Assembly (NCBI RefSeq): GCF_001610835.1
Contig: NZ_CP011270.1
Coordinates: 5,474,001-5,538,000 of the forward strand
Reading direction: 5' to 3'
Source of the DNA: Planctomyces sp. SH-PL14
Lineage (GTDB): Bacteria > Planctomycetota > Planctomycetia > Planctomycetales > Planctomycetaceae
Length of the DNA stretch: 64,000 nucleotides
Shown here: one piece after another, positions 1 through 64,000 of the stretch
Layout of the letters: the number at the start of each line of letters is the position of its first letter
Numbering within the stretch: position 1 is the stretch's first letter
Program-made: the position numbers and the translations under genes
The notes under the pieces: generated by a model
Told to the model about the DNA's origin: nothing
Databases searched by the model: none
Seen by the model: only the letters and a program-made list of their open reading frames with translations

Positions 1-924
1 GGCGATGCCGTTCAACTGTGCCCCAACGACGGCATCCTGTAGACCGATGGCCCCCTGCTGGGCGATGAATCCGAGCGGCATCCCCCCGCCCGATCGGCTG
101 GACATCGCCGAATTCCGCTTGGCGAGAGAGATCGCCTGCGAGAGTTGCAGTTCGGTGATCAGGCCCTGATTGCGGAGCGCCTGCAGCCGTCCCGTCTCCT
201 TCTCCAAGAGTTCGGCTCGACTCATCAGTGACAACTTGACCTGCGCGGCCTGCTGTGCCATGGCCATCTGCTTGGCCACATTTCGGTCATCGATGCGGTT
301 CTGGTTCTCCTTGAACTGAGAGATCAACCGTTCCTGCTGAAGGTTGTGCGAGATCACCGCCGCCCGCTGATCCTTCTCCCGCTGCTGATACTGCTGGATC
401 AGATCGGCCTGCTTCTCGTTGTGGATGCGGTTCGCCTGCCGGCGGGCTTCCTCCTGCTTCGCCAGCTGCTGGACGGCCTGCCGCTCTGCTTCGGCCTGCG
501 CCTTCGCGGCTGCGGCGGCTTCCGCGGCGGCCCGCGCCTTTGCATCCTTCTCCGCCTGCGCGGCGGCAACTGCCGCATCCCGCGCCGCGGCCTCCTGGGC
601 AACCTTCTGGGCTGCTGCCTCGGTCTGCGCCTTCTTCACGCTCTCAATCTGGGCGTGAGCCTGCTGGAACCGCTGGACCAGTTCCGGCGATGCTCCGGCC
701 GCTAGGAACTTCTCAGACGCCATCTGAGCGGCAGACATCTCGCCCGAGAGAATCTTGGCCTGGGCTTCGACCTGCGCGAGGGCTTTTACGAGGCCGGAAG
801 AGAAGTCGGCCTTTCCAGCGTTCTCGAGCCCCTGCAGACTGGCAGCCCCCTTGTTGACCCCGAGGACAAAGTCATCGAAGTCGCTGCCGGCCTTCCAGAC
901 GATGTCGTTGTTGCCCGCCGGCAT
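1..924 (-). CDS. Phage tail tape measure protein, N-terminal part (cut by window edge)
   Basis: The frame is open from an ATG at 924 to the left edge without a stop, so about 308 N-terminal residues are visible. It starts MPAGNNDIVWKAG. Residues about 60-220 are a long Ala/Glu/Gln/Lys-rich helix that reads as coiled coil (many QAE, AAAKAQAEAE and QQLAKQEEAR stretches). The gene follows the tail-tube and G/GT chaperone genes, which is the position of the tape measure protein in lambda-like and HK97-like siphoviruses. There it sets tail length and helps DNA entry. Its start overlaps the end of the GT reading frame by 53 nt. The membrane segments and any C-terminal enzymatic domain would lie outside the window. 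Confidence 0.85.
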   Translation of the reverse strand, partial: MPAGNNDIVWKAGSDFDDFVLGVNKGAASLQGLENAGKADFSSGLVKALAQVEAQAKILSGEMSAAQMASEKFLAAGASPELVQRFQQAHAQIESVKKAQTEAAAQKVAQEAAARDAAVAAAQAEKDAKARAAAEAAAAAKAQAEAERQAVQQLAKQEEARRQANRIHNEKQADLIQQYQQREKDQRAAVISHNLQQERLISQFKENQNRIDDRNVAKQMAMAQQAAQVKLSLMSRAELLEKETGRLQALRNQGLITELQLSQAISLAKRNSAMSSRSGGGMPLGFIAQQGAIGLQDAVVGAQLNGIA

Positions 925-1300
925 CGGGTTTCACCTTTCCTCGGCTGCGGCCTTGGCGGTACATCGCCAGGACTCGTTTGACGTCCTCCACCGACTGCTG
1001 TTGTGGAGGCTTCTCGATGGCCTTCGCCGTCGCAGGGACCGCGGCGAACGTCGGATCCCAGAACAGCTTTTCCGATCCCTCACGGCCGGCGAGGGCTGAC
1101 GTCTGGGCCGCCCGCCAGTCGGCTCGCTCTTCGCCCCACGGGTCCACCCGTTCCATCGCCAGCAGCTGCTCGAACCGCTCCGGCCCCATCAGGGCTGCGA
1201 GGGCGTCGATATCCCACGGCAGGTAGGGGGTCCCGATGTGCCACGTCGGGTACGTCCGGGTCAGCTTCCAGAGGAAGCGGTATCGGACGCTGAGTCGGGC
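872..1300 (-). CDS. GT extension of the tail assembly chaperone, reached by -1 frameshift
   Basis: The frame one base behind the short chaperone is open from upstream of the slippery site to a stop at 872. A -1 slip on 1300-1306 makes the ribosome read G1300 again and continue ARLSVRYRFLWKLTRTYPTW, giving a fusion of 119 + 142 = 261 residues. The extension contains a Trp/Tyr/Pro-rich stretch followed by IDALAALMGPERFEQLLAMERVDPWGEERADWR, the kind of T domain that binds the tail tube protein in lambda gpGT. An internal ATG at 1189 exists, but the open frame and the slippery site upstream of it argue for frameshift expression. The stop lies 53 nt inside the tape measure gene. Confidence 0.75.
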   Translation of the reverse strand, partial: ARLSVRYRFLWKLTRTYPTWHIGTPYLPWDIDALAALMGPERFEQLLAMERVDPWGEERADWRAAQTSALAGREGSEKLFWDPTFAAVPATAKAIEKPPQQQSVEDVKRVLAMYRQGRSRGKVKPDAGGQQRHRLEGRQRLR

Positions 1301-1656
1301 TTTTTTGCGGTCTCGGTGTCGCCCTCCCCGGCCGCTTCATCGATCCGGCTCAAGCGGCGCGCCTTGACGAAGATCGGCTCCGTCACGCTCGCGTCGAGGG
1401 CGATCAGCGCCGGCAGGTCGTCCGGGGAGAAGATCCGCTGGCCGTCGTCTCCAACGACCGAGAGGAGGATCAGCCGCGGGGACCGCTCGTTGAACACCTC
1501 GGGCAGGAACTTCCCGTCGGCGCCATGGCGATCGGAGTAGTAGGCCGTCTTCTCCGGCTCGGTCAGGGACTGGATCCGGACTTCGCCGAGGGTCGGGACC
1601 GTGACCGTGTCGTATCGGCGGGCTCCGGCGGCGAAGAACTGCTCTTTGGTCAGCAC
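1261..1656 (-). CDS. Tail assembly chaperone, short form (lambda gpG-like)
   Basis: A 131-residue acidic protein (MLTKEQFFAAGARRYDTVTV...) lying between the tail-tube gene and the tape measure gene. This is the position of lambda G, whose product coats the tape measure protein during tail assembly but is absent from the virion. The end of the frame holds an A AAA AAG heptamer at codons 117-119 (1300-1306), after which 12 further codons lead to the stop. Position, size and slippery site support the assignment better than sequence similarity does, because this family is very divergent. Confidence 0.8.
   Translation of the reverse strand: MLTKEQFFAAGARRYDTVTVPTLGEVRIQSLTEPEKTAYYSDRHGADGKFLPEVFNERSPRLILLSVVGDDGQRIFSPDDLPALIALDASVTEPIFVKARRLSRIDEAAGEGDTETAKKPDSASDTASSGS
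1300..1306 (-). promoter_or_regulatory. Slippery heptamer A AAA AAG for programmed -1 frameshift
   Basis: Read on the minus strand, codons 117-119 of the short chaperone are GCA AAA AAG. This puts A AAA AAG in the correct phase for tandem -1 slippage, the same heptamer as in E. coli dnaX. The six A residues are the longest A run in this otherwise GC-rich gene. I did not find a strong downstream stem by eye. Confidence 0.75.
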
Positions 1657-1698
1657 GTCAGGGGCTCAGGGTTGGAGGAAGGGGGCGGGCCGCGCGGC

Positions 1699-2109
1699 TC
1701 AGGCGAACGTCGGCAGGCTGTCGAGGCTAATGGTCAGCGAGCCCTTGAGAGCCTGCCCCTGCTGCACGTTGCGGGGGAAGTCGACCAGCGTTCCCTCGAA
1801 GGAGGTCACTTCGTTGTCCTCGTCGTCGACGATCGTCCACGGCAGGGACTCCGGGGCCCCGAGCTTCTGGCGGAGAGCCAGGTGGGTCGCGTCGGCCGCG
1901 TTGGTGAACACCTCCGCCGTCACGTCGCCCGGGTCAGAGATGCCGATGTTCAGCTTCTCGACGAACGTCGAGTCGAGGTCCGGCGTTTCCACGCGAACCG
2001 GCTTCGGGGAGGGCTCCTTGATCGAGACCACCCCCATGACCTGCACCGGACCAGCGCCCAGGTCCACCTTGAGCTTCCAGTTCTGAGAGGTCTGCTTCGT
2101 CAGCGACAT
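1699..2109 (-). CDS. Major tail tube protein
   Basis: 136 residues, mostly beta-strand in character (MSLTKQTSQNWKLKVDLGAGPVQVMGVVSI...). It contains VDDEDNEVTSFEGTLVDFPRNVQQGQALKGSLTISLDS, with the alternating pattern of tail-tube beta-sandwich subunits. It lies directly upstream of the G/GT chaperones and downstream of the tail-completion genes, the usual place of the tube protein (lambda gpV position). It would polymerise around the tape measure protein into the non-contractile tail. Assignment rests on synteny and size. Confidence 0.75.
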   Translation of the reverse strand: MSLTKQTSQNWKLKVDLGAGPVQVMGVVSIKEPSPKPVRVETPDLDSTFVEKLNIGISDPGDVTAEVFTNAADATHLALRQKLGAPESLPWTIVDDEDNEVTSFEGTLVDFPRNVQQGQALKGSLTISLDSLPTFA

Positions 2110-2139
2110 GGTTCAAACTCCAACGCACGAACGGGGGGA

Positions 2140-2691
2140 CTACTGGATGCTCGACAGAGAGCCGCGGAACGCCTTGTCGAGGTCGCCGAACACGACCTCT
2201 TCGAACTTGAGACGGGCCTGGACGATGGTGGCGTCGACGCCCTGCTGAACGAACGGGTACTTCGTGACTCGACCGCGGAACCGGACTGGCTTTCCGGTCC
2301 CTCTGGTGCCGTAGATCGACCAGCGGCGTTTGACCTGCTGCCGGAGGGTTTTCATCCCCGAGTACCTGTCGACCGTGCCGACCGCGAGGAAGATTCCAGT
2401 GGGCCGGTAGGAGCCGCGCTTCTTGCCGACCCCAATCCCGACCTTCATCTCGATCTCACGGCCGACGCCGAGTTGCTTGACGCTGGAGCCGATCGCCTTC
2501 GTGATCGACTCGCGGGAGTGACCGTCCGTCTTCGTTGGCGGGACCGCCTTCCTGATCCCGCGCGCCATGATCGTTCCGGCGGCTCGGAGACCCCGCTTTG
2601 CGATCTTCATCGCCTGATTGGGCTTTGCCATCTCCTGTAGGATCTTGAGGCTTTCCCGGACCCCCAGGGTTTGTGTCTCGAACGTCGGCAT
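2140..2691 (-). CDS. HK97 gp10-like tail component
   Basis: 183-residue basic protein (MPTFETQTLGVRESLKILQEMAKPNQAMKIAKRGLRAAG...). The start has the pattern of HK97 gp10 / minor tail Z proteins: an N-terminal helix, then a conserved set of basic helices (ARGIRKAVPPTKTDGHSRESITKAIG). In these phages the protein completes the head-proximal end of the tail. Its ATG overlaps the stop of the upstream gene as TGATG, so translation is probably coupled. Confidence 0.7.
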   Translation of the reverse strand: MPTFETQTLGVRESLKILQEMAKPNQAMKIAKRGLRAAGTIMARGIRKAVPPTKTDGHSRESITKAIGSSVKQLGVGREIEMKVGIGVGKKRGSYRPTGIFLAVGTVDRYSGMKTLRQQVKRRWSIYGTRGTGKPVRFRGRVTKYPFVQQGVDATIVQARLKFEEVVFGDLDKAFRGSLSSIQ

Positions 2692-3152
2692 CAGGTCACA
2701 CCGGCGGTGAACATCACGTCGTACCGGAGGGAGATGTAGAAGCCGTGCGACTCATCCCCGTCGTCCTGGGGCGGCTCGTACCCTCGCGCGGGACCGCGCC
2801 GCAGACAGTGCTGAATCTGGGTCCCGGCGACTGTCCCGCGGTAGTTGTTCAGGATGGTGTCGACGGCGTTCGCGATCTCGACCGTTGTCTCTCGCTTCGC
2901 CCCGACGCAGATGACCAGCATCTGTGCCGTGCCGTCCCCGTTGACTCCATCGAGGTCCGGGAGGGTGTCCTCGTCGGCGACCTCCAGAACAATGAACGGG
3001 GGCGTGTCCTTGATCCGGCAGGCGTCCGGCCGAATCTTCTGGCCGATCTTCGTCTCGGCCCCCTTGGGGCTCGTCTCGGTGATGTTCCGGACGGCGTCGA
3101 CCTCGAGAAGCGTCTGGATGACCTTCTGGAGGGGGGCAATCTGCGTCGTCAT
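2691..3152 (-). CDS. Tail completion / terminator-like protein (DUF3168-like)
   Basis: 153 residues from the ATG at 3152 (MTTQIAPLQKVIQTLLEVDAVRNITETSPKG...). The start was chosen because this ATG overlaps the stop of the preceding gene, whereas a longer frame upstream would run over that gene. The protein contains a short-range alpha/beta pattern and QMLVICVGAKRETTVEIANAVDTILNNYRG, as in DUF3168/gpU-type tail terminators. These form a ring at the tail end that joins the head. Confidence 0.65.
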   Translation of the reverse strand: MTTQIAPLQKVIQTLLEVDAVRNITETSPKGAETKIGQKIRPDACRIKDTPPFIVLEVADEDTLPDLDGVNGDGTAQMLVICVGAKRETTVEIANAVDTILNNYRGTVAGTQIQHCLRRGPARGYEPPQDDGDESHGFYISLRYDVMFTAGVT

Positions 3153-3484
3153 GCCGCCCCCTTGACTTCCATCGCTCTGATCTCGATCTCGGCGTTGTCC
3201 TCGGTCGTGAAGACGCTGCCGACGTTCCAGTACCGGTTCCTCCAGACGAGTCGCCACGTCTGGTCGATGCATCGCGTATCCGGGTCGTTGATGACCGTCA
3301 CGCGGATGGTGTTCTCGCGGGTGATTCGGCGGCCTTCCTCGGACTCGCTCCCCTCTTGGGGGACGATCCGGGCCCAGCGCGGGAACTGGTCCTCAAATCG
3401 GGTCTCCTGCTCCTCGCCGGCCGCCTGAGACGTGATCGGCTTCTGGAACATGGGCCGTTCGCGCCGCTGTCCCGCGGGGGTCAT
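3149..3484 (-). CDS. Head closure / head-tail adaptor (SPP1 gp16-like)
   Basis: 111 residues from ATG 3484, which overlaps the stop of the upstream connector gene as ATGA. The core TRENTIRVTVINDPDTRCIDQTWRLVWRNRYWNVGSVFTTED has the small beta-barrel pattern of phage head-tail joining proteins, including the W-R-Y-W-N-V segment near the end. It would close the connector after packaging. Synteny between the head connector and the tail completion gene supports this. Confidence 0.7.
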   Translation of the reverse strand: MTPAGQRRERPMFQKPITSQAAGEEQETRFEDQFPRWARIVPQEGSESEEGRRITRENTIRVTVINDPDTRCIDQTWRLVWRNRYWNVGSVFTTEDNAEIEIRAMEVKGAA

Positions 3485-4071
3485 GGAGCCCTCCACGAAA
3501 TCCGGCGGATGAACGAGCGGTAGCTGTCTTCGATGTTCTTCGGGACGTCCCCGACGATCTCGCGGTTCTGATACCAGAAGCCGACGAGCATCAGGGCGGC
3601 CTGCTTGGCCATCGGCGGCACCTCGGCTTCCGAGTATCCCCCGGTGTAGGCGATCTGGACGCACTCGGACTGCCGGCGGACTGTCGGATAGGACTGCCCG
3701 AAGGCAGGGGTGATTCGTGGTGGGAGGGAACTCAGTCCGACGATGTAGAGTTCCGGGTCCCAGGTCTGTCGGACGCCGTTCGTGTCGAGGTAGGTGATCC
3801 CGGTGACCTCGGCGATGGGGAACCGCTCGACGAAGATCGGGCAGCCTCCCCCGGGGAACCGGTCGAGGTTGAGTACCCCCTCCTGCGGTCGAAGGAAGAG
3901 GCTCGTCTCGTCCTCGATCATCTTCGTGGCCGTCGCCAGCCATTCGAGGAGGTCGGCATCCTCGGAGGCAGAATCCACTCGGCACTGCCGCCGGAGCCGG
4001 GCCGCATCCACGATCGAAGCCGTCGGGGCCTCGGTCGTGACGTAGGCGGCGTTGAGCTCCAGGGCGTTCAT
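3481..4071 (-). CDS. Head-tail connector (gp6-like)
   Basis: 196 residues starting MNALELNAAYVTTEAP. The ATG at 4071 has a good Shine-Dalgarno (GGAGAACC) just upstream; the frame extends further but without such a site. The helical segment AARLRRQCRVDSASEDADLLEWLATATKMIEDETSLFL is the signature of gp6-like connector proteins, which bind under the portal. A beta insertion (FPGGGCPIFVERFPIAEVTGITYLD) follows, then C-terminal helices (PPMAKQAALMLVGFWYQNRE). Confidence 0.75.
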   Translation of the reverse strand: MNALELNAAYVTTEAPTASIVDAARLRRQCRVDSASEDADLLEWLATATKMIEDETSLFLRPQEGVLNLDRFPGGGCPIFVERFPIAEVTGITYLDTNGVRQTWDPELYIVGLSSLPPRITPAFGQSYPTVRRQSECVQIAYTGGYSEAEVPPMAKQAALMLVGFWYQNREIVGDVPKNIEDSYRSFIRRISWRAP

Positions 4072-4115
4072 TGGTTCTCCGGTCGGGGGCCTCGGTCTCG
4101 GTAACACGCGGGGGG

Positions 4116-4727
4116 TCAGTCGATCAGGAGCTGGACCCGCATGACGCCGGAGGTGAGGGCTCCGTGGGAGAAGAACGCCTTCGCGATGGCGTCACCGGCC
4201 ACCGGATTCGTCGGGTCCCGGTCCTCGAGCCAGGCGAACGCCCGGTTGTCGGTCGACCGCGGGCCGCCGAGCACCTTCGCCAGGATCTCGGAGTCGTCGG
4301 TCTCGGCCAGGACGATCGTCCCGAGCTGACCGGCGAACATCTCGATCCCGACCACGTCATCCCCGTCGGCGACGAGCACCTCCTCCTGAGGGACCATGGC
4401 CGTGATGTTCGTGAGGTTGGCCGGCAGGTCATCCCCGGCGCCGAGCGTGAACGGGACGCTGTTCGTCGCGACCGTTCCTACCAGGACTCCCCGGCGACTG
4501 CCGCCAGGGAAGTAGATGTCGAGCCGCGCCCCGGTCGTGATGCCGTGGCCCCCCGCCATCGTCAGCGTCCCGACGGAAGTGCTCGTCCGCGTCGTGAGCT
4601 GGCCGGACTTCGCGGCGGAGAGGGTGACCTCTTTCGTCACGATCCCGTCGGCGCTCGCGGAGATCTGCGAACTCGACGTCTTGCCGCCGAGTTGGATGGT
4701 TTCCTTGACGATCAGTTCGTAGGCCAT
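4116..4727 (-). CDS. Phage structural protein of unknown role
   Basis: 203 residues (MAYELIVKETIQLGGKTSSSQISASADGIVTKEVTLSAAKSG...). It is rich in Thr, Ser, Gly and Val, predicted mostly beta, with no cysteine. It lies between the connector and capsid genes. It could be a decoration protein or a head-surface protein, but no motif decides this. Confidence 0.6.
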   Translation of the reverse strand: MAYELIVKETIQLGGKTSSSQISASADGIVTKEVTLSAAKSGQLTTRTSTSVGTLTMAGGHGITTGARLDIYFPGGSRRGVLVGTVATNSVPFTLGAGDDLPANLTNITAMVPQEEVLVADGDDVVGIEMFAGQLGTIVLAETDDSEILAKVLGGPRSTDNRAFAWLEDRDPTNPVAGDAIAKAFFSHGALTSGVMRVQLLID

Positions 4728-4802
4728 GGGGGCACGTCAGGGGAAAGAGGCGTGGAGGAAGAACCGGTCCACATCCGTGCGGACCGGATACGGAGGGGAC
4801 GA

Positions 4803-5261
4803 TCAGGCCGTGCCTTCGTCGGCCGAGATGACGGCATCCTGAACGGAGACCGTCGAGCCCTGCGTGATGGGGATGTCCCGGCCGGCGTACTGAATCGCCA
4901 GGATCCCATCGAGGACGGCATTGGCGGTCCCGCGGACGAGCACCGGCCGAACGTACTGCTTCGTCGGCCGGAAGACGTCGAGGAGGATGATCTTGTTGCT
5001 GTCCCCGTCCGCCATGTTCCCCGTCGAGGAACCGGCGATATCGGAGTAGTCGTCCGCGGCGGCATTGTCCGAGGACTGCTGGGCCTTCAGCGACGTGGCG
5101 TGCGTCGTCGTCAGGGTGCCGAGGAGGGCGATGAACAGGACGCCATCCCATCCGGCCATGTCGACGCCGGTCGCGTTGACGGCCGTCTGGGCCGCCGCCG
5201 CCGCGTTGTTCACGCGGGTGACTTTGACCTGCTTGCTCAGCAGGAGTGCATGGAGATTCAT
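4803..5261 (-). CDS. Phage head-region protein of unknown role
   Basis: 152 residues (MNLHALLLSKQVKVTRVNNAAAAAQTAVNATGVDMAGWDGVLF...). The pattern of a Trp-Asp-Gly turn followed by short beta strands (VLFIALLGTLTTTHATSLKAQQSSDN, DVFRPTKQYVRPVLVRGTANAVLDG) suggests a small beta domain. Genes of this size next to the capsid gene often encode capsid decoration or fibre-base proteins. I recognise no specific family. Confidence 0.6.
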   Translation of the reverse strand: MNLHALLLSKQVKVTRVNNAAAAAQTAVNATGVDMAGWDGVLFIALLGTLTTTHATSLKAQQSSDNAAADDYSDIAGSSTGNMADGDSNKIILLDVFRPTKQYVRPVLVRGTANAVLDGILAIQYAGRDIPITQGSTVSVQDAVISADEGTA

Positions 5262-5342
5262 GAGAGACCCCTTTCAGGGCTGAGGTGTGGAAGAAAAACG
5301 GCGGAGTGAATCAGCGCGTATCACGCGGTATGGCCGGCCCGA

Positions 5343-5558
5343 TCAGGCGTCGGCTTCGGGCTTCGCCTCCGCCGCTTTGGACTTGGCCGCCGCCTTCGCG
5401 GGCTTCTTGTCGGCTTCGGGCTTCGCCTCCGGCTCCAGGGAGACCGCCTGTCCCTCCGCGATCATCCGCTCCCCCTCGACATCGGCGACTTCGATCTCTT
5501 GACCAGCGACCTGGGAGAAATCGAGGCCGCCACGGCTGACGAGGAGCTTGATCTTCAT
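5343..5558 (-). CDS. Small acidic/basic-tailed protein next to the capsid gene
   Basis: 71 residues: a 45-residue beta-type N-terminal half (MKIKLLVSRGGLDFSQVAGQEIEVADVEGERM) followed by a low-complexity tail of Lys, Ala, Glu and Pro (KPEADKKPAKAAAKSKAAEA). The tail contains a short repeated EAKPEADK/EAKPEADA unit, visible also as a repeated 20-base DNA segment around 5345-5430. Small proteins with this architecture often follow HK97-type capsid genes. Function not known. Confidence 0.6.
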   Translation of the reverse strand: MKIKLLVSRGGLDFSQVAGQEIEVADVEGERMIAEGQAVSLEPEAKPEADKKPAKAAAKSKAAEAKPEADA

Positions 5559-5627
5559 GGAATGAACCAGAACGGGGACCAGGGAGCGGAGGAGAGCGAG
5601 GATTCGTCAGGCCAGCGGGGCCGCGGC

Positions 5628-6995
5628 TCAGGTGTTCATGAGGAGGTGGCGAACCGCCCCCTTGCCGGCATCCAGCAGGTTGCCGTCGACCTCAACGAAG
5701 GCCATGAAGCCGTCCTGATCGTTCTCGCGATACCGCTCTTCGAGGCGGTAGAGGCGGATCCGGTTCACCTGCCGGATCTTGTACCGGTTCAGCTGGCCGT
5801 AGAGGGCGATCTTCGCGGAGGCCGCGATCGACGCGACGTCCTCGTTGATGTGGTACGGCGACCCGAGCAGAGTCCCCGGCATGCCGACCTGAAGCCCCGG
5901 CTGCCAGATGTACTGGGAGTCGTTGCTCTTCAGCTTCCGCAGAACCTTCAGCGTCGAGTCGTTGAACATGAACGCCGCGCCGTTGCGGTAGGCGATCGGC
6001 ACCGAGTGCTGGAAGTCGATGAACTCGTCGGCCGTCACGGCACTGTTCGACGAGGTCGTCTTGCCCATCGTCGACGCGGTCACGATCCCCTTGATCGTCG
6101 CCGCCCCGGTGCCGGTCGTGGCCCGGGTGTTGATGATCCGGCCGAGCCGCTCGCCCAGCATCTCGCCCAGGAGCTGCGGGAGGTTGATCGCCGAGTCGCG
6201 GAGGAGCTCGAACGGGACCTTGATGACGCCGGAGGTCCACTTGTAGGCGTTCATGACCATCGCGGCGAACGCCGGATCGGTCGCCGTCGGGACGGCCGCA
6301 CTCTCACCGATCTGGCTGCCGGTGTTGGTCGTGTCGTCGGCCGTCGGCCACGCCATCGGGTTGGCGTCCGAGGTGCGGATGACCTGGGACGTCTGGAGCA
6401 TCGGGCCGTACCAGAGCATCGCCTGCTCCAGGGGGCCGAGGACCGAACCGAGGCGGAGGATCCCACCCGTCGCCGGGTTGTTGCTGCTCAGGGCGTTGAA
6501 GTACTCCCGCTGCAGCCGGCCGTAGTCGTTCGAGAGCTTGATGTCGAGGTTCTTGGCGAGCGGGTTCAGGCCGCACCGCTTCCCGGCTTCAACGCAGGCG
6601 TCCGGCACCTCCTCGCCGAGTTGGTTGAGGAACCAGCCCCGCATCGCCGTGCTCTGGTCGTTGGACGGGTCCGTCTTCTCCTGCTCGAAGGGGGAGTTGT
6701 TGACGGCGGAACCGGCGACCTTTTCGAGTTCGCCACGGTTCACCTTCTTGAGCGCGTCTTCGTGAGCGGTGAGGCGGTTCAGCGCCTCGGTCCGCTTCTG
6801 CTCCGCGGTCTCCCCCGCCTCGATGTCCTTCGTCAGGGCGTCGGCCGCGTCCAGCGCCTTATTCAGCGCCAGCTCGTCCGCCTCCGAAAGGTCCCGGTTC
6901 TCCGCCTTCGCCTTCTTGGCGGCAACTTCGTACTCCGTGCGGGCGGTGTTGACGATCGTCGCCCGCTTCTCGCGCAATTCCTGCAAACTCGGCAT
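5628..6995 (-). CDS. Major capsid protein, HK97 fold
   Basis: 455 residues. Residues 1-110 are a charged coiled coil (LREKRATIVNTARTEYEVAAKKAKAENRDLSEADELAL...) equal to the delta/scaffold domain that the prohead protease removes in HK97-type phages. The remainder carries the typical capsid core: SSNNPATGGILRLGSVLGPLEQAMLWYGPMLQTSQVIRTSDANPMAWPT, then EFIDFQHSVPIAYRNGAAFMFNDSTLKVLRKLKSNDSQYIWQPG and SPYHINEDV, ending in DGFMAFVEVDGNLLDAGKGAVRHL. It follows the portal and prohead protease genes, the canonical order. About 200 nt upstream of the start is non-coding and holds a strong stem-loop. Confidence 0.95.
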   Translation of the reverse strand: MPSLQELREKRATIVNTARTEYEVAAKKAKAENRDLSEADELALNKALDAADALTKDIEAGETAEQKRTEALNRLTAHEDALKKVNRGELEKVAGSAVNNSPFEQEKTDPSNDQSTAMRGWFLNQLGEEVPDACVEAGKRCGLNPLAKNLDIKLSNDYGRLQREYFNALSSNNPATGGILRLGSVLGPLEQAMLWYGPMLQTSQVIRTSDANPMAWPTADDTTNTGSQIGESAAVPTATDPAFAAMVMNAYKWTSGVIKVPFELLRDSAINLPQLLGEMLGERLGRIINTRATTGTGAATIKGIVTASTMGKTTSSNSAVTADEFIDFQHSVPIAYRNGAAFMFNDSTLKVLRKLKSNDSQYIWQPGLQVGMPGTLLGSPYHINEDVASIAASAKIALYGQLNRYKIRQVNRIRLYRLEERYRENDQDGFMAFVEVDGNLLDAGKGAVRHLLMNT

Positions 6996-7127
6996 GGTGG
7001 TCTACCTCACAGGCACGCCAAAGCGGGGCGAGCCGGGGAACGGTGTGGAAGAGCGACCGAGGGTCCGCCTGTGCGGTCCCAGCCACCGTTACCCCCGAGA
7101 GAGGTCCGACCTGTCGCGGACTCAAAT

Positions 7128-7148
7128 GGGGGCCTTTACTGGGCCCCC
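7128..7148. promoter_or_regulatory. GC-rich stem-loop between prohead protease and capsid genes
   Basis: A perfect 7-bp stem GGGGGCC / GGCCCCC closes a 7-base loop at 7128-7148, within the 200-nt gap between the protease stop and the capsid start. On the transcribed (minus) strand no T run follows, so it is not a standard terminator. It could adjust protease against capsid mRNA levels by processing or partial termination. The rest of the gap (6996-7196) shows no further gene. Confidence 0.4.
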
Positions 7149-7196
7149 CCGGGTGTTGCTCTTTTTTTCGACGATTAAGGACTTACGTCGACCGGT

Positions 7197-7862
7197 TCAG
7201 GCCACCGCGAGCCGTTCCGCCATCCGGTCCAGCCGCGGAGTCGCAGCGTTTTCATTGGCGGCCAGCCAGTTGGCGGGAACATTGCGGAAATTCGAAAGAT
7301 TCCATCGCGCTGTTGCCTCTTTCGGCGTTTTCTCGCCCACGTTGGGCAGGATCTCGTCGACGAAGCCGTGTTCCTTCGACTCGTCGGCCGTGAACCACGT
7401 TTCGTCGAGCATCCAGGACCGGAGCTGCTGGTCTTCGATGCCCGACCGGTCCCGGTACATGTTCACGATGACGTCCCGGAGCTTTTCCAGCAGGCCAGCG
7501 GTCTTCTGGTGCTCGGCGGCGTCCCCGAAGGTTACCGCGGCGGGCTCGTGGATCATGATCATCGCGTTGGCGGCGATCTTCCGCGTCTCCCCGACCATGG
7601 CGATGTAGCTGGCGGCCGACGCGGCGAGGGAATCGATGATCGTCGTCACCTTCCCCTCGTGCTCCTTGAGGAGGTTGTAGATCGCGTTGGCTTCGAAGAT
7701 GGATCCACCGGGAGAGTTGATCCGGACGGTCACGTCCTTCGGCCCCAGGTCCCGGAGCGCGGCCTTCACCGCCTTCGCGGAGACCCCTCCGTAGAAGAAT
7801 CCCTCCCCGATGACGTCGTAGATCAGGATTTCGGACTTCTCAGCGTTCAGGATCGTCTTCAT
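7197..7862 (-). CDS. ClpP-like prohead protease
   Basis: 221 residues from ATG 7862, which overlaps the portal stop as ATGA. The ClpP/crotonase fold is clear: INSPGGSIFEANAIYNLLKEH (oxyanion GG region), the nucleophile serine in DSLAASAASYIAMVG, and the histidine in NAMIMIHEPAAVTFGDA. In HK97-type phages with such proteases the enzyme acts inside the prohead, cutting the capsid delta domain and itself before DNA packaging. Gene order portal-protease-capsid agrees. Confidence 0.93.
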   Translation of the reverse strand: MKTILNAEKSEILIYDVIGEGFFYGGVSAKAVKAALRDLGPKDVTVRINSPGGSIFEANAIYNLLKEHEGKVTTIIDSLAASAASYIAMVGETRKIAANAMIMIHEPAAVTFGDAAEHQKTAGLLEKLRDVIVNMYRDRSGIEDQQLRSWMLDETWFTADESKEHGFVDEILPNVGEKTPKEATARWNLSNFRNVPANWLAANENAATPRLDRMAERLAVA

Positions 7863-9523
7863 GGGGTCCCTTCGGGAGCGGTTTCGGGGAGCAGGAGGTC
7901 GAGGAGATCGCGCCCGGACCACCCGGAAACCACCTCTGCGACGTCAGTGCAGGAGTTCAGGGCCGCTTTCCGGGCTTCACAGTGCGTCGCTACGGCCTTT
8001 TTCCACTCCGGGATGAGTTCGGAGTCGTCTGCGGCCTCCAAAAGCCCGCAGAGAGGCAGCACGGAGTCGAGGAGATGCTCCTCGTGCTCGCGGTAGAAGG
8101 CGGTTCCCCACGCGAACCAGTCCATCTGGGGAGTTCGGGCTGCCACCTTGGCGACTTTCTCCCGCTCGATGTCCGCTTTCCGGTTCAGGAGGGGGAGTAG
8201 GGCGTCCCGGCAGGCGTTCCGGACGTTCTTGGAGGACTTAGCCGGCGGCGCGGGGGTGGGTTGAGGGGCAGGTGTCGCCGGCGGCCCCGCGGTGAGTTCC
8301 GTCCAGTTCGCCGGGATGTGCCGCTTGTCCCCCTCCGGCCCGATTGTCGGCCGGGACTCGATCCGGTTGATGTCGTTGACGCTGTAGACGCCGGTCGCGC
8401 GGCCCTTGTCGTAGCTCCCCCAGCGGGCCGTCGCGTCCATCCGGAGCCGGGCGTTCCGGTTGAACTCCATGAAGTGGGACTCGGACTCCAGCTCCTGGGG
8501 ACTGAGCAGCTTCTCCGCGCACTCCGCCTCCCACTCGCACAGCCAGCGGTCGAGGCAGTCGTCGAGGTAGTGCTGGCTCTCGATCTCCAGCGAGTTGTAG
8601 GACGTCCGGGACTTGTCCCCGAGTTTGTGCGGAGGGACCCCGGTGATGTTCGAGACCGTCATGACCTCGTTCTCGAGCAGCCCGACGGCGGCCGCCTCCT
8701 CCGGCTTCGACGAGAGGGGCAGGAACTTCACCCCCTCGTGGAGCATCGCCACCTTCCCGGTGTTCTTCAGTCCCTCGGCCGCCTTCTCCCAGTTCCGCTG
8801 GACGTTGTCGACCTTCTCCTTCTTCATGTTCTCCGGGACCATCAGCACGCCGGAGACGTTGGTCCCGTTCCCGAAGAACTTGCAGACCCACTTCCGGGTT
8901 GCCATCCCGAGGGACAGGGCCTCCGCCATCAGGGACATCACGTCGATCCCGCAGAGACCGTTGTGGGACAGGCCGCGGATGTGCAGGACGTCACGGGAGC
9001 GGAACTTCTTGGGCTCGGTTCCGACGGTCGTCAGGTACCAGATCTCCGACGAGCCAACCGTGTCATCGGTCAGCGTGACGGGGTAGGTCACGTCCGGATC
9101 CAGGATGACCAGTTCCCGCGGGCGACCGGCGCCGTCCCGGATGATCGCCGCAAACCCGTTGCCGCGGAGGAGGGCGTGGGCGGTCATCGTCTCCCGAAAC
9201 GTCATCGCCAGGAGGAAGGGATTCGCCCGGCGACGGAGCAGGACGTAGGCGGGGTGATCCTTGTCGACCTCCTTGCCCCCGTCCTTCAGGCGACGGTAGA
9301 CCGCGAACGGCAGCCGGCCGACGTCCCCCGAGATGAGGCTGATCGCGCGGAACAGCGCGGGGTAGCCCATCGCCGTCTTCTGGTTGACGGTGATCCCGGT
9401 CGAGGTGGGCTCGCCCATGAGCCCGTTCTCCTCCCACGTCTTTGGGTCATCGAGGCTGAGCGCGGGATTCTCCAGAGAGTTCCGCAGTTCCCCGTCGAGG
9501 CCGATGTGAATGATCTGGTTCAT
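7859..9523 (-). CDS. Portal protein (HK97 family)
   Basis: 554 residues from ATG 9523 (MNQIIHIGLDGELRNSLENPA...). A longer frame exists upstream but runs over the terminase end; the chosen ATG overlaps the TerL stop as ATGA. Portal family features: YPALFRAISLISGDVGRLPFAVYRR, HALLRGNGFAAIIRDGAGRPRELVILDPDVT, VLHIRGLSHNGLCGIDVM and EVMTVSNITGVPPHKLGDKSRTSYNSLEIESQHYLDDCL. After residue about 415 a Pro/Ala-rich linker leads to a C-terminal helical domain of about 110 residues. Twelve copies would form the DNA channel at one capsid vertex. Confidence 0.95.
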   Translation of the reverse strand: MNQIIHIGLDGELRNSLENPALSLDDPKTWEENGLMGEPTSTGITVNQKTAMGYPALFRAISLISGDVGRLPFAVYRRLKDGGKEVDKDHPAYVLLRRRANPFLLAMTFRETMTAHALLRGNGFAAIIRDGAGRPRELVILDPDVTYPVTLTDDTVGSSEIWYLTTVGTEPKKFRSRDVLHIRGLSHNGLCGIDVMSLMAEALSLGMATRKWVCKFFGNGTNVSGVLMVPENMKKEKVDNVQRNWEKAAEGLKNTGKVAMLHEGVKFLPLSSKPEEAAAVGLLENEVMTVSNITGVPPHKLGDKSRTSYNSLEIESQHYLDDCLDRWLCEWEAECAEKLLSPQELESESHFMEFNRNARLRMDATARWGSYDKGRATGVYSVNDINRIESRPTIGPEGDKRHIPANWTELTAGPPATPAPQPTPAPPAKSSKNVRNACRDALLPLLNRKADIEREKVAKVAARTPQMDWFAWGTAFYREHEEHLLDSVLPLCGLLEAADDSELIPEWKKAVATHCEARKAALNSCTDVAEVVSGWSGRDLLDLLLPETAPEGTP

Positions 9524-11343
9524 ATGAGGGGGATCTCGTACTCGTCGTCGGTCGATTCGCGGCCGTGGTACAGGCACTCGCTGATCGCCATGAGCGTCGC
9601 GACCATGCCGTCGATCTTGAACGGGCCGCCGATCTTGGCGGGACCCCATTCATCCTTGCCGTTCCGCTTGATGGTCAGATTGCCCGCCTGCCACGCGAGG
9701 CAGGTGTCTCCCCCGTGGATCAGCCGGCCGTCTTTCGCCATCTGGAGCATGGTCCGGATCGGCTCGTTGTAGAACCGCTCGGACTGAGAGAAGGGGAAGA
9801 TGCTGAAGCCGTGATCGTCCTGCAGCATCTCCGCCATCAGTTTCGCGAAGGACGGGTCGTAGGCCCAGGAGCGAATCTCCGCGAGCCCGGCCATTTCGAT
9901 GCAATACTCTGCGACTTCGCGCTGGCTGATCGAGTCCCCCTCGCAGACGATCAGTTCCCCCCGCTCGATGAACTGGGCGAGCGGCGCCTGATACAACTTC
10001 AGGTCGGTGTCCCGGCAGGTCCAAGACCGCACCTTCAGGTCGATCGACATCTGCCCGTCGACCATCCGCGGGAAGGCGAGGGCGACCGCCGCGAAGTCGC
10101 TGTTCCGACCCATGTCAAAGGCGCCGAAGCCCGATCGCCCCTTCATCTCCAGGATGGGGGAGTTGCCCTTTGCCCACACCTCCGGCAGGATCGCCCGGGT
10201 CGCTGAGGCCGTCTTGACGTTGCAGTAGTACCGCCTCAGCTTCGAGATCGCGGAAGGCTTGCGCCGTGCCTCATTCGCCGCCGTGCGGTAGGAAGACACC
10301 TTGACCGTGCGACCAAGATGCGGATTCGCCTTAATCCAGCACGCCTCGTCGAACGGGTCATCGTCATCATCGATCCGGCAAATGAACGAGAACAGGGTGT
10401 CGTCAAACACGGCGCCGGTCAGGACGGACTCGACACAGCGCACCGCGTAGTCGTCCTCCTCAGCCCAGATTTCAGACTTGTCGTCGCCGGCGGTCGTGAT
10501 GGTCAGGATGAGGGGCTGGCGACGGGAACCGCTGCCGGTGTCGATCTTCTCGTGAAGTCCGCGGTGGATACCGCGCCACGCATGGAGCTCGTCCTTGATG
10601 ACGCCATGGGGGAACAGACCGTCCGTTCCATCCGAGTCACTGCCCAGCGGCCGGAAGAACGAGTTCGTCTCTGGATACTCAATGACCTTCTTTTTGACGT
10701 CGAGGCGAGCCTTGAGCGCGGCGGACTTCAGGACCATGGCCCGGGCGTCCCGGAAGACGATTGCGGCCTGATCCTCCTTCGTCGCGACAGAGTAGACCTC
10801 TGCCCCCTCCTCCAGGGGGTTGTCGAATACCAGCAGCAACAGAGCGATCACCGCGGCGAACAACGTCTTCCCCCACTTCCGTGCGATGCAGATGTACCCC
10901 TTCCCGAACCGGCGGAACCCGGTCTCAGCGTGCCGCCATCCGAACAGGCACCAAACGATGAACAGCTGGTCGGGCTCGAGGATGACGGGCGTCCGCGCCC
11001 ACTCCGCCTTGTAGTGCTGGCAGCACCGCTCGATGAACTCGATCGCCTCAAGGGCATGTGCCTCCGAGAAAACAAACCCGCGTGCTCCTGCTTCCTTCAA
11101 GTCCTTCAGGTGCCGCTTGACCGCCAACCGCTGCAACCGGCCGGCAACGATCGTCCCGCTGTCTACGCCGCGGATGTAGGCTTCAACGATGCTCTTCCGC
11201 GCAGCGTCATCTCGCTGATTGGGTCCCCCGTTCCCTGCGGGGCCCCCGTTGCCGTTGAGATGGTCCCTGGCGGGAGCAGGCCGGTTGCCGCCGCCGGCGT
11301 GAGGCCGAGTTCCCTTTGCAGCTTTACGAGCTGGGACTGGCAC
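9520..11343 (-). CDS. terL: Terminase large subunit
   Basis: The motor and nuclease that cuts and pumps phage DNA into the prohead. Motor half: Walker A-like ARKWGKT, Walker B VIKDE (GLFPHGVIKDELHAW) and coupling motif TITTAG. Nuclease half: RNase H-type acidic residues in GAFDMGRNSDFAAV, IVCEGDS and WAYDPSFAKLM. The start is uncertain. No ATG exists in the proper region, and the frame is open to 11439. I use the GTG at 11343 (AAGGA three bases upstream), which overlaps TerS; a second GTG is at 11364. The family core seems to begin only near 11195 (KSIVEAYIRGVDSGTIVAGRL). Confidence 0.92.
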   Translation of the reverse strand: MPVPARKAAKGTRPHAGGGNRPAPARDHLNGNGGPAGNGGPNQRDDAARKSIVEAYIRGVDSGTIVAGRLQRLAVKRHLKDLKEAGARGFVFSEAHALEAIEFIERCCQHYKAEWARTPVILEPDQLFIVWCLFGWRHAETGFRRFGKGYICIARKWGKTLFAAVIALLLLVFDNPLEEGAEVYSVATKEDQAAIVFRDARAMVLKSAALKARLDVKKKVIEYPETNSFFRPLGSDSDGTDGLFPHGVIKDELHAWRGIHRGLHEKIDTGSGSRRQPLILTITTAGDDKSEIWAEEDDYAVRCVESVLTGAVFDDTLFSFICRIDDDDDPFDEACWIKANPHLGRTVKVSSYRTAANEARRKPSAISKLRRYYCNVKTASATRAILPEVWAKGNSPILEMKGRSGFGAFDMGRNSDFAAVALAFPRMVDGQMSIDLKVRSWTCRDTDLKLYQAPLAQFIERGELIVCEGDSISQREVAEYCIEMAGLAEIRSWAYDPSFAKLMAEMLQDDHGFSIFPFSQSERFYNEPIRTMLQMAKDGRLIHGGDTCLAWQAGNLTIKRNGKDEWGPAKIGGPFKIDGMVATLMAISECLYHGRESTDDEYEIPLI

Positions 11344-11684
11344 TTGTCCTTCATCCCCACGCACGGGTGCGGAATCTTCGTCCCGTTTCCGGCGACCGTG
11401 ACGTACCCCTCCGCCGCGAGTGTTTCGTGATGCGCCCAATACTCCGCCCAGGTCTGACAGTAGAGAGCGAGGACATCCCGGAACCGATCCGAGAGCAGGC
11501 CGGCCGCCGCCAGCACGGGTGCGATGTGATCCCAGGTGGCAAGGGCGACGCCGGTGAGACCAGCGGGAGCCGCAGGAACGGACCCAGCACCAGCCAGGAG
11601 CCCCCCGGAATGACGGTCACGGCGGTAGGTGCCGGCACGTTCATGGACAGCAGCCGGCTTCGGTCGAGGTCCACGACGCCCCAA
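11163..11684 (-). CDS. terS: Terminase small subunit (P27-type)
   Basis: 173 residues beginning MGRRGPRPKPAAVHERAGTYRRDRH, the typical start of P27-family small terminases (MxxRGxxPKP with a basic tail). The middle part, GVALATWDHIAPVLAAAGLLSDRFRDVLALYCQTWAEYWAHHETLAAEGYVTV, is the conserved helical core. It ends with KDKCQSQLVKLQRELGLTPAAATGL. It recognises the packaging site and recruits TerL. The C-terminal end overlaps the TerL frame. Confidence 0.9.
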   Translation of the reverse strand: MGRRGPRPKPAAVHERAGTYRRDRHSGGLLAGAGSVPAAPAGLTGVALATWDHIAPVLAAAGLLSDRFRDVLALYCQTWAEYWAHHETLAAEGYVTVAGNGTKIPHPCVGMKDKCQSQLVKLQRELGLTPAAATGLLPPGTISTATGAPQGTGDPISEMTLRGRASLKPTSAA

Positions 11685-11835
11685 GGAACGACCCCCTGAT
11701 GAAACGTGACGAGATTTCTAGGACGCGGCGGTGCGGTTTCCGGGGTGGGGGCTGGCAGAAAATCGACCACCCCTCCCCCTCGCGTTTGGCACGCGACATT
11801 GCGTGCCGTGCCGCCTCAAACTTCTGCGATTCGAG

Positions 11836-11922
11836 TCACCTGAATTCCTGCCACATCTGAATGCCAGTGCAAACGATCGTGATCAGTAGGCACACCAACG
11901 TGAGAACCTCAATCCATCCCAT
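11836..11922 (-). CDS. 28-residue membrane peptide
   Basis: A short frame (MGWIEVLTLVCLLITIVCTG...) whose ATG overlaps the HNH stop as TAATG, so it is translationally placed like the other coupled genes of this operon. It consists almost entirely of one hydrophobic helix (residues 4-22) with a charged end WQEFR. It could be a minor lysis or inhibition peptide. Support is only the coupling and the hydrophobic pattern. The 150 nt between it and TerS shows nothing else. Confidence 0.35.
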   Translation of the reverse strand: MGWIEVLTLVCLLITIVCTGIQMWQEFR

Positions 11923-12218
11923 TACAGCGTCTCCCCATGAGTCTTGATCGCGTGGCACCTACGACACAGGGACTGGAAGTTCGTCTCATCGAAGAACCGC
12001 GGGTCTGCTGGTCCTGATACCGCTTCGATGTGGTCGACCAGATCCACCGGGGTCACGATGCCTTCCCTCTCCCAGCACATAGCACAGTTCGGGTTGCTCT
12101 CTCTCCATCGCTTCGAGACCCGCGCCCACCGTCCCCCATACCCACGCTCTGTCGCAGTCCGGCGGTCATCCGGCCGCTTCAGGCCAAACCGTTCTCTCCT
12201 GCTCTTCACCCGACTCAT
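11922..12218 (-). CDS. HNH endonuclease next to terminase
   Basis: 98 residues from ATG 12218, overlapping the upstream stop as ATGA. HNH pattern: CAMC at 45-48, the DH pair at 62-63 (VDHIEAVSGP), Asn80 (FDETNFQSLC) and CRRCH at 85-89. A single HNH domain just upstream of terS/terL is a known arrangement (HK97 gp74 type), where it helps terminase cut cos or concatemer DNA. The longer open frame upstream overlaps the HTH gene and is not used. Confidence 0.85.
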   Translation of the reverse strand: MSRVKSRRERFGLKRPDDRRTATERGYGGRWARVSKRWRESNPNCAMCWEREGIVTPVDLVDHIEAVSGPADPRFFDETNFQSLCRRCHAIKTHGETL

Positions 12219-12487
12219 GACGCCATCGCCTCCGGCGAAGGTGGGTTCAGCAGGGCAGCGACCTTCTTCCGGACCTTCCTGATCCGACGGGAGACGCTGG
12301 ACCGATGGAGCCCCACACACTCGGCGATCCGGGAGTACGACCAGCCGCGGGTGTCTCGGAGTTGTAGGAGCCAGAGGTCCCGCCACCGACGGGGGGAGCC
12401 GGCCGCCCAGGACAGCATCGCACCGGTGGCGTAGTCGTCTCGCAACTCCACCCCACGATGCACGCCATCCCGATCGACAAACGCCAC
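12215..12487 (-). CDS. Helix-turn-helix protein, sigma region-4-like
   Basis: 90 residues, GTG start directly after the upstream stop. The segment DLWLLQLRDTRGWSYSRIAECVGLHRSSVSRRIRKVRKKVAALL reads as a sigma-70 region 4 or FixJ-type HTH: a helix, a turn, a recognition helix ending in RRIRK. Before it lies AAGSPRRWRDLW. Position before HNH-TerS-TerL suggests a late-operon DNA-binding role, perhaps packaging or late transcription; the sequence does not decide. Confidence 0.65.
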   Translation of the reverse strand: MAFVDRDGVHRGVELRDDYATGAMLSWAAGSPRRWRDLWLLQLRDTRGWSYSRIAECVGLHRSSVSRRIRKVRKKVAALLNPPSPEAMAS

Positions 12488-12823
12488 TCACTGAGCCTCC
12501 AGGTACGTATCGATGGTCCACAGGATCGCCGCGATGATCACGCTGTAGGGCCACGGCGCCAGACCTCCCATCAGCCTTATCCACCACGGCACCCCGTTAG
12601 CTGCCATCGCAGCAGTCACGAGCTGCCGGCGGCGCATCCGGGCAGCCTTAAGGTTCCCCTTGCACCCTACCGAAACGAGCGCCTTATCAATCGCCTTATG
12701 AGCCAGTTCGGCGGCTTGGCAGAACCGGTCGTAGTCCTTTGGGGCGATCCCATCCGTGCCGGCCGCATGGGCGTATGCCTTGGCGTGGCGTGCTGCTACC
12801 GCTGGTTCAAGGGCTCCTATCAC
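12488..12823 (-). CDS. Small C-terminally anchored membrane protein
   Basis: 111 residues from GTG 12823, preceded by GGGAGG at a good distance. The first 80 residues are helical and Ala-rich (MIGALEPAVAARHAKAYAHAAG, KDYDRFCQAAELAHKAIDKALVSVGCKGNLKAARMRRRQLVTAAM). Residues about 86-107 form one hydrophobic segment (GGLAPWPYSVIIAAILWTI). It belongs to the coupled lysis-like cassette. Function unknown. Confidence 0.6.
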   Translation of the reverse strand: MIGALEPAVAARHAKAYAHAAGTDGIAPKDYDRFCQAAELAHKAIDKALVSVGCKGNLKAARMRRRQLVTAAMAANGVPWWIRLMGGLAPWPYSVIIAAILWTIDTYLEAQ

Positions 12824-12825
12824 AG

Positions 12826-13128
12826 TCAGACCTCCCTCTCGAACGAAACGATCAGGTGCAGCCCGGCGACGATCCGGCCATCGAAGTAGACGTCGACATA
12901 CTCCAACCACGGATTGACCCCGTCCCGGTCCACTTCCAGCCGCTCGCTGGGGGTGATGCGAAAGCCATGAGGTTGTGGGTCCACAGAGAATCGGAACGGT
13001 GCCCGCACCTTCAGGTTCGTTCCCTTCACCAGTTCGATGAATCCGGCACCCAGTTCCCGAGCAAACTTCGCCACGGCGGCGGCCTGGTCGGGAGACTGGG
13101 CAACCGAGAGGTTCGCTTCCTGGGTCAT
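12826..13128 (-). CDS. Unknown protein of the late cassette
   Basis: 100 residues from ATG 13128 (MTQEANLSVAQSPDQAAAVAKFARELGAGFIELVKG...), overlapping the upstream stop. The second half is beta-type (APFRFSVDPQPHGFRITPSERLEVDRDGVNPWLEYVDVYFDGRIVAGLHLIVSFE). It has no membrane segment or signal peptide. I recognise no family. Confidence 0.55.
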   Translation of the reverse strand: MTQEANLSVAQSPDQAAAVAKFARELGAGFIELVKGTNLKVRAPFRFSVDPQPHGFRITPSERLEVDRDGVNPWLEYVDVYFDGRIVAGLHLIVSFEREV

Positions 13129-13277
13129 CGTCGCCACAAGTTCAGGAAGTCCTTCAGGATGAGGAACATCCCAAGCCAGACTGCAAAAAAGAACACAGCA
13201 CATGCTGCTGCGGAAAGTCCAAGCCAAAGCAGAACCGTCCACACATGACGCATCGTGATTTCAACAGCCAACAGCAT
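13125..13277 (-). CDS. Small membrane protein, holin-like
   Basis: 50 residues from ATG 13277, coupled to the protease stop as TAATG. About 28 central residues are hydrophobic (WTVLLWLGLSAAACAVFFFAVWLGMFLIL), enough for one long or two short membrane helices, and the end is LWRR. Such small proteins beside lytic enzymes can be holins or antiholins, but family membership cannot be shown. Confidence 0.55.
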   Translation of the reverse strand: MLLAVEITMRHVWTVLLWLGLSAAACAVFFFAVWLGMFLILKDFLNLWRR

Positions 13278-14185
13278 TACCGCCTCCGTCGGGGGAAGTA
13301 GGTCCGGATCTGGCCACCAGCCTGCGGGGCCGGGCAAACGCCACCAGGGCACGACTGGACCGGACGGGCCGGTGTAGGGGCAGATACCGCGGGAGCCGGT
13401 TGCGGGGTGGCCTTGGGGGCGTCAGCCACGATCGGCGTCATGGTCGTGATGAGCTTCGAATCCGGCTGCAGGCCGCGAATGGTCCCCAGGAGACACCCAT
13501 CGTCCCCGAAGACACCTCCGCCGCTGTCGCCGTTGTGGACCGGCGTCTCACAGGCGTCCAGCGGTACCAGACCGAATCCAGCCTTGATGTCGGTCGCCCC
13601 AATGTAGGTTCCCTGAGCGAACGACTTCGTCTTAAGCCCGTAGACCGTGACCCGTTCGCCGTAGACCGGCACTCGGACCGGAACCGGCTTCAGATTCGCC
13701 CCGGGGACGATCGCCACGGAGAAATCCTTCCCGGCGACCGGTGACCAGTTTGCCCGCTTCCATTCCCCGTCGACCAGGACCTCGGCGCGACTCCCGGCCG
13801 GCATCTGGTGCGTCAGGTGAGCAGCCGTGTGGATCTTGTCCGGACCGACCGCCACGCCGCAGCCATCGAACGTCATGCTTCCCGGCTGCCCGATGACGCC
13901 GTAGGCCATGCGGACAGGATAGACCGATTTGACCCACACCGGGTCGATCTTGGGCGGATCCGCGGGCGCCGGGACCTCCGGCAGCTTGATCTCCGGAATC
14001 ACGAACTCCGGGTCCTGGGGGAGACCGGTGAACTCCGGTGCGATCGGCTCGCCGGAGACTTCGACCGGTATCGCCACGATGGGCAGATCGACCGACTCAA
14101 CCGCGGCAACAGCAACCGGTGCCGCAGAGCGGGGGAGAAGCGTCAGTAGTGCCAGGAGCAGGGCAGAACAGAGAGCGGTGCGCAT
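13277..14185 (-). CDS. Exported trypsin-like serine protease
   Basis: 302 residues from ATG 14185, overlapping the stop of the papain-like gene as ATGA. It starts with a clear Sec signal peptide (MRTALCSALLLALLTLLP then SAAPVAVAA). A Pro/Glu-rich stretch of about 60 residues follows, then a chymotrypsin-fold domain: His123 in HTAAHLTH, Asp154 in GKDFSVAIV and Ser221 in NGDSGGGVFGDDG. Residues 245-302 are Pro/Ala-rich and basic, ending PRRRR. Phage-borne exported S1 proteases are uncommon. Within a cassette of small membrane proteins and with a second protease beside it, a role in breaking the protein-rich cell envelope is plausible. Alternatives are virion maturation or host-protein processing. 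Confidence 0.88.
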   Translation of the reverse strand: MRTALCSALLLALLTLLPRSAAPVAVAAVESVDLPIVAIPVEVSGEPIAPEFTGLPQDPEFVIPEIKLPEVPAPADPPKIDPVWVKSVYPVRMAYGVIGQPGSMTFDGCGVAVGPDKIHTAAHLTHQMPAGSRAEVLVDGEWKRANWSPVAGKDFSVAIVPGANLKPVPVRVPVYGERVTVYGLKTKSFAQGTYIGATDIKAGFGLVPLDACETPVHNGDSGGGVFGDDGCLLGTIRGLQPDSKLITTMTPIVADAPKATPQPAPAVSAPTPARPVQSCPGGVCPAPQAGGQIRTYFPRRRR

Positions 14186-15027
14186 CAGTTGATTCCCATC
14201 GGGTTGAACTGTCCCTCGTACTGGCGGTGGGGCGATTCGTCGCCCATCAGGACATACGCGCCGTACGGGGAGTAGTTCCGGTCCCGCATCTCTTCGTAGG
14301 CGGGCTCCGAAATGAAGAAGCCTTTGTCGTTGTGCGAGTTCGCGACCCAAAACAGCCATTCCCCGCGGGCGGTCAGGACCGGCCAGACGACCTCCGTCGC
14401 GTGTCCGCTGCTGCCGTGGCTCCGGCGGTACTGGCGACAGACTCGAGCCGTGACGCCCGGGGTGATCTCTTCCGTCCGGAAACTGAGCCCCCAGAAGTGC
14501 CCCCAGTGAATCGGGTTGCCGAGGGCTAGGTGAATCTTGGCTTCGCCGAAGGAGGGGGCGACGATCGCGCCGCTGATCCGTCGGGTGGCTGCACTGGCCT
14601 TGATGGCGGCCGTGTTCCAGCGGTCGAACTGCTGCCGGTTGCGGGTGTATTGGCTGTAGGGGTATTCGGCCTCCAGCGGGGCTCCGTCGCCTTTCAGGAC
14701 CGCGACGCCCGACTGCACTGACGTCCCCGAATTCGATCCGAGCTTCCGGTCGAGGATCTCGCAGGACTGGTAAACGAACATGCGGGATTGCTCGCCGGCC
14801 TTCCCCTTCCGCCGCTTCTCGATGACCTCGTTCCCGGTCGTCGCCGCGTTGGCTTGGCAATCGTTTTCCTTCTGCCACTCGTTGCGGATGAAGTTCCGCG
14901 GGTCGTTGTCGGCGGTGAGCAGCCGTTGCCAGTCCGGGAAGTCCTTCGGGTCCAGGGGGGCGCAGACCGAGAGCGAGCCATCGACTTCGGCTCGCAGTTC
15001 GTCGGATGCGATGATGATTCCGCTCAC
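14185..15027 (-). CDS. Papain-like cysteine protease
   Basis: 280 residues, GTG start overlapping the upstream stop. The papain pattern is visible: Gln52 and Cys57 in WQKENDCQANAATTGNEV (compare Q...C of papains), a YPY motif at 122-124 after GVAVLKGDGAPLEAE, His209 in GHATEVVWPVL and Asn230 in FWVANSHNDKGFF. Spacing Cys-His-Asn is normal for C1 peptidases. No signal peptide is seen, and the first 45 residues replace the usual propeptide. It is the partner of the exported serine protease downstream. A peptidase acting on the envelope is the leading idea; another is an enzyme packed in the virion. Confidence 0.75.
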   Translation of the reverse strand: MSGIIIASDELRAEVDGSLSVCAPLDPKDFPDWQRLLTADNDPRNFIRNEWQKENDCQANAATTGNEVIEKRRKGKAGEQSRMFVYQSCEILDRKLGSNSGTSVQSGVAVLKGDGAPLEAEYPYSQYTRNRQQFDRWNTAAIKASAATRRISGAIVAPSFGEAKIHLALGNPIHWGHFWGLSFRTEEITPGVTARVCRQYRRSHGSSGHATEVVWPVLTARGEWLFWVANSHNDKGFFISEPAYEEMRDRNYSPYGAYVLMGDESPHRQYEGQFNPMGIN

Positions 15028-15440
15028 CGTGCCTCCATTCCCGCCGCGAAACTGCGGAACCAGTCCGCCCGGGCCTTCGCTTTGACCGCGTCGTCGGCCT
15101 TCATCGCCCGGACCTTGGCGTACATGGCCTGAAACCCCGCTCCGGGACCGGATGCCGAGGTCGAATCCTTCGCCACCTTCCCGGCGACCTCCGCCCAGGC
15201 CTTCATCTCGGCAGCTTCGTCCTGGAACTCCATCGCCTCGATTCGATCGGCGTGCTTCCGGGCCGCCACGCTCGTCGCACCGCGGTAGGCGTTCCGCATT
15301 GAGATTGCGGTGGCCGATCCCTCCCCAGACGGCGGGGGCTCCGGCGAGGGAGAAGGGTCGGGAGCCCCCTGCCGTCCCATCGAGGAGACCAGCAGCAGCA
15401 CGACAGCAACGATCGTCAGGAGGATGTTCCGGGAACTCAC
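15024..15440 (-). CDS. Membrane-anchored helical protein (spanin-like candidate)
   Basis: 138 residues, coupled on both sides. Residues 6-21 are a hydrophobic anchor (ILLTIVAVVLLLVSSMG). A Pro/Ser-rich linker (PDPSPSPEPPPSGEG) and an exported helical domain with many Ala, Lys and Glu follow (AARKHADRIEAMEFQDEAAEMKAWAEVAGKVAKDS). An N-terminal anchor plus periplasmic helices resembles inner-membrane spanins, but no partner or family is recognised. Confidence 0.6.
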   Translation of the reverse strand: MSSRNILLTIVAVVLLLVSSMGRQGAPDPSPSPEPPPSGEGSATAISMRNAYRGATSVAARKHADRIEAMEFQDEAAEMKAWAEVAGKVAKDSTSASGPGAGFQAMYAKVRAMKADDAVKAKARADWFRSFAAGMEAR

Positions 15441-15727
15441 TTCGATTCCTCCCGGACCGGCCGCATCAGCTCCGTCAGCGCGGCGACCGTGTGGTTGAGA
15501 ACCGCATCCCGCCCCTGCGTCCGGGCGATCTTGGCCACCCGCAGCAGTTCAGCCGCAGCGGTGTCGATCTCATCCTCGGCACTGGCGACGGGAGCGGCCT
15601 TCCGGTTGAGCAACGGCAGCCACTTGAGCTTGACCCGCTTGCCAGCTTCAGACGCGCCGACGATCGCGACCAGCAGGCCGGACAGGCCGCCGGCAACCGT
15701 CTGCCAGTTTTCAATCAACCAGTCCAT
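15437..15727 (-). CDS. Small membrane protein of the lysis-like cassette
   Basis: 96 residues. Residues 10-27 (TVAGGLSGLLVAIVGASE) form one membrane segment, followed by a basic stretch GKRVKLKWLPLLNRK and a soluble helix (EDEIDTAAAELLRVAKIARTQGRDAVLNHTVAALTELMRP). The ATG overlaps the next gene's start region as ATGA. Confidence 0.6.
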   Translation of the reverse strand: MDWLIENWQTVAGGLSGLLVAIVGASEAGKRVKLKWLPLLNRKAAPVASAEDEIDTAAAELLRVAKIARTQGRDAVLNHTVAALTELMRPVREESK

Positions 15728-15736
15728 CTGAGTCCC

Positions 15737-15988
15737 TTAGGAGTTGTCTGCCTGCCAGGCCTCGATGGCGGCAACGAGCCACGCGACACCAGCGGAGACT
15801 GCGGCATCGGCGAATCCGAAGTCGTACTTGTTCAGCACGCCCAGCGCGGCGACTGCCCCAGTCCCGACGAACACGACCAGTGCCAACTTGACCGTGTACC
15901 AGAGGTCTTCGAGGTCGAACTTGCCGGGGGTCGAGTTCTGGTTCGTGCCGAGGAAGGCTTTAGCAAGGGTGAGGAGTTTTTCGATCAT
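15737..15988 (-). CDS. Holin-like protein with two membrane helices
   Basis: 83 residues (MIEKLLTLAKAFLGTNQNSTPGKFDLEDLWYTVKLALVVFVGTGAVAALG...). Hydrophobic segments at about 33-52 (TVKLALVVFVGTGAVAALGV) and 59-78 (FADAAVSAGVAWLVAAIEAW) are joined by a short turn NKYDFG. Size and layout fit class II holins. The ATG overlaps the stop of the upstream gene as ATGA. Confidence 0.6.
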   Translation of the reverse strand: MIEKLLTLAKAFLGTNQNSTPGKFDLEDLWYTVKLALVVFVGTGAVAALGVLNKYDFGFADAAVSAGVAWLVAAIEAWQADNS

Positions 15989-16308
15989 TGGTTTGCCGCG
16001 AAGGGTTTGTTCTCGAGGGCCTTCCGAGCGTTCAAGACTTCACGCATCCACGAGCGTTCAGCCTCTCGGTCTTCCTTGAGGAGCTGGATCTGCTCGGACT
16101 GCTTGGCCTCGATTCGCTCATACCCGGACTGGATCTGCATCAGGTGAGCGGGGACCATCGCTTTGATGTCCTGCAGGGCATACCAGCCCCCGGCGAGGAG
16201 TGTCGTGACGATGGCGCCGAGCAGGACCGTTGTCGGTGGCTGCGAGAAGAGGAACTCCAGGGCTCTCTCTTTGACAGACTTTGAACCGTTCGTTCCCTCT
16301 TCAGCCAT
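15985..16308 (-). CDS. Membrane protein with coiled coil, first gene of the lysis-like cassette
   Basis: 107 residues. A charged start is followed by one membrane helix at about 27-48 (TTVLLGAIVTTLLAGGWYAL). The rest is a charged heptad-type helix (HLMQIQSGYERIEAKQSEQIQLLKEDREAERSWMREVLNARKAL). It recalls haemolysin XhlA-type lysis accessory proteins, though with the membrane helix before the coiled coil. GAGG six bases upstream of the ATG is the ribosome site. A 15-codon leader frame ends three bases before this gene. Confidence 0.6.
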   Translation of the reverse strand: MAEEGTNGSKSVKERALEFLFSQPPTTVLLGAIVTTLLAGGWYALQDIKAMVPAHLMQIQSGYERIEAKQSEQIQLLKEDREAERSWMREVLNARKALENKPFAANQ

Positions 16309-16311
16309 CCG

Positions 16312-16359
16312 TCACCTCAACTCCATGAAAAGCTCCCCGCTTGGCTCATTGCCGTCCAA
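16312..16359 (-). CDS. 15-residue leader peptide before the lysis-like cassette
   Basis: A TTG start at 16359 follows a complete Shine-Dalgarno (GGAGGTGAT, minus strand of 16365-16373) with nine bases after GGAGG. The short frame MDGNEPSGELFMELR ends in TGA, three bases before the ATG of the first membrane protein. Both its ribosome site and start lie in the loop of the 13-bp inverted repeat, so it may control entry of ribosomes into the operon. Small size keeps confidence low. Confidence 0.35.
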   Translation of the reverse strand: MDGNEPSGELFMELR

Positions 16360-16409
16360 GGCGGATCACCTCCCTCCAGGGGATAGAGTTGAACCAGAGC
16401 CAAGCGGGG
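16335..16409. promoter_or_regulatory. 13-bp inverted repeat in the leader of the lysis/late operon
   Basis: CCCCGCTTGGCTC at 16335-16347 and its exact complement GAGCCAAGCGGGG at 16397-16409 flank 49 nt. In the transcript the arms enclose a perfect Shine-Dalgarno and a TTG start. It lies in the only clear gap (16309-16434) ahead of the long coupled late operon, just downstream of a zinc-ribbon gene. It may act as mRNA hairpin or as a protein operator. Confidence 0.5.
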
Positions 16410-16434
16410 CTCTTACAGCATGGCAAGCGGCCAG

Positions 16435-16683
16435 CTAAGTAGAAGAGGTCTTGAGCCTATAAAGCTCTTTGTCAAACAGGGAAAGTCCACCCGTCGAATC
16501 GGGGACTCTCTTTTTAACCCGTTTGATGTCATAAGAGACCCACTTCTCGGTTGTATAAGCCTGAAGCGGGCAACTGGGAGTGGTGCAAACGCGGCAGCGA
16601 TCGTACTCGGTCAGCCCTTTGGTGTCCGCGTCGTCGTTACCATAGACGACGCGGGTCGGAGCATGGCAGTAGGGGCACAGCAA
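16435..16683 (-). CDS. Zinc-ribbon protein, Ogr/Delta- or NrdR-like; possible late activator
   Basis: 82 residues starting MLCPYCHAPTRVVYGNDDADTKGLTEYDRCRVC. CxxC at 3-6 and CxxC at 30-33 (plus Cys38) with YTTEKWVSYDIKR after them form the pattern of the Ogr/Delta activators of P2-like phages, which also resembles the NrdR zinc ribbon. Its position immediately ahead of the late operon is what one expects for a late-gene activator. This is an inference from pattern and place. Confidence 0.6.
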   Translation of the reverse strand: MLCPYCHAPTRVVYGNDDADTKGLTEYDRCRVCTTPSCPLQAYTTEKWVSYDIKRVKKRVPDSTGGLSLFDKELYRLKTSST

Positions 16684-16736
16684 CTCTTACTCCTGGGAGA
16701 ACTCGAATCCCTTCTGCGGTTCCAGCCTCGGGTCTC

Positions 16737-16943
16737 TCATTGCTCGGGGTCCTCGCTGATGACTTCGGTGACTCTTCGGAGTAGGCGGAATCGCATGGAG
16801 CGGTTTCGGGCTCTCTCCGTGACCAGTTGATCTTCTGCCGTACCGCGTGACGCGATGCCGGGAATCCATCGCCCCCAGTCTCCGCTCACAGGATCGAACG
16901 CCTCGATGGTGAAGGTCTCGTTCGTCGGGTCTCTCTGGCTCAT
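16737..16943 (-). CDS. Small phage protein, unknown
   Basis: 68 residues from ATG 16943 (MSQRDPTNETFTIEAFDPVSGDWGRWIPGIASRGTAEDQL...), overlapping the upstream stop as ATGA. WGRWIPGIAS and the basic RNRSMRFRLLRRV may bind nucleic acid, but no family is recognised. Confidence 0.55.
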   Translation of the reverse strand: MSQRDPTNETFTIEAFDPVSGDWGRWIPGIASRGTAEDQLVTERARNRSMRFRLLRRVTEVISEDPEQ

Positions 16944-17203
16944 TGGGTTGGCTCCTTCAGTCTCTTGATGGCCGCCCGGATCTTCCGTTGCTCGGTCTCG
17001 TAGTCTTCCTTGATGGCGACCAGATCGAGTTCCGCCTCTTCGATTGCTTGGGCTCTCGCTGCGTCGCAGGTCTTGTGGTAGCTGTAGCACACGTGACGCT
17101 TCCTGCTCTTTCGGCCGTCAGGGTGGTAGACAAAGTCCCTCGTGGCGCGCACCACAGACACTTCGACGACCTCGTACCCTCTGCGTAACCACCACGTTTC
17201 CAC
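16940..17203 (-). CDS. Small phage protein, unknown
   Basis: 87 residues (METWWLRRGYEVVEVSVVRATRDFVYHPDGRKSRKRHVCYSYHK...). The first half is beta-type and basic. The second half is a charged helix (ARAQAIEEAELDLVAIKEDYETEQRKIRAAIKRLKE). Coupled with the following gene. No family recognised. Confidence 0.55.
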   Translation of the reverse strand: METWWLRRGYEVVEVSVVRATRDFVYHPDGRKSRKRHVCYSYHKTCDAARAQAIEEAELDLVAIKEDYETEQRKIRAAIKRLKEPTQ

Positions 17204-17241
17204 GCCCCCCTCCTTCCGCCCGAACGGGCTAGTTCTGTGAC

Positions 17242-17622
17242 TTACCTCGACGCCGACACATTGGCGTTTGGGTAGTCCCTACATGCCTCCAGATAGCTGC
17301 GAACCCAGGGGACGAATTGTTCGTAAGTCCCCCAACCGTTCGACGCATTGAACTGCTGGTAGTGCAGCGGAGCTGCAACCAGCTTCTCCAAGCCCGCCTG
17401 AATCAGCGGGATCAACTGGGCCGCCTTGGTCACCCCGATCTCTTCAGGTCGCCAAAGGGCTTCGTAGATGCCCGCCTCCCTGGCCATTCGATTGAGATTG
17501 TGGGTGATGTTCGAGTCGTAGTACCGCTCGCATTGCGTTCTCTTGTGAGCGTGTCCACAGCACCGACATTCGCACTCGACCTCTTCAGGGTCACCTTCCA
17601 AGTACACATCCAGACTCATCAT
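17242..17622 (-). CDS. Conserved phage/bacterial hypothetical with Cys-rich N-terminus
   Basis: 126 residues (MMSLDVYLEGDPEEVECECRCCGHAHKRTQC...YYDSNITHNLNRMAREAGIYEALWRPEE). Five cysteines and a histidine at 17-31 look like a zinc site. The SNITHNL..MA..AG.YEALWRPEE and NGWGTYE..VPWVRSYLEAC segments are shared by a widespread family of uncharacterised proteins in phages and actinobacteria. Role unknown. GAGAGGTGGG upstream serves as ribosome site. Confidence 0.7.
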   Translation of the reverse strand: MMSLDVYLEGDPEEVECECRCCGHAHKRTQCERYYDSNITHNLNRMAREAGIYEALWRPEEIGVTKAAQLIPLIQAGLEKLVAAPLHYQQFNASNGWGTYEQFVPWVRSYLEACRDYPNANVSASR

Positions 17623-17666
17623 CCCACCTCTCCTCGTTCGCCCCGGATGGGGCTTGGGTTACTGGT

Positions 17667-18062
17667 CTACTCCATGTCGCCGGTGAACACGTTCTTGAGT
17701 TCCCGGATGCTCGACTTCCATCCCTCCCAGACGCCCTTGCCGCTCACCTTCAACTCCACGTAGTCGCCGTAGGAATTGGGGATGAAGTCAGGCACGTAGT
17801 CCTCGATCGTTTTGACCACGGCGCCAGCAGGGTCGATTAGTTCGTAGACCCCGCTGTCGCACGCCTTCCATGTCTCTTCGGCCTCCAGTCCAGAGGGCCA
17901 GGCCTGAATCACCCCATCGTCCACGCCGACGACCAGCGTCACCTGATTGCCTTTGCGACCGGGGAAGTCCTCGGCGGTCTCGTCATCGTCACGGACAGGC
18001 ACCGTGAGCCGGATAGCAGCGATCTCGATCTCTTTGGTCTTCGGAACTTTCAACTTCATCAT
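17667..18062 (-). CDS. Phage hypothetical, beta-rich
   Basis: 131 residues (MMKLKVPKTKEIEIAAIRLTVPVRDDDETAEDFPGRKGNQVTLVVGVDDGVIQ...). It looks like a single beta domain (TWKACDSGVYELIDPAGAVVKTIEDYVPDFIP) ending with helix KSSIRELKNVFTGDME. GGGAGAGGGATG upstream gives a fair ribosome site. Confidence 0.6.
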   Translation of the reverse strand: MMKLKVPKTKEIEIAAIRLTVPVRDDDETAEDFPGRKGNQVTLVVGVDDGVIQAWPSGLEAEETWKACDSGVYELIDPAGAVVKTIEDYVPDFIPNSYGDYVELKVSGKGVWEGWKSSIRELKNVFTGDME

Positions 18063-18098
18063 CCCTCTCCCATGTAGTGCCGAACCTCTCGGCTTGAT

Positions 18099-18195
18099 TG
18101 GTGATGCCGGGATCTGCCCCCGGTTGCATCCGACTCAGTCCTCAGGACGAAAGCCTATCCCCTGAGTCCGACGCACAGACTATCTCACCATCACC
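18099..18195 (-). ncRNA. Cloverleaf-like structured element (possible degenerate phage tRNA)
   Basis: 97 nt in the gap 18063-18231. A 7-bp closing helix GGTGATG/CATCACC followed by A lies next to a 5-bp/7-base hairpin CCGGG-GGCAGAT-CCCGG, exactly the layout of acceptor plus T arm. Inside, TAGG/CCTG encloses a 7-base loop CTTTCGT with U33 and a TTC at the anticodon place. The T loop lacks TTC, the D region is too long, and a stronger GACTCAG/CTGAGTC helix competes. It may be a decayed tRNA or another folded RNA. Confidence 0.3.
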
Positions 18196-18231
18196 ATGAG
18201 CGTTTTCGCGATGCGCTCCCCCGCGTCTACC

Positions 18232-18540
18232 TCAGCCGATGACGACTCGCAGAGGCTCTTTGGAAACCTCTCTGGCATTCTTGATCATCAGTTGCGCCAT
18301 CTCGACTGCCTGCTGAGGAGTCATCCCGACCCACGTAACGGGCTTGCCGAAGTCGATGACGACTACGCCTCGTTCCCCGTCACCCCCGATTTTGAATGCG
18401 ACCTCACCGTCATCCGACGCATTGAGTCGGCCATTCGGGTATTCCCGCTTTGCCATGCCCTCCTGCTGCTGCTTTAGCCGCTCAATGAGTCGACTCTGCT
18501 CCTGCTCAAAAGGGTTGTCGCCGTGGTGCTGAAAGCTCAT
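18232..18540 (-). CDS. Phage hypothetical
   Basis: 102 residues from ATG 18540, chosen because AAGGAGA lies at the right distance. Start MSFQHHGDNPFEQEQSRLIERLKQQQEGMAKREYPNGRLNASDDGEVAFKIGGDGE; end MTPQQAVEMAQLMIKNAREV. A Gln-rich helix precedes a small beta part. Many phages carry short proteins ending in this kind of A.EMA..LI..A.. helix; the role is unknown. Confidence 0.6.
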   Translation of the reverse strand: MSFQHHGDNPFEQEQSRLIERLKQQQEGMAKREYPNGRLNASDDGEVAFKIGGDGERGVVVIDFGKPVTWVGMTPQQAVEMAQLMIKNAREVSKEPLRVVIG

Positions 18541-18614
18541 CTCGATCTCCTTGGTTAACGTACTACTTGCGGTGATGCTCACGTCGCATCACCTCCCTTC
18601 GTGCCTCGCGGCGG

Positions 18615-18947
18615 TTACTCAACCTCTCGTCGCTCTGGTGCCTTGGTGCCGAAATCCGTCGCCTTCTTCAGTTCGGTCAGTCCGGCAATCAGGGCGTCAA
18701 TGAATGACACGGTCTCGTCCTCTTGGGCAACACCTCCGCTTCCTTGGAAGGCGATCCACGTCCCCCATTGGTCACGCACGCACTGGACGTGAAGTTCCGG
18801 TGGCTCGTTCTCCTTTCGACCATTGACGAAAACGTCGAGCGTCATGCCGAACAGGCCCTCGTCGTTCTCGGTCACCTCGATCCACGACCGAGGCGCGTCC
18901 GACTGGTGAGTGCAATTGTCGAATTCAAACTCCACCTTCGCAGCCAT
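18615..18947 (-). CDS. Phage hypothetical
   Basis: 110 residues (MAAKVEFEFDNCTHQSDAPRSWIEVTENDEGLFGMTLDVFVNGR...), acidic, beta-type in the first two thirds with a C-terminal helix DALIAGLTELKKATDFG. No family recognised. Confidence 0.55.
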   Translation of the reverse strand: MAAKVEFEFDNCTHQSDAPRSWIEVTENDEGLFGMTLDVFVNGRKENEPPELHVQCVRDQWGTWIAFQGSGGVAQEDETVSFIDALIAGLTELKKATDFGTKAPERREVE

Positions 18948-18969
18948 CTCTCAAATCTCCCTCGGTTGG

Positions 18970-19314
18970 TTATCGACTCAGCCGCTCGATGTCCTGGTGA
19001 ACCTCAAGCATGGTCTGTGGCAGTAGACCGAACGGAATGAACTCTGCATTGGCTGCGGCGCTGTGAACCTTTCCGTCGATCAGGTGCAGTTCGTACAGCC
19101 GCCCACCTTCAGGCCCTCGGAAGATGAAGAGGTTGGACTGCCTCTCCGCCCCCAACTCCACCAACCCAGTCTCGCTGACCGGGGTCTGGGCGAGGCGGTA
19201 GGAGGCGAGGGCTGCTTCTGCAACGATCGCGCAGTCACACGCGTAGGCGTATTCAGTGTCATGATCTCTGGCCTCCAGCCGCTTCAGTGCTTCCAGCCTC
19301 TCTTCAGCCTTCAT
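18970..19314 (-). CDS. Phage hypothetical
   Basis: 114 residues from ATG 19314 (MKAEERLEALKRLEARDHDTEYAYACDCAIVAEAALASYRLAQ...). It overlaps the upstream stop by 11 nt. N-terminal charged helices, then a short beta part (NLFIFRGPEGGRLYELHLIDGKVHS). No family recognised. Confidence 0.55.
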   Translation of the reverse strand: MKAEERLEALKRLEARDHDTEYAYACDCAIVAEAALASYRLAQTPVSETGLVELGAERQSNLFIFRGPEGGRLYELHLIDGKVHSAAANAEFIPFGLLPQTMLEVHQDIERLSR

Positions 19315-19771
19315 TGGGGGCTCCTTTCTGAACCTGCACCTTCCACCACCACTTGCCGTCCGAGTCACGAATGGCCGGCACGCACGAGACACAAACAGGG
19401 TGGGAGCGGATCGCCCAGTCGGGCATGGTCTCGGCGGGTTCCCAACGGAAGGTCCCGTCCATGAAGTCGTAGCCAGCCTCGTAACGGATGCATGCGAGAT
19501 GCTCCTCGCAGATGTCACCGCACTTCGACGCCCATCGTTCCCGCACCCCGACAACGGCGCCGGGAAGGAAGGGGGGAATGACAGATCCCAGAATCTTCCG
19601 CAGCCTTCCCTCCAGAGGACCGCAGAGAACGAAGAAGAGTTCTCCGTTTACGTCCTCTTCCTCATTGAAGGCCTCAACTCCGTCTGGGGCATCGGCCATG
19701 GGCACCCAAACCTCAACCCGCTCCCCGTTCGCAATCCTCCGTGCCTCGGAGTCGGTCGCTGTGATGGTCAT
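19304..19771 (-). CDS. ASCH-like phage protein
   Basis: 155 residues from ATG 19771, overlapping the previous stop as ATGA. PFLPGAVVGVRERWASKCGD, a later RYEAGYDFMDGTFRWEPAETMPDWAIRSHPVCVSCVPAI and a terminal WWWKVQVQ strand match the layout of phage ASCH/PUA-fold proteins (compare the next ASCH protein at 20829-21554). Such domains are thought to bind RNA or modified nucleotides. Confidence 0.5.
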   Translation of the reverse strand: MTITATDSEARRIANGERVEVWVPMADAPDGVEAFNEEEDVNGELFFVLCGPLEGRLRKILGSVIPPFLPGAVVGVRERWASKCGDICEEHLACIRYEAGYDFMDGTFRWEPAETMPDWAIRSHPVCVSCVPAIRDSDGKWWWKVQVQKGAPNEG

Positions 19772-20166
19772 GGCGTGGCTCCGGTCGTGTTCCTGTTGTT
19801 CCATGCCTCAAGGGTGCAGTCCGCCGTGTGTCCATCCTCCACGTGACAGATGGAGCATTCATCCGCATTTCGGAGGCAGTCGAACTGCGACTGGGGCAAC
19901 TTCTCGATGACGCTCGCAGCCAGATTCAGTTGCTCCCGCGCCTCCTCAAGCTGCTGGCGGAGTCCTGGCACCGGGTCGGGGATGACCTGCTCCCCGATGC
20001 TGTCCAACTCGTCATCGTTGAACCAATTCCCAAAGCCCGGGAGAAACCATCCCCACCCGGATCCCTCTGCGTCATTGATGTACGCCCAAGTCCCAACCTC
20101 CTGTTGCCCCTGGAATACGACCCAGTAGTGACCTGCGGTTCTGTCGTTGTAGGGCGACTCACTCAT
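19768..20166 (-). CDS. Phage hypothetical
   Basis: 132 residues (MSESPYNDRTAGHYWVVFQGQQEVGTWAYINDAEGSGWGWFLPGFGNWFNDDELDSIGEQVIP...). An aromatic N-terminal beta domain with the family-like HYWV...W..A.....GWFLPG pattern is followed by a helix and a short Cys/His cluster (CLRNADECSICHVEDGHTADC) that may bind zinc. Confidence 0.6.
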   Translation of the reverse strand: MSESPYNDRTAGHYWVVFQGQQEVGTWAYINDAEGSGWGWFLPGFGNWFNDDELDSIGEQVIPDPVPGLRQQLEEAREQLNLAASVIEKLPQSQFDCLRNADECSICHVEDGHTADCTLEAWNNRNTTGATP

Positions 20167-20196
20167 GGCTCACCTCAGGGCCTTTCGGGGGTGTTG

Positions 20197-20832
20197 TCAT
20201 AACGGTTCGACTCCATTTGGCCCCTTCGGCTTGGGCATCCAGTGAGTCACCTCGGTATCGAGCGGATACCACTTCCAGTCGCCAAACATGCTCGTTGTGT
20301 ATTCGCAGATTTCGCCGTCAATGAACCGAACGTCTGGCTTGCGACCATGGAACGTGGCCCAGACATCGAACTCGCTCCCATCCTTCGGCGCCGACTCAAT
20401 CCCGCGCCACTCGTCGGTCTTTGCGGGCTTGTCTGACTCGTCGGAACTGGGTGCAGTCGTTGCGGAATTTGCAACAACTGAAGCCTTCGCAACCGCCTGC
20501 TCGTAGCCGGGGAGGAGGGTGCGGAGCCAGTAGTACGATTTTGCGAGGATGATCGTCTCCTCTCCAGACTCAGGGTGCGTGAAGACCTTGAGGGAAAAGC
20601 CGCGGTGAGAGATCGCCTCCACCAACTCCTCAAGGCTCGGCAGGGGGACCGGGCGACGGTAGTCCTCGCTAGTCCCTCTCCTCATCCAGTTTGCCAAGAC
20701 CCAAGAGCCTTTGAGTTGAATCTCATCTCCCGTCTCCAGCGGTACGTCCTTCTCCAACCGCACCCACGCCCGCCACTCGCGCGGCTGCCACTGCTCAAGC
20801 GTCCATTTGCCGATGGTCAGTTCAGTGCTCAT
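20197..20832 (-). CDS. Phage protein with C-terminal DUF551 domain
   Basis: 211 residues from ATG 20832, coupled (ATGA) to the ASCH gene stop. The last 65 residues, DEWRGIESAPKDGSEFDVWATFHGRKPDVRFIDGEI ... VTHWMPKPKGP, carry the WxxxxxAPKDG and THWMPxP motifs of DUF551, frequent in phages. The first 120 residues (LEQWQPREWRAWVRLEKDVPLETGDEIQLKG) form a separate unknown domain. Confidence 0.65.
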   Translation of the reverse strand: MSTELTIGKWTLEQWQPREWRAWVRLEKDVPLETGDEIQLKGSWVLANWMRRGTSEDYRRPVPLPSLEELVEAISHRGFSLKVFTHPESGEETIILAKSYYWLRTLLPGYEQAVAKASVVANSATTAPSSDESDKPAKTDEWRGIESAPKDGSEFDVWATFHGRKPDVRFIDGEICEYTTSMFGDWKWYPLDTEVTHWMPKPKGPNGVEPL

Positions 20833-21554
20833 TGCCCCACCTCGATTCGCTTGAAGTCGATGGCCCAGATCCACGGGTTGAGCGCCCATGAGCCGTCTCC
20901 GTTGATGGATTCCCAGAGGCTCAAGAATGACTTGATGGGCTGGCCTGTTGCTTCAGCCTCCCATTGCTCACGCTTGCCGTAGAGCTTCCAGATTTGCCGA
21001 ACGGGTTCGATCCCCTCCGCGATCGCATCCTCCTCGCTGATGTCCTGCAACCTCTCGACCTTGATGCCCGTGATCTCCAGCGTGAGGCGGCTGGCCCAGC
21101 GCGGCATGTGTATGGAGGGGATCTTCTTCCATTGAACGCGGTCCCATCCCGGTCCTTCCGCCTTGGGTGGCTCATCGAACCTCACCTGCCTATCGCCGGA
21201 CCAGCAGATCTCCCACTCGCCCGACTCTCCAAAGTCGTGCCTGTAGTTGTGCCCGTGTTGCCAGCAGGGCTCCTTCATCCAAAAGTGCCCATCGGGTCGG
21301 TAGCACATCGTTACCGGCCCAATCACGCGATCGTTTGCAACGCGAATCCGTGCAAATGGGCATGTGATCCATGAGTGGGTTTCGCACGACGAGTTGAAGG
21401 CACAGACGAGCCCGTGTTCATCAATCTCGATCTCGCGTCCAGACGCCCACTTCGGCACCTTGACGGGTACGCGGAACTGTGTCTGCTGCCCCGACAGGAT
21501 CGCCGTCGGTCGCAGGTCCTTCGCGTAGATCGGCCGCTCTGTTCCAGTGCTCAT
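20829..21554 (-). CDS. ASCH-domain phage protein
   Basis: 241 residues from ATG 21554 (MSTGTERPIYAKDLRPTAILSGQQTQFRVPV). The C-terminal half has the hallmark WKKIPSIHMPRWASRLTLEITGIKVERLQDISEEDAIAEGIEPV and ends NPWIWAIDFKRIEV. These are typical of the large group of phage ASCH-domain proteins. The middle contains several Cys and His (SSCETHSWITCPFARIRV, CWQHGHNYRHDFG). Proposed role is RNA or modified-base binding. Confidence 0.8.
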   Translation of the reverse strand: MSTGTERPIYAKDLRPTAILSGQQTQFRVPVKVPKWASGREIEIDEHGLVCAFNSSCETHSWITCPFARIRVANDRVIGPVTMCYRPDGHFWMKEPCWQHGHNYRHDFGESGEWEICWSGDRQVRFDEPPKAEGPGWDRVQWKKIPSIHMPRWASRLTLEITGIKVERLQDISEEDAIAEGIEPVRQIWKLYGKREQWEAEATGQPIKSFLSLWESINGDGSWALNPWIWAIDFKRIEVGQ

Positions 21555-21724
21555 CCCTTGCCCTCCGCCTTTGGTTGTCGTGCGTGTCTTAGAAACCACA
21601 GCGACCGAGTCCGCTTCGTGTGTCCACAGTTCTTGCACTGAATCAGCACGGACGAATCGGATCGGCTGAGAATCAACCATGAGTCCCAGCCACACGAGCA
21701 TCGATCAGTTCCCCGCTTCGGCAT
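21551..21724 (-). CDS. Small zinc-ribbon protein
   Basis: 57 residues from ATG 21724 (MPKRGTDRCSCGWDSWLILSRSDSSVLIQCKNCGHTKRTRS). CSCG and CKNCGH make a four-cysteine zinc ribbon. It overlaps the upstream gene by 20 nt and the ASCH start by four. Likely nucleic-acid or protein binding. Confidence 0.6.
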   Translation of the reverse strand: MPKRGTDRCSCGWDSWLILSRSDSSVLIQCKNCGHTKRTRSLWFLRHARQPKAEGKG

Positions 21725-22328
21725 GTGCCCCTCCAGCGACATCGAGCTGGGCGAGCGTCTGGAGCGCGGCATCGTTCGAGCCCGGATCAGGCAGGCGGAT
21801 GAAGCCAAACTCGATGCCGTTCCGGATGAATTGGCGAGCAGCCTCAACCGCCACCCTCAGCCGGTCGTTCTGCTTGGTCAGCAGCTCGTGGTTGTTGACG
21901 GCTTCGACGATCAGGGCTGCGTTGGCCCTCGCAACGGGGTCCGGTTCGCCAGTCGTCCGCTGGTCCAGATACGCGATCAGCTCGTACTCGTTTGGGGTCT
22001 CGTGGCCAGGAATGTTGCAGCCGACCGCCGACAGAGCGATCACGCTCGTACTGGGGTACGGTCCGCCAAGTTCCCACGGTCTCGCGGTCGCCTGCTCAAA
22101 CATCTCGGAATCCCCGGCCTGCGACTGACGCACCGTTCGTCCGAACTTTGCCAGCGGCTGGAACGCCTCGACGCACTCTTTGGCCTTCGCGTCGTCGGCC
22201 ATCCACCGCGCGACCGTTTCGAGATCATCCGTCATCTCCCAGCATCGTCCGGGGCGACAGTAGATGTCCTCGTGGTGAGGGTGGCGACACTTTGCCGCGT
22301 ACTCGGCGACCTCAGTTTCGGTAAACAT
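21705..22328 (-). CDS. Phage hypothetical (Ead/Ea22-like end)
   Basis: 207 residues (MFTETEVAEYAAKCRHPHHEDIYCRPGRCWEMTDDLETVARWMADD...). The NAALIVEAVNNHELLTKQNDRLRVAVEAARQFI segment is the recurring C-terminal helix of many phage Ead/Ea22-like proteins of unknown function. The N-terminal Cys/His cluster may bind metal. Confidence 0.6.
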   Translation of the reverse strand: MFTETEVAEYAAKCRHPHHEDIYCRPGRCWEMTDDLETVARWMADDAKAKECVEAFQPLAKFGRTVRQSQAGDSEMFEQATARPWELGGPYPSTSVIALSAVGCNIPGHETPNEYELIAYLDQRTTGEPDPVARANAALIVEAVNNHELLTKQNDRLRVAVEAARQFIRNGIEFGFIRLPDPGSNDAALQTLAQLDVAGGAHAEAGN

Positions 22329-22364
22329 CTCGGAATCCTCCTGGGTTACTTCGGAGTGGTGAGT

Positions 22365-22598
22365 TCACTTGGACTCTGTTTCGAGTGGCACAATTTCCAA
22401 ATCAGACCAAGGTGGCGCAACAGCCATGTCTGGGTGACACGGCCGGCACATCCCCAGATCGGTCGAGTCGTAGAGGGTGTCGTACGTGCCCCACTCGCAC
22501 GTGTAGACGATCTTTCTTTTGAATCGCCGAAGCACCCACCTCAGCAGGCGAGAGTCGCAGAGTTCCACCACAAACAAGAACCACGTTCGCCTCTTCAC
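22365..22598 (-). CDS. Small phage protein, unknown
   Basis: 77 residues (MKRRTWFLFVVELCDSRLLRWVLRRFKRKIVYTCEWGTYDTLYDS...). A basic hydrophobic start and a CxxC (MCRPCHPDM) in the second half. No family recognised. Confidence 0.5.
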   Translation of the reverse strand: MKRRTWFLFVVELCDSRLLRWVLRRFKRKIVYTCEWGTYDTLYDSTDLGMCRPCHPDMAVAPPWSDLEIVPLETESK

Positions 22599-22634
22599 AG
22601 AAAACCTCCAGGGGGTACGAGCCGCGAGGGCGGG

Positions 22635-22748
22635 TCACTTGGTCTTCCTGATGAGTTGCCACACGGCCCACCACGCCACGCCGATCGCAAAAATCATTGC
22701 CGGAACGATCACGGCCCATAGGTAGATCCACATCCAGGACCACTTCAT
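22635..22748 (-). CDS. 37-residue membrane peptide
   Basis: From ATG 22748: MKWSWMWIYLWAVIVPAMIFAIGVAWWAVWQ and a basic end. It is nearly all one Trp-rich membrane helix. Purine-rich GGAGCCTGAG upstream is a fair ribosome site. It directly follows the methyltransferase stop. Confidence 0.45.
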   Translation of the reverse strand: MKWSWMWIYLWAVIVPAMIFAIGVAWWAVWQLIRKTK

Positions 22749-22749
22749 C

Positions 22750-23358
22750 TCAGGCTCCTTTGTTTGCTTCGAAGACCGCTCGTGCGAATCCCATCGGGGT
22801 CGCTGATCTGAGGTTCGCCCGATCCGCACTCGGCGGCATGAGGTGCATCCGGCTTCCGTCGGTTGGCTCGATCGGACAGCGGTCAGGCATTACGAAGCCC
22901 CCCCCTGTCCACAGACAGGTCTTCTTCGTGTAGTTGTCAGCAAGTTCGAACTGGCCGTAGTCGCACGGGTCGAACATGTGGTCCGCTTTCCGCCAGTAGG
23001 TCGCGAGCGTCCCCACCGGGTTCTCCAGCATCCACGGGGCGCCGCTCCACTCGCAGATGTCCCGGCACCGCTCGACCAAGTTCACGGCTTGAGCCAGGCC
23101 GCCAAGCCCCTTGTCCTTGAACCAGCGGGCACCACTTACGGCGAAGTGGGTGCAAGGAGGGAAGGCGAAGACGATCGCGTACTCTCGCCGTGGGGGGAGC
23201 CATTCGAGGATGTCCGCCCCTACGCGAACCAGGTTGCCGTCCTTGCTGACTCCCGGAGCATGTTGCATGTCGACGCACCAGCACTCGTAGCCGGCGTCCA
23301 GCCACGGGCGAACCATGTTGGTCGTCAGGTCGCACAGGGACAGGACGATCTTGTTCAC
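22750..23358 (-). CDS. DNA cytosine-C5 methyltransferase-like protein, short form
   Basis: 202 residues. GTG at 23358 (MNKIVLSLCDLTTNMVRPWLDAGYECWCVDMQH) is chosen because GGAGG lies eight bases before it. The Rossmann start has LSLCDLTTNM; motif IV is FPPCTHFAVSGARWF with the PC dipeptide; motif VI-like LENPVG follows. The size is far below a full Dcm enzyme and no target-recognition domain is seen, as in several phage-only relatives. It probably modifies phage DNA or a nucleotide. No restriction enzyme is beside it. Confidence 0.7.
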   Translation of the reverse strand: MNKIVLSLCDLTTNMVRPWLDAGYECWCVDMQHAPGVSKDGNLVRVGADILEWLPPRREYAIVFAFPPCTHFAVSGARWFKDKGLGGLAQAVNLVERCRDICEWSGAPWMLENPVGTLATYWRKADHMFDPCDYGQFELADNYTKKTCLWTGGGFVMPDRCPIEPTDGSRMHLMPPSADRANLRSATPMGFARAVFEANKGA

Positions 23359-23418
23359 GCTCACACCCTCCAAACAAAAACCACCTGCCTCTTCCCACCC
23401 TCCGGCTTCATTGCCGGG

Positions 23419-23874
23419 CTACTCTCCAGTTCGTCCAAGTCGGTCGATCTCGGCGGCGATCAGCGCTCCAGCCTTAACCAGTTCCCGAATGCGGTCGCCT
23501 GGCGTTGGCTTCCACCAGTGCGACTCGAACGGCCAGACGAGCCCCTGAACAGATGCATGGCCTGACTCAACTCCGAACATCATTGATCGGTTGCCGTCCG
23601 ACATCGCGTAGCACGCCGCTGCGTTGGACAGTTCCCCATACTGATGCCCGTCGTCGTGCTCCGGAGTCCACCCCTCAGACGACACCTGCCGCTCTCGTTC
23701 TGCGGCGATCAATTCGACACCGGTCATGACATCCCCTTTTGGTTGGAAACAAAACAATTGCCGGGCAGCACAAAAGAACTCGCTCGACGCGTTGTGCGAA
23801 CCGCAGATGCAGCACCGCCAGACCAGCTCTCCGCCGACCAAGGACACCACGCGATCGGAGAGGGGACGGATCAC
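23419..23874 (-). CDS. Phage hypothetical of the ELIAAERxRQ family
   Basis: 151 residues if GTG 23874 is used; AAGGAGG lies just before it. That adds a zinc-like start (WRCCICGSHNASSEFFCAARQLFC). The conserved family part begins at an internal ATG (23727; AAGGGG upstream): MTGVELIAAERERQVSSEGWTPEHDDGHQYGELSNAAACYAM, then PWEF-like WPFESHWWKPTPGDRIRELVKAGALIAAEIDRL. This family is frequent in phages; function unknown. Confidence 0.65.
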   Translation of the reverse strand: MIRPLSDRVVSLVGGELVWRCCICGSHNASSEFFCAARQLFCFQPKGDVMTGVELIAAERERQVSSEGWTPEHDDGHQYGELSNAAACYAMSDGNRSMMFGVESGHASVQGLVWPFESHWWKPTPGDRIRELVKAGALIAAEIDRLGRTGE

Positions 23875-23917
23875 AAAACCTCCTTCACTCAAAAGCTCTC
23901 CGCCGACGAGCGGGGTG

Positions 23918-24892
23918 TTACTGGGACGTCAGGGCGGTAACTTCCTCTGATCCAGTGGGCATGAACCCTCCCGGTCGATACGCCCCAATGTCGATGAGGT
24001 GAGCGTTTGAAAGAGCGTTCCCCACTTGATCAGCGGCCCACTGCAGGTCCAGATTGCCGTTCCCTTCCTTGGACCAATCAGCGAGTTCGATGATCTTGTT
24101 GCAGTCGTGGGTGAACAGTCGCTTGATCGACAGGAGCTTGTCCCGCTCCACCTTCAGCCCCGCCACCTCACCCTGCAGGCGACGGACCTCGGCGTCCGAC
24201 TCCTCCAGTTCTCGCCCCAGAGCGTCACATGCCATCGCATCACCGACCGCGTCCCTCGCAGCGTCCACCGCCTTGATGATCGTCTCAGCCATCAGACGAC
24301 CTGACCCACCGCAGTAGTGGCAGTCGATCGCTTCTCCTGTGTGGTCCGTGCCAGCGTGGCCGTCATTGCACTTCGGACACTTGAGACTGACCCCATCAGC
24401 CTCGGCGGGAATCTCCCGGATTCGTCTCCGCAGGTCTCGCAGGCACGCCTTGATGCACTCGCGGTGCTGAGCGGGCATGTCGGTGTACTTATTCAGCGCG
24501 TCGTAGCCGGTCTCGGACATCTCCATCAGCAACTTGTTCTTGTCATCCGACGTAATCAGGGCGACGGAGGTCTCAATAAACGCCTCATCGATCGGGTCCT
24601 CCGGCGCCTCGTCGTACGCCCGCTCCAGTTCTTCGTCTGTCATCTCCTCGGCGGGAATCTCGGCGGGGGTGAGGTCGGAGGACGTGGCGCGGCGGGCGAA
24701 ACGGTACCTGTTCGGCAGATAGATGTCCGACACGTACGACTCTCCTTGCTGGTCGTTGATGAACCATTTCCCGGACCTCACGCCGAGAAAAAACTCCGGC
24801 TCGGGATCTCCCTCCTTGGGGAAGTCCTCCACCAATCGCACCAGTTCAGCAGGCACGTCGCCTCGGTTCGCTTCAGTCAGCTCAATCAGCAT
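23918..24892 (-). CDS. Phage protein with zinc motif and coiled coil
   Basis: 324 residues, acidic. Residues about 75-110 are very acidic (EMTDEELERAYDEAPEDPIDEAFIE). A DnaJ-type zinc motif, CPKCNDGHAGTDHTGEAIDCHYCGGSGR, stands at about 172-200. A coiled-coil helix follows (ELEESDAEVRRLQGEVAGLKVERDKLL). It sits directly downstream of the helicase. A combined or fused phage hypothetical; no function recognised. Confidence 0.6.
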   Translation of the reverse strand: MLIELTEANRGDVPAELVRLVEDFPKEGDPEPEFFLGVRSGKWFINDQQGESYVSDIYLPNRYRFARRATSSDLTPAEIPAEEMTDEELERAYDEAPEDPIDEAFIETSVALITSDDKNKLLMEMSETGYDALNKYTDMPAQHRECIKACLRDLRRRIREIPAEADGVSLKCPKCNDGHAGTDHTGEAIDCHYCGGSGRLMAETIIKAVDAARDAVGDAMACDALGRELEESDAEVRRLQGEVAGLKVERDKLLSIKRLFTHDCNKIIELADWSKEGNGNLDLQWAADQVGNALSNAHLIDIGAYRPGGFMPTGSEEVTALTSQ

Positions 24893-24921
24893 GGAGAACT
24901 CCTACGACGGGCTTGGGGGAA

Positions 24922-26247
24922 TTAGTTTTCGAAGTAACCGCGGTCCGCGAACTTCATCGCGTGCTTCTGCCAAACAAGGCCAGCAAGCCCTGTCGGACCG
25001 GATCGGTTCTTCGCCACGATCAAGTCCGCCTCGCCCGGGCGGTTCTCTGGCTCGTATGCGTCCGGACGGTGAAGGAACATCACCACGTCCGCGTCCTGCT
25101 CAATTGCCCCGGATTCGCGAAGGTCTGAGAGCTTTGGTTTTTTGTCTTCTCGAGACTCAACCGCTCGGTTCAATTGCCCCAGGGCGATCACCGGTACACT
25201 CAGACTTTTGGCCAGGCACTTAAGGCGGCGGGTGATACTCGAGATCTGCTGTTCTCGAGGAATGTGACGATCCTCGGACTCGATCAACTGGAGGTAGTCG
25301 ATCACGATGAGGCCGATGTCGTCGCTCCGCTTCGTTCTCCTCGAGATCGCGGCGATTCGTGTCATCGTTTGACCGGGCTGGTCATCGATCAGAATGCTGT
25401 ACCCACGAAGGCTTTCTGCCGCCTCCGTAAGTGCGAACTGCTCCTGCTCGCTGAGCTCCCCCAGTCGCAACTTGTGGCCACTGATCTGCGCCTCGATGCA
25501 TAGAAGCCGCTCGCCAAGTTCGAGCTTTGACTGCTCGAGACTGAACACCAGAACCCCGCGGTTTGCTCGAGCAACTGCCAAGGCCAAGTTGCACACCAGG
25601 GCCGTTTTCCCCATCGAGGGGCGAGCCGCCAGGATGATGAGTTCCGACGGATGAAACCCCGTCAGAATCTTGTCGAGGCTGTCGAAGCCCGAAGGGACTC
25701 CGCGTTGCCCATCGGCTCCCATGCGGTCAAAGATTCTCGAGAACGTGTCCTCGAGGATGTCCTTCAGTTTGATCTTGGCCGTACCCGATTGTCGCTCAAC
25801 GATCTCGAACAGTCGATGTTCTGCTCGAGCCAGGATCTCTTCGCTTTCGTCGTTGCCATCTCGAGCTTCCCGGATTGAGTCCGTGCAGGATTCGATCACC
25901 GACCGAAGCACGTATTTGCTCCGCACGATGTTGGCGTAGTATTCGGCGTGGGCCGCGTGAGGGACTGTAGCTATGACGGCAATGATGTAGTTCTGGCCGC
26001 CAACGTCATCGAGTTGCCCCCGCTTCTCCATCTCGTTTCGCAGGGTGACGGCATCGATCCCGCGGATCCCCCGTTCGTGCATCTCCCGGATGGCCAGGAA
26101 AAGTTTGCGGTTCGCATCGGCGTAAAAGTGATCCACCTCAACGATCGGCGTCACCTCATCGATCGCCCTCTGATCGCAGAGCATGCTTCCGAGAACGCAC
26201 CGCTCTGCCTCGAGGTCTTGCGGTGGAACAAAGAACGAGTCACCCAC
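24922..26247 (-). CDS. dnaB: Replicative DNA helicase (DnaB-like)
   Basis: 441 residues. N-terminal domain PPQDLEAERCVLGSMLCDQRAIDEV..., linker, and a RecA-type motor: Walker A AARPSMGKTALVCNLA, the LVFSLEQSKLELGERLL segment, Walker B IGLIVIDYLQLI, and the H4 motif LGQLNRAVESREDKKPKLSDLRESGAIEQDADVVMFLHR. All are normal DnaB features. It unwinds DNA at the phage fork and is probably loaded by the product of the adjacent initiator gene, whose stop it overlaps by eight nt. The coding sequence contains 11 CTCGAG hexamers. Confidence 0.95.
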   Translation of the reverse strand: MGDSFFVPPQDLEAERCVLGSMLCDQRAIDEVTPIVEVDHFYADANRKLFLAIREMHERGIRGIDAVTLRNEMEKRGQLDDVGGQNYIIAVIATVPHAAHAEYYANIVRSKYVLRSVIESCTDSIREARDGNDESEEILARAEHRLFEIVERQSGTAKIKLKDILEDTFSRIFDRMGADGQRGVPSGFDSLDKILTGFHPSELIILAARPSMGKTALVCNLALAVARANRGVLVFSLEQSKLELGERLLCIEAQISGHKLRLGELSEQEQFALTEAAESLRGYSILIDDQPGQTMTRIAAISRRTKRSDDIGLIVIDYLQLIESEDRHIPREQQISSITRRLKCLAKSLSVPVIALGQLNRAVESREDKKPKLSDLRESGAIEQDADVVMFLHRPDAYEPENRPGEADLIVAKNRSGPTGLAGLVWQKHAMKFADRGYFEN

Positions 26248-27145
26248 GATTTACCTCACCATTGCCCCTTGAAGCCTGATCACGGAGATACGCCAACATC
26301 GGATTGCGAACGGCCGGAGATGCCCGCGGGTTCGCAAAGTTCTTGAGCATCGCCAGCGCCGCCGGCTCACGCTCGAGAACACGCTCCGCCAGAGGCCGAA
26401 ACTCGGCGGGTGGAATGCTGTCCAAGGTTGCCCCGAACAACACCTCGAGATCCGACGACTCGGCGGGCGGTTGCTCCTGATCGGCCCACCCCTTCGTCGG
26501 CTCGAGATCCCGGGCGACCCGCTTGAGTCGGGCAATCAGGGTCCAGTGGGTCCAGCCGGCCTTCTTGAACCGGGCCCCGAACACCTCGAGAACCTGGGAG
26601 ACATGCTCGAGACTCGAGGCCGCGACGGCATCAGGAACAATCCGGAAAGCCCCCTCAACGCCGAAGCCTTCCGCCCTCTGGATCAAATCGCCACACCCAC
26701 CCCCACCCTGTGTGTGTGTAATTGAAGATGAAAGTGAAGATGAAGGGGTTGGATTTTGGTTAACCTGGGTGGTTGGATTTTGGTTAACCAAACTGGGGTT
26801 CCCCCCCTTCGACCCGGCAGTTTTGCGAATCTGGCGAAGCTGCTCGTCCCGGATCATCCTTCGGCAAACGAGAGCACCCGTCTCTTCGTCCCGACTGGCC
26901 ACTCCGTATGCCTCCAATTTGGTTAAGGTACTTTCGAGATTTTGGTTATCCAAACCGAGGGCAGCCGCCAGGGCTTCGTTCGGCATTGGCTTCCCGTTAA
27001 GGAGCAAAACCCCCCTCTTTGACGACTCGTGCATCAGCAGGAGGATCTCGAACCACACCCCACGGTCGTGGTAGTTGAGCGCCTGCACGCCCGGATCCTT
27101 CTTCCAGTCTCCTGGGTAGAACTGAAACGAGGGGAGTTTGTTCAC
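26240..27145 (-). CDS. Phage replication initiator / helicase-loader protein
   Basis: 301 residues. Residues 1-115 form a winged-helix domain of the phage replisome-organiser or DUF1376 type: PSFQFYPGDWKKDPGVQALNYHDRGVWFEILLLMHES, LAAALGLDNQNLESTLTKLEAYGVASRDEETGALVCRRM. A low-complexity linker follows (VNQNP repeated, then a Ser run, HTQGGGG). The C-terminal half is helical and may touch DnaB. Gene order initiator-DnaB is typical. The linker DNA holds two 19-bp repeats, a candidate origin as in lambda O. Confidence 0.75.
   Translation of the reverse strand: MNKLPSFQFYPGDWKKDPGVQALNYHDRGVWFEILLLMHESSKRGVLLLNGKPMPNEALAAALGLDNQNLESTLTKLEAYGVASRDEETGALVCRRMIRDEQLRQIRKTAGSKGGNPSLVNQNPTTQVNQNPTPSSSLSSSITHTQGGGGCGDLIQRAEGFGVEGAFRIVPDAVAASSLEHVSQVLEVFGARFKKAGWTHWTLIARLKRVARDLEPTKGWADQEQPPAESSDLEVLFGATLDSIPPAEFRPLAERVLEREPAALAMLKNFANPRASPAVRNPMLAYLRDQASRGNGEVNRG
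26747..26789. repeat. Two 19-bp direct repeats inside the initiator gene (origin candidate)
   Basis: GGTTGGATTTTGGTTAACC occurs at 26747-26765 and again at 26771-26789, a 24-bp period. Each ends with the palindrome GGTTAACC. Partial copies follow near 26920 and 26940. The flank 26710-26746 is rich in A, T and GT steps, low in GC for this genome. Iterons within the initiator gene, beside an AT-rich stretch, are the lambda-type origin design. Confidence 0.45.
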
Positions 27146-27807
27146 TTGGCTGCTCCCCCTCCGTACGCACGCTGGCGATGAAACTCCTGGGCCCTGCGCA
27201 ACAACTCATCCGCCTGCGAGGGATTGGCCTCCGCCAGGGCTGAGAAACTTGGGGCGGATTCTCGAGAGCCGCCGGAGTCGCCCACCTGCCTCTCGAGTAT
27301 TCGAACTCGGGACACGAGCGAGTCGATCTTCTTCCGCAGGATGATCCGACCTTCCTTGCCCCTGAACTTGCGAAACCGCAGTTCCGTCTCCCGCGGCGAA
27401 CACTTCCGGTCGCCGTCAAACTCAATCAGTTCGTGACACGTTCCGCACAGCGCCACCAGGGCCGAGATGTCATCGCCGAGCATTGTCGCCAGGTCGTAGG
27501 TCCGGTGATGAACCTGGGTGGCCTCGGCGGCGCACAGGCGGCAAATGCGGTTCTCCCGGTTCAGCACCCGTTCGCGGATGCTCCTCCACAGCGGAAGAGC
27601 CAGATATTCGTCGTAGGTGATTCCACCCAAGTTCAGCAGGGCTTCTGCCCGCAAATCCTGAAACGAGACCTTGCCAGCACGCCCATGACGCACCATAGTC
27701 TTAGCAGACATGGAACCCTCAACCGGTTCTGTGTTTAGAGGCCCGGGTTGAGCGTTAGTAGCGCTCCCCGGGTCTCGTTCATTGTAGGCTTGGGGTTCCG
27801 TCTTCAC
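27142..27807 (-). CDS. HNH endonuclease
   Basis: 221 residues from GTG 27807 with AGGGA upstream; an alternative start is MSAKTMVRHG at codon 33. The HNH core is ICRLCAAEATQVHHRTYDLATMLGDDISALVALCGTCHELIEF: CxxC at 89-92, HH at 100-101, CxxCH at 121-125. A helical tail (RKKIDSLVSRVRILERQV) follows. It overlaps the start of the initiator gene by four nt. Likely a replication/recombination nuclease or homing-type enzyme. Confidence 0.8.
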   Translation of the reverse strand: MKTEPQAYNERDPGSATNAQPGPLNTEPVEGSMSAKTMVRHGRAGKVSFQDLRAEALLNLGGITYDEYLALPLWRSIRERVLNRENRICRLCAAEATQVHHRTYDLATMLGDDISALVALCGTCHELIEFDGDRKCSPRETELRFRKFRGKEGRIILRKKIDSLVSRVRILERQVGDSGGSRESAPSFSALAEANPSQADELLRRAQEFHRQRAYGGGAAK

Positions 27808-27822
27808 TAATTAAATCCCTTG

Positions 27823-28011
27823 CTAACCGAACATTTTGGCCTGCGTCTTAGGCTTCTTTTCTCGCTCGGCTTCTAACCACTGCCTCACCGCGGCACATTC
27901 CGCCTGCCAACGCGACGGTTTCGGCTCCCCGCTCTCGAATTCGATGATGGCTGCCCGCTCTTCCAGGGCGTCCGGATCCGGGATGCGAGCCTTCAATCCC
28001 TCGAAGGTCAT
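27823..28011 (-). CDS. Small phage protein, unknown
   Basis: 62 residues (MTFEGLKARIPDPDALEERAAIIEFESGEPKPSRWQAECAAVRQWLEAEREKKPK). ATGA overlap with the upstream nuclease gene. The R.QAEC.AVRQWLEAE pattern resembles short phage proteins coded beside DUF1064 nucleases. Function unknown. Confidence 0.6.
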   Translation of the reverse strand: MTFEGLKARIPDPDALEERAAIIEFESGEPKPSRWQAECAAVRQWLEAEREKKPKTQAKMFG

Positions 28012-28385
28012 GCTCGCTCCTTGTGTGGTCCAATCTGCTCAACGTCCCATCCCCCGCCGTTCTTCTGCGCGATGGGCACCACCGCAGAGAACCTTGCCCA
28101 CTGATGTGTTTCGGCCGCGACCTTCAACTTGACGCGGCTCTTGTCTTGGTTCGGGGCGTTCCAGCTTCCCTTCACCTCGATGAACTCCATCGTTTGATCG
28201 TTGTGGATCACCATGAAGTCGGGCGTGTAGAAGGTGTTGTCCGCCAGCCTCAACTTCACGTGCTCGAAGTGGAACTCAGCGATTTCCTTGGCGGCCGCTC
28301 GCGCCTCCAACGCGGCCGCATACCTCTCCTCGGTCTTGGACATTTGTCCGGGGACTCGTCGTTTCATCGCCTTTGCCCGCGCCAT
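28008..28385 (-). CDS. DUF1064-type PD-(D/E)xK nuclease
   Basis: 125 residues from ATG 28385, preceded by GGAGG. The nuclease core is KTEERYAAALEARAAAKEIAEFHFEHVKLRLADNTFYTPDFMVIHNDQTMEFIEVKGSWNAPNQDKSRVKLKVAAE: Asp56 in TPDF and E70-x-K72 in IEVKG. DUF1064 proteins are found in phage replication regions and are considered Holliday-junction or flap-type nucleases. Confidence 0.8.
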   Translation of the reverse strand: MARAKAMKRRVPGQMSKTEERYAAALEARAAAKEIAEFHFEHVKLRLADNTFYTPDFMVIHNDQTMEFIEVKGSWNAPNQDKSRVKLKVAAETHQWARFSAVVPIAQKNGGGWDVEQIGPHKERA

Positions 28386-28596
28386 CTGTTTCGTCCTCCA
28401 ATGTGATTCCTGGCGGCAACCGTCCTTCGGTCACCAGCCTTTTCTTCTCGCACAGAGTGCACCGCTTCGTGCCGTGCTCGTCGCTCCAGGCCGCGTCACT
28501 TCGGCCGCACCCGCACCTCGGACTCTCCACAGGCTTTGCTGCCTGCTTGCAGCGGGCCAGGATCGCTGCGAGACCGGGGGAGTCAGTAGAGGGCAT
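28276..28596 (-). CDS. Small zinc-finger phage protein
   Basis: 106 residues. MPSTDSPGLAAILARCKQAAKPVESPRCGCGRSDAAWSDEHGTKRCTLCEKKRLVTEGRLPPG contains a CxC...CxxC zinc site. The last third is low-complexity and overlaps the DUF1064 gene by 110 nt, which is unusual; the gene may effectively be needed only for its first 70 residues. Confidence 0.45.
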   Translation of the reverse strand: MPSTDSPGLAAILARCKQAAKPVESPRCGCGRSDAAWSDEHGTKRCTLCEKKRLVTEGRLPPGITLEDETDGAGKGDETTSPRTNVQDRGEVCGRVGGASGRQGNR

Positions 28597-29563
28597 AACT
28601 TGCCCGCTCGGTCTTGGGCTTCTTGGTTCCGAACTTCTGGCCGCAGGTGCCTTCCACCTCGCCGTTCTTGCCGCAGATGGCTTTCAGTTCGTCCTGAACC
28701 TGATCCTGAACCGCCTCGATGATCGTCAGCAGGTCGACCAGCTCGGCCGGCGTGGTCTCAACGCGGGATTTCCAGCACTGGCGGGCGCCTTGGCACCGTC
28801 GGCACTTCTCGGCCGTTGCGAATCGGTCAGTGATGAGCGGCTTGTCTGGCTTGGAGCGATTCTTGACGTCGAGCCATCGAGCCGCCGCCCCTTGAATCTC
28901 CGCCTCCAGCACCGGCAGTTCGTCGCGATGAAACTTCACCGGCGGAGACAGGTCCTTGTATTGCGTCCGCAAAACCTGAACACGGAGAACGTTGCAGGCG
29001 GGGTATGTGTCGAACACCAAGGCCGCATGCAGGCGGAATTGAAAGGACTTCTTGATGTGGTCGATGTCGTAGGGTGTGTGGCCTGTCTTCCAGTCCACCT
29101 CAAGGAAGACGTCCTCAGAGACAGTTGCCAGCAACAGATCGAGTTCACTGGTGACCCGGACCGTTTCCCCGCCGACAGAAATGTCTTTGGCGAGCTGCCC
29201 GCTGTAGGCACCTTGTCCACCGTCGAACCGCTCGACATCTCCCGGTCTGTGGCACGACAGCAACTCGGCAATCTTCCACATGCTCGGCCACATTGCCTCC
29301 CAGGTGTCGGGTAGGAGGTCGGTCCGCGTCGCCAGAACCTCCCGCTTCAGAAACTCCGCAATGTCCCGCTTTGACAGCCCCTCACGGATGAACGCTTCGA
29401 TGGTTGCCGAGATCGCGGCGTGCCCCTGATTCCCAACCTCGGCAGCACGAGACGGGATTCGGATTTGCCCCTGCTCGTAGGCGAACTTCTGTGGGCAGTC
29501 ATAGGCGGTTTCAAGGTCGCTGCGGTCGGCAACGTGGATGTCGTCGATGAGATTGAGTTCCAT
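28583..29563 (-). CDS. Cas4/AddB-like exonuclease (PD-(D/E)xK, Fe-S type)
   Basis: 326 residues from ATG 29563, overlapping the ERF stop as TAATG. RecB-type nuclease motifs: His48 (GNQGHAAISATIEAF), Asp142 (TSELDLLLA), Asp157-x-Lys159 (EVDWKTG), then QFRLHAALV. A cysteine at 23 (YDCPQKFAY) and CRRCQGARQC (C-x2-C-x5-C) near residue 258 give the four-cysteine pattern of the iron-sulfur cluster in Cas4 and AddB. With the ERF annealing protein next to it, this makes a two-part phage recombination system like lambda exo/bet. Confidence 0.85.
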   Translation of the reverse strand: MELNLIDDIHVADRSDLETAYDCPQKFAYEQGQIRIPSRAAEVGNQGHAAISATIEAFIREGLSKRDIAEFLKREVLATRTDLLPDTWEAMWPSMWKIAELLSCHRPGDVERFDGGQGAYSGQLAKDISVGGETVRVTSELDLLLATVSEDVFLEVDWKTGHTPYDIDHIKKSFQFRLHAALVFDTYPACNVLRVQVLRTQYKDLSPPVKFHRDELPVLEAEIQGAAARWLDVKNRSKPDKPLITDRFATAEKCRRCQGARQCWKSRVETTPAELVDLLTIIEAVQDQVQDELKAICGKNGEVEGTCGQKFGTKKPKTERASYALY

Positions 29564-30366
29564 TAGAACGGCACCTCCAAGCGATCCATGCAGATCGACC
29601 ACAACTCGCGGGTCCACTTCTTCATCTGATCGGCGTCGGCAACGGCAATGGCGCCGTCAGTCGCCTTGTTCGCCCACACAAAGAACTTGGCTCGACGCTC
29701 AGTTTCCGGAACGCCCTCGCCAAGTTGTCGCTGCCATTCATTGAAGAGATTGGCCATCTCCTCCTTCGTTACCCGGTTATCTCGGGGGGCCTGCTGTGGA
29801 GCATCGCTACGAGCATCAGGGCGGGGCCGTGGAGTTGCCGACCGCCCGTCGTCGTCGCTGTCGGCGGTCACGATCCCCAGTGCTTCACAGAGGGCGTGGC
29901 GCTTCCCGTACGTGATGGCTGATGCCGCCTTTTGAAGGGCGTTCATCATCTTTGTTCCGTCCACCGGCGCCGTGTATTGGGCGGGGAGGCAGTGCCCATC
30001 GACGTGGCGGATCGTGCAGATGACCGTGATGCTCTGTCCGTCGACCCGGGAGTCGAAGGAGTACGACAGCCGGTGCTTTGCGAGATACGGCTTGATGACC
30101 GCAACGATCTGCGGAAGGCTCGCGTACGAATACTCGCTCTTGTAGCCCTCGGCGTCGTGACCTACCGCTGGGCACTCATCCTGAAACGCAGAGAACGCGA
30201 GGTTGAACGCCTTCTCCGCCTCAGACTTCCGAACCCTCTCCTGGAGGTCCACCAGTTTCGCCAGGCTGTCCGGGTCGGTCCCCTTCGTGATCGCCAACTC
30301 GATGATGCTCATCGGAGCCATCGGCTGGGCCACGACCGTTGGTTGTGCTGTCAGTCCCGTTGTCAT
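29563..30366 (-). CDS. erf: ERF-family single-strand annealing protein
   Basis: 267 residues. The ERF core is IIELAITKGTDPDSLAKLVDLQERVRKSEAEKAFNLAFSAFQDECPAVGHDAEGYKSEYSYASLPQIVAVIKPYLAKHRLSYSFDSRVDGQSITVICTIRHVDGH, followed by MMNALQKAASAITYGKRHALCEALGI, all standard for the family. A variable Pro/Arg-rich linker leads to a C-terminal helical part. It anneals complementary strands in phage recombination and pairs with the downstream exonuclease. Confidence 0.92.
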   Translation of the reverse strand: MTTGLTAQPTVVAQPMAPMSIIELAITKGTDPDSLAKLVDLQERVRKSEAEKAFNLAFSAFQDECPAVGHDAEGYKSEYSYASLPQIVAVIKPYLAKHRLSYSFDSRVDGQSITVICTIRHVDGHCLPAQYTAPVDGTKMMNALQKAASAITYGKRHALCEALGIVTADSDDDGRSATPRPRPDARSDAPQQAPRDNRVTKEEMANLFNEWQRQLGEGVPETERRAKFFVWANKATDGAIAVADADQMKKWTRELWSICMDRLEVPF

Positions 30367-30492
30367 TCTTCCGCCTCATCCAAGGAAAGATCGCCCCACG
30401 CAACCCGACCGGTCCTGCGCCACGAATCGGACCCGTCTCTTGGCCTGCGTCGATTGCCTGCTCCCAAGCCGCGGGCCGTCCGCGATAGACGC

Positions 30493-30744
30493 TCAAAACG
30501 GCACCAGATCCCCGAGCACCTTTCGGCACTCCTCGTCGGCGTCAGCCTTGATCACGGCAGCGAGTGCCCGCCGCCCATCTGGAGTGTCCGGAAACAAAAA
30601 CTCCCCGTCGGTCGTGATGTCGATGGTCGCGCCCGGAGTCCTGATCCCGATGTCGCGGAGTCCCGGATCGGTGATCAGAACCTCCGAATGCTTGGGGCCG
30701 CTCTCGTAGTGCAGCACCCGTTCGCCCTTCTGGAAGGTGGCCAT
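30493..30744 (-). CDS. Small phage protein, unknown
   Basis: 83 residues (MATFQKGERVLHYESGPKHSEVLITDPGLRDIGIRTPGATIDITTDGEFLFPDTPDGRRALAAVIKADADEE). A beta-type start and one helix. Coupled to the upstream gene. The 126 nt to the ERF gene shows no further convincing frame. Confidence 0.55.
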   Translation of the reverse strand: MATFQKGERVLHYESGPKHSEVLITDPGLRDIGIRTPGATIDITTDGEFLFPDTPDGRRALAAVIKADADEECRKVLGDLVPF

Positions 30745-31007
30745 TAGCGGGCCTCCCGGAGCATGTTCACGAGGACTTCAAGACGATCAGCCACTTCTTC
30801 GCGAGCCCAATTTGGGACCTGTGAGGCGATGGCATCGCACTGTGTTGGCCATGCATGGCTGGGCCACTTCTGGATCTCCATCGACATCGCCTTGAGGAAC
30901 TCAGCCTGCACCTCATAGGAGTGGTTGGCAAAGTTCCGGCCAGCCTCGGCGGGAGACAGCGCCACGACCGGCGCTTCCTGCTCAAAGAACGCATCGCTTG
31001 AAGACAT
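30744..31007 (-). CDS. Small phage protein, unknown
   Basis: 87 residues from ATG 31007, which shares its A with the stop of the 27-residue lipopeptide (TGATG). MSSSDAFFEQEAPVVALSPAEAGRNFANHSYEVQAEFLKAMSMEIQKWPSHAWPTQCDAIASQVP is helical and acidic. No family recognised. Confidence 0.55.
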   Translation of the reverse strand: MSSSDAFFEQEAPVVALSPAEAGRNFANHSYEVQAEFLKAMSMEIQKWPSHAWPTQCDAIASQVPNWAREEVADRLEVLVNMLREAR

Positions 31008-31090
31008 CACCCACCCCCAAAGAAGCCGCATCCACACGCGGCGAGAAAGGAAAAGGACAGGAACAGGACTGGCGTCAGCAGGAGGGTCAT
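31007..31090 (-). CDS. 27-residue lipoprotein-like peptide
   Basis: A frame MTLLLTPVLFLSFSFLAACGCGFFGGG, coupled at both ends: its ATG overlaps the upstream stop (ATGA) and its stop overlaps the next start (TGATG). The sequence is a perfect small signal peptide with lipobox LAAC followed by only ten residues. Tiny lipopeptides of this kind occur as phage entry-exclusion or lysis (o-spanin-like) proteins. The double coupling makes chance unlikely. Confidence 0.5.
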   Translation of the reverse strand: MTLLLTPVLFLSFSFLAACGCGFFGGG

Positions 31091-31419
31091 GGCTCGTCGT
31101 CCGCGCTAACGAGATCCAAGAGATCCAGTGTTGGAACCGGATCAGACCGCCGAGCGTCATGCGGATTGAAGAGCCCCTTCTCCGCGCCGTACTCGTATCG
31201 CAGTGCCAGAATCGCAACCTTCTGCGGAGACCCCGGCAGGCACGACGTTGCGTGCGTCGGGCGAAACTTGGTGTGGCCGATCTTGGCCTTATAGGACTCG
31301 TACGCTTCGTTAAAGGCGGCGACTGACTCTGCTTCAGTCATGTGCCGAACGTTGCACTCAACGTTGTTTGACTGGTAGCGAACGATGCGAATCGGAATAG
31401 GGCGGGTGCGACGGGCCAT
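31087..31419 (-). CDS. Phage hypothetical
   Basis: 110 residues (MARRTRPIPIRIVRYQSNNVECNVRHMTEAESVAAFNEAYESYKAKIGHTKFRPTHATSCLPG...). A basic beta-type start and a helix. No family recognised. GGAAATCTC upstream is only a weak ribosome site. Confidence 0.55.
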   Translation of the reverse strand: MARRTRPIPIRIVRYQSNNVECNVRHMTEAESVAAFNEAYESYKAKIGHTKFRPTHATSCLPGSPQKVAILALRYEYGAEKGLFNPHDARRSDPVPTLDLLDLVSADDEP

Positions 31420-31502
31420 GTGAGATTTCCTTTCGAGTAAATCGCCGCGACGGGTAACGATCCCGTTGCCACTCCTTGGAGCTGCCTAGCTCGCGGCGGG
31501 GG

Positions 31503-31889
31503 CTAGAGGGGCTTCTGACGGAGGGACTTCCGCCAGTCAGTGCAGATAGGTGGCAGCGTGAAGTTGGTGAAGGACCGAAAGTCACGGTCTACGCGAACAA
31601 CCGGACCATCGAATTCCCAACTGACGCTGTTGGCTATGGGCTTCTTTTCCGAAATGAAGAAGGCTCCGCCTTTGTTGTGGCAGATCCACGTCCCAGCCTT
31701 GATCCACTCGGCCCATTTCCAAATCGGATAGAGAACAAGGCGACACTGTTCTCCCCAATCCCCCGATGACGTTTCGACTTGATTGAGGATGTTCAGGAAT
31801 TGCTCACCCCGACGTGGCGGACGCCAGTCGGCCCGGTCCTCATACCCCTCAGGGATCTCAGCGGTGATCTGAAACGTCATCTGCGGCAT
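31503..31889 (-). CDS. Phage hypothetical
   Basis: 128 residues (MPQMTFQITAEIPEGYEDRADWRPPRRGEQFLNI...). RPPRRGEQFLN and ISEKKPIANSVSWEFDGPVVRV suggest a small beta-sheet domain; similar short proteins are common in phage early regions. Function unknown. Confidence 0.55.
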   Translation of the reverse strand: MPQMTFQITAEIPEGYEDRADWRPPRRGEQFLNILNQVETSSGDWGEQCRLVLYPIWKWAEWIKAGTWICHNKGGAFFISEKKPIANSVSWEFDGPVVRVDRDFRSFTNFTLPPICTDWRKSLRQKPL

Positions 31890-31993
31890 GTCACGAACTC
31901 CGGTTGAAGGTGAAAGAAAAGGCCGGGCGACAGGAGTCAGCGGCGAAGGCGGGCCAGCATTCGCGGCCTCTCGACCATCGCCCGGCTGGACGG

Positions 31994-32422
31994 TTACTGC
32001 GGCGTGGGAGCGACTTCGGGCTCAGCGGGGCGGGCGGGATCGAACGTCCCGCCATGGCTCAAGAAGAGGCTGCGGTTCTTGGCCTCAGACTCTGCGAACT
32101 GTGGGTAGGGCGTTCCATCAACGAGCACGACCCGGAAGTTGTCGCCAAAGTCGTAGAACCCGTCTCCGCGACGAATCTCATCATCAATGTGGAATGCTTC
32201 GCGGATCTGGCGGAGCCCCATGGCGTAACTTCCGCTTCCGATGTGTTCCGTTGCTCCAAACAGGATCGTGAGGCCCGACATTCCCCACTCCTCAGCGATC
32301 ATCGCGGCCAACTCTCCGAACGCTCGCATCAGGTCTTGCGCGTCGGCCTTCTCCTCGTCCCCGCGGAAGGTGTGCGACCAACCATCCCTTTTGTCGCCAC
32401 GAGTGAATGACAGTTCGAACAT
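31994..32422 (-). CDS. Phage hypothetical
   Basis: 142 residues (MFELSFTRGDKRDGWSHTFRGDEEKADAQDLMRAFGELAAMIAEEWGMSGLTILFG...). The C-terminal tail is Pro/Ala/Glu-rich. No family recognised. GGAGATCTTTC upstream gives a fair ribosome site. Confidence 0.55.
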   Translation of the reverse strand: MFELSFTRGDKRDGWSHTFRGDEEKADAQDLMRAFGELAAMIAEEWGMSGLTILFGATEHIGSGSYAMGLRQIREAFHIDDEIRRGDGFYDFGDNFRVVLVDGTPYPQFAESEAKNRSLFLSHGGTFDPARPAEPEVAPTPQ

Positions 32423-32531
32423 GAAAGATCTCCAATGGAAAAAAACGGGTGGAAGAAATCCCCCTCGGCCGGGAACCGAGCAGGCGGGCTAGAACGAGCT
32501 CAAGGCTCGACCTGCCGAGGGGGATGGGCGG

Positions 32532-32759
32532 TTAGCCGCGGGTGTACCGGGCGACGAAGTTGTCCACAGAGGTGCGGGAGAAGATGACCTGCGCCCCGTA
32601 GTTGTCCCGCTTGAAGACGGGGTTCTTCTTCCCCGATCGGCGATACAGGAACGACCTCGAGCGGTTCGTGCGCTGCATGGCCTCCTCAAGCGTGTACCAC
32701 TTCTTCGCGACGTCATCCGGGAGGCGTCGTGGTGCGATGGTCTTTTCGGCTGTCGTCAT
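32532..32759 (-). CDS. Excisionase-like helix-turn-helix protein
   Basis: 75 residues (MTTAEKTIAPRRLPDDVAKKWYTLEEAMQRTNRSRSFLYRRSGKKNPVFKRDNYGAQVIFSRTSVDNFVARYTRG). The WYTLEEAMQRTNRSRSFLYRR segment is the HTH_17/Xis-type winged helix, and the wing NYGAQVIFSRTSVDNFV follows. GAGGAG is the ribosome site. It is the first phage gene from the right boundary, as expected for a directionality factor near the attachment site. It may bind the phased GATCG repeats upstream. Confidence 0.65.
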   Translation of the reverse strand: MTTAEKTIAPRRLPDDVAKKWYTLEEAMQRTNRSRSFLYRRSGKKNPVFKRDNYGAQVIFSRTSVDNFVARYTRG

Positions 32760-32838
32760 CGTCTCCTCGCTGTCTGTTCCGCGTGGTTGCGGCTTGTGTG
32801 CGAGGAGTTCTACACGTGCCTTTTTGTCGTTCCGGAAA

Positions 32839-32895
32839 GATCGGTCGTTGCCCGGAGATGATCGGAAGAGGTCCGAGAAAGATCGTCAAAGATCG
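32839..32895. repeat. Helically phased GATCG repeats upstream of the xis-like gene
   Basis: GATCG starts at 32839, 32860, 32881 and 32891, spaced 21, 21 and 10 bp, i.e. close to two, two and one helical turns. Three copies read AAAGATCG; the second reads GATGATCG. All face the same way. This looks like binding sites of a protein on one DNA face, such as Xis/Int arm sites or an early operator. The rest of 32760-33069 holds no gene. Confidence 0.5.
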
Positions 32896-33069
32896 GGCTT
32901 GACGGGGTTTTAGAAGCCTGCCGAGAGCCGCCGTTCGGCCCTGGGGTGGCGCCCCCTTACGGGACACCTCAACCCGGAATCCAGCGGGATTTCGTGACAC
33001 AAAGAGGGCAGGGGCAATTGACCGCGACTTGCCCCTGCCAGTAGAGTTTTGCCGCGGTTGATGCCGCAC

Positions 33070-33144
33070 CGGGGTGTAGCTCAGCCTGGCTAGAGCGCCT
33101 GCTTTGGGAGCAGGAAGTCGCATGTTCGAATCATGTCACCCCGA
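33070..33144 (+). tRNA. tRNA-Pro (anticodon TGG)
   Basis: The acceptor stem CGGGGTG pairs with CACCCCG, followed by A73; CCA is not encoded. TAGCTCAGCCTGGCTAGAGC forms the D arm; CCTGC-TTTGGGA-GCAGG is the anticodon arm with TGG at 33105-33107; CATGTTCGAATCATG is the T arm. The gene is intact and probably marks the right boundary of the phage, since the phage genes end about 300 bp to its left and host genes begin to its right. Confidence 0.95.
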
Positions 33145-33155
33145 CTTGATGGAAC

Positions 33156-33192
33156 GAGAAGCCCTTCGGCGAGAACGTCGAAGGGCTTTCTC
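33156..33192 (+). terminator. Hairpin downstream of tRNA-Pro
   Basis: GAGAAGCCCTTCG and CGAAGGGCTTTCTC pair with one bulged base around a 10-base loop, starting 12 bases after the tRNA end. T-rich bases are limited to the stem end, so it is an imperfect intrinsic terminator. The remaining bases up to 33381 show no convincing gene. Confidence 0.5.
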
Positions 33193-33381
33193 ATTTGCGG
33201 GCTGAGACTTCCGCCATCCAAGCGGCAGTTCAAATAGACGGTTTCCACACTGCCGCCGCCGGCCGGTCGTTGGAGCGTGGCCGAAGCCAGTCGCTCCCGT
33301 AAGGCCGTCGGCCTGCTCGCGAATGTCTCCTGGTCGATTTCGACCACCGGCTGCCGGTCAGCGGGATGGCTTTGCGGAATA

Positions 33382-34320
33382 TCACTTCGACCTGTCCAGC
33401 GCAAATCGCATCCCGCGGCTCGCGGCGGGGAGCAGGACCGAACCGTGGTCCTCTTCCGGGAACTCGCGGAACAGGACGGACAGCCCCTCGACCTGTGCGG
33501 AAGAGAGTCGCTCCGTCATCGCTCGGGCGTTCGAAACCATCTTCCTCGGCTTCAGCATCGCGATGCGGGCCGGGTCGGCGTTCGGCGGAGGCGTCTCCTC
33601 CCATGCGCCGCCAGTGATCATCAGCCGGGCGGGAGCTGGCTGCTTCCGCTGCCGCTCGAGGAACGACCGCTCTTCGTCCAGGATCGCTTCGTGGAACCAC
33701 CAGATCGACGGGCTCGAGGCGACGTAGTTCTGGAAGGCCTCCGGACGCGTGAACAGCGCGTGCAGGGTGAACAGGCCGCCGAACGAGTGTCCGAACAACG
33801 TCTGTCGCGTCCGGTCGATCTGGTATCGACTTTCGATCCGCGGCTTGAGTTCCTCCTCGATGAACGCGAGGAACTGGTCGTTTCCCCCCGTCTTTCGACC
33901 GGCACCTCCCCCCGGCAGCGTCTTGAGGAACTCCTCCGACGCGGGGCCGACCAGGTCGTAGTACCGCCGGTCCTGATGAATTCGCGGATCGGCTTCCGGA
34001 TAGCCGATCCCGACGACGATCGCTCCGACGGGATCTCCCTGCGACAGCCGCCGGGCGGCCGCGGCCACGACCGGGAAGTCGGCGTTGGCATCGGTCAGGT
34101 AGACCACCGGGGCTCCCGCCTCCTTCGGCTTCCCGTTGGGAAGCGACACGAAGATCCGGTATGTCAGGTCCTTCCGCGACGTGACGTCGAACTGCTCGGT
34201 TCGAGGCAGCGAGACGGCGACGGTCGGAAGCGGCTCTTCGGCGATCGCCGGCCACGCTCCCAGCAGTCCCGCGAGAGTGGCGGTCAAAGCGAAGGCTCGG
34301 GACAGGGAGAGAACTGGCAT
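33382..34320 (-). CDS. Secreted alpha/beta-hydrolase, esterase D/Fes-like
   Basis: 312 residues. A Sec signal peptide (LSRAFALTATLAGLLGAWPAIA) is followed by a putative-esterase (PF00756-type) domain: SRKDLTYRIFVSLP, PVVYLTDANADF, VVGIGYPEADPRIHQDRRYYDL, nucleophile Ser179 in TLFGHSFGGLFTLHALFTRP, SSPSIWW, MITGGAWEE, and the catalytic His in FPEEDHGSVLLPA. Such enzymes hydrolyse siderophore, feruloyl or glutathione esters; the substrate is not indicated. First host gene next to the tRNA. Confidence 0.85.
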   Translation of the reverse strand: MPVLSLSRAFALTATLAGLLGAWPAIAEEPLPTVAVSLPRTEQFDVTSRKDLTYRIFVSLPNGKPKEAGAPVVYLTDANADFPVVAAAARRLSQGDPVGAIVVGIGYPEADPRIHQDRRYYDLVGPASEEFLKTLPGGGAGRKTGGNDQFLAFIEEELKPRIESRYQIDRTRQTLFGHSFGGLFTLHALFTRPEAFQNYVASSPSIWWFHEAILDEERSFLERQRKQPAPARLMITGGAWEETPPPNADPARIAMLKPRKMVSNARAMTERLSSAQVEGLSVLFREFPEEDHGSVLLPAASRGMRFALDRSK

Positions 34321-34380
34321 GGGATCGGAGAGTCCGGGTGATGTGGGAGGGCGGAGAGAAGGGACGTCAGGGCCGGGGAT

Positions 34381-34836
34381 TCACTGTGTCGTCAGGTCGA
34401 ACTGATCGAGCTCGTTCTCCCCTTCCCGGATGCTGACGCTGAGCGGAGTCTTCTCTCGATCGCTGTACTTCCCTTTCAGCAAATCCGGCACGGGAACGTC
34501 GGACCCGTCCTTAGTGACGTACTCCGCCAGGATCGTGACCTTGTACTCCCCAACCGGAACGCCGTCGTAAACGCGAAAGGTCGTCATCCGGAACGACCCG
34601 TTGTCGTCCGTCATTGCGGAGGGGCCGCACGCCTTTCCATCCGGCCACGGCGTGGTCCGGTGAAAGGTGATCGCGGCCCGGACCGCCGGCACTCCGTCGA
34701 TCAGGAGGCTGCCCGCGACCGGATGGGTCGGCAGTCGCTCCGGCTTCGGTGGAGCTTTCGCGCAGGCCAGGGGGAGAATCAGTCCGGCCAGCAGGGCCGC
34801 GAGCCGGATTGTTCCGGTGAGGCGAAGAGTGTTCAA
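34381..34836 (-). CDS. Lipoprotein with carboxypeptidase-regulatory-like domain
   Basis: 151 residues. Signal peptide with lipobox (LAALLAGLILPLACAK), then a beta-sandwich: HPVAGSLLIDGVPAVRAAITFHRTTPWPDGKACGPSAMTDDNGSFRMTTFRVYDGVPVGEYKVTILAEYV. This is the planctomycete form of the CarboxypepD_reg/transthyretin-like domain (TxxxGxF...GxYxVT). Three bases separate it from the DUF1559 gene upstream; such pairs recur in planctomycetes. Confidence 0.8.
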   Translation of the reverse strand: MNTLRLTGTIRLAALLAGLILPLACAKAPPKPERLPTHPVAGSLLIDGVPAVRAAITFHRTTPWPDGKACGPSAMTDDNGSFRMTTFRVYDGVPVGEYKVTILAEYVTKDGSDVPVPDLLKGKYSDREKTPLSVSIREGENELDQFDLTTQ

Positions 34837-34839
34837 AGT

Positions 34840-35925
34840 TTAGAACTCCTTCGCGGCGCGGCCGTCGTTGACGTACATCATCTGGCTCACGACGCTCGCG
34901 GAGATCGCCTCCGCCAGGAAGTGGACGCTCCCGTCGCACATGACGACATTGGCCCCCTGCGGGTGAAATCCGTAGATGCCGCAGATGTTGTTGCAGTTGA
35001 CCGCGCATCCCGCCGAGGCGCCGTTCGTCAGCCGCCCCTCCATCCCCGAGTAGTCAAAGAACGCCATCGCGTTCGAAGGGCCGCTTCCCCAATCGGACCA
35101 GGGGGGCTGCGTGTACTTCCGGTCGGCATAAGCCGCCGTCACGGAGGTCGGAGCCCCGGTGATCGTCGTGGGGCCGTTCTGCTGCTTCCCCTTGATGAAG
35201 TGCAGCGGCCGTCCGGCGAGCTCCACGATCAGGAAGGTCTGCGTCGGACCGTCGGTGATGTCGGCGATGCGGCGGGCTTTCTCGAGCGTGTATTGCGGAT
35301 CGGTCGCTCCCGCGACAATGCTGATGACGTTCGCGGCGTCGACGAGAGGCCTCCCGTACCCGCCCCCTCCGAAGAGTGCGGTGTAGTCGGAAGCGGCCGT
35401 CTTGCGGATTCCGGCGACTCCCAGGTCGCTTGTCGACGTGGCCGCCGTGGGCCAGGTCGTCGCCGCTTCCAGGGCGACGGCCGTCGGGGTGGGGGCGGGC
35501 ATGGCGTCCCGCTCGATCGCCGACGGACAGCGATAGACCGCCAGCCGGGACTGGGACATCTTCAGGTTCATCGAGCTGGGGGTATCGGCTTCGGACGCAT
35601 ACCAGGGGAGGTTCATGTTGAACTTGTCATAGATCGCCCCCTGGTCGATGAATGGCAGCACCATCAGCCCCCAGCCGTTGATGACTCCGCTGACGCCGCC
35701 GGCGTTCGTCTGTCGCATCGGGGGGAAAAGACCGTGCGTGCTTTCGTAGTTATGGAGTGCGAGACCGATCTGCTTGAGATTGTTCTTGCACTGCGAGGCG
35801 CGGGCGGCCTCGCGGGCCTGCTGTACGGCGGGCAGCAGGATGGCGACCAGGACGGCGATGATCGCGATGACGACCAGCAGCTCGATGAGCGTGAAGCCAC
35901 GCCGGGAATGAAATTCTCTTGTCAT
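34840..35925 (-). CDS. DUF1559 prepilin-like protein
   Basis: 361 residues from ATG 35925. The type IV prepilin start [62 protein letters not shown] includes the G/F cleavage site and Glu at position 5 of the mature protein. The C-terminus has the H-X9-DG motif ([17 protein letters not shown]). Planctomycete genomes hold many copies of this family, thought to be surface pseudopilins. The longer open frame upstream lacks a plausible start. Confidence 0.92.
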
Positions 35926-36081
35926 GAGACGAGTTCCAGAGGAGGGAGCCAAAACAAGGTGGGAGGGAGGTCTGGCTGCACCCGGGCGTCCGGAAAGGCG
36001 GGAGACGCGGGGCTTTGGCTCGACAGGACGACAAATCCGCTCACTGCGAAAGCTCACCGGCGGCGGCCGGGCGAGAGCGGC

Positions 36082-36561
36082 TCATGCGGCCCCCCTTCCG
36101 GCTTGCAGGAGCGCGAGCGGCTCGGACCGGCCGGCCGAGATGGCCGGCCAGAGAGCCGCGAGGAAACAGAGGACGAAGGTCAGGGCGTAGCCGACCGCCA
36201 GCGCCCCCCACGGCACGGAGAGCGGCGTTGCCACTCCCTCGAACCAGGGATTGCTGACGTACCGGATCAGTCCCAGGCAGGTCCAACCGACGAGGATGCC
36301 GAACGCGAGGCTGAGCACGCTGGCGACAAAGCCGACGAGGAGCGCTTCCGAGAGGACCAGCCGCGAGAGCCGCCACCGCGTGACGCCGACGGCGCGCAGG
36401 ACCCCGAACTCCCACCGCCGTGCCCGGACGGAGGCGGCAATCGTGTTGACGACCCCGAGCGAGACGACGACGAGAGTGATGAGCGGCAGGTAGCCCATGG
36501 CCTGGATCGCCGAGCCGCCGCGGGTCCGCAGGCCGTCTCGGACGTCGCTGAGAAAAGTCAC
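36082..36561 (-). CDS. Detached C-terminal FtsX domain of the upstream permease
   Basis: 159 residues. The GTG overlaps the stop of the 836-residue permease by four nt. GGSAIQAMGYLPLITLVVVSLGVVNTIAASVRARRWEFGVLRAVGVTRWRLSRLVLSEALLVGFVASVLSLAFGILVG is the last FtsX domain with three membrane helices, the exact counterpart of the end of the intact paralog at 39877-42648. The frame is open further upstream through a GC-rich stretch, which suggests a frameshift at about 36580-36660 rather than a separate gene; a true split with coupled translation is also possible. Confidence 0.75.
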   Translation of the reverse strand: MTFLSDVRDGLRTRGGSAIQAMGYLPLITLVVVSLGVVNTIAASVRARRWEFGVLRAVGVTRWRLSRLVLSEALLVGFVASVLSLAFGILVGWTCLGLIRYVSNPWFEGVATPLSVPWGALAVGYALTFVLCFLAALWPAISAGRSEPLALLQAGRGAA

Positions 36562-39068
36562 CTGAACCGGTTCGGAACCAGGGCCTCCTCCGCCGGGGCC
36601 GCCCCCGCCCCCGCCCCGCCTCCGCGACGACCGCTGCCTGGCCCGGCGCCTGGTCCGGTTCCGGGACCGCCGCGCCCCGTCGGGGCGGAGCCCTCCGCCG
36701 CGACGCGTTCGCCGCGCGGTGCGGGGGACGCGGTCTCGGCCGCTGCCGCGGAACGTTCGCCTCCCGTGGCGGCTCCCCCTCGGGACCCGCGCGGCGCTGC
36801 CGCGGGGGCCAGCGGTCGAAGCCGCTCTTCGAGATCGGCTTTCGTCGCGTCCGGTTCGGTGTTGGCCCAGAAAAACTCGCCGGCCGGCAGAGCGAAGTCC
36901 TCGCGAACCTGCTGACGCGGCGCGAAGACGAGCCCCGCGGTCCGGACCGACTGCTTGCGGATTCCCGACGTCTTGGTGATCCAGTTCGAGCCGGGCATCT
37001 TCACAATGCCGACGATCGTGTACTCGATCGCCTCGGTCGGCTTCTTCGGCGGGATCAGCCCCAGCCGATCGCCGACCTTCATTCCGGCATACGTGAGGAA
37101 CGTGTCCGGGACGAGGCAGTTCCGTCCCTCCCTGAGCTGGCCGAGGGCCGCGGCGCGGTCCCCCTGGACGAAGTCGAGCGTGAACAGCGGCGTCTCACCG
37201 CCGAACGCCCTGTCCGCGTCGAGACCGATGAGCGAGACGTTGTCCTGCCGGACGGCGGAGTCCCGCTCGCCGCTGCGGAACGGGTCGCCGAGAAGCCGCG
37301 TCTGCTCCACCGCGATCGGGAGGAACTGGTCGGCTTTGAAGCCCGGAGTCTGCCGGACCTTCTCGATTCCGGCTTCGTCGAGACCGGGCTGGAACTTCAC
37401 GATCGTTCCGGGGGTCCACCGGCCGGGCAGGAAGCCGCCGAGCATCGACCAGCCCCACACCTGCGTCGCGGTGTAGAGGCCGAGCCCCAGCATCAGCGAC
37501 GCCGCGATCCCGGCGGACCGCCACATGTTCGAGCTGAGCTGCGTCCGGACCAGGTTTGTCTGGAGCCGGAGCAGGCCGGCGACGAGCGGGGCGAACGCCC
37601 GCTCGACGAGCAGGACGACGAGCGGGGCCAGCAGAATGAAACCCAGGACGGTCGTCGGGGCACCGACCAGCAGGACCAGGGCGAACCGCACCTTCTCGGG
37701 AAGCCCCGGCAGGAAGACCAGGATCGGGTTCAGCGCAATCAGGAGAGCGCTGATGATCCCCGCCCCCCAGTACCATCGAGCGGAGGCCGGCGTCGTCGCG
37801 ACCGGGGCCATCGCCTCGAGCGGACTGATCCGGGTCGCTTTCCAGATCGGGAAGACCGACGCCAGGAGCGCTCCGGCGAGCGAGCAGCCTCCTGTCAGGA
37901 GAATGCTCGCGGCTCCCATCGACACCCCTTTCGGGAAGAGCTGCGGACTGGCGCTGGCGATCGCCTTGAGGAGCGCGGCTCCTCCGGCCAGTCCGCCGAT
38001 CCAGCCGAAGACCGCCAGGACGACCGCCTCCACGAGAACGAGGGCCCCGACCTGCGGCCGGCGAAGCCCCACGGCCCGCAGGACCGCGAGCTGCCGGGCC
38101 CGTTCGCTGACCCCCATGCTGAGCGTCGTGAAGATGATGAACGCCGAAGCGAGGATCGACAGCGCCGTCACGAAGTAGGCCTGTTTGCGGGCCCCCTCCG
38201 CTACGAACCCCGACGAGAGCTTCGCTTTCACGTCTTCGGGCCGGATGATCTCCGAGGCGGGAGTCGCCGCCGCGACGCTCTTCGCGATGCTGTCGAGCGA
38301 ACTCCGGGGCTTCAGGCGGATCTCGACGAGATTGGTCCGCGGAGCGGCCCCCGTGAGTGCTTCGATCCGGCTCAGCGGGACATAGGCGCAGAGCGAGGCG
38401 GGACCGCGGTTCGTTCCGCCGGGCGCTCCCCCTTTGGTCCGGGTCATCGCGGACTCGACCTCTTCCACCTGCTCGGTGATCCCGACGACGCCGAGCGCCA
38501 CGACATCGCCCCCTTTGGTCCGGAACTCGATCGTGTCTCCCGGCTTGAGCGAGAGAGCCTCGGCGACGCCGCTGCTGACGACCGCTTCGGAATCCGTTCC
38601 CGCTTCGAGCCAGCGGCCGTCGACGAGGGGATACCGCGGTTCGCCCGCCTCGGTCCCGACGATCATCGGCCCCATCCGCCCGAGCGTCCTCCGCGGAGGT
38701 CCCGCCGCCCCCTGCGGGCCGGGGGAGGGGGAGGTGGTCGGCGTCGGAGGAGCGGAGGGATCGGCCGCCTTGCGGAACGACATCCGGAACTGGGCGACGG
38801 GGTTTGCGGCCTCGACCGCGGGATCGTGCTGGATCGCGGAGACCAGCTCCGGGGCGAGAGCGTCATCGAGCGATTGCGGAACGACGAAGGCGGTGTAGTT
38901 GCCGACGAACTCGGCGGTCTGGTCGTCGAACCGGGCGGCGATCGCCTCATAGGCCGAGACGACCCACAGCACGACGCCGACCGCCGCGATCATGGCGACG
39001 GCGGTCAGGGCCAGCCGGACCTTGTGCTGGCGGGCCTGCGCGACGAAGAGTTTCCAGATCAGGCTCAT
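36558..39068 (-). CDS. ABC transporter permease, MacB/FtsX type (C-terminus displaced)
   Basis: 836 residues. N-terminal membrane helix (VRLALTAVAMIAAVGVVLWVVS), a large periplasmic domain, the first FtsX domain (SILASAFIIFTTLSMGVSERARQLAVLRAVGLRRPQVGALVLVEAVVLAVFG), then a second periplasmic domain. The end is a Gly/Ala/Pro/Arg low-complexity stretch (about 770-830) that replaces the final FtsX domain found in the paralog; that domain lies in the next frame. The ATG overlaps the stop of its ATPase gene as ATGA. Confidence 0.85.
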   Translation of the reverse strand: MSLIWKLFVAQARQHKVRLALTAVAMIAAVGVVLWVVSAYEAIAARFDDQTAEFVGNYTAFVVPQSLDDALAPELVSAIQHDPAVEAANPVAQFRMSFRKAADPSAPPTPTTSPSPGPQGAAGPPRRTLGRMGPMIVGTEAGEPRYPLVDGRWLEAGTDSEAVVSSGVAEALSLKPGDTIEFRTKGGDVVALGVVGITEQVEEVESAMTRTKGGAPGGTNRGPASLCAYVPLSRIEALTGAAPRTNLVEIRLKPRSSLDSIAKSVAAATPASEIIRPEDVKAKLSSGFVAEGARKQAYFVTALSILASAFIIFTTLSMGVSERARQLAVLRAVGLRRPQVGALVLVEAVVLAVFGWIGGLAGGAALLKAIASASPQLFPKGVSMGAASILLTGGCSLAGALLASVFPIWKATRISPLEAMAPVATTPASARWYWGAGIISALLIALNPILVFLPGLPEKVRFALVLLVGAPTTVLGFILLAPLVVLLVERAFAPLVAGLLRLQTNLVRTQLSSNMWRSAGIAASLMLGLGLYTATQVWGWSMLGGFLPGRWTPGTIVKFQPGLDEAGIEKVRQTPGFKADQFLPIAVEQTRLLGDPFRSGERDSAVRQDNVSLIGLDADRAFGGETPLFTLDFVQGDRAAALGQLREGRNCLVPDTFLTYAGMKVGDRLGLIPPKKPTEAIEYTIVGIVKMPGSNWITKTSGIRKQSVRTAGLVFAPRQQVREDFALPAGEFFWANTEPDATKADLEERLRPLAPAAAPRGSRGGAATGGERSAAAAETASPAPRGERVAAEGSAPTGRGGPGTGPGAGPGSGRRGGGAGAGAAPAEEALVPNRFR

Positions 39069-39853
39069 CGGGCCACCTCCGCGGCGGTTTCGGCCACGAT
39101 GTCCTGGTAGCGGCCGGCGAGGGCGTGCGCATCCGGGAACTCGGCCGCGGAGAAATCGGCACAGACCGCCCCGTCCTTCATGACGACGATCCGCCGGGCC
39201 CAGATTGCGACCGCCGGTTCATGCGTGACGACGACGATCGCCCGGCCGTCCCGGTCATTCAGTTCCTTCAGCAGCGTGCAGATCGCCTTACCGTTGATGG
39301 AGTCGAGACTCCCGGTCGGCTCGTCCGCCAGGACGATCGCCGGGTCGGTCACGAGCGCCCGGGCGATGGCAACCCGCTGCTGCTCCCCACCGCTCATCGC
39401 GTCGGGACGATGGCCGATCCGCTGCCCGAGTCCGAGCCGCTCGAGGAGCTTCGTCGCACGGTCCCGCATCTCCTGCGAGCCGCGGGAGCCCTCCGCCATC
39501 AGCGGCAGCATGACGTTCTCGAGGGCCGTCAGGGCCGGGATGAGATTGAACTGCTGGAACACGAGCCCGATCCGCCGCCGCCGGAAATCGGTCAGCGTCC
39601 CGTCGGCGAGTTCCGAAAGGGACTGCCCTTCCACCGCGACCGTCCCGGCATCGGTCCGGGTCAGTCCCGCCATGACGTGCAGCAGCGTGCTCTTTCCCGA
39701 GCCGCTCGCCCCCATGACGGCGACAAACTCGCCCGGCGCGACTCGGAGCGAGACGCCATGCAGAGCCTCGACCGTCGCGGTCCCCTGATGGAAGCGCTTC
39801 GTCACTCCCTGGACAACCAGCGGTGCAATCGATGGAGAGACGGGATCGGACAT
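39065..39853 (-). CDS. ABC transporter ATPase, LolD/MacB type
   Basis: 262 residues from ATG 39853. Walker A GASGSGKST, Q-loop LVFQQFNLIPALTALENVMLP, signature MSGGEQQRVAIARAL, Walker B IVLADEPTGSLD and H-loop VVTHEP are all intact. Partner of the permease downstream. MacB/Lol-type systems export peptides, antibiotics or lipoproteins with an outer component; no such component is visible here. Confidence 0.93.
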   Translation of the reverse strand: MSDPVSPSIAPLVVQGVTKRFHQGTATVEALHGVSLRVAPGEFVAVMGASGSGKSTLLHVMAGLTRTDAGTVAVEGQSLSELADGTLTDFRRRRIGLVFQQFNLIPALTALENVMLPLMAEGSRGSQEMRDRATKLLERLGLGQRIGHRPDAMSGGEQQRVAIARALVTDPAIVLADEPTGSLDSINGKAICTLLKELNDRDGRAIVVVTHEPAVAIWARRIVVMKDGAVCADFSAAEFPDAHALAGRYQDIVAETAAEVAR

Positions 39854-39876
39854 GACGACCTTTCGAGGAACCGAAC

Positions 39877-42648
39877 TCAAAACGTGACGCGCCCCTGCTG
39901 AAGCAGCGTGAGGGGCCGGAGCCGTCCGATGGAGAGCGCCGGCCAGACCGCCGCGAGAGTCGAGAGCACGAGGACTCCCAACAGCGCCCCCCCGACGACC
40001 CGCCAGGGAACATGGAGGGCCGGATGCAGCCCTCCGAAAAAGCTGATGTATTGGGCCATTCCGCAACCGCACCATCCGGCGAGGAGGCCGAAGCCGAGAC
40101 TGAGCAGCACCGCCACCAGCCCGATGAGGAACCCTTCCGCCAGGATCGCGCGGACGATCGACGACTGCCCGATCCCGATCGACCGGAGGAGGCCGAGCTC
40201 CCACCGCCGGCTGCGGATCGAGGCGAGGATGATGTTGAGGACCCCGAGCCCGGCAATCGCCGTCGACACGAGCGGCAGGAGACTGACGCCCCAGATCCAG
40301 CGGGTCGCGTTGTTGCGGGTCATCTGCCGGATGTCTTCGACCGCCATCAGGCGGATCTTCGGACCGTCGTTCTCGCGCGCCTCGGGCGGGAGCGCCTCGG
40401 CGTAGATTGCCTTCGCGGCGGCGGTGATCGCCTGGGAATCAGCGTGCTGGTCCGAATAGTCGAGCCACAGGTGCGTCGCTGCAGGAAGCGAAAAATCGTC
40501 GGCGACGGTCCCGTAGTTGGCGAACACGAGAGCGGCGGCCCGGTGTGTTCGCGAGCGAAAGCCGGTCAGCTTGGTCTGCCAGTGCCACCCCGGAAGCCGG
40601 AGCGCCCCCGCGATCCGGTAGCGGACCGGAGAGGTGGGGGCCTCGGGCGGGACCAGGTCGAACGAGTCGCCGATCGCGAGCTTCGTCTCGGTGAGGAAGT
40701 GATCGGGAACGAGGCAGCCCCGTCCCGCGACCATCTCGTCGATCGCCTGCCGGGGATCCCCGTCGGCCCATTCGACCTCGAACAGCGGCCGGTCTCCGCC
40801 GAACGCCTTCCGGGGGTCGATCCCGACCAGCACGACATTGTCCTGCCGGATCACCGACGCCCGTTCGGCGCTGCCGGTGACATCGTCCAGGAGCCGCGGC
40901 TGTTCGACGACGATCGGCAGGCAGTGCTCGGGATCGACGCCCGGGAGGCGGGCGATCTCCGGGACCTTCGACAGCGGAAGCCCCCCCGACTGAAAGGCGA
41001 GGACGGCGTCCGGCGCCCACGGCCCGACGAGAAAGCCGTCGAGCATCGTGAAGCCCCAGACCTGAACGCCGATGAAAAGACCGAGGCCGACCGCCATCGA
41101 GAGGGCCGCGGCGGCGGTCCGCCAGACGTGGCTCGTGATCTGGCTGCCGAGGAGCTTGGGATCGATCCGGAACAGGCGGGCCAGCCCCGGGCCGCCGAAC
41201 CGGTCGACCAGGGCGACGACCGCGGGGGCGATCAGGACGAAGCCGATCGACATCGACACGAAGCCGACCGCCATCGCCAGGTAGACCTGCTGGTCGAACC
41301 GCGGCGGGAAGACAAAGGTCACGAGCGGATTGACCAGGATCAGTGCGATCCCCAGGAGAATCGTCCGGATCGGCAGCCGGCTCGCCACGGGGGCCTGTCC
41401 GGGGGCCATCGCGTCGACGGGCCGGGCCCGCGTCGCCCGCCAGGCCGGCACGATCGCGGCCAGGAACGCCCCTCCGAAGGTGGCGATCGCCGCCAGGCCC
41501 AGGCTGTAGGGACCGATCGTCGTCCCATGGTGCAGCAGCCGGGCCGCGACACGCCCGACGACACCGAGCAGCAGCCCGCTGAGGAGCAGTCCCCCCAGGA
41601 ACCCGGTCAGCGCGAGGAGCATCGCCTCCGTGAAGATCAGCAGGGAGAGCTGCGTCCGCGTCAGCACGAGTGCCCGCAGGACCGCGAACTGCCGGATTCG
41701 CTCCGTCACCCCCATGCTGACCGTGCCGAAGATCACCAGCATCGCGACCAGCATTGCGATTCCGGTCGTCGCATAGGACTGAATCCGGACGTTGTCCGCC
41801 GAGGCACTCTCGTCGAGGGCTTCCTCGATCTCGAACGCCTCCTGGAACTGAACAGGGGTGTCGTAGCGGCTGAGCCGGGGCCCCCAGCCGAACCGGAACT
41901 TCGTGAGGTCCGTCTCGGACTTCACGGCGACGCCGACAAAGCTGATCTCGGGCGGGCTGCCGAAGATCCGCTCGGCTGTCGCGGTCGAGACAAACAGGTC
42001 TCCCGCGCCGGGCGTCCGGATCTGCGGCACGGCATACGTCCCGGCCCCGAGCGACGGCGCGTCCAGCAGCCCGGTGACAATCAGGTCGGTCGGCCGCTCT
42101 TTGGCGGTCACGGTAACCGTGTCGCCGAGGCGGACCTGCAACCGCTCCGCAGCCGCCCGGGTCAGGGCCGCTTCGTTGTGGCCTTGGCCCGCCGTCAGCC
42201 ACTTCCCTTCAAGATCGAACGGAGGGACCGCGGAATCGAACGCGAGAAGCGTGTATTCGGAACGCCGCTCCGGGGGACCGCCGAGTCCCCGCAGCCGGCC
42301 TTCGGCCGAGTCCGCAGCCCGTCCGGGTCCGGCATCGGACCGCGGCCGGACGGTCACTCGGCTCATCCAGACCGGTTCCGCCGACGCGACCGAAGGATCG
42401 GACCGCATCGCCTCCAGCACCTCGCGCGGAACCGCGGGGTTTCCTTCGGTGGCGATCGGGCCGATCGAGAGCTGGTAATGCCCCAGCGCCTTGCTCGCCC
42501 AGTAGTCGAACGTCTGGAGCAGCGAGTCGTACCCCGAGGCAATCCAGATCACGAGACAGGTCGCCGCCGTCGTCGCCAGCGATGTGAGCGCCACACGGGC
42601 CGGATGTTCGCGGAGAAAGGCGACCGCCAGCCGGAAGACCTTCCTCAT
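39877..42648 (-). CDS. ABC transporter permease with two FtsX domains
   Basis: 923 residues. An N-terminal membrane helix (VALTSLATTAATCLVIWIASG), a periplasmic domain, a first FtsX domain (MLVAMLVIFGTVSMGVTERIRQFAVLRALVLTRTQLSLLIFTEAMLLALTGFLGG), a second membrane-periplasmic unit and a complete final FtsX domain (STAIAGLGVLNIILASIRSRRWELGLLRSIGIGQSSIVRAILAEGFLIGLVAVLLSLGFGLLAG). It overlaps its ATPase gene by four nt and is clearly paralogous to the split permease downstream. Confidence 0.92.
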   Translation of the reverse strand: MRKVFRLAVAFLREHPARVALTSLATTAATCLVIWIASGYDSLLQTFDYWASKALGHYQLSIGPIATEGNPAVPREVLEAMRSDPSVASAEPVWMSRVTVRPRSDAGPGRAADSAEGRLRGLGGPPERRSEYTLLAFDSAVPPFDLEGKWLTAGQGHNEAALTRAAAERLQVRLGDTVTVTAKERPTDLIVTGLLDAPSLGAGTYAVPQIRTPGAGDLFVSTATAERIFGSPPEISFVGVAVKSETDLTKFRFGWGPRLSRYDTPVQFQEAFEIEEALDESASADNVRIQSYATTGIAMLVAMLVIFGTVSMGVTERIRQFAVLRALVLTRTQLSLLIFTEAMLLALTGFLGGLLLSGLLLGVVGRVAARLLHHGTTIGPYSLGLAAIATFGGAFLAAIVPAWRATRARPVDAMAPGQAPVASRLPIRTILLGIALILVNPLVTFVFPPRFDQQVYLAMAVGFVSMSIGFVLIAPAVVALVDRFGGPGLARLFRIDPKLLGSQITSHVWRTAAAALSMAVGLGLFIGVQVWGFTMLDGFLVGPWAPDAVLAFQSGGLPLSKVPEIARLPGVDPEHCLPIVVEQPRLLDDVTGSAERASVIRQDNVVLVGIDPRKAFGGDRPLFEVEWADGDPRQAIDEMVAGRGCLVPDHFLTETKLAIGDSFDLVPPEAPTSPVRYRIAGALRLPGWHWQTKLTGFRSRTHRAAALVFANYGTVADDFSLPAATHLWLDYSDQHADSQAITAAAKAIYAEALPPEARENDGPKIRLMAVEDIRQMTRNNATRWIWGVSLLPLVSTAIAGLGVLNIILASIRSRRWELGLLRSIGIGQSSIVRAILAEGFLIGLVAVLLSLGFGLLAGWCGCGMAQYISFFGGLHPALHVPWRVVGGALLGVLVLSTLAAVWPALSIGRLRPLTLLQQGRVTF

Positions 42649-43400
42649 CGGATCGCCTCCGTCCGTGGCTGAAGCGCCTGCTGGTAGGCGGCCGCGATCT
42701 CCTGCGGGTCATGGCGGCCGGTGGTCTGGAACTCCGCCTGATTCCGGCCATCCTTGAGGACGACCACCCGGTCGGCCCACATCGCGACGTGCGGTTCGTG
42801 TGTGACGATCACGATCGTCCGCCGCTGTTCGTCGCACAGGCCGCGGAGGAGCCGGCAGATTTCCTGCCCGGAGACGGAGTCGAGACTCCCGGTCGGCTCG
42901 TCTGCGAGCAGAATCGCCGGATCGCAGACCAGCGCCCGGGCAATGGCGATCCGCTGCTGTTCGCCTCCCGACAGCGCATCCGGACGATGCGTCCGCCGCT
43001 CGGTCATGCCGAGCCGATCCAGCAGCGAGCGAACCTTCGCCGTCAGATCGGGGGACTCGGGGGCGGGGAGACGGATGTTGTCTTCCGCGGAAAGACTCGA
43101 AATGAGATTGAACGCCTGAAAGACCAGTCCGATCCGGTCGCGGCGAAAGCGGGTCAGCTCGGCGTCCGAGAGTCGGGAGAGATCCTGGCCGTCGACGGTC
43201 ACGCGGCCGTCGTCAACGTCCGTCAGTCCTGCGAGAGCATGGAGCAGCGTGCTCTTCCCGGAGCCCGAGGCCCCCATGATCGCCACGAACTCCCCCGCCT
43301 GGACCGTCAGCCCCACACCCCCCAGCGCGGTGACGGAGTTCCCCCCTTGACGGTAGCGCTTGACCACATCCGTGGCCTGCAATGGCGTTCCAGACAGCAT
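42645..43400 (-). CDS. ABC transporter ATPase, LolD/MacB type
   Basis: 251 residues, first gene of the operon 43400-36082. Walker A GASGSGKST, Q-loop LVFQAFNLISSLSAEDNIRLP, signature LSGGEQQRIAIARAL, Walker B ILLADEPTGSLD, H-loop IVTHEP. It pairs with the 923-residue permease. The operon thus holds two related ATPase-permease pairs, a duplication of one exporter unit. Confidence 0.93.
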   Translation of the reverse strand: MLSGTPLQATDVVKRYRQGGNSVTALGGVGLTVQAGEFVAIMGASGSGKSTLLHALAGLTDVDDGRVTVDGQDLSRLSDAELTRFRRDRIGLVFQAFNLISSLSAEDNIRLPAPESPDLTAKVRSLLDRLGMTERRTHRPDALSGGEQQRIAIARALVCDPAILLADEPTGSLDSVSGQEICRLLRGLCDEQRRTIVIVTHEPHVAMWADRVVVLKDGRNQAEFQTTGRHDPQEIAAAYQQALQPRTEAIR

Positions 43401-44015
43401 CCGAAGTCACAGTCCCCAAGGTCGATCGCCGCGAGCGGAGAGCCGTCGCGGCGATCACGGCGCAACGTCCCCCTCGTCCAGAACCCGCGATGCCTTGGTA
43501 CCGCCCCCGCTAGCGATCGCTCCGACCAGCCTGATTCGTGGCACTCCCTATCACCGCCATCGGCCGCAGAGCAAACGGCAGACCACAGCGGGATTCCTTG
43601 GAATTCGTTATCCGACACTCGCCACGAAACGCCCTCGTCCGGATTGGCTGGCGAAAAAAGCATCGTTGTTGGCCAGCGAGCGGCCGCGTCAACGCGAACT
43701 GGCGAACGACCATTTGCCTCACCGGGCATCATCTGAAACCGCAAGCGATAGAAGTTGTCGTCAAGTCGGCAAGAGGATGCAGATCATGCGCAGCAATGCC
43801 CGCAAGAAACTGTTCAATTGGCGTCCGGTCGCCCCGACTGAAAGTGACGCCTCCGTCGCGGGCCTGTCGTGTGGTTGCCGTTGTCGTCGCGTGACTCACC
43901 ACATGACACGGCCCCGGATGTTGGCGGTGCCCCGCAGCTGTCGTTCCCAGCAATTGACAGCTCGGAACTCCCAAGCTAACACTCAAATTGATGTTTGATC
44001 GTGAGCGGGGGAGTC
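43401..44015. other. Divergent intergenic region between ABC operon and PhyH operon
   Basis: About 615 bp without a convincing gene. Short frames exist on both strands but lack codon character, family features and ribosome sites. GC content falls toward 43560-43800. The right end carries the promoter candidate for the plus-strand operon. Confidence 0.6.
43936..43982 (+). promoter_or_regulatory. Promoter and operator candidate for the PhyH-MFS-VOC operon
   Basis: TTGACA at 43954-43959, 17 bases, then TAACAC at 43977-43982, 34 nt before the PhyH start. A 7-bp inverted repeat AGCTGTC (43936-43942) / GACAGCT (43956-43962) overlaps the -35 box and may be an operator. The -10 is weak. Confidence 0.35.
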
Positions 44016-44786
44016 ATGGCTGTCGAGACGGGGACGAGTCGTTCCGAGGCGTTCCGTGAACTGGGGTACTGCGTCGTTCGCGGCCTGTTCTCGCGGGAGG
44101 AGATCGCCGCCGTCAGTGCGGAGGCGAATCGCGTCTTCGGTCGGAAGGAGCTGATCGACTTCAACAACCTGCGGTGCCGGTGGCTCAATCATCACGAGAC
44201 GCAGGAGTGCCGGTTCGACTGCTTCGACCCGATCACCGACCTGAGCGACGCCATCGACCGGATGGCCCGCGATCCGCGGCTGCTGGACCTGCTCTCGACG
44301 GTGTACGGCGAGGAGGCGTGCCTCTTCAAGGACAAGCTGATCTACAAGCCTCCGGGGGCGATGGGCTACGGGCTCCACCAGGACTACATCAGCTGGGAGT
44401 CGTTCCCCAAGAGCTTTCTGACGGTCCTGATCCCGATCGACCCGGCGACGGATGAGAACGGGGCGACCGAGGTCTTTCCGGGGACGCACCGGAACGGGTA
44501 TCTGTCGGCCATCGACGGGGATTACCACGAGCTCGACGAGTCGGCGATCGCCGGTGTCGAAGGAGTCCGGCTCTGCCTGGAACCGGGGGATGTCGCGGTC
44601 TTCGACGGAATGCTGCCGCACCGCTCGGCTCCGAACAAATCTAGCGCGTGGCGCCGGCAGCTCTACCTGAGCTACAACGCCAAGTCCGACGGCGGCGAGC
44701 AGCGGGACGCCCATTACCGGGAGTTTCACGGCTGGCTGAAGAAGAAGTACGCCGAGTACGGCAAGACCGATACCTATTTCCGCTGA
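44016..44786 (+). CDS. PhyH-type Fe(II)/2-oxoglutarate dioxygenase
   Basis: 256 residues from ATG 44016 (GGGGGAG just upstream). The family pattern is complete: FRELGYCVVRGLFSREEIAAV, the metal ligands His121-x-Asp123 (GYGLHQDYISW) and His202 (GMLPHRSAPN), and Arg213 for 2-oxoglutarate. The ending LKKKYAEYGKTDTYFR is also usual. It hydroxylates an unknown small molecule. First gene of a four-gene plus-strand operon; the next gene follows after 18 bp. Confidence 0.9.
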   Translation: MAVETGTSRSEAFRELGYCVVRGLFSREEIAAVSAEANRVFGRKELIDFNNLRCRWLNHHETQECRFDCFDPITDLSDAIDRMARDPRLLDLLSTVYGEEACLFKDKLIYKPPGAMGYGLHQDYISWESFPKSFLTVLIPIDPATDENGATEVFPGTHRNGYLSAIDGDYHELDESAIAGVEGVRLCLEPGDVAVFDGMLPHRSAPNKSSAWRRQLYLSYNAKSDGGEQRDAHYREFHGWLKKKYAEYGKTDTYFR

Positions 44787-44804
44787 GCCCCGCGGCCGGC
44801 TCCG

Positions 44805-46160
44805 GTGAGTTCCATGTCGTCGAGAACCCTTCCCCAGCGGCTCCCCGTCTACTACGGGTGGGTCAACGTCTTCATGGCGGCGGTGGCGATGATCGCCACC
44901 TTTCCCGGGAGGACGTTCGGCCTGGGGATGATCCAGAAGAAGCTCCTCGAAGACCTGCGGATCAGCGAGCTGGAGTTCACCGGGATCAACCTCCAGAGCT
45001 CGCTCCTGGGGGCGCTCTTCTGCCTGCCGATGGGATATCTCATCGACCGCTTCGGCGTCCGGATCGTTTCGGCGTTCGTCATCGGGGCCCTGGGGCTGAG
45101 CGTCCTGGGGATGACGCAGATCCAGGGGCCGACTTCGCTCCTGCTGGCGTTGATTCTGATTCGCGGACTGGGGCAGACTTCGCTGTCGATCGTCAGCATG
45201 GCGATGATCGGGAAGTGGTTCCGCCGCCGGCTGGGGATCGCGACCGGCGTCTATACCGTGCTGCTGACCTTCGGGTTCATCTCGACGATCGTCGGGATCG
45301 GTTCGGCGGTTGCCCGCTTCGACGGCTGGCGGACGCCGTGGAGCGCCGTCGGCTGGGGGCTGCTCGGCCTGGCGCCTTTCACGCTGCTGCTGGTCCGAAA
45401 CACCCCCGAGTCCTGCGGGATCGAGCCCGACGCTCCGGTCCCGCCTCCCGTGCCGGAACCGGGCGTCGCCGCCCATCGCGACTACACAGTCTTCGAAGCC
45501 CTCGCGACCCCCGCCTTCTGGGTGTTTGTCCTCGGGACCTCGGCGTTCAATCTCGTCTTCTCCGCCATGACGCTCCTCAACGAGTCGATCATGGGGGAGA
45601 ACGGATTTTCGCAGAACGACTCGATGATCGTCATGGCGTATCTGACCGGGGTCGGCCTGCTGGCGAACTTCTTCGCCGGGGCAATCGCCCGGCGGCACCG
45701 CCTCGGGGCGCTCCTCGGCTTCGGGCTGGCGATCATGGCCGCCAGCCTCGCCTGCTTCCCGATGATCCGCTCCCACGGGGCGCTCTGGGTCTACTCGGCC
45801 GCCTTCGGGTTCGTCGGCGGGTTCGTGACGGTCGTTCACTTCGTGGCCTGGGGGAACTTCTTTGGACGGAGCCATATCGGCCGGATCCAGGGCGTGGCCC
45901 AAGTCGTCTCGGTGTTTGCTTCGGCGACCGGGCCGGAGATGATGGCCTGGTGCCGCGAACGGACCGGCTCGTACCACCCGATCCTCTATGTCTTCGCGGG
46001 GGCCGCGGCGATCAATGCCGTGGCCGCCTTCCTGGTCCCGACTCCCCGCCTGATTCCGGCCGCCGAGCCCGATCCGACCGTCCTGGACCCGGTCCCCGGT
46101 GACACCCCGGTCTCGCCGTACCTGCAACCCACGCCTGCGTCTGCCGCCGCCCAGGAGTAA
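44805..46160 (+). CDS. MFS transporter
   Basis: 451 residues (GTG 44805; an ATG three codons later is the alternative). Twelve hydrophobic helices, with the MFS A motif in GYLIDRFGVRIV and a second half starting after a cytosolic loop (PPVPEPGVAAHRDYTVFEALATPAFW). It resembles OxlT/monocarboxylate-type MFS proteins. It probably moves the substrate or product of the PhyH and VOC enzymes coded beside it; the direction is unknown. Four nt separate it from the first VOC gene. Confidence 0.9.
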   Translation: MSSMSSRTLPQRLPVYYGWVNVFMAAVAMIATFPGRTFGLGMIQKKLLEDLRISELEFTGINLQSSLLGALFCLPMGYLIDRFGVRIVSAFVIGALGLSVLGMTQIQGPTSLLLALILIRGLGQTSLSIVSMAMIGKWFRRRLGIATGVYTVLLTFGFISTIVGIGSAVARFDGWRTPWSAVGWGLLGLAPFTLLLVRNTPESCGIEPDAPVPPPVPEPGVAAHRDYTVFEALATPAFWVFVLGTSAFNLVFSAMTLLNESIMGENGFSQNDSMIVMAYLTGVGLLANFFAGAIARRHRLGALLGFGLAIMAASLACFPMIRSHGALWVYSAAFGFVGGFVTVVHFVAWGNFFGRSHIGRIQGVAQVVSVFASATGPEMMAWCRERTGSYHPILYVFAGAAAINAVAAFLVPTPRLIPAAEPDPTVLDPVPGDTPVSPYLQPTPASAAAQE

Positions 46161-46163
46161 TCC

Positions 46164-47303
46164 GTGGCCGATCTCCCTGTCATCGAACCGCCGAGCCTCG
46201 ACATCCCGACCTGCTGCGGAACGTCGTCCGCGGCGGCCCCGCACGATGTCACGACGCGGTTCCATTTCTCGCTGAACGTCTCCGACATCGAGACGTCGGT
46301 GGCGTTCTACCGCAAGCTGTTCAACTGCCCGCCGGCGAAGCACCACGGCGACTACGCCAAGTTCGAGCTCTCGGAGCCGCCGCTCGTCTTCTCGCTCGTC
46401 CCCAACGCTCCCGGCTCGCAGGGCTCGCTGAGCCATCTCGGGTTCCCGGTCAGCAGCACCGAGGAGGTCCAGGCGACGGCGGCCCGGCTCGCCGCCGCGG
46501 GACTCTCGACCACCTGCCAGGACGGGACGGTCTGCGGCTATGCCCGGCAGGACAAGGTGTGGGTCGCCGATCCCGACTCGAACTACTGGGAGATCTACGT
46601 CGTCCACGAGGATGTCGACCCGGCGACGGTCCGGTCCGCCTACGACGGCGAGGCTCCCGAGGCGTACGCGCCGGCAGTCGAGGCGAAGGCTCCGGAGCGG
46701 CAGATCTACGAGCACCGCGTGACCGATACCGCCCCGGACTGGTCGGGGGTCGAGGAGGGGAGCGTCGACGAAGTCCGGCTGACCGGGACCTTCAACTCGG
46801 CCCTGTCCGACGACGATCGGCTGCTGCTCCTGAAGGAGGCGGTCCGGATCCTCAAGGCGGGGGGCGAACTGAACGTGCACGGGCTCGTTTCGAGCGCGCC
46901 GGTCGGGGACGTGGCGCCGAACCTGCCCGGCGTGGCGTCGCTCGTGAAGCGGATTCCGACGGAGGACGAACCGCTCCGCGAACTGGCGGCGGCCGGACTC
47001 GCCGGCGTGCGGATCACCAAGCTGCCGGAGTCCCCCGTCTTCCAGACCGGGGCTCTCGAGATGCGGGAGATCAAGGTCTCGGCCTTCAAGCCGTCGGAGC
47101 GGAGTTCGAAGGCCGGCGAGCGGACCGTCGTCTACAAGGGGCCGTTCGCCCAGGCGACCGACGATTCGGGACAGGTCTATCGCCGCGGGGTGAGGACCGT
47201 CGTCACGGCCGAGCAGGAGGAACTGCTGGCCCGCAGCTCCGCGGCGAAGAGCTTTCTCTTCATTCAGGATGAAACGACCTGCGGCGCGGGAGCGAGTTGT
47301 TGA
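46164..47303 (+). CDS. ArsI/CadI-like VOC domain fused to partial methyltransferase (copy 1)
   Basis: 379 residues. Residues 32-150 form a VOC/glyoxalase domain of the ArsI/CadI type: RFHFSLNVSDIETSVAFYRKLFNCPPAKHHGDYAKFEL, metal ligands His34, His91 (SHLGFPV) and Glu143 (YWEIYVV), and TVCGYARQDKVWVADPD where ArsI has its CC pair. Residues about 190-375 match the second half of an ArsM-type class I methyltransferase (VDEVRLTGTF, AVRILKAGGELNVHGL, VVYKGPFAQATDDSGQVYRRG) without the SAM-binding motif I. Extra cysteines stand at both ends (PTCCGTSS; TTCGAGASC). Possible role in arsenic or other thiol-reactive compound chemistry. Confidence 0.75.
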   Translation: MADLPVIEPPSLDIPTCCGTSSAAAPHDVTTRFHFSLNVSDIETSVAFYRKLFNCPPAKHHGDYAKFELSEPPLVFSLVPNAPGSQGSLSHLGFPVSSTEEVQATAARLAAAGLSTTCQDGTVCGYARQDKVWVADPDSNYWEIYVVHEDVDPATVRSAYDGEAPEAYAPAVEAKAPERQIYEHRVTDTAPDWSGVEEGSVDEVRLTGTFNSALSDDDRLLLLKEAVRILKAGGELNVHGLVSSAPVGDVAPNLPGVASLVKRIPTEDEPLRELAAAGLAGVRITKLPESPVFQTGALEMREIKVSAFKPSERSSKAGERTVVYKGPFAQATDDSGQVYRRGVRTVVTAEQEELLARSSAAKSFLFIQDETTCGAGASC

Positions 47304-47385
47304 GAATCGACCGCCGCCGCCCCTGAGATCCGTCCGACCGTCGTTCCCCCCCCCCGCACCCCGGCTTCTCACACGCGAACCTGCC

Positions 47386-48423
47386 ATGCCCGCCACGCTT
47401 GCTCCGCCGACGACCCGCAAGTTTCACTTCGGCCTGACGGTCTCGGACCTCGACCGTTCGGTCGACTTCTACCGCATCCTCCTCGGGGCGGAGCCGGCGA
47501 AGCACTATGCGGACTACGCTAAGTTCTCGGTCGAAGACCCGCCGGTCGTCCTGGCCCTGCACCCAGGGAAGTTCGCGACGAGCGGAGCGCTCAACCACGT
47601 CGGGTTCCGGCTGGAGAACTCGGAAGCGCTCGTGCGGGTCCAGGAGCGGCTGGAGCTGCAGGGGATCCGGACGCAGCGGGAAGAGGGGGTCGAGTGCTGC
47701 TACGCCCTCCAGACCAAGTTCTGGGTCCCGGACCCGGACGGGAATCTGTGGGAGGTCTACACCCTCCATGAGGACCTCGATCACTCCGGCTTCGGCGGCG
47801 ATGGGCAAGGCATGCCCCCGAAGCCCGGCGTGTCGGCGGCAGCGGTGACGTGGGACCACATGCTGATTCATCCCATTCCGAGCCGCATTCCGCACGAGGA
47901 CGGGACCGTCGATGAGGTCCGGCTGGAAGGGACGTTCAACATGAGCGTCCCGGCCGAGACGCGGCAGGCCCTCGTGGCCGAGGCGTTCCGTGTCCTGCGT
48001 CCCGGCGGCCGGATCTGGATCCACGGCCTCGTCGCCGACCGGCCCTTCACCGACAAGCCGAACCTTCCCGGTCCGGCCGCGATGGTTCAGTGGATCCCGG
48101 TCGAAACGCTTCCCGCCGAGGAGCTCGCGCAGGCCGGGTTCATCGGGCTCAACTACGACAAGCTGGGCGACATCCACTGTTTCCGCGTCAACGGGACGGA
48201 GCTGCGGCAGCTCCAGCTGGCCGGGTTCAAGCCGACCACGTCGGCCGACGAGCAGGATCACTACGTCCTGTACCGCGGTCCGCTGGAACAGGTGACGGAC
48301 GACCGGCAGCGGATCTACCGCCGCGGAGTCCGGGTGCCGGTCGACGCCGCCACCTGGTCGTTGTTCCGCCAGTCTCCCTACGACGAACACTTCACCTGCT
48401 TCCGCTGCGCGACCTCGCGCTGA
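47386..48423 (+). CDS. ArsI/CadI-like VOC domain fused to partial methyltransferase (copy 2)
   Basis: 345 residues from ATG 47386. VOC domain: KFHFGLTVSDLDRSVDFYRILLGAEPAKHYADYAKFSVEDPPVVLAL, His14, His71 (NHVGFRL), Glu123 (LWEVYTL). Here the vicinal pair Cys104-Cys105 (EEGVECCYALQTKFWVPDPDG) is kept, as in ArsI C-As lyases and CadI. The C-terminal half parallels copy 1: VDEVRLEGTFNMS, AFRVLRPGGRIWIHGLV, HYVLYRGPLEQVTDDRQRIYRRGVRVPV, ending FTCFRC. Tandem duplicate of copy 1, 82 bp downstream. No ArsR regulator or arsenate reductase is nearby, so the arsenic link is only by family. Confidence 0.75.
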   Translation: MPATLAPPTTRKFHFGLTVSDLDRSVDFYRILLGAEPAKHYADYAKFSVEDPPVVLALHPGKFATSGALNHVGFRLENSEALVRVQERLELQGIRTQREEGVECCYALQTKFWVPDPDGNLWEVYTLHEDLDHSGFGGDGQGMPPKPGVSAAAVTWDHMLIHPIPSRIPHEDGTVDEVRLEGTFNMSVPAETRQALVAEAFRVLRPGGRIWIHGLVADRPFTDKPNLPGPAAMVQWIPVETLPAEELAQAGFIGLNYDKLGDIHCFRVNGTELRQLQLAGFKPTTSADEQDHYVLYRGPLEQVTDDRQRIYRRGVRVPVDAATWSLFRQSPYDEHFTCFRCATSR

Positions 48424-48453
48424 ATGTTCAGCAGGCGGTCCCGCGTTGTTGAG

Positions 48454-48867
48454 TCACCCTCGTAAATTCAAAATGTATTGAGGAACGATGCCTTCAAGTT
48501 CTCGCTTCACCGTCCTTTCGAGCACTCGCCAAAGGGCATCGAAGTGCTGAAGCTCGGGGTACTCGCGGGGACCATAGCCGGAAACCAGAACGGAGAACTC
48601 CTCTTCGCCGTCCTGCACCTTGAGGACTCGAGCTCCAAGATCCTCCATAGGATATTCGTATCGATCACGCAGTCCCTTGAGAGGCCCGACGAACGGACGA
48701 AAGAGGTCGGGCTGAATGAGAAACGTCCGCTCCCATCGATGGGATTTGTAGTCGAACCATCTCGCCTCCAGGGACGCGTCCTCGCCGATCGTCTGGAGAG
48801 ACCAACCGAAAAGGAACTCGGAAAACCCCGAGTACAGGGCGGCCTCCATCGCGAGCAACTTGGCCAT
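48454..48867 (-). CDS. Hypothetical host protein
   Basis: 137 residues from ATG 48867 with GGAGGG upstream (MAKLLAMEAALYSGFSEFLFGWSLQTIGEDASLEARWFDYKSHRWERTFLIQPDLFRPFVGPLKGLRDRYEYP...). It lies convergent with the VOC operon and divergent from the PQQ gene. It reads as a soluble alpha/beta protein; I recognise no family. Confidence 0.6.
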   Translation of the reverse strand: MAKLLAMEAALYSGFSEFLFGWSLQTIGEDASLEARWFDYKSHRWERTFLIQPDLFRPFVGPLKGLRDRYEYPMEDLGARVLKVQDGEEEFSVLVSGYGPREYPELQHFDALWRVLERTVKRELEGIVPQYILNLRG

Positions 48868-48963
48868 GACTTTGTCCCTCCTCCCCGTCGCCCTTCCGCC
48901 CCTCAACACGTGACTTGGAAAGATACCGAGTCCGTGCGTGAACATCGTTCCCGGAGTTCTCCC

Positions 48964-50247
48964 ATGAGTGTCCGACGTCTGTTGATGATTGTCACTGTCT
49001 GGACACTCGCGGGTTCGTTCGAGATCCCGTCGCTCGCCGGCGACTGGCCGCAGTGGCTGGGGCCGAACCGCAACGGAGTCTCCGAGGAAGTCGTTGAGGC
49101 CTGGAAAAAGTTCCCGAAGGCCAAGTGGAAGCGGACGACCGCCAGCGGCTTCGCCTGCCCCGTCGTGGCCGACGGTATCGTCTACGTCCACACCTCCGTC
49201 CCCAAGGAGGACAAGGAAGAGGTCATCGCGATCGACGCCGTGACGGGCGAGGACCGCTGGACCGACTCCTATTCCCGCGCGGTCTTCCGCAGCCAGCTCG
49301 GCGTCGGGCCGCGGGCGACTCCCAGCGTGATCAAGGGGAAGCTGGTGACGACGGGGATCACGGGGGTCATCACCGGCTACGACGCCAAGAGCGGCAAGCG
49401 GCTGTGGCAGATCAATCCCTGGGAAGACCTCAAGATTCCGCGGCCGAATTTCGGCGTCTGCGCGTCGCCGGTAATCGTCGACGACCGGCTCATCGTGGCG
49501 GTCGGAGGGGAAGGGGCGAGCATCGTCGCCTATGACGTCGAGACCGGCAAAGAGGCGTGGAAGACGCTCGACGAGCCCGCGGGGTCGGCCTCGCCGATCG
49601 TCGTCACGCGGGGCGAAGGAGACCAGAAACGGAACGAAGTCGTCGTCCAGACGACGCTCCGGCTCGTCTCGCTCAATCCGAAGGACGGCTCGATCTACTG
49701 GGAGCATCCGCTCGTTTTCCAGCCGAGCGGCGTCTCGCCGACCTCGCTCGTGCAGGGGAACCTCCTGATCTGCTCGACGCAGGACACCGGGACGCTGGCC
49801 CTCAAGATCCCGGGCAAGGATGAGACGGCCCCTCCCGCGCTCGAATGGTGGAAGCAGGACCTTGCGAGCTATTTCTCGACGGGGAGCCTCGACGCCAAGG
49901 GGCGGGCGTTCATCGTCACGAACCAGGTGATGCCGCTGCCGCGGGCCGATGTCCGCTGCGTCGATGTGAAGTCCGGGGACGAGAAGTGGGTCAAGACGGG
50001 GCTCGGCTACTTCCATGTCGGGATCATCGTCCTGGCCGACGGAAAGCTCCTCACGCTCGACGACGCCGGGACGCTCGTCCTGGCGGACCCGACCGACACG
50101 GAGTTCAAAGAGCTGGCCCGGGCGAAGGTCTGCGGCGGGACGTTCTGCAACCCGGTCCTGTCGAACGGATCGCTTTTCGTCCGGGACAGTGACGACATCG
50201 CCTGTTTCGATCTGCGGGGGAAGGCCGAAGAACCGGCGAAAGAGTAG
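48964..50247 (+). CDS. Secreted PQQ-like beta-propeller protein
   Basis: 427 residues from ATG 48964 with a signal peptide (MSVRRLLMIVTVWTLAGSFEIPSLAG). DWPQWLGPNRNGVSEE is the typical start of planctomycete outer-membrane PQQ-repeat proteins. Blades such as VVADGIVYVHTSV, VITGYDAKSGKRLWQINPW, IVAYDVETGKEAWKTLDEP and LLTLDDAGTLVLAD repeat the W/A-x-D-x-x-T/S-G-x-x-W pattern. BamB-like scaffold or quinone-free propeller; the role is unknown. Confidence 0.88.
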   Translation: MSVRRLLMIVTVWTLAGSFEIPSLAGDWPQWLGPNRNGVSEEVVEAWKKFPKAKWKRTTASGFACPVVADGIVYVHTSVPKEDKEEVIAIDAVTGEDRWTDSYSRAVFRSQLGVGPRATPSVIKGKLVTTGITGVITGYDAKSGKRLWQINPWEDLKIPRPNFGVCASPVIVDDRLIVAVGGEGASIVAYDVETGKEAWKTLDEPAGSASPIVVTRGEGDQKRNEVVVQTTLRLVSLNPKDGSIYWEHPLVFQPSGVSPTSLVQGNLLICSTQDTGTLALKIPGKDETAPPALEWWKQDLASYFSTGSLDAKGRAFIVTNQVMPLPRADVRCVDVKSGDEKWVKTGLGYFHVGIIVLADGKLLTLDDAGTLVLADPTDTEFKELARAKVCGGTFCNPVLSNGSLFVRDSDDIACFDLRGKAEEPAKE

Positions 50248-50313
50248 ATCCGGTTGCGGTAGGATGTGTCACAATGGCGGCGGCGTTCGTGGGAGCATGG
50301 GGGACAGAAGACG

Positions 50314-51894
50314 ATGGTGAGAACGTGGATCGCCGCCGCGCTGTTTGGCCTCGCGCTCCTGGCGTTGCCGCAGGGCGTCATTCACGCCGCGGAACCGCAG
50401 GATGTGGCGCGGGCCATCGACGCGCAGCTGGAGTCGCGGCTGAAGGCGGAGGGGATCGCTCCCGCGCCGCTGGCTGACGACGCCGAGTTCTACCGGCGGC
50501 TGTCGCTCGATCTCATCGGCCGGATTCCGACGGAGGACGAGGCCCGGGCGTTCCTCGATGCCCAGGGCCCGCGGAAGCGCGAGGCGGCGATCGACCGGAT
50601 GCTGGAGAGCGCCGAGCATACGGAGCACTTCGCGAACGTCTGGCGGGCGCTCCTTCTCCCCGAGGCCGAGACCGACCGCCAGATCCGCTACTTCCTGCCG
50701 GGCTTCGAGGCCTGGCTGCGGAAGCGGCGGGAGGAGAACGCCGGCTTCGATCGCATCGTCCGCGAACTGCTGACCGTGCCGATCACCGGCACGGAGGCCC
50801 GCCCGCAGCTCGTCCTGACCGACCTCCGCTCACCGAACCCGATCGCGTTCATTGCCGCCAAGGAGGCGGACCCGGGCAAGCTCGCCGCAACCGCCACTCG
50901 GCTGTTCCTCGGCATCCGGCTCGAATGTGCCCAGTGCCACAACCACCCGTTCGACAAGTGGACCCAGGAGCAGTTCTGGAATCAGGCGGCGTTCTTCGCC
51001 GGGGTCCAGCGGAAGGGGCGCGGGCCGTTTTCGCCCGTCCTCGAGAAGCCCGAGACCCGCACGATCGCGCTCATGAGCGACGCGTCGAAGACCGTTCCGG
51101 CGGTGTTCCTCGACGGGCAGGACCCGCAGCTGCGAGACGAGGACCGGCCCCGGCTGCAGCTCGCGCGGTGGATGACCACGCGGGAGAACCCGTACTTCGC
51201 CCAGGCGACCGTCAACCGCGTCTGGGGGCAGCTCCTCGGCCGGGGGATCGTCGATCCGGTCGACGACTTTCATGAGTCGAATCCCGCCAGCCACCCGGAG
51301 CTCCTGGCCTTCCTGGCGGACGACTTCAACAGCTCCGGCTTCGACCTGACGCGGCTCTACCGGGTTCTGTGCCGGACCGAGGCGTATCAGCGGACGAGCC
51401 GGCAGAACGAGACGGCGCAGTCCAATCCCCAGGCGTTTGCCCGGATGTCGGTCAAGCCGATGTCGGGAGAGCAGTTCTACGACAGCCTCGCCCAGGCGGT
51501 CCGGCTCGAGCAGCGGCCCCCGTCCAAGATCATGACCCGTAACGAAGACCCGGTCCGCCGCCGGTTCCTCGATACCTTCGGCCCTCAAGGCGACCAGCGC
51601 GATCCCGACACGTCGGTCATCCAGGCCCTGACCCTCATGAACGGGCCGCTCATCGGGCAGGCGACCGGCGGAGAGTCGCGGCTGCTGTCGGCCCTCAAGG
51701 CAACCCACGGCGACGACCGGGAGCGGATCGTCGAATCGCTCTACCTCGCCGCTTTGAGCCGCCGGCCGACGGACGAGGAGAAGGTCCGCATCGGCCGGCA
51801 TCTCGACGGGGGACCGGCCGAAGAACGCGACCGGCGGCTGGGGGACGTGCTCTGGACGCTCCTCAACAGCGCGGAGTTCCGCTGGAACCATTGA
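50314..51894 (+). CDS. DUF1549/DUF1553 protein
   Basis: 526 residues from ATG 50314 with a signal peptide (WIAAALFGLALLALPQGVIHA). DUF1549 part: FYRRLSLDLIGRIPTEDEARAFL, then LECAQCHNHPFDKWTQEQFWNQAAFF with a CxxCH. DUF1553 part: ARWMTTRENPYFAQATVNRVWGQLLGRGIVDPVDDFHESNPASHPELL ... SGFDLTRLYRVLCRTEAYQRTS, ending LWTLLNSAEFRWNH. Unlike the protein at 55277-57745, it lacks the N-terminal PSCyt1 haem domain. Paired with the DUF1501 gene that follows after 29 bp, as usual in planctomycetes. Confidence 0.92.
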   Translation: MVRTWIAAALFGLALLALPQGVIHAAEPQDVARAIDAQLESRLKAEGIAPAPLADDAEFYRRLSLDLIGRIPTEDEARAFLDAQGPRKREAAIDRMLESAEHTEHFANVWRALLLPEAETDRQIRYFLPGFEAWLRKRREENAGFDRIVRELLTVPITGTEARPQLVLTDLRSPNPIAFIAAKEADPGKLAATATRLFLGIRLECAQCHNHPFDKWTQEQFWNQAAFFAGVQRKGRGPFSPVLEKPETRTIALMSDASKTVPAVFLDGQDPQLRDEDRPRLQLARWMTTRENPYFAQATVNRVWGQLLGRGIVDPVDDFHESNPASHPELLAFLADDFNSSGFDLTRLYRVLCRTEAYQRTSRQNETAQSNPQAFARMSVKPMSGEQFYDSLAQAVRLEQRPPSKIMTRNEDPVRRRFLDTFGPQGDQRDPDTSVIQALTLMNGPLIGQATGGESRLLSALKATHGDDRERIVESLYLAALSRRPTDEEKVRIGRHLDGGPAEERDRRLGDVLWTLLNSAEFRWNH

Positions 51895-51923
51895 GACAAC
51901 GCTACGACTCTGGAGAATCGCCG

Positions 51924-53234
51924 ATGGCCGCCCCGACCCCCTTTGAACGATTGCTGAGCCGCCGCAACTGGCTCCTGGGCTCGACCCTGGCCGGTGCCTC
52001 GGCGACCGGATGGTTGCCGCTCCTGGCGCGGGACACCGTGGCGAAGGGGCCGAAGCGGTCGTGCCTCGTTTTGTGGATGAACGGCGGGCCGAGCCAGACC
52101 GACACGTTCGACATGAAGCCGGGCCACGCCAACGGCGGTCCCTACAAGGCGATCCAGACGAGCGCCCCCGGGATCGAGGTCTGCGAGCACCTTCCGGAAA
52201 TCGCGAAGTGGATGCACCAGTTTGCCGTCGTGCGGTCGATGAGCACGCGGGAAGGGGACCACGGCCGCGCGACCGAAGACCTGCGGACCGGCTACCGCCC
52301 CCAGGGGCCGATCCAGTTCCCGATCCTCGGCTCGCTGGTCTCGAACGAGTGCGGCCCCCAGGCGGGAGACCTGCCGAACTACGTCAGCATCCTCTCCCGC
52401 GGGCTGTTCCGCGCCGGGATTCCGCCCGCCGGGTTCCTCGGCACGGAGTTCGCGCCGCTGCTCGTCGATGGGGGCGGCGGAGGCGGAGCGGACCGCAAGC
52501 TGACCGTCGAGAACCTGGCGCTGGCCCGGGGCGTTTCCACCGATCAGTCGAGCGACCGTCTCGCTCTCCTGGGGGAGATCGAAAAGCCGTTCCTCGAGGG
52601 CCGGCCGGGGATCGCCGCCGAGGGGCACCGGACCGCCTACGCGCGGGGGATGCGGCTGATGAGCGCCCGGGCCGCGGAGGCGTTCGACCTCGACAAGGAG
52701 TCTCCCGAGACCCAGGCCCGGTACGGGACGTCGATGTTCAGCCAGGGCTGTCTCCTGGCCCGGCGGCTCCTCGAACGGGACGTGCCGTTCGTCGAGGTCT
52801 CGCTCGGCGGGTGGGACACGCACTACGACAACTTCGATTCGGTGAAGAACCTGTGTGGCACGCTCGATAAGCCGTGGGCCGCGCTCATGCAGGACCTCCA
52901 GGATCGCGGGCGGTTGGAGTCGACGACGATCGTCTGGATGGGAGAGTTCGGCCGGACCCCGGCGATCAATCCGCAGGGGGGCCGCGATCACTATCCCAAG
53001 GCGTGGACCGCGCTCATCGGCGGGGGCGGCGTGCAGGGAGGAGCGGTCGTCGGCGGGACCGGCGCCGACGGGCTGACGGTCGAGGACCGGCCGGTTTCGA
53101 CGCCGGACTTCCTGGCGACGATCCTGCTGTCGCTCGGCCTCGATCCGCAGAAGCAGAACCTCTCGAACGTCGGCCGCCCGATCCGTCTGACGGACCCCGT
53201 CGCCAACCCCGTCCGCGAGATCGTGAAGGGGTGA
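51924..53234 (+). CDS. DUF1501 protein, Tat-exported
   Basis: 436 residues from ATG 51924 (GGAG upstream). A twin-arginine type start (LLSRRNWLLGSTLAGASATGW) precedes an alkaline-phosphatase/sulfatase-fold domain: SCLVLWMNGGPSQTDTFDMKPG, EGDHGRATEDLRTGYRP, FVEVSLGGWDTHYDNF and VWMGEFGRTPAINPQGGRDHYPKAWTALIGGGGVQGG. These D, H and G motifs are the family hallmark. Always found with DUF1549/1553 proteins; the substrate is unknown, possibly sulfated polysaccharide. Confidence 0.92.
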   Translation: MAAPTPFERLLSRRNWLLGSTLAGASATGWLPLLARDTVAKGPKRSCLVLWMNGGPSQTDTFDMKPGHANGGPYKAIQTSAPGIEVCEHLPEIAKWMHQFAVVRSMSTREGDHGRATEDLRTGYRPQGPIQFPILGSLVSNECGPQAGDLPNYVSILSRGLFRAGIPPAGFLGTEFAPLLVDGGGGGGADRKLTVENLALARGVSTDQSSDRLALLGEIEKPFLEGRPGIAAEGHRTAYARGMRLMSARAAEAFDLDKESPETQARYGTSMFSQGCLLARRLLERDVPFVEVSLGGWDTHYDNFDSVKNLCGTLDKPWAALMQDLQDRGRLESTTIVWMGEFGRTPAINPQGGRDHYPKAWTALIGGGGVQGGAVVGGTGADGLTVEDRPVSTPDFLATILLSLGLDPQKQNLSNVGRPIRLTDPVANPVREIVKG

Positions 53235-53690
53235 TGCCTTCCAAGGCCGAGAAGCGACCTCGTCCCGTTCTCAAGCTCGCGTGTCGAAGGCTTCAAAGGC
53301 GTTGCATCGCCACGACTGAGCCACACCGACGAAGCCATCTCTGCGCTCGGCTGGCTCCTGATGAGAAGAGGTTGGAAACACGGAGACGCAGAGGACACGG
53401 AGAGGGACGGTCGGAGAGCAGAGTATGCGAGGCGTTTCGGGAGAGAGTGGAAGCCACAGATCAACACGGATGGACACAGATCGAAGCAGGAAGCCGACCC
53501 ATTAGCCTGCCCTCCGGTCTCTTTCGTCTCCGTCTCCTCTGCGCCTCTGTGTTTCTGAATTTCAGTCCGCGTTTCTCAATCTCAGTCCGTCTCGCGGAAG
53601 CGCGATACGTCGTTTCCGATCCCTCGCTGGCGCTTCGGGCTGGTGGTGGCGAGACACCCGCGAAAAGAGGTTCGCCACGTCCGGCACGGG
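53235..53690. other. Intergenic region with inverted dispersed repeat
   Basis: 456 bp between two convergent DUF1501 genes, without a convincing gene. The middle (53375-53555) is a palindromic repeat element described separately; the rest shows nothing clear. Confidence 0.6.
53375..53555. repeat. Palindromic repeat element of about 180 bp
   Basis: Left arm at 53375-53402 (GAAACACGGAGACGCAGAGG...) and right arm at about 53528-53555 (...CTCTGTGTTTC) are complementary over about 28 bases with few mismatches. The inside holds a CCACAGATCAACACGGAT unit, found again at 59452-59472. It looks like a small non-coding, MITE-like repeat. Confidence 0.6.
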
Positions 53691-55121
53691 TCACGCCAGG
53701 ATGTCTTTGACGACCCGCCCGTGGACGTCGGTCAGCCGGAAGTCGCGGCCGCTGTAGCGGAAGGTGAGCCGCTCGTGGTCGAGGCCCAGCAGGTGCAGCA
53801 GCGTGGCGTGCAGGTCGTGGATGTGGACCTTGTTCCGGACGGCGAAGTAGCCGTAGTCGTCCGTTTCGCCGTACCGCATCCCCCCCTTCACGCCGCCGCC
53901 GGCCATCCACATCGTGAAGCCTTCGGGGTTGTGGTCCCGGCCCTTGTTCCCTTCGACCGTCGGCGTCCGGCCGAACTCGCCCCCCCAGAGGACGAGCGTG
54001 TCATTCAGCAGCCCGCGGTTCTTGAGGTCGGTCAGGAGGCCGGCGATCGGGAGGTCGACTTCGCGGGCGTTCTTGGTGTGTCCTTCGAAGAGGTCGCTGT
54101 GCTGGTCCCACTGGACCTTGGAGTCGCTGTGGGTCACCTGCACGAAGCGGACCCCCCGCTCGGAGAACCGCCGGGCCATGAGGCACTGCCGGCCGAAGTC
54201 CGCCGTCACGGGATCGCCGAGGCCGTAGAGCTGGTGGGTCGCTTCCGTCTCCTGCGAGACGTCCTGGACCTCGGGCATCGACGTCTGCATCCGGAAGGCG
54301 AGCTCGAAGGAGGCGATCCGCCCTTCGAGGTCGCGGTCGGGGCCGGTCTCTTCGAGGTGCGTGCGGTTCATCCGGGCCAGGAGGTCGAGCTGCCGCCGCT
54401 GCTCGTCGCGTGAGTAGCGGCCGTTGGCGATGTGCCGGACGATCGCCTGCTGGGCCGGGATGCCGGCGTGGCCGATCGGCGTTCCCTGGTTGGTCGTCGG
54501 CAGGAAGGCGGCGCTCCAGTTGTTGACGCCGCCGTGGGCCAGCGTCGGGCAGATCGTGACGAACGACGGCAGGTTGTGGTTCTCGGTCCCCAGGCCGTAG
54601 CTGACCCAGGAGCCCAGGCTGGGGCGGACGAAGGTGTCGCTGCCGGTGTGGAGCTTGAGCAGGGCTCCGCCGTGGGCGGGGTTGGTGCCGTGGAGCGAGT
54701 TGATGACGCACAGGTCGTCGACCCGCTGGGCCACGTGCGGGAAGAGCTCGCTGACTTCCAGGCCGCTCTCGCCGTGCTTCTCGAACTTCCACGGCGACTT
54801 CATCAGGTTGCCGGTCTTGGCGAACGTGACCCGCGGCTTGTCGAAGGGGAGGGGCTTGCCGTCGTCCCGCGTCAGGAGGGGCTTGGGGTCGAACGTGTCG
54901 ATGTGCGACGGCCCCCCTTTCATGAACAGGAAGATCACCCGCTTGGCCCGCGGAGCGAAGTGCGGCGCCAGCTCCGACACCTTCTTCTCAAGCGCCGCCG
55001 TCCCCTCCTTGGCCCGTGCCTCGTCGGCCAGGAGAGCCGACAGCGCCAGATGCCCGAACCCGACGGCAGAGGTCTGAAGCAATCGGCGGCGGCTGGTCGG
55101 CGGAGCAGGGACGAACTTCAT
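53691..55121 (-). CDS. DUF1501 protein, Tat-exported
   Basis: 476 residues. Twin-arginine start (TSRRRLLQTSAVGFGHLALSALLAD), then the DUF1501 motifs: KRVIFLFMKGGPSHIDTFDPKP, NPAHGGALLKLHTGSDTFVRPSLGSWVSYGLG, VRFVQVTHSDSKVQWDQHSDLFEGHTKNAREVD and LVLWGGEFGRTPTVEGNKGRDHNPEGFTMWMAGGGVKGG, with HDLHATLLHLLGLDHERLTFRYSGRDFRLTDV at the end. Partner of the PSCyt1-DUF1549-DUF1553 protein upstream; a 155-bp gap holds a palindromic repeat. Confidence 0.93.
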   Translation of the reverse strand: MKFVPAPPTSRRRLLQTSAVGFGHLALSALLADEARAKEGTAALEKKVSELAPHFAPRAKRVIFLFMKGGPSHIDTFDPKPLLTRDDGKPLPFDKPRVTFAKTGNLMKSPWKFEKHGESGLEVSELFPHVAQRVDDLCVINSLHGTNPAHGGALLKLHTGSDTFVRPSLGSWVSYGLGTENHNLPSFVTICPTLAHGGVNNWSAAFLPTTNQGTPIGHAGIPAQQAIVRHIANGRYSRDEQRRQLDLLARMNRTHLEETGPDRDLEGRIASFELAFRMQTSMPEVQDVSQETEATHQLYGLGDPVTADFGRQCLMARRFSERGVRFVQVTHSDSKVQWDQHSDLFEGHTKNAREVDLPIAGLLTDLKNRGLLNDTLVLWGGEFGRTPTVEGNKGRDHNPEGFTMWMAGGGVKGGMRYGETDDYGYFAVRNKVHIHDLHATLLHLLGLDHERLTFRYSGRDFRLTDVHGRVVKDILA

Positions 55122-55160
55122 TCGCTTCTCTGTGGATTCAGGAGATTGAGGAGAGAAGAG

Positions 55161-55261
55161 TTAAACACCAAGACACCAAGGAGGCACAAAGAGCACAAAG
55201 GATCTGCCTCGGGGATGAGTCCTTGGTGTCCTTGGTGAAATCTTTGTGTCTTGGTGTTTAA
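55161..55261. repeat. 101-bp palindromic repeat between the cytochrome and DUF1501 genes
   Basis: The ends TTAAACACCAAGACA (55161-55175) and TGTCTTGGTGTTTAA (55247-55261) are exact complements. The inner parts (CCAAGGAGGCACAAAG; CCTTGGTG...TCTTTG) pair partly. It can fold as a long hairpin. Its sequence differs from the 53.4 and 59.6 kb repeats. MITE-like. Confidence 0.65.
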
Positions 55262-55276
55262 TCCTGATCCGCCGAT

Positions 55277-57745
55277 CTATCGCACGTACAGGAACTCGTT
55301 GCTCGTCAGGAGGACTTGAGCCAGGGCCTCCCACGCCCGCTGCTGCGGCTTCGCTTCGGTCTGATCGCCCGGGGGCGGGCCAAAGCCGGTAAGGAAGTCG
55401 AGGGCGGCGCGGGTCTCGGGCGCGGTCGGGGAGCGGCCGAAGGCGAGCTGGTAGGCGCGGTCGATCCGCTGCGAATCATCACGGTCCGGCTCGGCGAGGA
55501 GGCGGGCGGCGAGCTTCTCCGACGAGCTCAGGACGAGGTCGCTGTTGAGGAGGAGAAGCGCCTGCGGGGAGACGGTCGTCGAGGCCCGGTCGCCGCTGAC
55601 GACGCTCGGCTCGGGGAAGTCGAACTGCTGGAACAGGTCGTAAACGTGGTTGCGGATCACCGGCAGGTAGATCGACCGCCGCGGGATGTCGTACCCGGTC
55701 GCGTCCTTCGAAGTGTGGTCGAAGATGTAGGAGCGGTTCCCCAGCTTGCAGGTGTCGCCGCCGACGGTCCGGTCGAGCGTCCCGGCAACCGCCAGCAGGC
55801 CGTCGCGGATCTCTTCGGCTTCCAGGCGGCGGAGGGAGAATCGCCAGTGGAGGCGGTTCTCCGGATCGAGCCGCAGCCCGTCGGGATTGGGATCGGAGCT
55901 CCGCTGATAAACCTGCGAGAGCAGGATCACCCGGTGCAGCTTCTTGATCGACCAGCCCTGCTCGACGAACTCGCTGGCGAGCCATTCGAGGAGCGGCGGG
56001 ATCGCGGGCCGTTCGCCCAGGATGCCGAAGTTGTCGGTGGTGTTGCTCAGCCCCTGGCCAAAGTGCCACCGCCAGACCCGGTTGACCATCACGCGGGCGG
56101 TGAGCGGGTGCTCGCGGCGGGTCAGCCACTCCGCCAGCTCCAGCCGGCCGCTCCGCTCCGAAGGGATCGCGGTCATGATCGGCGCGTCGGTCGTGGCGAT
56201 CGCCCTATCGTCGGCCGGGGCCTCGGTCGAAACCACCTGCAGGAACCCGCGGGGGACTTCCTCGCCGAGGGTCAGGTGGCTGCCGCGGCGATGGATCTTG
56301 AGGTTCACCGGTTCCGCCTCGGTCACGCCGAGGGCGGTCGGGAGGACGGGGGCCTTCTTCTCCAGTTCCTTGAGCTCCGCTTCGAGCGTCGGCTTCTCTT
56401 CGGCCGTGGCGGCGGTGATCCGGGCCTTCAGGTCGGCGACCTGCTTCGTATGGGCGGCCGCCTGTTCTTCTTCCGCGGCGCTGGCGATCGAGTTCTCCCA
56501 CCAGCGGGAGACGATCCCCGCCCCCTGCGGCTCCATCGTCTTCGTGCTGCGGAGGATGCCGGCGAGGGCGTAGTAGTCGGCGGTCGGGACGGGGTCGAAC
56601 TTGTGGTCGTGGCACCGCGCGCAGCCCAGCGTCAGCCCCAGGAACGCCTTCCCGAGGGTGTCGACCTGCTCGTCGATGATGTCCATCTGCATCTTGGTCT
56701 TGTCCGGCTCCGCCAGGACCTTTGCCCCGAGCGACAGGAACCCGGTCGCGATCAGCCGCTCCTGCCGGCGGGCGGGGTCGTCCGTCGCGATGAGGTCCCC
56801 GGCGATCTGTTCCCTGACGAACTCGTCGTACGGCTTGTCGCGGTTGAACGCCTGGACGACGTAATCGCGATACCGCCACGCGTTCCCGAAGGCGACGTTC
56901 TCATCCAGCCCGTTCGAGTCCGCATACCGCGCGACATCGAGCCAGTGCCGCCCCCACCGCTCGCCGTAGGCAGGCGACTCCAGCAGCTCGTCGACAACCG
57001 TCGCGAAGGCATCGGGCGCGGGATCGTTCACGAACCGCTCGACCTGCTCGGGCGTCGGCGGGAGTCCGGTCAGGTCGAAGTAAGCCCGGCGGATCAGGAC
57101 GCGGCGACTCGCGGGTGCGGCCGGAGCGAGCCCTTTCTCTTCGAGGGCGGCGAGGACGAAGCGGTCGATCGGCGTGGCCGCGAGCGACATGTCGCGGACG
57201 GCGGGAAGCTCCGGCCGAACGACGGGCTGGAAGGCCCAGAACCCGCGTCCGTCGGCAACGCTCATCCCCATCTTCTTGCGGGGGGCGGCCGGGTCGGCGG
57301 CGTCTCCCTGCCGGGGGTCGGGAGCCCCCATCTTGATCCACTGGGCGAGCAGATCGATCTCGGCGTCGGAGAGCTTGTTCTCCGGCGGCATCTGGAGTTC
57401 GCTGTCCTTGTAGCGGACCGCCCGCATCAGGAGGCTGGCGTCCGGATCGCCGGGGACGAGCGCCGGGCCGCCGTGTCCGCCCCGCCGCCAGCCTGCCGCG
57501 GTGTCGAGCCGGAGGTCTCCTTCGGGCTCGGATCCTTCGGCGGAGTGGCAGTCGGTGCAGTGCTTGACGAACAGCGGGCGGATTTTCTTTTCGAAGAACT
57601 CGATTCCGTCGGGGGTCGCGGCCGCGGCCGGGGGGGCGTCATCGGCTCGGAGACTCGACGAGACCGGGTCCAGGGGAGCGACGAGCAGGAGCAGAGTGGG
57701 GAGCGCGAGCCGGAGCGTGAGGAGCGGCGGGCGACGGGATGGCAT
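55277..57745 (-). CDS. PSCyt1-DUF1549-DUF1553 protein (planctomycete cytochrome C family)
   Basis: 822 residues from ATG 57745 with a signal peptide (LRLALPTLLLLVAPLDPVSSSLRA). PSCyt1: FFEKKIRPLFVKHCTDCHSAEGSEPEGDLRLD with haem motif CTDCH and distal Met in ELQMPP. DUF1549: LIRRAYFDLTGLPPTPEQVERFVND, HWLDVARYADSNG and CARCHDHKFDPVPTADYYALAGIL. A Lys/Glu/Ala coiled coil of about 40 residues. DUF1553: EWLTRREHPLTARVMVNRVWRWHFGQGLSNTTDNFG ... ALLLLNSDLVLSSSEKLAARLL, ending LLTSNEFLYVR. Probable periplasmic multi-domain redox protein working with the DUF1501 partner downstream. Confidence 0.94.
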   Translation of the reverse strand: MPSRRPPLLTLRLALPTLLLLVAPLDPVSSSLRADDAPPAAAATPDGIEFFEKKIRPLFVKHCTDCHSAEGSEPEGDLRLDTAAGWRRGGHGGPALVPGDPDASLLMRAVRYKDSELQMPPENKLSDAEIDLLAQWIKMGAPDPRQGDAADPAAPRKKMGMSVADGRGFWAFQPVVRPELPAVRDMSLAATPIDRFVLAALEEKGLAPAAPASRRVLIRRAYFDLTGLPPTPEQVERFVNDPAPDAFATVVDELLESPAYGERWGRHWLDVARYADSNGLDENVAFGNAWRYRDYVVQAFNRDKPYDEFVREQIAGDLIATDDPARRQERLIATGFLSLGAKVLAEPDKTKMQMDIIDEQVDTLGKAFLGLTLGCARCHDHKFDPVPTADYYALAGILRSTKTMEPQGAGIVSRWWENSIASAAEEEQAAAHTKQVADLKARITAATAEEKPTLEAELKELEKKAPVLPTALGVTEAEPVNLKIHRRGSHLTLGEEVPRGFLQVVSTEAPADDRAIATTDAPIMTAIPSERSGRLELAEWLTRREHPLTARVMVNRVWRWHFGQGLSNTTDNFGILGERPAIPPLLEWLASEFVEQGWSIKKLHRVILLSQVYQRSSDPNPDGLRLDPENRLHWRFSLRRLEAEEIRDGLLAVAGTLDRTVGGDTCKLGNRSYIFDHTSKDATGYDIPRRSIYLPVIRNHVYDLFQQFDFPEPSVVSGDRASTTVSPQALLLLNSDLVLSSSEKLAARLLAEPDRDDSQRIDRAYQLAFGRSPTAPETRAALDFLTGFGPPPGDQTEAKPQQRAWEALAQVLLTSNEFLYVR

Positions 57746-58350
57746 CCGGGAAACTCCCAACGGTCGCGGACAACCGTCTTCCGCGGCGGGGATCGCGGAC
57801 CGGTGAGGCGGCGGTCCAGGTTCCGACGGCAGAGAGGCGAACGGGGGCGAGGGGCGGGGCAGGCGGGGGACGGGACGAGCCGTGGGGCGGACAGTCTCCG
57901 TCGACAAAAACTCTACCCGGAAATGAGCCCCGTCGCGATTCCCGATCCGGGAAAGGATGATTTTGCGCTGCCTAATACTGGGGAGATTCCGGGATCGCGA
58001 ACCACGTCCTTGCCGGCACAGCGCTGATCGCTCAAACCCAACGTGCGACGGCAGCCGGGGTCAAGGGGGCCTCGCCCCCTTGCCGCCGGAGGCCTCTTCC
58101 ATGAGGAACCGTGGTAAACAACGGACGTCCCCTTTGTGGTACCGGCGATGAGGACTCCCCGCTCGCCCTGCCATCCCCGCGCGTTGGTGAGGGGGCATAC
58201 GACACGTCGTCCGCGCTTGGACCCTCGCTCCTTCAGAAAGATCGGGACGAGACGGGCCTCCGGCGGGCAAAGGGGCGTTGCCCCTCTGCACTCCCCACCA
58301 GGGGTTACCCCCTGGACCCCGGTTCGGTTGCGCCCGGGATCATCCGTCGA
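57746..58350. other. Intergenic region with repeat copy A
   Basis: About 605 bp between the cytochrome-family gene and the LysR gene. 57746-58029 shows no gene or clear signal; the rest is copy A of the 300-bp repeat. Confidence 0.6.
58030..58323 (+). repeat. 300-bp dispersed repeat, copy A
   Basis: Starts GCTCAAACCCAACGTGC and ends with CCCCTGGACCCCGG. The reverse complement of 61901-62201 matches it nearly throughout, with identical blocks such as CGGACGTCCCCTTTGTGGTA and CCTCCGGCGGGCAAAGGGGC. It contains several short GC palindromes (GGGGTTACCCC, AAGGGGGC..GCCCCCTT). No transposase or long frame. Confidence 0.75.
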
Positions 58351-59310
58351 TCAATGGCTTCCTCTTCCACTTCGCCGGACCGGCGCCGGCACCAACGATC
58401 GCCGCAAAGCCTCCCGAAAAATCTCCACCGGCCGCGACAGGTGCGCAAACTTCCGCGTCACCACCGCCACACCAATCGAATCCGCCTGCTCCGGCAGCGG
58501 ACGAATATGAAGCTTCGAAGCCCCAGCACTCCCCCCCGCAATGTGCACCAGAGCAATCCCCAGCCCCGCCGCCACATACTGCTGAATGTTGTCCAGCAGC
58601 GGCGTCTCCATCACGATCCGCACCCGGTCGACCAGCTGATGCTGCACCAGCACCTGATCCAGCGACCGCCGCGCATACGCCCCCTCAGGCGGAACAACAA
58701 GCGGATACGCCACCCAGTCCGCCGGCGTCACGACCCGCTTCCGGGCCAGCGGATGCCGCGCCGGCGTGATCAGCGAAAACGGCAGATCCGCCACAAACTC
58801 AAAGTCGACCTGCGGCGGCAACGGCTCCTTGCGGTCCTGAAACACGATCCCGATATCCGCCTGCCCCCGCTCCACCAGCTCAACAATCTGCTTGATCCAG
58901 ATCAGCACGCGGAGCTTCAACCGCACCTCCGGGTTCTCCGCGGTGAACGTCCGGACCGCCGCCGGAAGATGAGACGACGCCAGATACGGCGTAGCGGCGA
59001 CCGTCAGCTCCGGCGGCAACTGCAACTGCCGCGCGGCAAACAGCGACTCCAGCGAATCCAGCCCGCTGACGTGCGGCTGAACGATATCAAGGAGCACCCG
59101 CCCTTCATCGGTCAGCTCAACAACCCGGCCACGACGGCGGATAAGCGTGGTCTTGAGATGCGTCTCCAGAGCCCGGACCTGCTGCCACACGGTCGGCGTC
59201 GAAAGCCCCAGCCGGCGAGCCGCAGCGGTGAAATTCCCCTCAGTCGCAACGACGCAGAAACTCCGCAGTTGCGGCAGCTGGATCTCCTTGTAGCGGTCGG
59301 TGCGGTTCAT
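58351..59310 (-). CDS. LysR-family transcriptional regulator
   Basis: 319 residues. N-terminal winged helix QLPQLRSFCVVATEGNFTAAARRLGLSTPTVWQQVRALETHLKTTLIRRRGRVVELTDEGRVLLD, then a substrate-binding domain (LTVAATPYLASSHLPAAVRTFTAENPEVRLKLRVL ... QADIGIVFQDRKEPLPPQVDFEFVADLPFSLITPARHPLA). The pattern resembles CysB/Cbl-type regulators. No divergent target gene is adjacent; a repeat lies on each side. The coinducer is unknown. Confidence 0.93.
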   Translation of the reverse strand: MNRTDRYKEIQLPQLRSFCVVATEGNFTAAARRLGLSTPTVWQQVRALETHLKTTLIRRRGRVVELTDEGRVLLDIVQPHVSGLDSLESLFAARQLQLPPELTVAATPYLASSHLPAAVRTFTAENPEVRLKLRVLIWIKQIVELVERGQADIGIVFQDRKEPLPPQVDFEFVADLPFSLITPARHPLARKRVVTPADWVAYPLVVPPEGAYARRSLDQVLVQHQLVDRVRIVMETPLLDNIQQYVAAGLGIALVHIAGGSAGASKLHIRPLPEQADSIGVAVVTRKFAHLSRPVEIFREALRRSLVPAPVRRSGRGSH

Positions 59311-59409
59311 GAGGGAGGGCGAACCCGTAAGGACTGGCGAGCGACGGCCACTCTAAAGGGACCCTCCACGAAATCGAAGCGAGGTCACCCGCGGGCCGTC
59401 GAAGAGATG

Positions 59410-59490
59410 AAACACAGAGACACGGAGAGCACAGAGAGGGGAAGAATAAGAGCCACAGATGAACACGGATCAACACAGATAAAGGCAGGG
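59410..59490. repeat. ACACAGAGACACGGAGAG / CCACAGATGAACACGGAT dispersed repeat
   Basis: GAAACACAGAGACACGGAGAG followed by GCCACAGATGAACACGGATC and AACACAGATAAAGGCAGGGG. Both units are also found, in similar order, in the left half of the 53375-53555 element. Here the right arm is missing. Confidence 0.55.
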
Positions 59491-59596
59491 GACACGAACG
59501 GTGTCGAGCCCCCGTCGCGGGATCGTGGCCCCGATGTTCAGGCCCGTCCGGTTGAGGAGTGAGTCGTGAGCGTCGGAAGATGTTTCCAAAGAGGGA

Positions 59597-59783
59597 ACGC
59601 CGAAGGCGTTAAACAACTTAGCCTGGGGCAACGCCCCAGGTTTGCGTTGCGTCTCAATCGGTGAGCCCTGAAGGGGCGACACAAGGCCGTTGTTGTGGCG
59701 CCCCTTCAGGGCTTCGGATCAATTGTGATCGCCATTCCTGGGGCGTTGCCCCAGGCTGGTTTGTTTCACGCCGTTGGCGTGGC
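59597..59783. repeat. Nested palindrome of about 187 bp
   Basis: The 21-bp arms at 59620-59640 and 59737-59757 are exact complements (AGCCTGGGGCAACGCCCCAG... and its reverse). Each arm is itself a small palindrome. Outside them imperfect pairing continues (ACGCCGAAGGCGTTAAACAA against the ...GCCGTTGGCGT side). Inside, GCCCTGAAGGGGCG at 59665-59678 pairs with CGCCCCTTCAGGGC at 59699-59712. It would fold as a branched hairpin. Confidence 0.7.
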
Positions 59784-59841
59784 CCTGCTCTCAAGGTCCG
59801 CGTTCTCCGGGCCTCCCCGCGTGACGCTCATTCCGCCCATC

Positions 59842-60120
59842 TCACGCGGGCCCGAACCGTCTCCAGAGCTCCTCGAACGCGACCGCCTCCATCGTCGTTC
59901 CGGTGAACTCGTGCTGTTCGTTGATCTCCGACAGGGGGGGGCAGGGCACTTGGCCCAGCCACGTTCCTCCGGAGCATTGGTCTGCATCGGCGAAGTCGAC
60001 ATGACCGTCCGCAAAGAATTCGAGCTTCCGCACCTCGTTCCGCTCCGCGTCCAGCTCCGAAACGAGCCGAACCGGTTCGTCGGGAAAACTGTGATGCCAC
60101 AGAACGTCGATGTACTCCAC
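59842..60120 (-). CDS. DUF6881-like small protein
   Basis: 92 residues (MEYIDVLWHHSFPDEPVRLVSELDAERNEVRKLEFFADGHVDFADADQCSGGTWLGQVPCPPLSEIN...). The Y.DV.W.H...DEPVR..SE.D..R.E.RK.E.F.DG pattern belongs to a widespread small family of immunity-like or unknown proteins. Function unknown. Confidence 0.75.
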   Translation of the reverse strand: MEYIDVLWHHSFPDEPVRLVSELDAERNEVRKLEFFADGHVDFADADQCSGGTWLGQVPCPPLSEINEQHEFTGTTMEAVAFEELWRRFGPA

Positions 60121-60189
60121 GGCGCGTCCTCAATGGTGTTCGGTGAGTGCCACGGCCCTCTCGCGAAGCCCCAATCCTGCGGCGAGTCG

Positions 60190-60624
60190 TCATTCCTCCT
60201 CGTCGTCGTCGTCCTCCTCCTCGGACCCAAACTCCTCGCCCGAGTCCTCCGGATCGTTCCCGCCGGGAGCGAGGTCGCCGAACAGTGCGAACCTCAGGGC
60301 CGGCATGCCGAAGGCGATGAAGGCCAGGATCGCGTTCAGCAGGCTGGGCTGGGAGCGGCGATCGATCAGCGGCAGTCCGCCGACAACGCCATGAACGAGA
60401 TAGGCCGCGCATCCGGCGAAGACGATCCAGGCGACCCCCCGCCACGCCCAGCCGAACCGCTCGCCGTTCCAGAGCCCGAGGAGGACGAAGACCGAAAGCA
60501 GTTCGGTAGCGGCGAGGACCACCACGGCGGTGACCGTCTTGAGCCCGCCAAGCAGCGGCAACGCCAGAGCGAAGATCAGGAAGGACGGAAACAACGCCCA
60601 GAATACGAATCCGCGGGCCGGCAT
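60190..60624 (-). CDS. Small integral membrane protein with acidic tail
   Basis: 144 residues from ATG 60624. Four hydrophobic helices (FVFWALFPSFLIFALALPLLG, TAVVVLAATELLSVFVLLGLW, GVAWIVFAGCAAYLVHGVVGG, LNAILAFIAFGMPALRFALFG) and a tail of Asp/Glu (GSEEEDDDDEEE). No family recognised. A longer frame upstream overlaps the SIMPL gene and is not used. Confidence 0.65.
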   Translation of the reverse strand: MPARGFVFWALFPSFLIFALALPLLGGLKTVTAVVVLAATELLSVFVLLGLWNGERFGWAWRGVAWIVFAGCAAYLVHGVVGGLPLIDRRSQPSLLNAILAFIAFGMPALRFALFGDLAPGGNDPEDSGEEFGSEEEDDDDEEE

Positions 60625-60703
60625 GCGTGCTCCCCGTGTTGAAATCGGCCCGTGCCTCTCCGGGCGAACGCGCGTCTGAAGGGGGGCGGCGGTTCGCCTC
60701 CGG

Positions 60704-61660
60704 TTACTTCTCCTCGTCGCCGACGTCGAACGTCGCCACGACCTTGATCTCGAAGTCGAGGGCCCGCCAGTTCTTGCCCCAGACCTCGTCGTCCTCGCGG
60801 CGGATGTTCTCCTCGCGGACGAGAGCGGAAGTGGAGGAGACGTCCGGGTTGTACATCTCGTAGGCCCCCTCCTCCATGAAGGCGGGAACCCGCAGGCTGC
60901 GGAGCCGCTGGAGCGGAGTGCCGGCTCCGGCGGCGAGGATCTCGGCATCCCGCTTCGCCCGGGCAAAGGCGCGGGCCGCGCACTTCTTCTGCTCGTCGAG
61001 GGGCAGGTGCGCGACGAACAGGTACTTCGCCACTCCCGGCGAGAGGGTCGGCATGAGGCCGAAGCGGTTGTTCTCTTCCTCCTCCTGCGGGTCGTCCCCG
61101 TCTCCACCGTCCTCGCCGTCGTTGACCTTGGAGAGGTCGGCGTCACGGATCTTCTGCTGCAGCGTCCCGATCTCGACCGCCAGCTCGATCGGCTCGCGGG
61201 CCTTGAGCTCCCAGTCCGCCGTCAGCGACATCGAGGCCGAGACCTTGCGGGCGGGAGCGGCCGCGGGGGCTTCGGCCGGCGGGGCGTTGCCGGCACCCGC
61301 GGCGGCCGCCTTGGGCTTGGCCTCGTCGTCCTCTTCCGCGTTGGCCGCCTCGGCGCCGTCGATCGGCTGGTTCTTCCGGATCCCCGGGTCGCCGAAGCGG
61401 ATCGACTCCGGGATCGCACCCAGGACCTGGAGCTGTTTGCGGTCCCGTTCGATCAGGACCTTGAGCATCGCCATCGCGTCGGCGATCGACTCTCCGTGGA
61501 CGACAAGTTCCATCCGCAGCCGCATCTTCTCCGGGCGGAGCCGGACGTTCGCCGTCCCCGACGCCTGGATCCCTTCGGAGCGGATGATCTGAGCCTGAGC
61601 TTCGGCGGCCGCGAAGACCGACAGTGAGCACAGGAGGGCGAGCCGGATGGAGGATCTCAA
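60704..61660 (-). CDS. SIMPL (DUF541) domain protein, exported
   Basis: 318 residues if TTG 61660 is the start; this gives a good signal peptide (SSIRLALLCSLSVFAAAEAQAQ). ATG 61780 would add 40 residues of non-signal sequence, and the frame further up runs into repeat copy B. SIMPL core: IIRSEGIQASGTANVRLRPEKMRLRMELVVHGESIADAMAMLKVLIERDRKQLQVLG. An Ala/Pro/Glu-rich insertion of about 50 residues divides the domain. The second half contains FVAHLPLDEQKKCAARAFARAKRDAEILAAGAG. Envelope protein of unclear role, linked elsewhere to oxidative stress. Confidence 0.75.
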   Translation of the reverse strand: MRSSIRLALLCSLSVFAAAEAQAQIIRSEGIQASGTANVRLRPEKMRLRMELVVHGESIADAMAMLKVLIERDRKQLQVLGAIPESIRFGDPGIRKNQPIDGAEAANAEEDDEAKPKAAAAGAGNAPPAEAPAAAPARKVSASMSLTADWELKAREPIELAVEIGTLQQKIRDADLSKVNDGEDGGDGDDPQEEEENNRFGLMPTLSPGVAKYLFVAHLPLDEQKKCAARAFARAKRDAEILAAGAGTPLQRLRSLRVPAFMEEGAYEMYNPDVSSTSALVREENIRREDDEVWGKNWRALDFEIKVVATFDVGDEEK

Positions 61661-62255
61661 GTCGGGACCTGCGAGCCAGGGGAAGGCGATTCGGGGTCGA
61701 GGGGCCGTCTCGTCGATGGGCGGCGCGATCGGAGGGAACGCCCGGTGTGGAGCCCTGCCGCGAGTCGCCCTTCGATGCATCGACACAGACGGACATCGAT
61801 CGCTGCAGTGTCGGTCGTGGCTGAGCGGCGGGTCAAGCAGACCGCTGGTTGGATGGACGGGGGGGACATTTGCCGATTGGTGGTCACCCAGATACTTGCC
61901 AACCGGGTCCAGGGGCACCCTGGTGGGGGATGCAAGGGGGCGACGCCCCTTTGCCCGCCGGAGGCCTGGCCGTCGGAAGATGTCTGAAGGAGCAAGTGTC
62001 CAATCGCGGCCAACGTATCGTATGTCCCCTCACCAACCCGCGAGGATTGCAAACCCAGCGGTGTGATATGAGGGAGTCCTCAACCCCGTTACCACAAAGG
62101 GGACGTCCGTCGTGTACCACGGTTCCTCACAGGAGTGCCTCCGGCGGCAAGGGGGCGTGGCCCCCTTGACCCCAGCCTGCCGTGGCACGTTGGGTTTGAG
62201 CTGGCAGAGTCGTGCCGGCATGGACGCGGTTCGAGACAGCGGACCACCCCCCGCG
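61661..62255. other. Intergenic region with repeat copy B
   Basis: Between the SIMPL gene and the FGE-like gene. Apart from a possible 5' extension of the SIMPL frame (to 61780) and copy B of the repeat, nothing is seen. Confidence 0.55.
61901..62201 (-). repeat. 300-bp dispersed repeat, copy B (inverted to copy A)
   Basis: Reverse complement of copy A at 58030-58323. Both ends, the GGACGTCCCCTTTGTGGTA block, the TTGGTGAGGGG.CATACGA block and the CCTCCGGCGGGCAAAGGGGC block are shared. The two copies enclose the LysR, DUF6881, membrane and SIMPL genes. Confidence 0.75.
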
Positions 62256-63191
62256 TCACTTCCGCACCGCAACCACCCGGAACCCGATGTGGTCATATCG
62301 CCGCTCCGGCTCAAACCGCACCCGGAACGCGCTTCGGCAGGGCCAGCCTTCGTCCGCCCAGCAGCCCCCGCGGCGGACGCGGGAGAGGGCGCCGTTCCGG
62401 CTCGGGGCGGCCGTCTCCCGGGCATCGCGAAGATCGGGATCGGTCCCTCCCGGCAGACGGCCGTGATACCAGTCCCGGCACCACTCATACGTATTGCCGT
62501 GCATGTCCCGGAGTCCCCAGGCGTTGGCGGGATACTGGCCGACCGGTGCCGCCCGGCCGAGCGACGGACCCGCCGGCGCGCCGTTGTAGGGCTGGCCCTT
62601 GTAGTTCGCCTGCCCGCTCCCGAGCCGGTCGCCGAACGACGTAGCGGTCGTGGTCCCGGCCCGGCAGGCGTACTCCCACTGGGCCTCGGTCGGGAGCCGG
62701 AACTCCCAGTCCTCCGGTAGCTCCCCCGCCTCACGGGCCTTTCGCGTGAGACTCGCGCAGAAGCCCTCCGCCTCGGCGAAGTTCACGTTGCCGACCGGGA
62801 GATCGTCCTCCGCGGGAAGCTCCTGCGTCGGCTCTCCGGGGAGCGGGCCGACGATCCGCTTCCAGTCCCCCTGCGTCGTCTCGTCCTGGCTCGTCCAGAA
62901 GCCCCGCGAAAGCCGGACCTCGACCTGCGTCTCATCCGGCCGCCGCTCCGGCTCGTCCGGCGGACTCCCCATCGTGAACCGCCCCGCCGGACACCAGCGG
63001 AGCGTCAGCCCCTGGACCTTCCGCTCGTCGCCGGGGCTCTGGCCGTCGAAGGACGACGAGGGGGCGGTCCGTGCCGAATCGTCCCCCTTCGCTTCAGGCT
63101 CGTCACGGCGACAGCCCGGCCCGACGGTTCCCGCCACGACCAGCAACAGGATCCACCGGAACACCACCTCCGCTGAGCCGCGAAACATCAT
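62256..63191 (-). CDS. FGE/SUMF1-type lipoprotein
   Basis: 311 residues from ATG 63191 (a second ATG follows directly). Signal with lipobox (WILLLVVAGTVGPGC). The FGE-sulfatase domain is clear: GLTLRWCPAGRFTMGSPPDEPERRPDETQVEVRLSRGFWTSQDETTQGDWKRI, LPVGNVNFAEAEGFCASLTRKA, FRLPTEAQWEYACRAGT, AWGLRDMHGNTYEWCRDWYHGRLPGG and SRVRRGGCWADEGWPCRSAFRVRFEPERRYDHIGFRVV. The catalytic cysteine pair of true formylglycine-generating enzymes is not evident, so it is probably one of the many planctomycete relatives of other function. Confidence 0.88.
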   Translation of the reverse strand: MMFRGSAEVVFRWILLLVVAGTVGPGCRRDEPEAKGDDSARTAPSSSFDGQSPGDERKVQGLTLRWCPAGRFTMGSPPDEPERRPDETQVEVRLSRGFWTSQDETTQGDWKRIVGPLPGEPTQELPAEDDLPVGNVNFAEAEGFCASLTRKAREAGELPEDWEFRLPTEAQWEYACRAGTTTATSFGDRLGSGQANYKGQPYNGAPAGPSLGRAAPVGQYPANAWGLRDMHGNTYEWCRDWYHGRLPGGTDPDLRDARETAAPSRNGALSRVRRGGCWADEGWPCRSAFRVRFEPERRYDHIGFRVVAVRK

Positions 63192-63492
63192 CGGCCTCCC
63201 GACCCGGACCCACCCGCAGGAACACCCGTTGTCGCCTGCACGGTTCCTCGACGGGGGGCCCCCTCCGGCGGCCAAAGGGCTGCCGCCCCCTGGACCTCCG
63301 GCCCCCGCCTCGACCAACTCCAATGCCGCCGCACCCCTCCACAACCGGCACAGCATGTATTTTCGGCAAACTCGACGTATTCGCCCCGTATAACCCAAAA
63401 TCCCCATTCTTGCATTGCGTCCGACCGCCCGGTCAAATACCGCGAAACCCTTTGGCGCGACACAACTCAATTTTCAACTACGGGGGCTTGTG
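63192..63492. other. Intergenic region with a partial repeat copy
   Basis: About 300 bp. 63239-63297 (CACGGTTCCTCG...CTCCGGCGGCCAAAGGGC...CCCCCTGGACC) is a shortened relative of the ends of copies A and B. The rest shows only AT-richer sequence before the next gene. Confidence 0.5.
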
Positions 63493-64000
63493 ATGAAACG
63501 ATGGATTTTGGCAGCGACGGCGATTGCGGGCCTGTTCGCGTCTCAGGACGCAGAGGCCGGCCGTCGCCACGGATCGAGCGGCGGAAGCCACGGGTCCTCG
63601 GGCGGTGACGTCGACTTCGGCTCGTCGGGCGGCTCGTCCGGCGGTTCCTCCGGTGCCTGGGGCGGCTCTTCGGGCGCCTGGGGCGGTTCGTCCGGTGCTT
63701 GGGGTGGATCCTCGGGCGGCTGGGGCGGCGGATCTTCGGGCGGCTCCTCCGGCGGACACGGTTCGTCGGGCGGCTTCCGTCACTGGTGGCGCGGCGGTTC
63801 CTCGGGCGGCTCGTCCGGTGGTTCCTCCGGCGGCGTCCATGGCTCCTCGGGCGGTGCTTACGGTTCGTCGGGCGGAGCCTACGGCTCGCACGGCAGCAGC
63901 GGCGGCGCGTGGGGCGGCTCCTCGGGCGGACACGGCCCGGTTTACTACGGCGGCCCGATGGGCGCCCTCCCGGCTCCGGTCGCCCCGGTCGTCGCGGCTC
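63493..64000 (+). CDS. Gly/Ser-rich repeat secreted protein (cut by window edge)
   Basis: The frame is open from ATG 63493 (GGGGG upstream) to the right edge, 169 codons seen. Signal peptide MKRWILAATAIAGLFASQDAEA, then tandem GSSGG units with inserts AW, GAY, GHG (SSGAWGGSSGAWGGSSGAWGG and so on) up to about residue 150. The last part becomes GPVYYGGPMGALPAPVAPVV. Likely a surface or matrix protein with flexible or adhesive repeats. Its 3' part is outside the window. Confidence 0.8.
   Translation, partial: MKRWILAATAIAGLFASQDAEAGRRHGSSGGSHGSSGGDVDFGSSGGSSGGSSGAWGGSSGAWGGSSGAWGGSSGGWGGGSSGGSSGGHGSSGGFRHWWRGGSSGGSSGGSSGGVHGSSGGAYGSSGGAYGSHGSSGGAWGGSSGGHGPVYYGGPMGALPAPVAPVVAA

Follow-up and report, generated by a model that had tools for sequence, protein, structure and literature searches.

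A recurrent planctomycete gene cassette joining an ArsI/CadI-type domain to a degenerate ArsM half, with a candidate function in organoarsenical breakdown

What might four adjacent genes do, when two of them join a domain resembling a carbon-arsenic lyase to half of an arsenic methyltransferase and no arsenic regulator or reductase stands beside them? The question is raised by positions 44016-48423 of the window (the whole stretch of 64,000 nucleotides analyzed here, from Planctomyces sp. SH-PL14), where four genes, all on the + strand, are separated by gaps of 18, 3 and 82 bases. An earlier note on this DNA had described two tandem fusions accompanied by a PhyH dioxygenase and an MFS carrier, and the Pfam and NCBIfam matches bear this description out, with the genes lying where that note placed them. 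The features are as follows.

44016..44786, + strand: PhyH-family Fe(II)/2-oxoglutarate dioxygenase (PF05721, 100.4 bits; top match in the genome to the PhnY model)
44805..46160, + strand: MFS carrier, monocarboxylate/lactate-transporter-like (PF07690, MFS_1, 114.3 bits; start GTG at 44805 or ATG at 44814)
46164..47303, + strand: VOC/half-ArsM fusion copy 1, 379 aa (H/H/E triad, CG, no third Cys)
46254..46619, + strand: VOC (ArsI/CadI) domain of copy 1 (NF041414, 148.2 bits; PDB 5c4p, E 5e-26)
46710..47279, + strand: degenerate ArsM back half of copy 1 (NF040538, 66.9 bits, model positions 153-343)
47386..48423, + strand: VOC/half-ArsM fusion copy 2, 345 aa, start ATG (H/H/E triad, CC, third Cys in the ArsM half)
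47419..47787, + strand: VOC (ArsI/CadI) domain of copy 2 (NF041414, 129.4-129.8 bits; PDB 5c4p, E 3e-22)
47857..48405, + strand: degenerate ArsM back half of copy 2 (NF040538, 51.6-52.0 bits, model positions 184-335; Foldseek 5eg5, 4fs8)

The fusions also match the Pfam Glyoxalase model, at 49.5 bits for copy 1 and 54.8 bits for copy 2, and the top NCBIfam match of the carrier is SfMCT at 57.8 bits, below the cut-off of 320. A search for RNA elements at the unit returned two sub-threshold snoRNA matches only, both inside copy 1, and no sigma-70 promoter was found in 43400-48900.

The N-terminal half of the fusions was compared with NF041414, the NCBIfam ArsI/CadI model, which has a curated cut-off of 116 bits and does not tell ArsI and CadI apart. 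The VOC halves of both window copies pass this cut-off, and all 24 aligned fusions match the model (E up to 1e-5). Counterparts of Tyr38, His65, Gln103, Lys105 and Glu117 of T. curvata ArsI, residues whose roles are described in PMC12607644, are retained in the alignment of both copies. The Fe(II) ligand set (Gln or His, His, Glu) is H/H/E in both, as it is in 50 of the 58 fusions of a table that leaves out four broken proteins (the second copies at loci L047 and L059, and two from L052). The score above the cut-off and the retained metal triad uphold the proposal of a metal-binding VOC half of the C-As lyase/CadI type. Fosfomycin-resistance, glyoxalase and extradiol-dioxygenase readings of this half were rejected, the Fos and HpaD comparisons giving at most 30 bits whereas ArsI scores above its cut-off. 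Structural comparison was made by two methods. Foldseek with one fusion model, that of copy 2, lists ArsM structures at the top, with C-As lyase structures appearing from rank 12 onward; VIA-align of the N-half ranks generic VOC folds first and not ArsI, whose absence from that list constitutes no evidence. The check by HMM and structure that had been proposed thus places the two halves with ArsI and ArsM by sequence comparison and Foldseek. A grouping of the VOC halves with unrelated dioxygenases, named in the earlier note as the contrary outcome, did not appear in either of these. The likeness to the T. curvata C-As lyase (5c4p) accordingly comprises the score, the H/H/E set with the Gln, Lys and Tyr counterparts and, in copy 2, the Cys pair. 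The fusions differ from ArsI in three respects: the matched PDB chains are stand-alone domains of 123-126 aa, whereas the window proteins are two-domain fusions with half an ArsM; the vicinal substrate cysteines are CC in copy 2 but CG in copy 1; and the fusion travels with PhyH and MFS genes, whereas at 34 of 61 loci the solo ArsI has an ArsC in its vicinity.

The C-terminal halves of both window fusions match only the rear part of NF040538, the ArsM model (356 positions, cut-off 500 bits), and far below its cut-off; the model is matched by 19 of 24 aligned fusions (E up to 1e-5). The pattern of SAM-binding motif I is found in none of 25 aligned fusions versus 21 of 24 ArsM proteins, the front half of ArsM being missing from the fusions. 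This span and the motif count confirm that the fusion carries the second half of an ArsM without SAM motif I. The As(III)-site cysteines are depleted as well: the Cys at the SNC position is retained in 0 of 25 fusions and that at the SGC position in one (L051, thus neither window copy), versus 24 of 24 ArsM proteins in both cases. A new cysteine stands at an ArsM Trp position in 19 of the 25 aligned fusions and in none of the 24 ArsM proteins. The fold of the back half is nevertheless recognizable, Foldseek relating copy 2 to 5eg5 (E 3.6e-11, probability 1.00) and 4fs8 (E 4.9e-11), and VIA-align relating the ArsM half to 5evj_B (Z 12.8, rmsd 7.8 over 186 residues); the AF2 model of copy 2 has a mean pLDDT of 85.5 and a pTM of 0.54, so that its domain arrangement is uncertain. 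Compared with the arsenite S-adenosylmethionine methyltransferase ArsM (4fs8, 5eg5), then, the fusion half shares back-half fold and sequence, including the small C-terminal domain, but differs in the lost motif, the lost cysteines and the gained one. As part of the explanation favored below, and at its strength, the half is probably no longer a methyltransferase and is predicted to be an arsenic-handling scaffold.

A methyltransferase-derived half, an oxygenase and a carrier do resemble a small biosynthetic set, and the top ArsM model match is an arsinothricin-cluster model. It could therefore be supposed that the cassette makes an organoarsenical, which PhyH would tailor and MFS export, with the fusion as a self-protecting or editing enzyme. 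We regard this as quite unlikely, as no known C-As-bond-forming enzyme is among the four window genes, the ArsM half retains neither the SAM motif nor the arsenic cysteines, and no full ArsM is found in the window genome by NF040538.

The two copies differ at the substrate-cysteine position, and the alignment agrees with the earlier statement that CC is kept in copy 2 and replaced by CG in copy 1. A further statement, that copy 1 carries Cys pairs at both ends, stands for the N-terminal CC pair and fails at the C-terminus, where two cysteines lie five residues apart and form no pair. Among the 58 fusions, the CC pair occurs in 47, the third cysteine, that of the ArsM half, in 44, and both together in 43, whereas the third cysteine is absent from all seven CG fusions, an association carried mostly by one clade. 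That clade, which includes copy 1, has support of 100/99 in a tree that leaves out L048_7602, L190_3 and L052_11545. It might be argued that the pair in the window belongs to a cassette in decay: copy 1 has lost its key cysteines (CG, no third Cys), and the regulator lies elsewhere, with no ArsR beside the window genes. However, both frames are open, the metal triad is retained in copy 1, and in several genera members of the copy-1 clade stand next to a copy 2 that has CC; the state of copy 1 is therefore not random decay, and the argument for a decaying cassette is very improbable.

Of 170 family genomes, at least 33 carry the fusion, as does one verrucomicrobial MAG. Fusion loci were drawn from the best 80 loci listed in the genome scan; the resulting count of 49 omits L060 (no complete fusion), L126 (half-ArsM alone) and L162, L163, L182 and L191, which were taken for duplicate contigs because their lengths equal those of others. 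These 49 are not independent, since L042/L048 and L165/L166 each come from one genome and L166 and L175 have an identical copy 2, and some match by construction because the neighborhood tblastn queries were taken from some fusion loci and from the window itself. Near these 49 loci are MFS in 45, PhyH in 37, a pseudopilin-like DUF1559 protein in 31 and a Cys-Cys ArsR in 30, whereas PhyH, MFS and DUF1559 are near none of 61 solo-ArsI loci and none of 20 ArsM control loci, the latter hand-picked from ArsM matches with long contigs favored. The PhyH and MFS copies share the strand of the fusion in 80 of 82 cases. As the same fusion and partners recur in relatives, the arrangement in the window is more than chance, and the search for the four-gene neighborhood gives good support to the suggestion of a dedicated pathway, PhyH and MFS accompanying the fusion and not solo ArsI or ArsM. 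PhyH is absent nearby in 12 of the 49 loci; seven of these have at most 2.3 kb of upstream sequence, and the other five (L042, L047, L048, L052, L187) have at least 6.9 kb, so that PhyH is not indispensable. Spread by plasmids was considered and set aside: a tblastn search with copy 2 returned 116 matching records, and in none did the match extend over 80% of the query.

A G3E GTPase, initially considered a specific cassette member, was downgraded: it is near 7 of 49 loci but occurs in 143 of the 170 genomes of the family, which makes its nearness weak evidence. Its model matches include metallochaperones such as ZigA, and it therefore enters an alternative in which the fusion is a CadI-type protein that binds or buffers a soft metal, for example Cd(II), through thiols and is not a C-As lyase, with PhyH and MFS serving a separate, co-regulated metabolite. 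The joint naming of NF041414 for ArsI and CadI and the absence of classical ars genes near most fusion loci would also fit. Such buffering is nonetheless rather unlikely, given that the residues described as required for catalysis by ArsI are retained, that the other half of the fusion originates from an arsenic enzyme, ArsM, and that PhyH and MFS are too constant for bystanders.

The dioxygenase was compared with NF052437, the model of the methylphosphonate hydroxylase PhnY (cut-off 500 bits). The window PhyH scores 92.5 bits (91.9 in the genome search), far below the cut-off, and the next paralogue 48.6; in three cassette genomes the cassette PhyH is the top match after any true PhnY, at 89-93 bits versus at most 49 for the next. 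The 2OG/Fe(II) facial triad HxD...H with its Arg (H121, D123, H202, R213) is invariant in an alignment of nine. With PhnY the enzyme shares the Fe(II)/2-oxoglutarate PhyH family, 29% identity to a PhnY scoring above the cut-off, and a C-terminal motif; it differs in the score of 92 bits against 500 and in a conserved Cys in an N[LI]RCR motif that is absent from the PhnY compared. Judged by sequence, the cassette PhyH is a distant relative of methylphosphonate hydroxylase. A PhnY methylphosphonate pathway is described in the planctomycete Gimesia maris (PMC6581173), and no PhnZ-type HD protein was found among the eight window proteins scanned. This kinship, the general lack of ars neighbors of the solo-ArsI kind and the lack of a detected ACR3 or ArsB in the window genome would all suit a phosphonate or other thiol-reactive metabolite as the true substrate, with the VOC fold re-used. 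We consider such a substrate improbable, because a Cys pair would be unexpected for phosphonate chemistry, yet the pair and the third Cys are each present in most fusions, and because the Cys sites of the cassette ArsR, a single Cys at the N-terminal end and a CC at the C-terminal end, without exception among 13 proteins, resemble those described for arsenical sensors.

The surroundings of the cassette are unlike those of a classical ars operon (ArsR, ArsC, ACR3, ArsI). ArsC is near 4 and ACR3 near 3 of the 49 fusion loci, versus 34 and 18 of the 61 solo-ArsI loci, and no ArsR, arsenate reductase or arsenite exporter was matched beside the window genes (locus L127). The earlier observation that no ars regulator or reductase is near thus fits the window, whereas among relatives the Cys-Cys ArsR is common, and in the window genome such an ArsR lies beside a G3E GTPase about 1.9 Mb from the cassette. 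The likeness to an ars operon consists of the Cys-Cys ArsR near 30 of the 49 fusion loci and of three loci (L123, L124, L183) at which ArsR, ACR3, an ArsC-type reductase and a solo ArsI stand beside the cassette; being nearly identical and from one genus, these count as one event. Neither ACR3 nor ArsB was found in searches of the window genome, nor a full ArsM (the last by one model, NF040538), so that any As(III) released would need another exit; among ten other cassette genomes, ACR3 is matched in four and exceeds the cut-off in two. A candidate shared ArsR operator, TCAA-N(4-10)-TTGA, was found upstream of PhyH in 4 of 38 cases (0.6 expected), DUF1559 in 5 of 34 (0.8), ArsR in 2 of 30 (0.6), MFS in 2 of 45 (0.8) and VOC in 1 of 66 (1.1), with one in the window, and is not relied on because its spacing varies.

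Set beside the observed gene content, domain identities, residue losses and gains, and conserved neighborhood, the explanation that we hold to be somewhat probable is a planctomycete-centered cassette by which an organoarsenical would be oxidatively broken down or detoxified. The link to arsenic is suggested by homology and by three or four loci with ars genes alongside, of which three are nearly identical. Since those are the only ones of the 49 that adjoin classical ars genes and the window genome is without ACR3, ArsB and full ArsM, the substrate is one that we infer. The MFS carrier would import the substrate or export the product, and the PhyH enzyme may hydroxylate the carbon adjoining a pentavalent oxo-acid. 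The VOC half would act as an ArsI-type Fe(II) dioxygenase, its Cys pair binding trivalent arsenic and the C-As bond being cut, while the ArsM half, as a scaffold, might supply a third thiolate next to the VOC pair and keep substrate or product bound. At tandem-pair loci, that of the window among them, the active subunit with the full set of thiols would be copy 2, with copy 1 as its diverged partner, and the Cys-Cys ArsR near 30 of the 49 loci would switch the cassette.

A more specific version, which we offer tentatively and consider doubtful, is a two-oxygenase organoarsenical route parallel to PhnY/PhnZ, in which PhnY-like hydroxylation of a pentavalent arsenical (e.g., methylarsonate) would be followed by cleavage of the activated C-As bond by the ArsI domain, with the repurposed ArsM back half completing a three-thiol arsenic site. 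The substrates described for ArsI are trivalent arsenicals, MAs(III) among them (PMC12607644), and the mechanism of DMAs demethylation is called unclear in PMC10579292. A literature search by title and abstract opening, its scope lying outside most subscription journals, returned neither the fusion nor the cassette among the matches listed. An ArsI domain and a methylphosphonate-hydroxylase-like enzyme in a conserved cassette offer a specific candidate for a further route, one open to experimental test. In the fusion itself, a methyltransferase has been stripped of its catalytic and arsenic-binding residues and is still retained beside a lyase-type domain across many genera; if the two-oxygenase route is true, that route would add a new kind of pathway for C-As cleavage, in which half a methyltransferase has been turned into an arsenic clamp.

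The four-gene unit is arranged head to tail within the window (G000:C1:5474001–5538000), inside a single-contig genome of 8.44 Mb, G000:

44016–48423, plus strand: PhyH, MFS, fusion copy 1 (46164–47303) and fusion copy 2 (47386–48423)

Downstream of this cassette lie DUF1549/DUF1553 and DUF1501 proteins. Divergent from it, on the minus strand at window 39065–43400, are an ABC ATPase (ABC_tran match in the protein at 42645–43400) and long permease-like ORFs. An inverted repeat, TCAAATTGATGTTTGA, at window 43983–43998, immediately 5' of PhyH, is a possible regulator site; the spacing of TCAAATTGATGTTTGA varies among relatives and is not conserved.

The earlier note had described both fusions as an ArsI/CadI-like VOC domain followed by half of an ArsM-like methyltransferase, an observation that is right and rests on stronger grounds than were visible to it. 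The two copies share 41% identity. In each, the VOC half passes the NCBIfam ArsI/CadI cut-off and, among PDB sequences, matches solved chains of the C-As lyase ArsI best; the C-half aligns solely with the rear portion of the arsinothricin-type ArsM model. Copy 2 was modelled with AlphaFold2 from 24 sequences, giving a mean pLDDT of 85.5 and a low pTM of 0.54, which does not fix the arrangement of the two halves. In a Foldseek search with this model the top hits are ArsM structures (5eg5, E 3.6e-11), and those of C-As lyase begin at rank 12 (5v0f, E 3.2e-10); in VIA-align the C-half matches CrArsM with Z 12.8, and generic VOC structures rank first for the N-half.

When 25 fusions are compared with 24 ArsM sequences from the same phylum, the SAM motif I pattern is found in none of the fusions versus 21 of the ArsM sequences, bearing out the proposal of a half-methyltransferase without this motif. 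The Cys at the SNC position occurs in 0/25 fusions and that at the SGC position in one (L051), versus 24/24 ArsM sequences in each case, and 19 of the 25 fusions have a new Cys where ArsM has Trp. In a larger set of 58 fusions, H/H/E is retained in 50, the CC pair in 47, and CC together with the new Cys in 43; all seven CG fusions of this set lack the new Cys. Both window copies retain counterparts of ArsI Tyr38, His65, Gln103, Lys105 and Glu117, and copy 2 also retains the vicinal Cys pair, as the earlier note had read it; roles for these ArsI residues and the pair are described in excerpts of PMC12607644.

First copies from tandem loci fall into a single clade of the tree (100/99; 10 rows, L047 among them), and second copies cluster only weakly (59/88, 8 rows); the tandem pair is thus probably old. 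CG and the absent third Cys are linked mostly through shared ancestry and therefore do not represent independent repetition. More diverged tandem pairs, with metal ligands altered in both copies, occur at L188 and L189, and L186 has an extra VOC copy.

The fusion is present in at least 19 loci on named contigs (L042–L060, L060 being incomplete); among the matches listed, 17 records are planctomycete, one comes from an unnamed bacterium and one from an uncultured verrucomicrobium. Of 170 genomes in the window's family, 33 show a match that extends over both halves. Among plasmid records, none reaches 80% coverage of copy 2. Variant architectures were also seen. In a verrucomicrobial MAG (L049:7740–10226) no stop codon separates the fusion from a G3E (COG0523-like) GTPase in the same frame, possibly a three-part fusion; in Limnoglobus roseus (L048:7569–8210) a VOC domain is joined to the last small ArsM domain only, and a full fusion adjoins; and in genome G373 (L126:9285–9758) a fusion-type half-ArsM that lacks the VOC domain and has a DUF1559 gene nearby is either a remnant or a separate protein.

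Within 6 kb of 49 fusion loci, relatives of MFS were found at 45, of PhyH at 37, of DUF1559 at 31 and of a Cys-Cys ArsR at 30, and those of G3E GTPase, ArsC and ACR3 at 7, 4 and 3, respectively. PhyH, MFS and DUF1559 are absent within 6 kb of all 61 solo-ArsI control loci, which have ArsC (34), ACR3 (18) and a related ArsR (7), and none of 20 canonical ArsM loci has PhyH, MFS, DUF1559, ArsC, ACR3 or a related ArsR within that distance. Twelve of the 49 fusion loci lack PhyH; upstream sequence is limited to 2.3 kb or less in seven of them and reaches at least 6.9 kb in the other five. Most often the genes are arranged DUF1559-PhyH-MFS-fusion, in some cases followed by ArsR; in 80/82 cases PhyH and MFS lie on the fusion's strand. 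The N-terminus of the one DUF1559 protein scanned is of the prepilin type. Loci L046, L049 and L122 have TonB-dependent receptors adjoining the cassette, suggesting that it handles a compound taken up from outside. Beside the cassette, L122:249–8609 also encodes a GcvH-like protein, a G3E GTPase and, by eye, ferredoxin-like, polyprenyl-synthase-like and cysteine-desulfurase-like ORFs. The N-terminal Cys and C-terminal CC of the cassette ArsR are invariant in 13/13; given excerpts of PMC13236881, in which three Cys of other ArsR proteins sense As(III) and a C-terminal pair senses MAs(III), either could be its ligand.

Against the methylphosphonate hydroxylase model, cassette PhyH proteins score 91.9 (G000), 92.8 (G238) and 89.4 bits (G502), versus at most 48.9 bits for the next non-PhnY paralogue in these three cassette genomes; the best score in G373, where the half-ArsM alone was found, is 52.2 bits. 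G238 additionally encodes a PhnY whose score of 537.4 bits exceeds the cut-off; this PhnY is 29% identical (73/254) to the window PhyH and shares with it the motif RR-x-LYL-x-YNA...R-x-A-x-Y. PhnY converts methylphosphonate to hydroxymethylphosphonate and PhnZ completes the cut, according to excerpts of PMC6581173.

An organoarsenical substrate is the likely reading of the cassette. PhyH would activate the carbon beside As(V), which cell thiols or another step elsewhere would reduce to As(III); the VOC site, carrying two or three thiolates, would then cut C-As using Fe(II) and O2, and MFS would move substrate or product. If As(III) is the end product, export would fall to MFS or another pump. 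Against this reading, classical ars genes are mostly absent near fusion loci, some fully flanked fusion loci lack PhyH, and searches of G000 found neither ACR3 nor ArsB; the substrate may be non-arsenical, or the fusion may have a CadI-like metal role. G000 also has no full ArsM by NF040538, and its ArsC-like protein at 881241 scores 118.8 bits, below the curated cut-off of 174.3. At ∼7.43 Mb (L219:8465–10047) it carries a divergent pair of a G3E GTPase, near-universal in the family (143/170 genomes), and a Cys-Cys ArsR with a GCC tail. In L123, L124 and L183, nearly identical loci of one genus, the cassette lies beside ACR3, solo ArsI and an ArsC-type reductase, whose score in L123 (147 bits) falls short of the cut-off of 174. 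The organoarsenical reading is drawn from cassette composition, domain identity, residues and neighbourhood, which are directly observed, and the system is a new variant assembled from ArsI, ArsM and PhnY-like parts.
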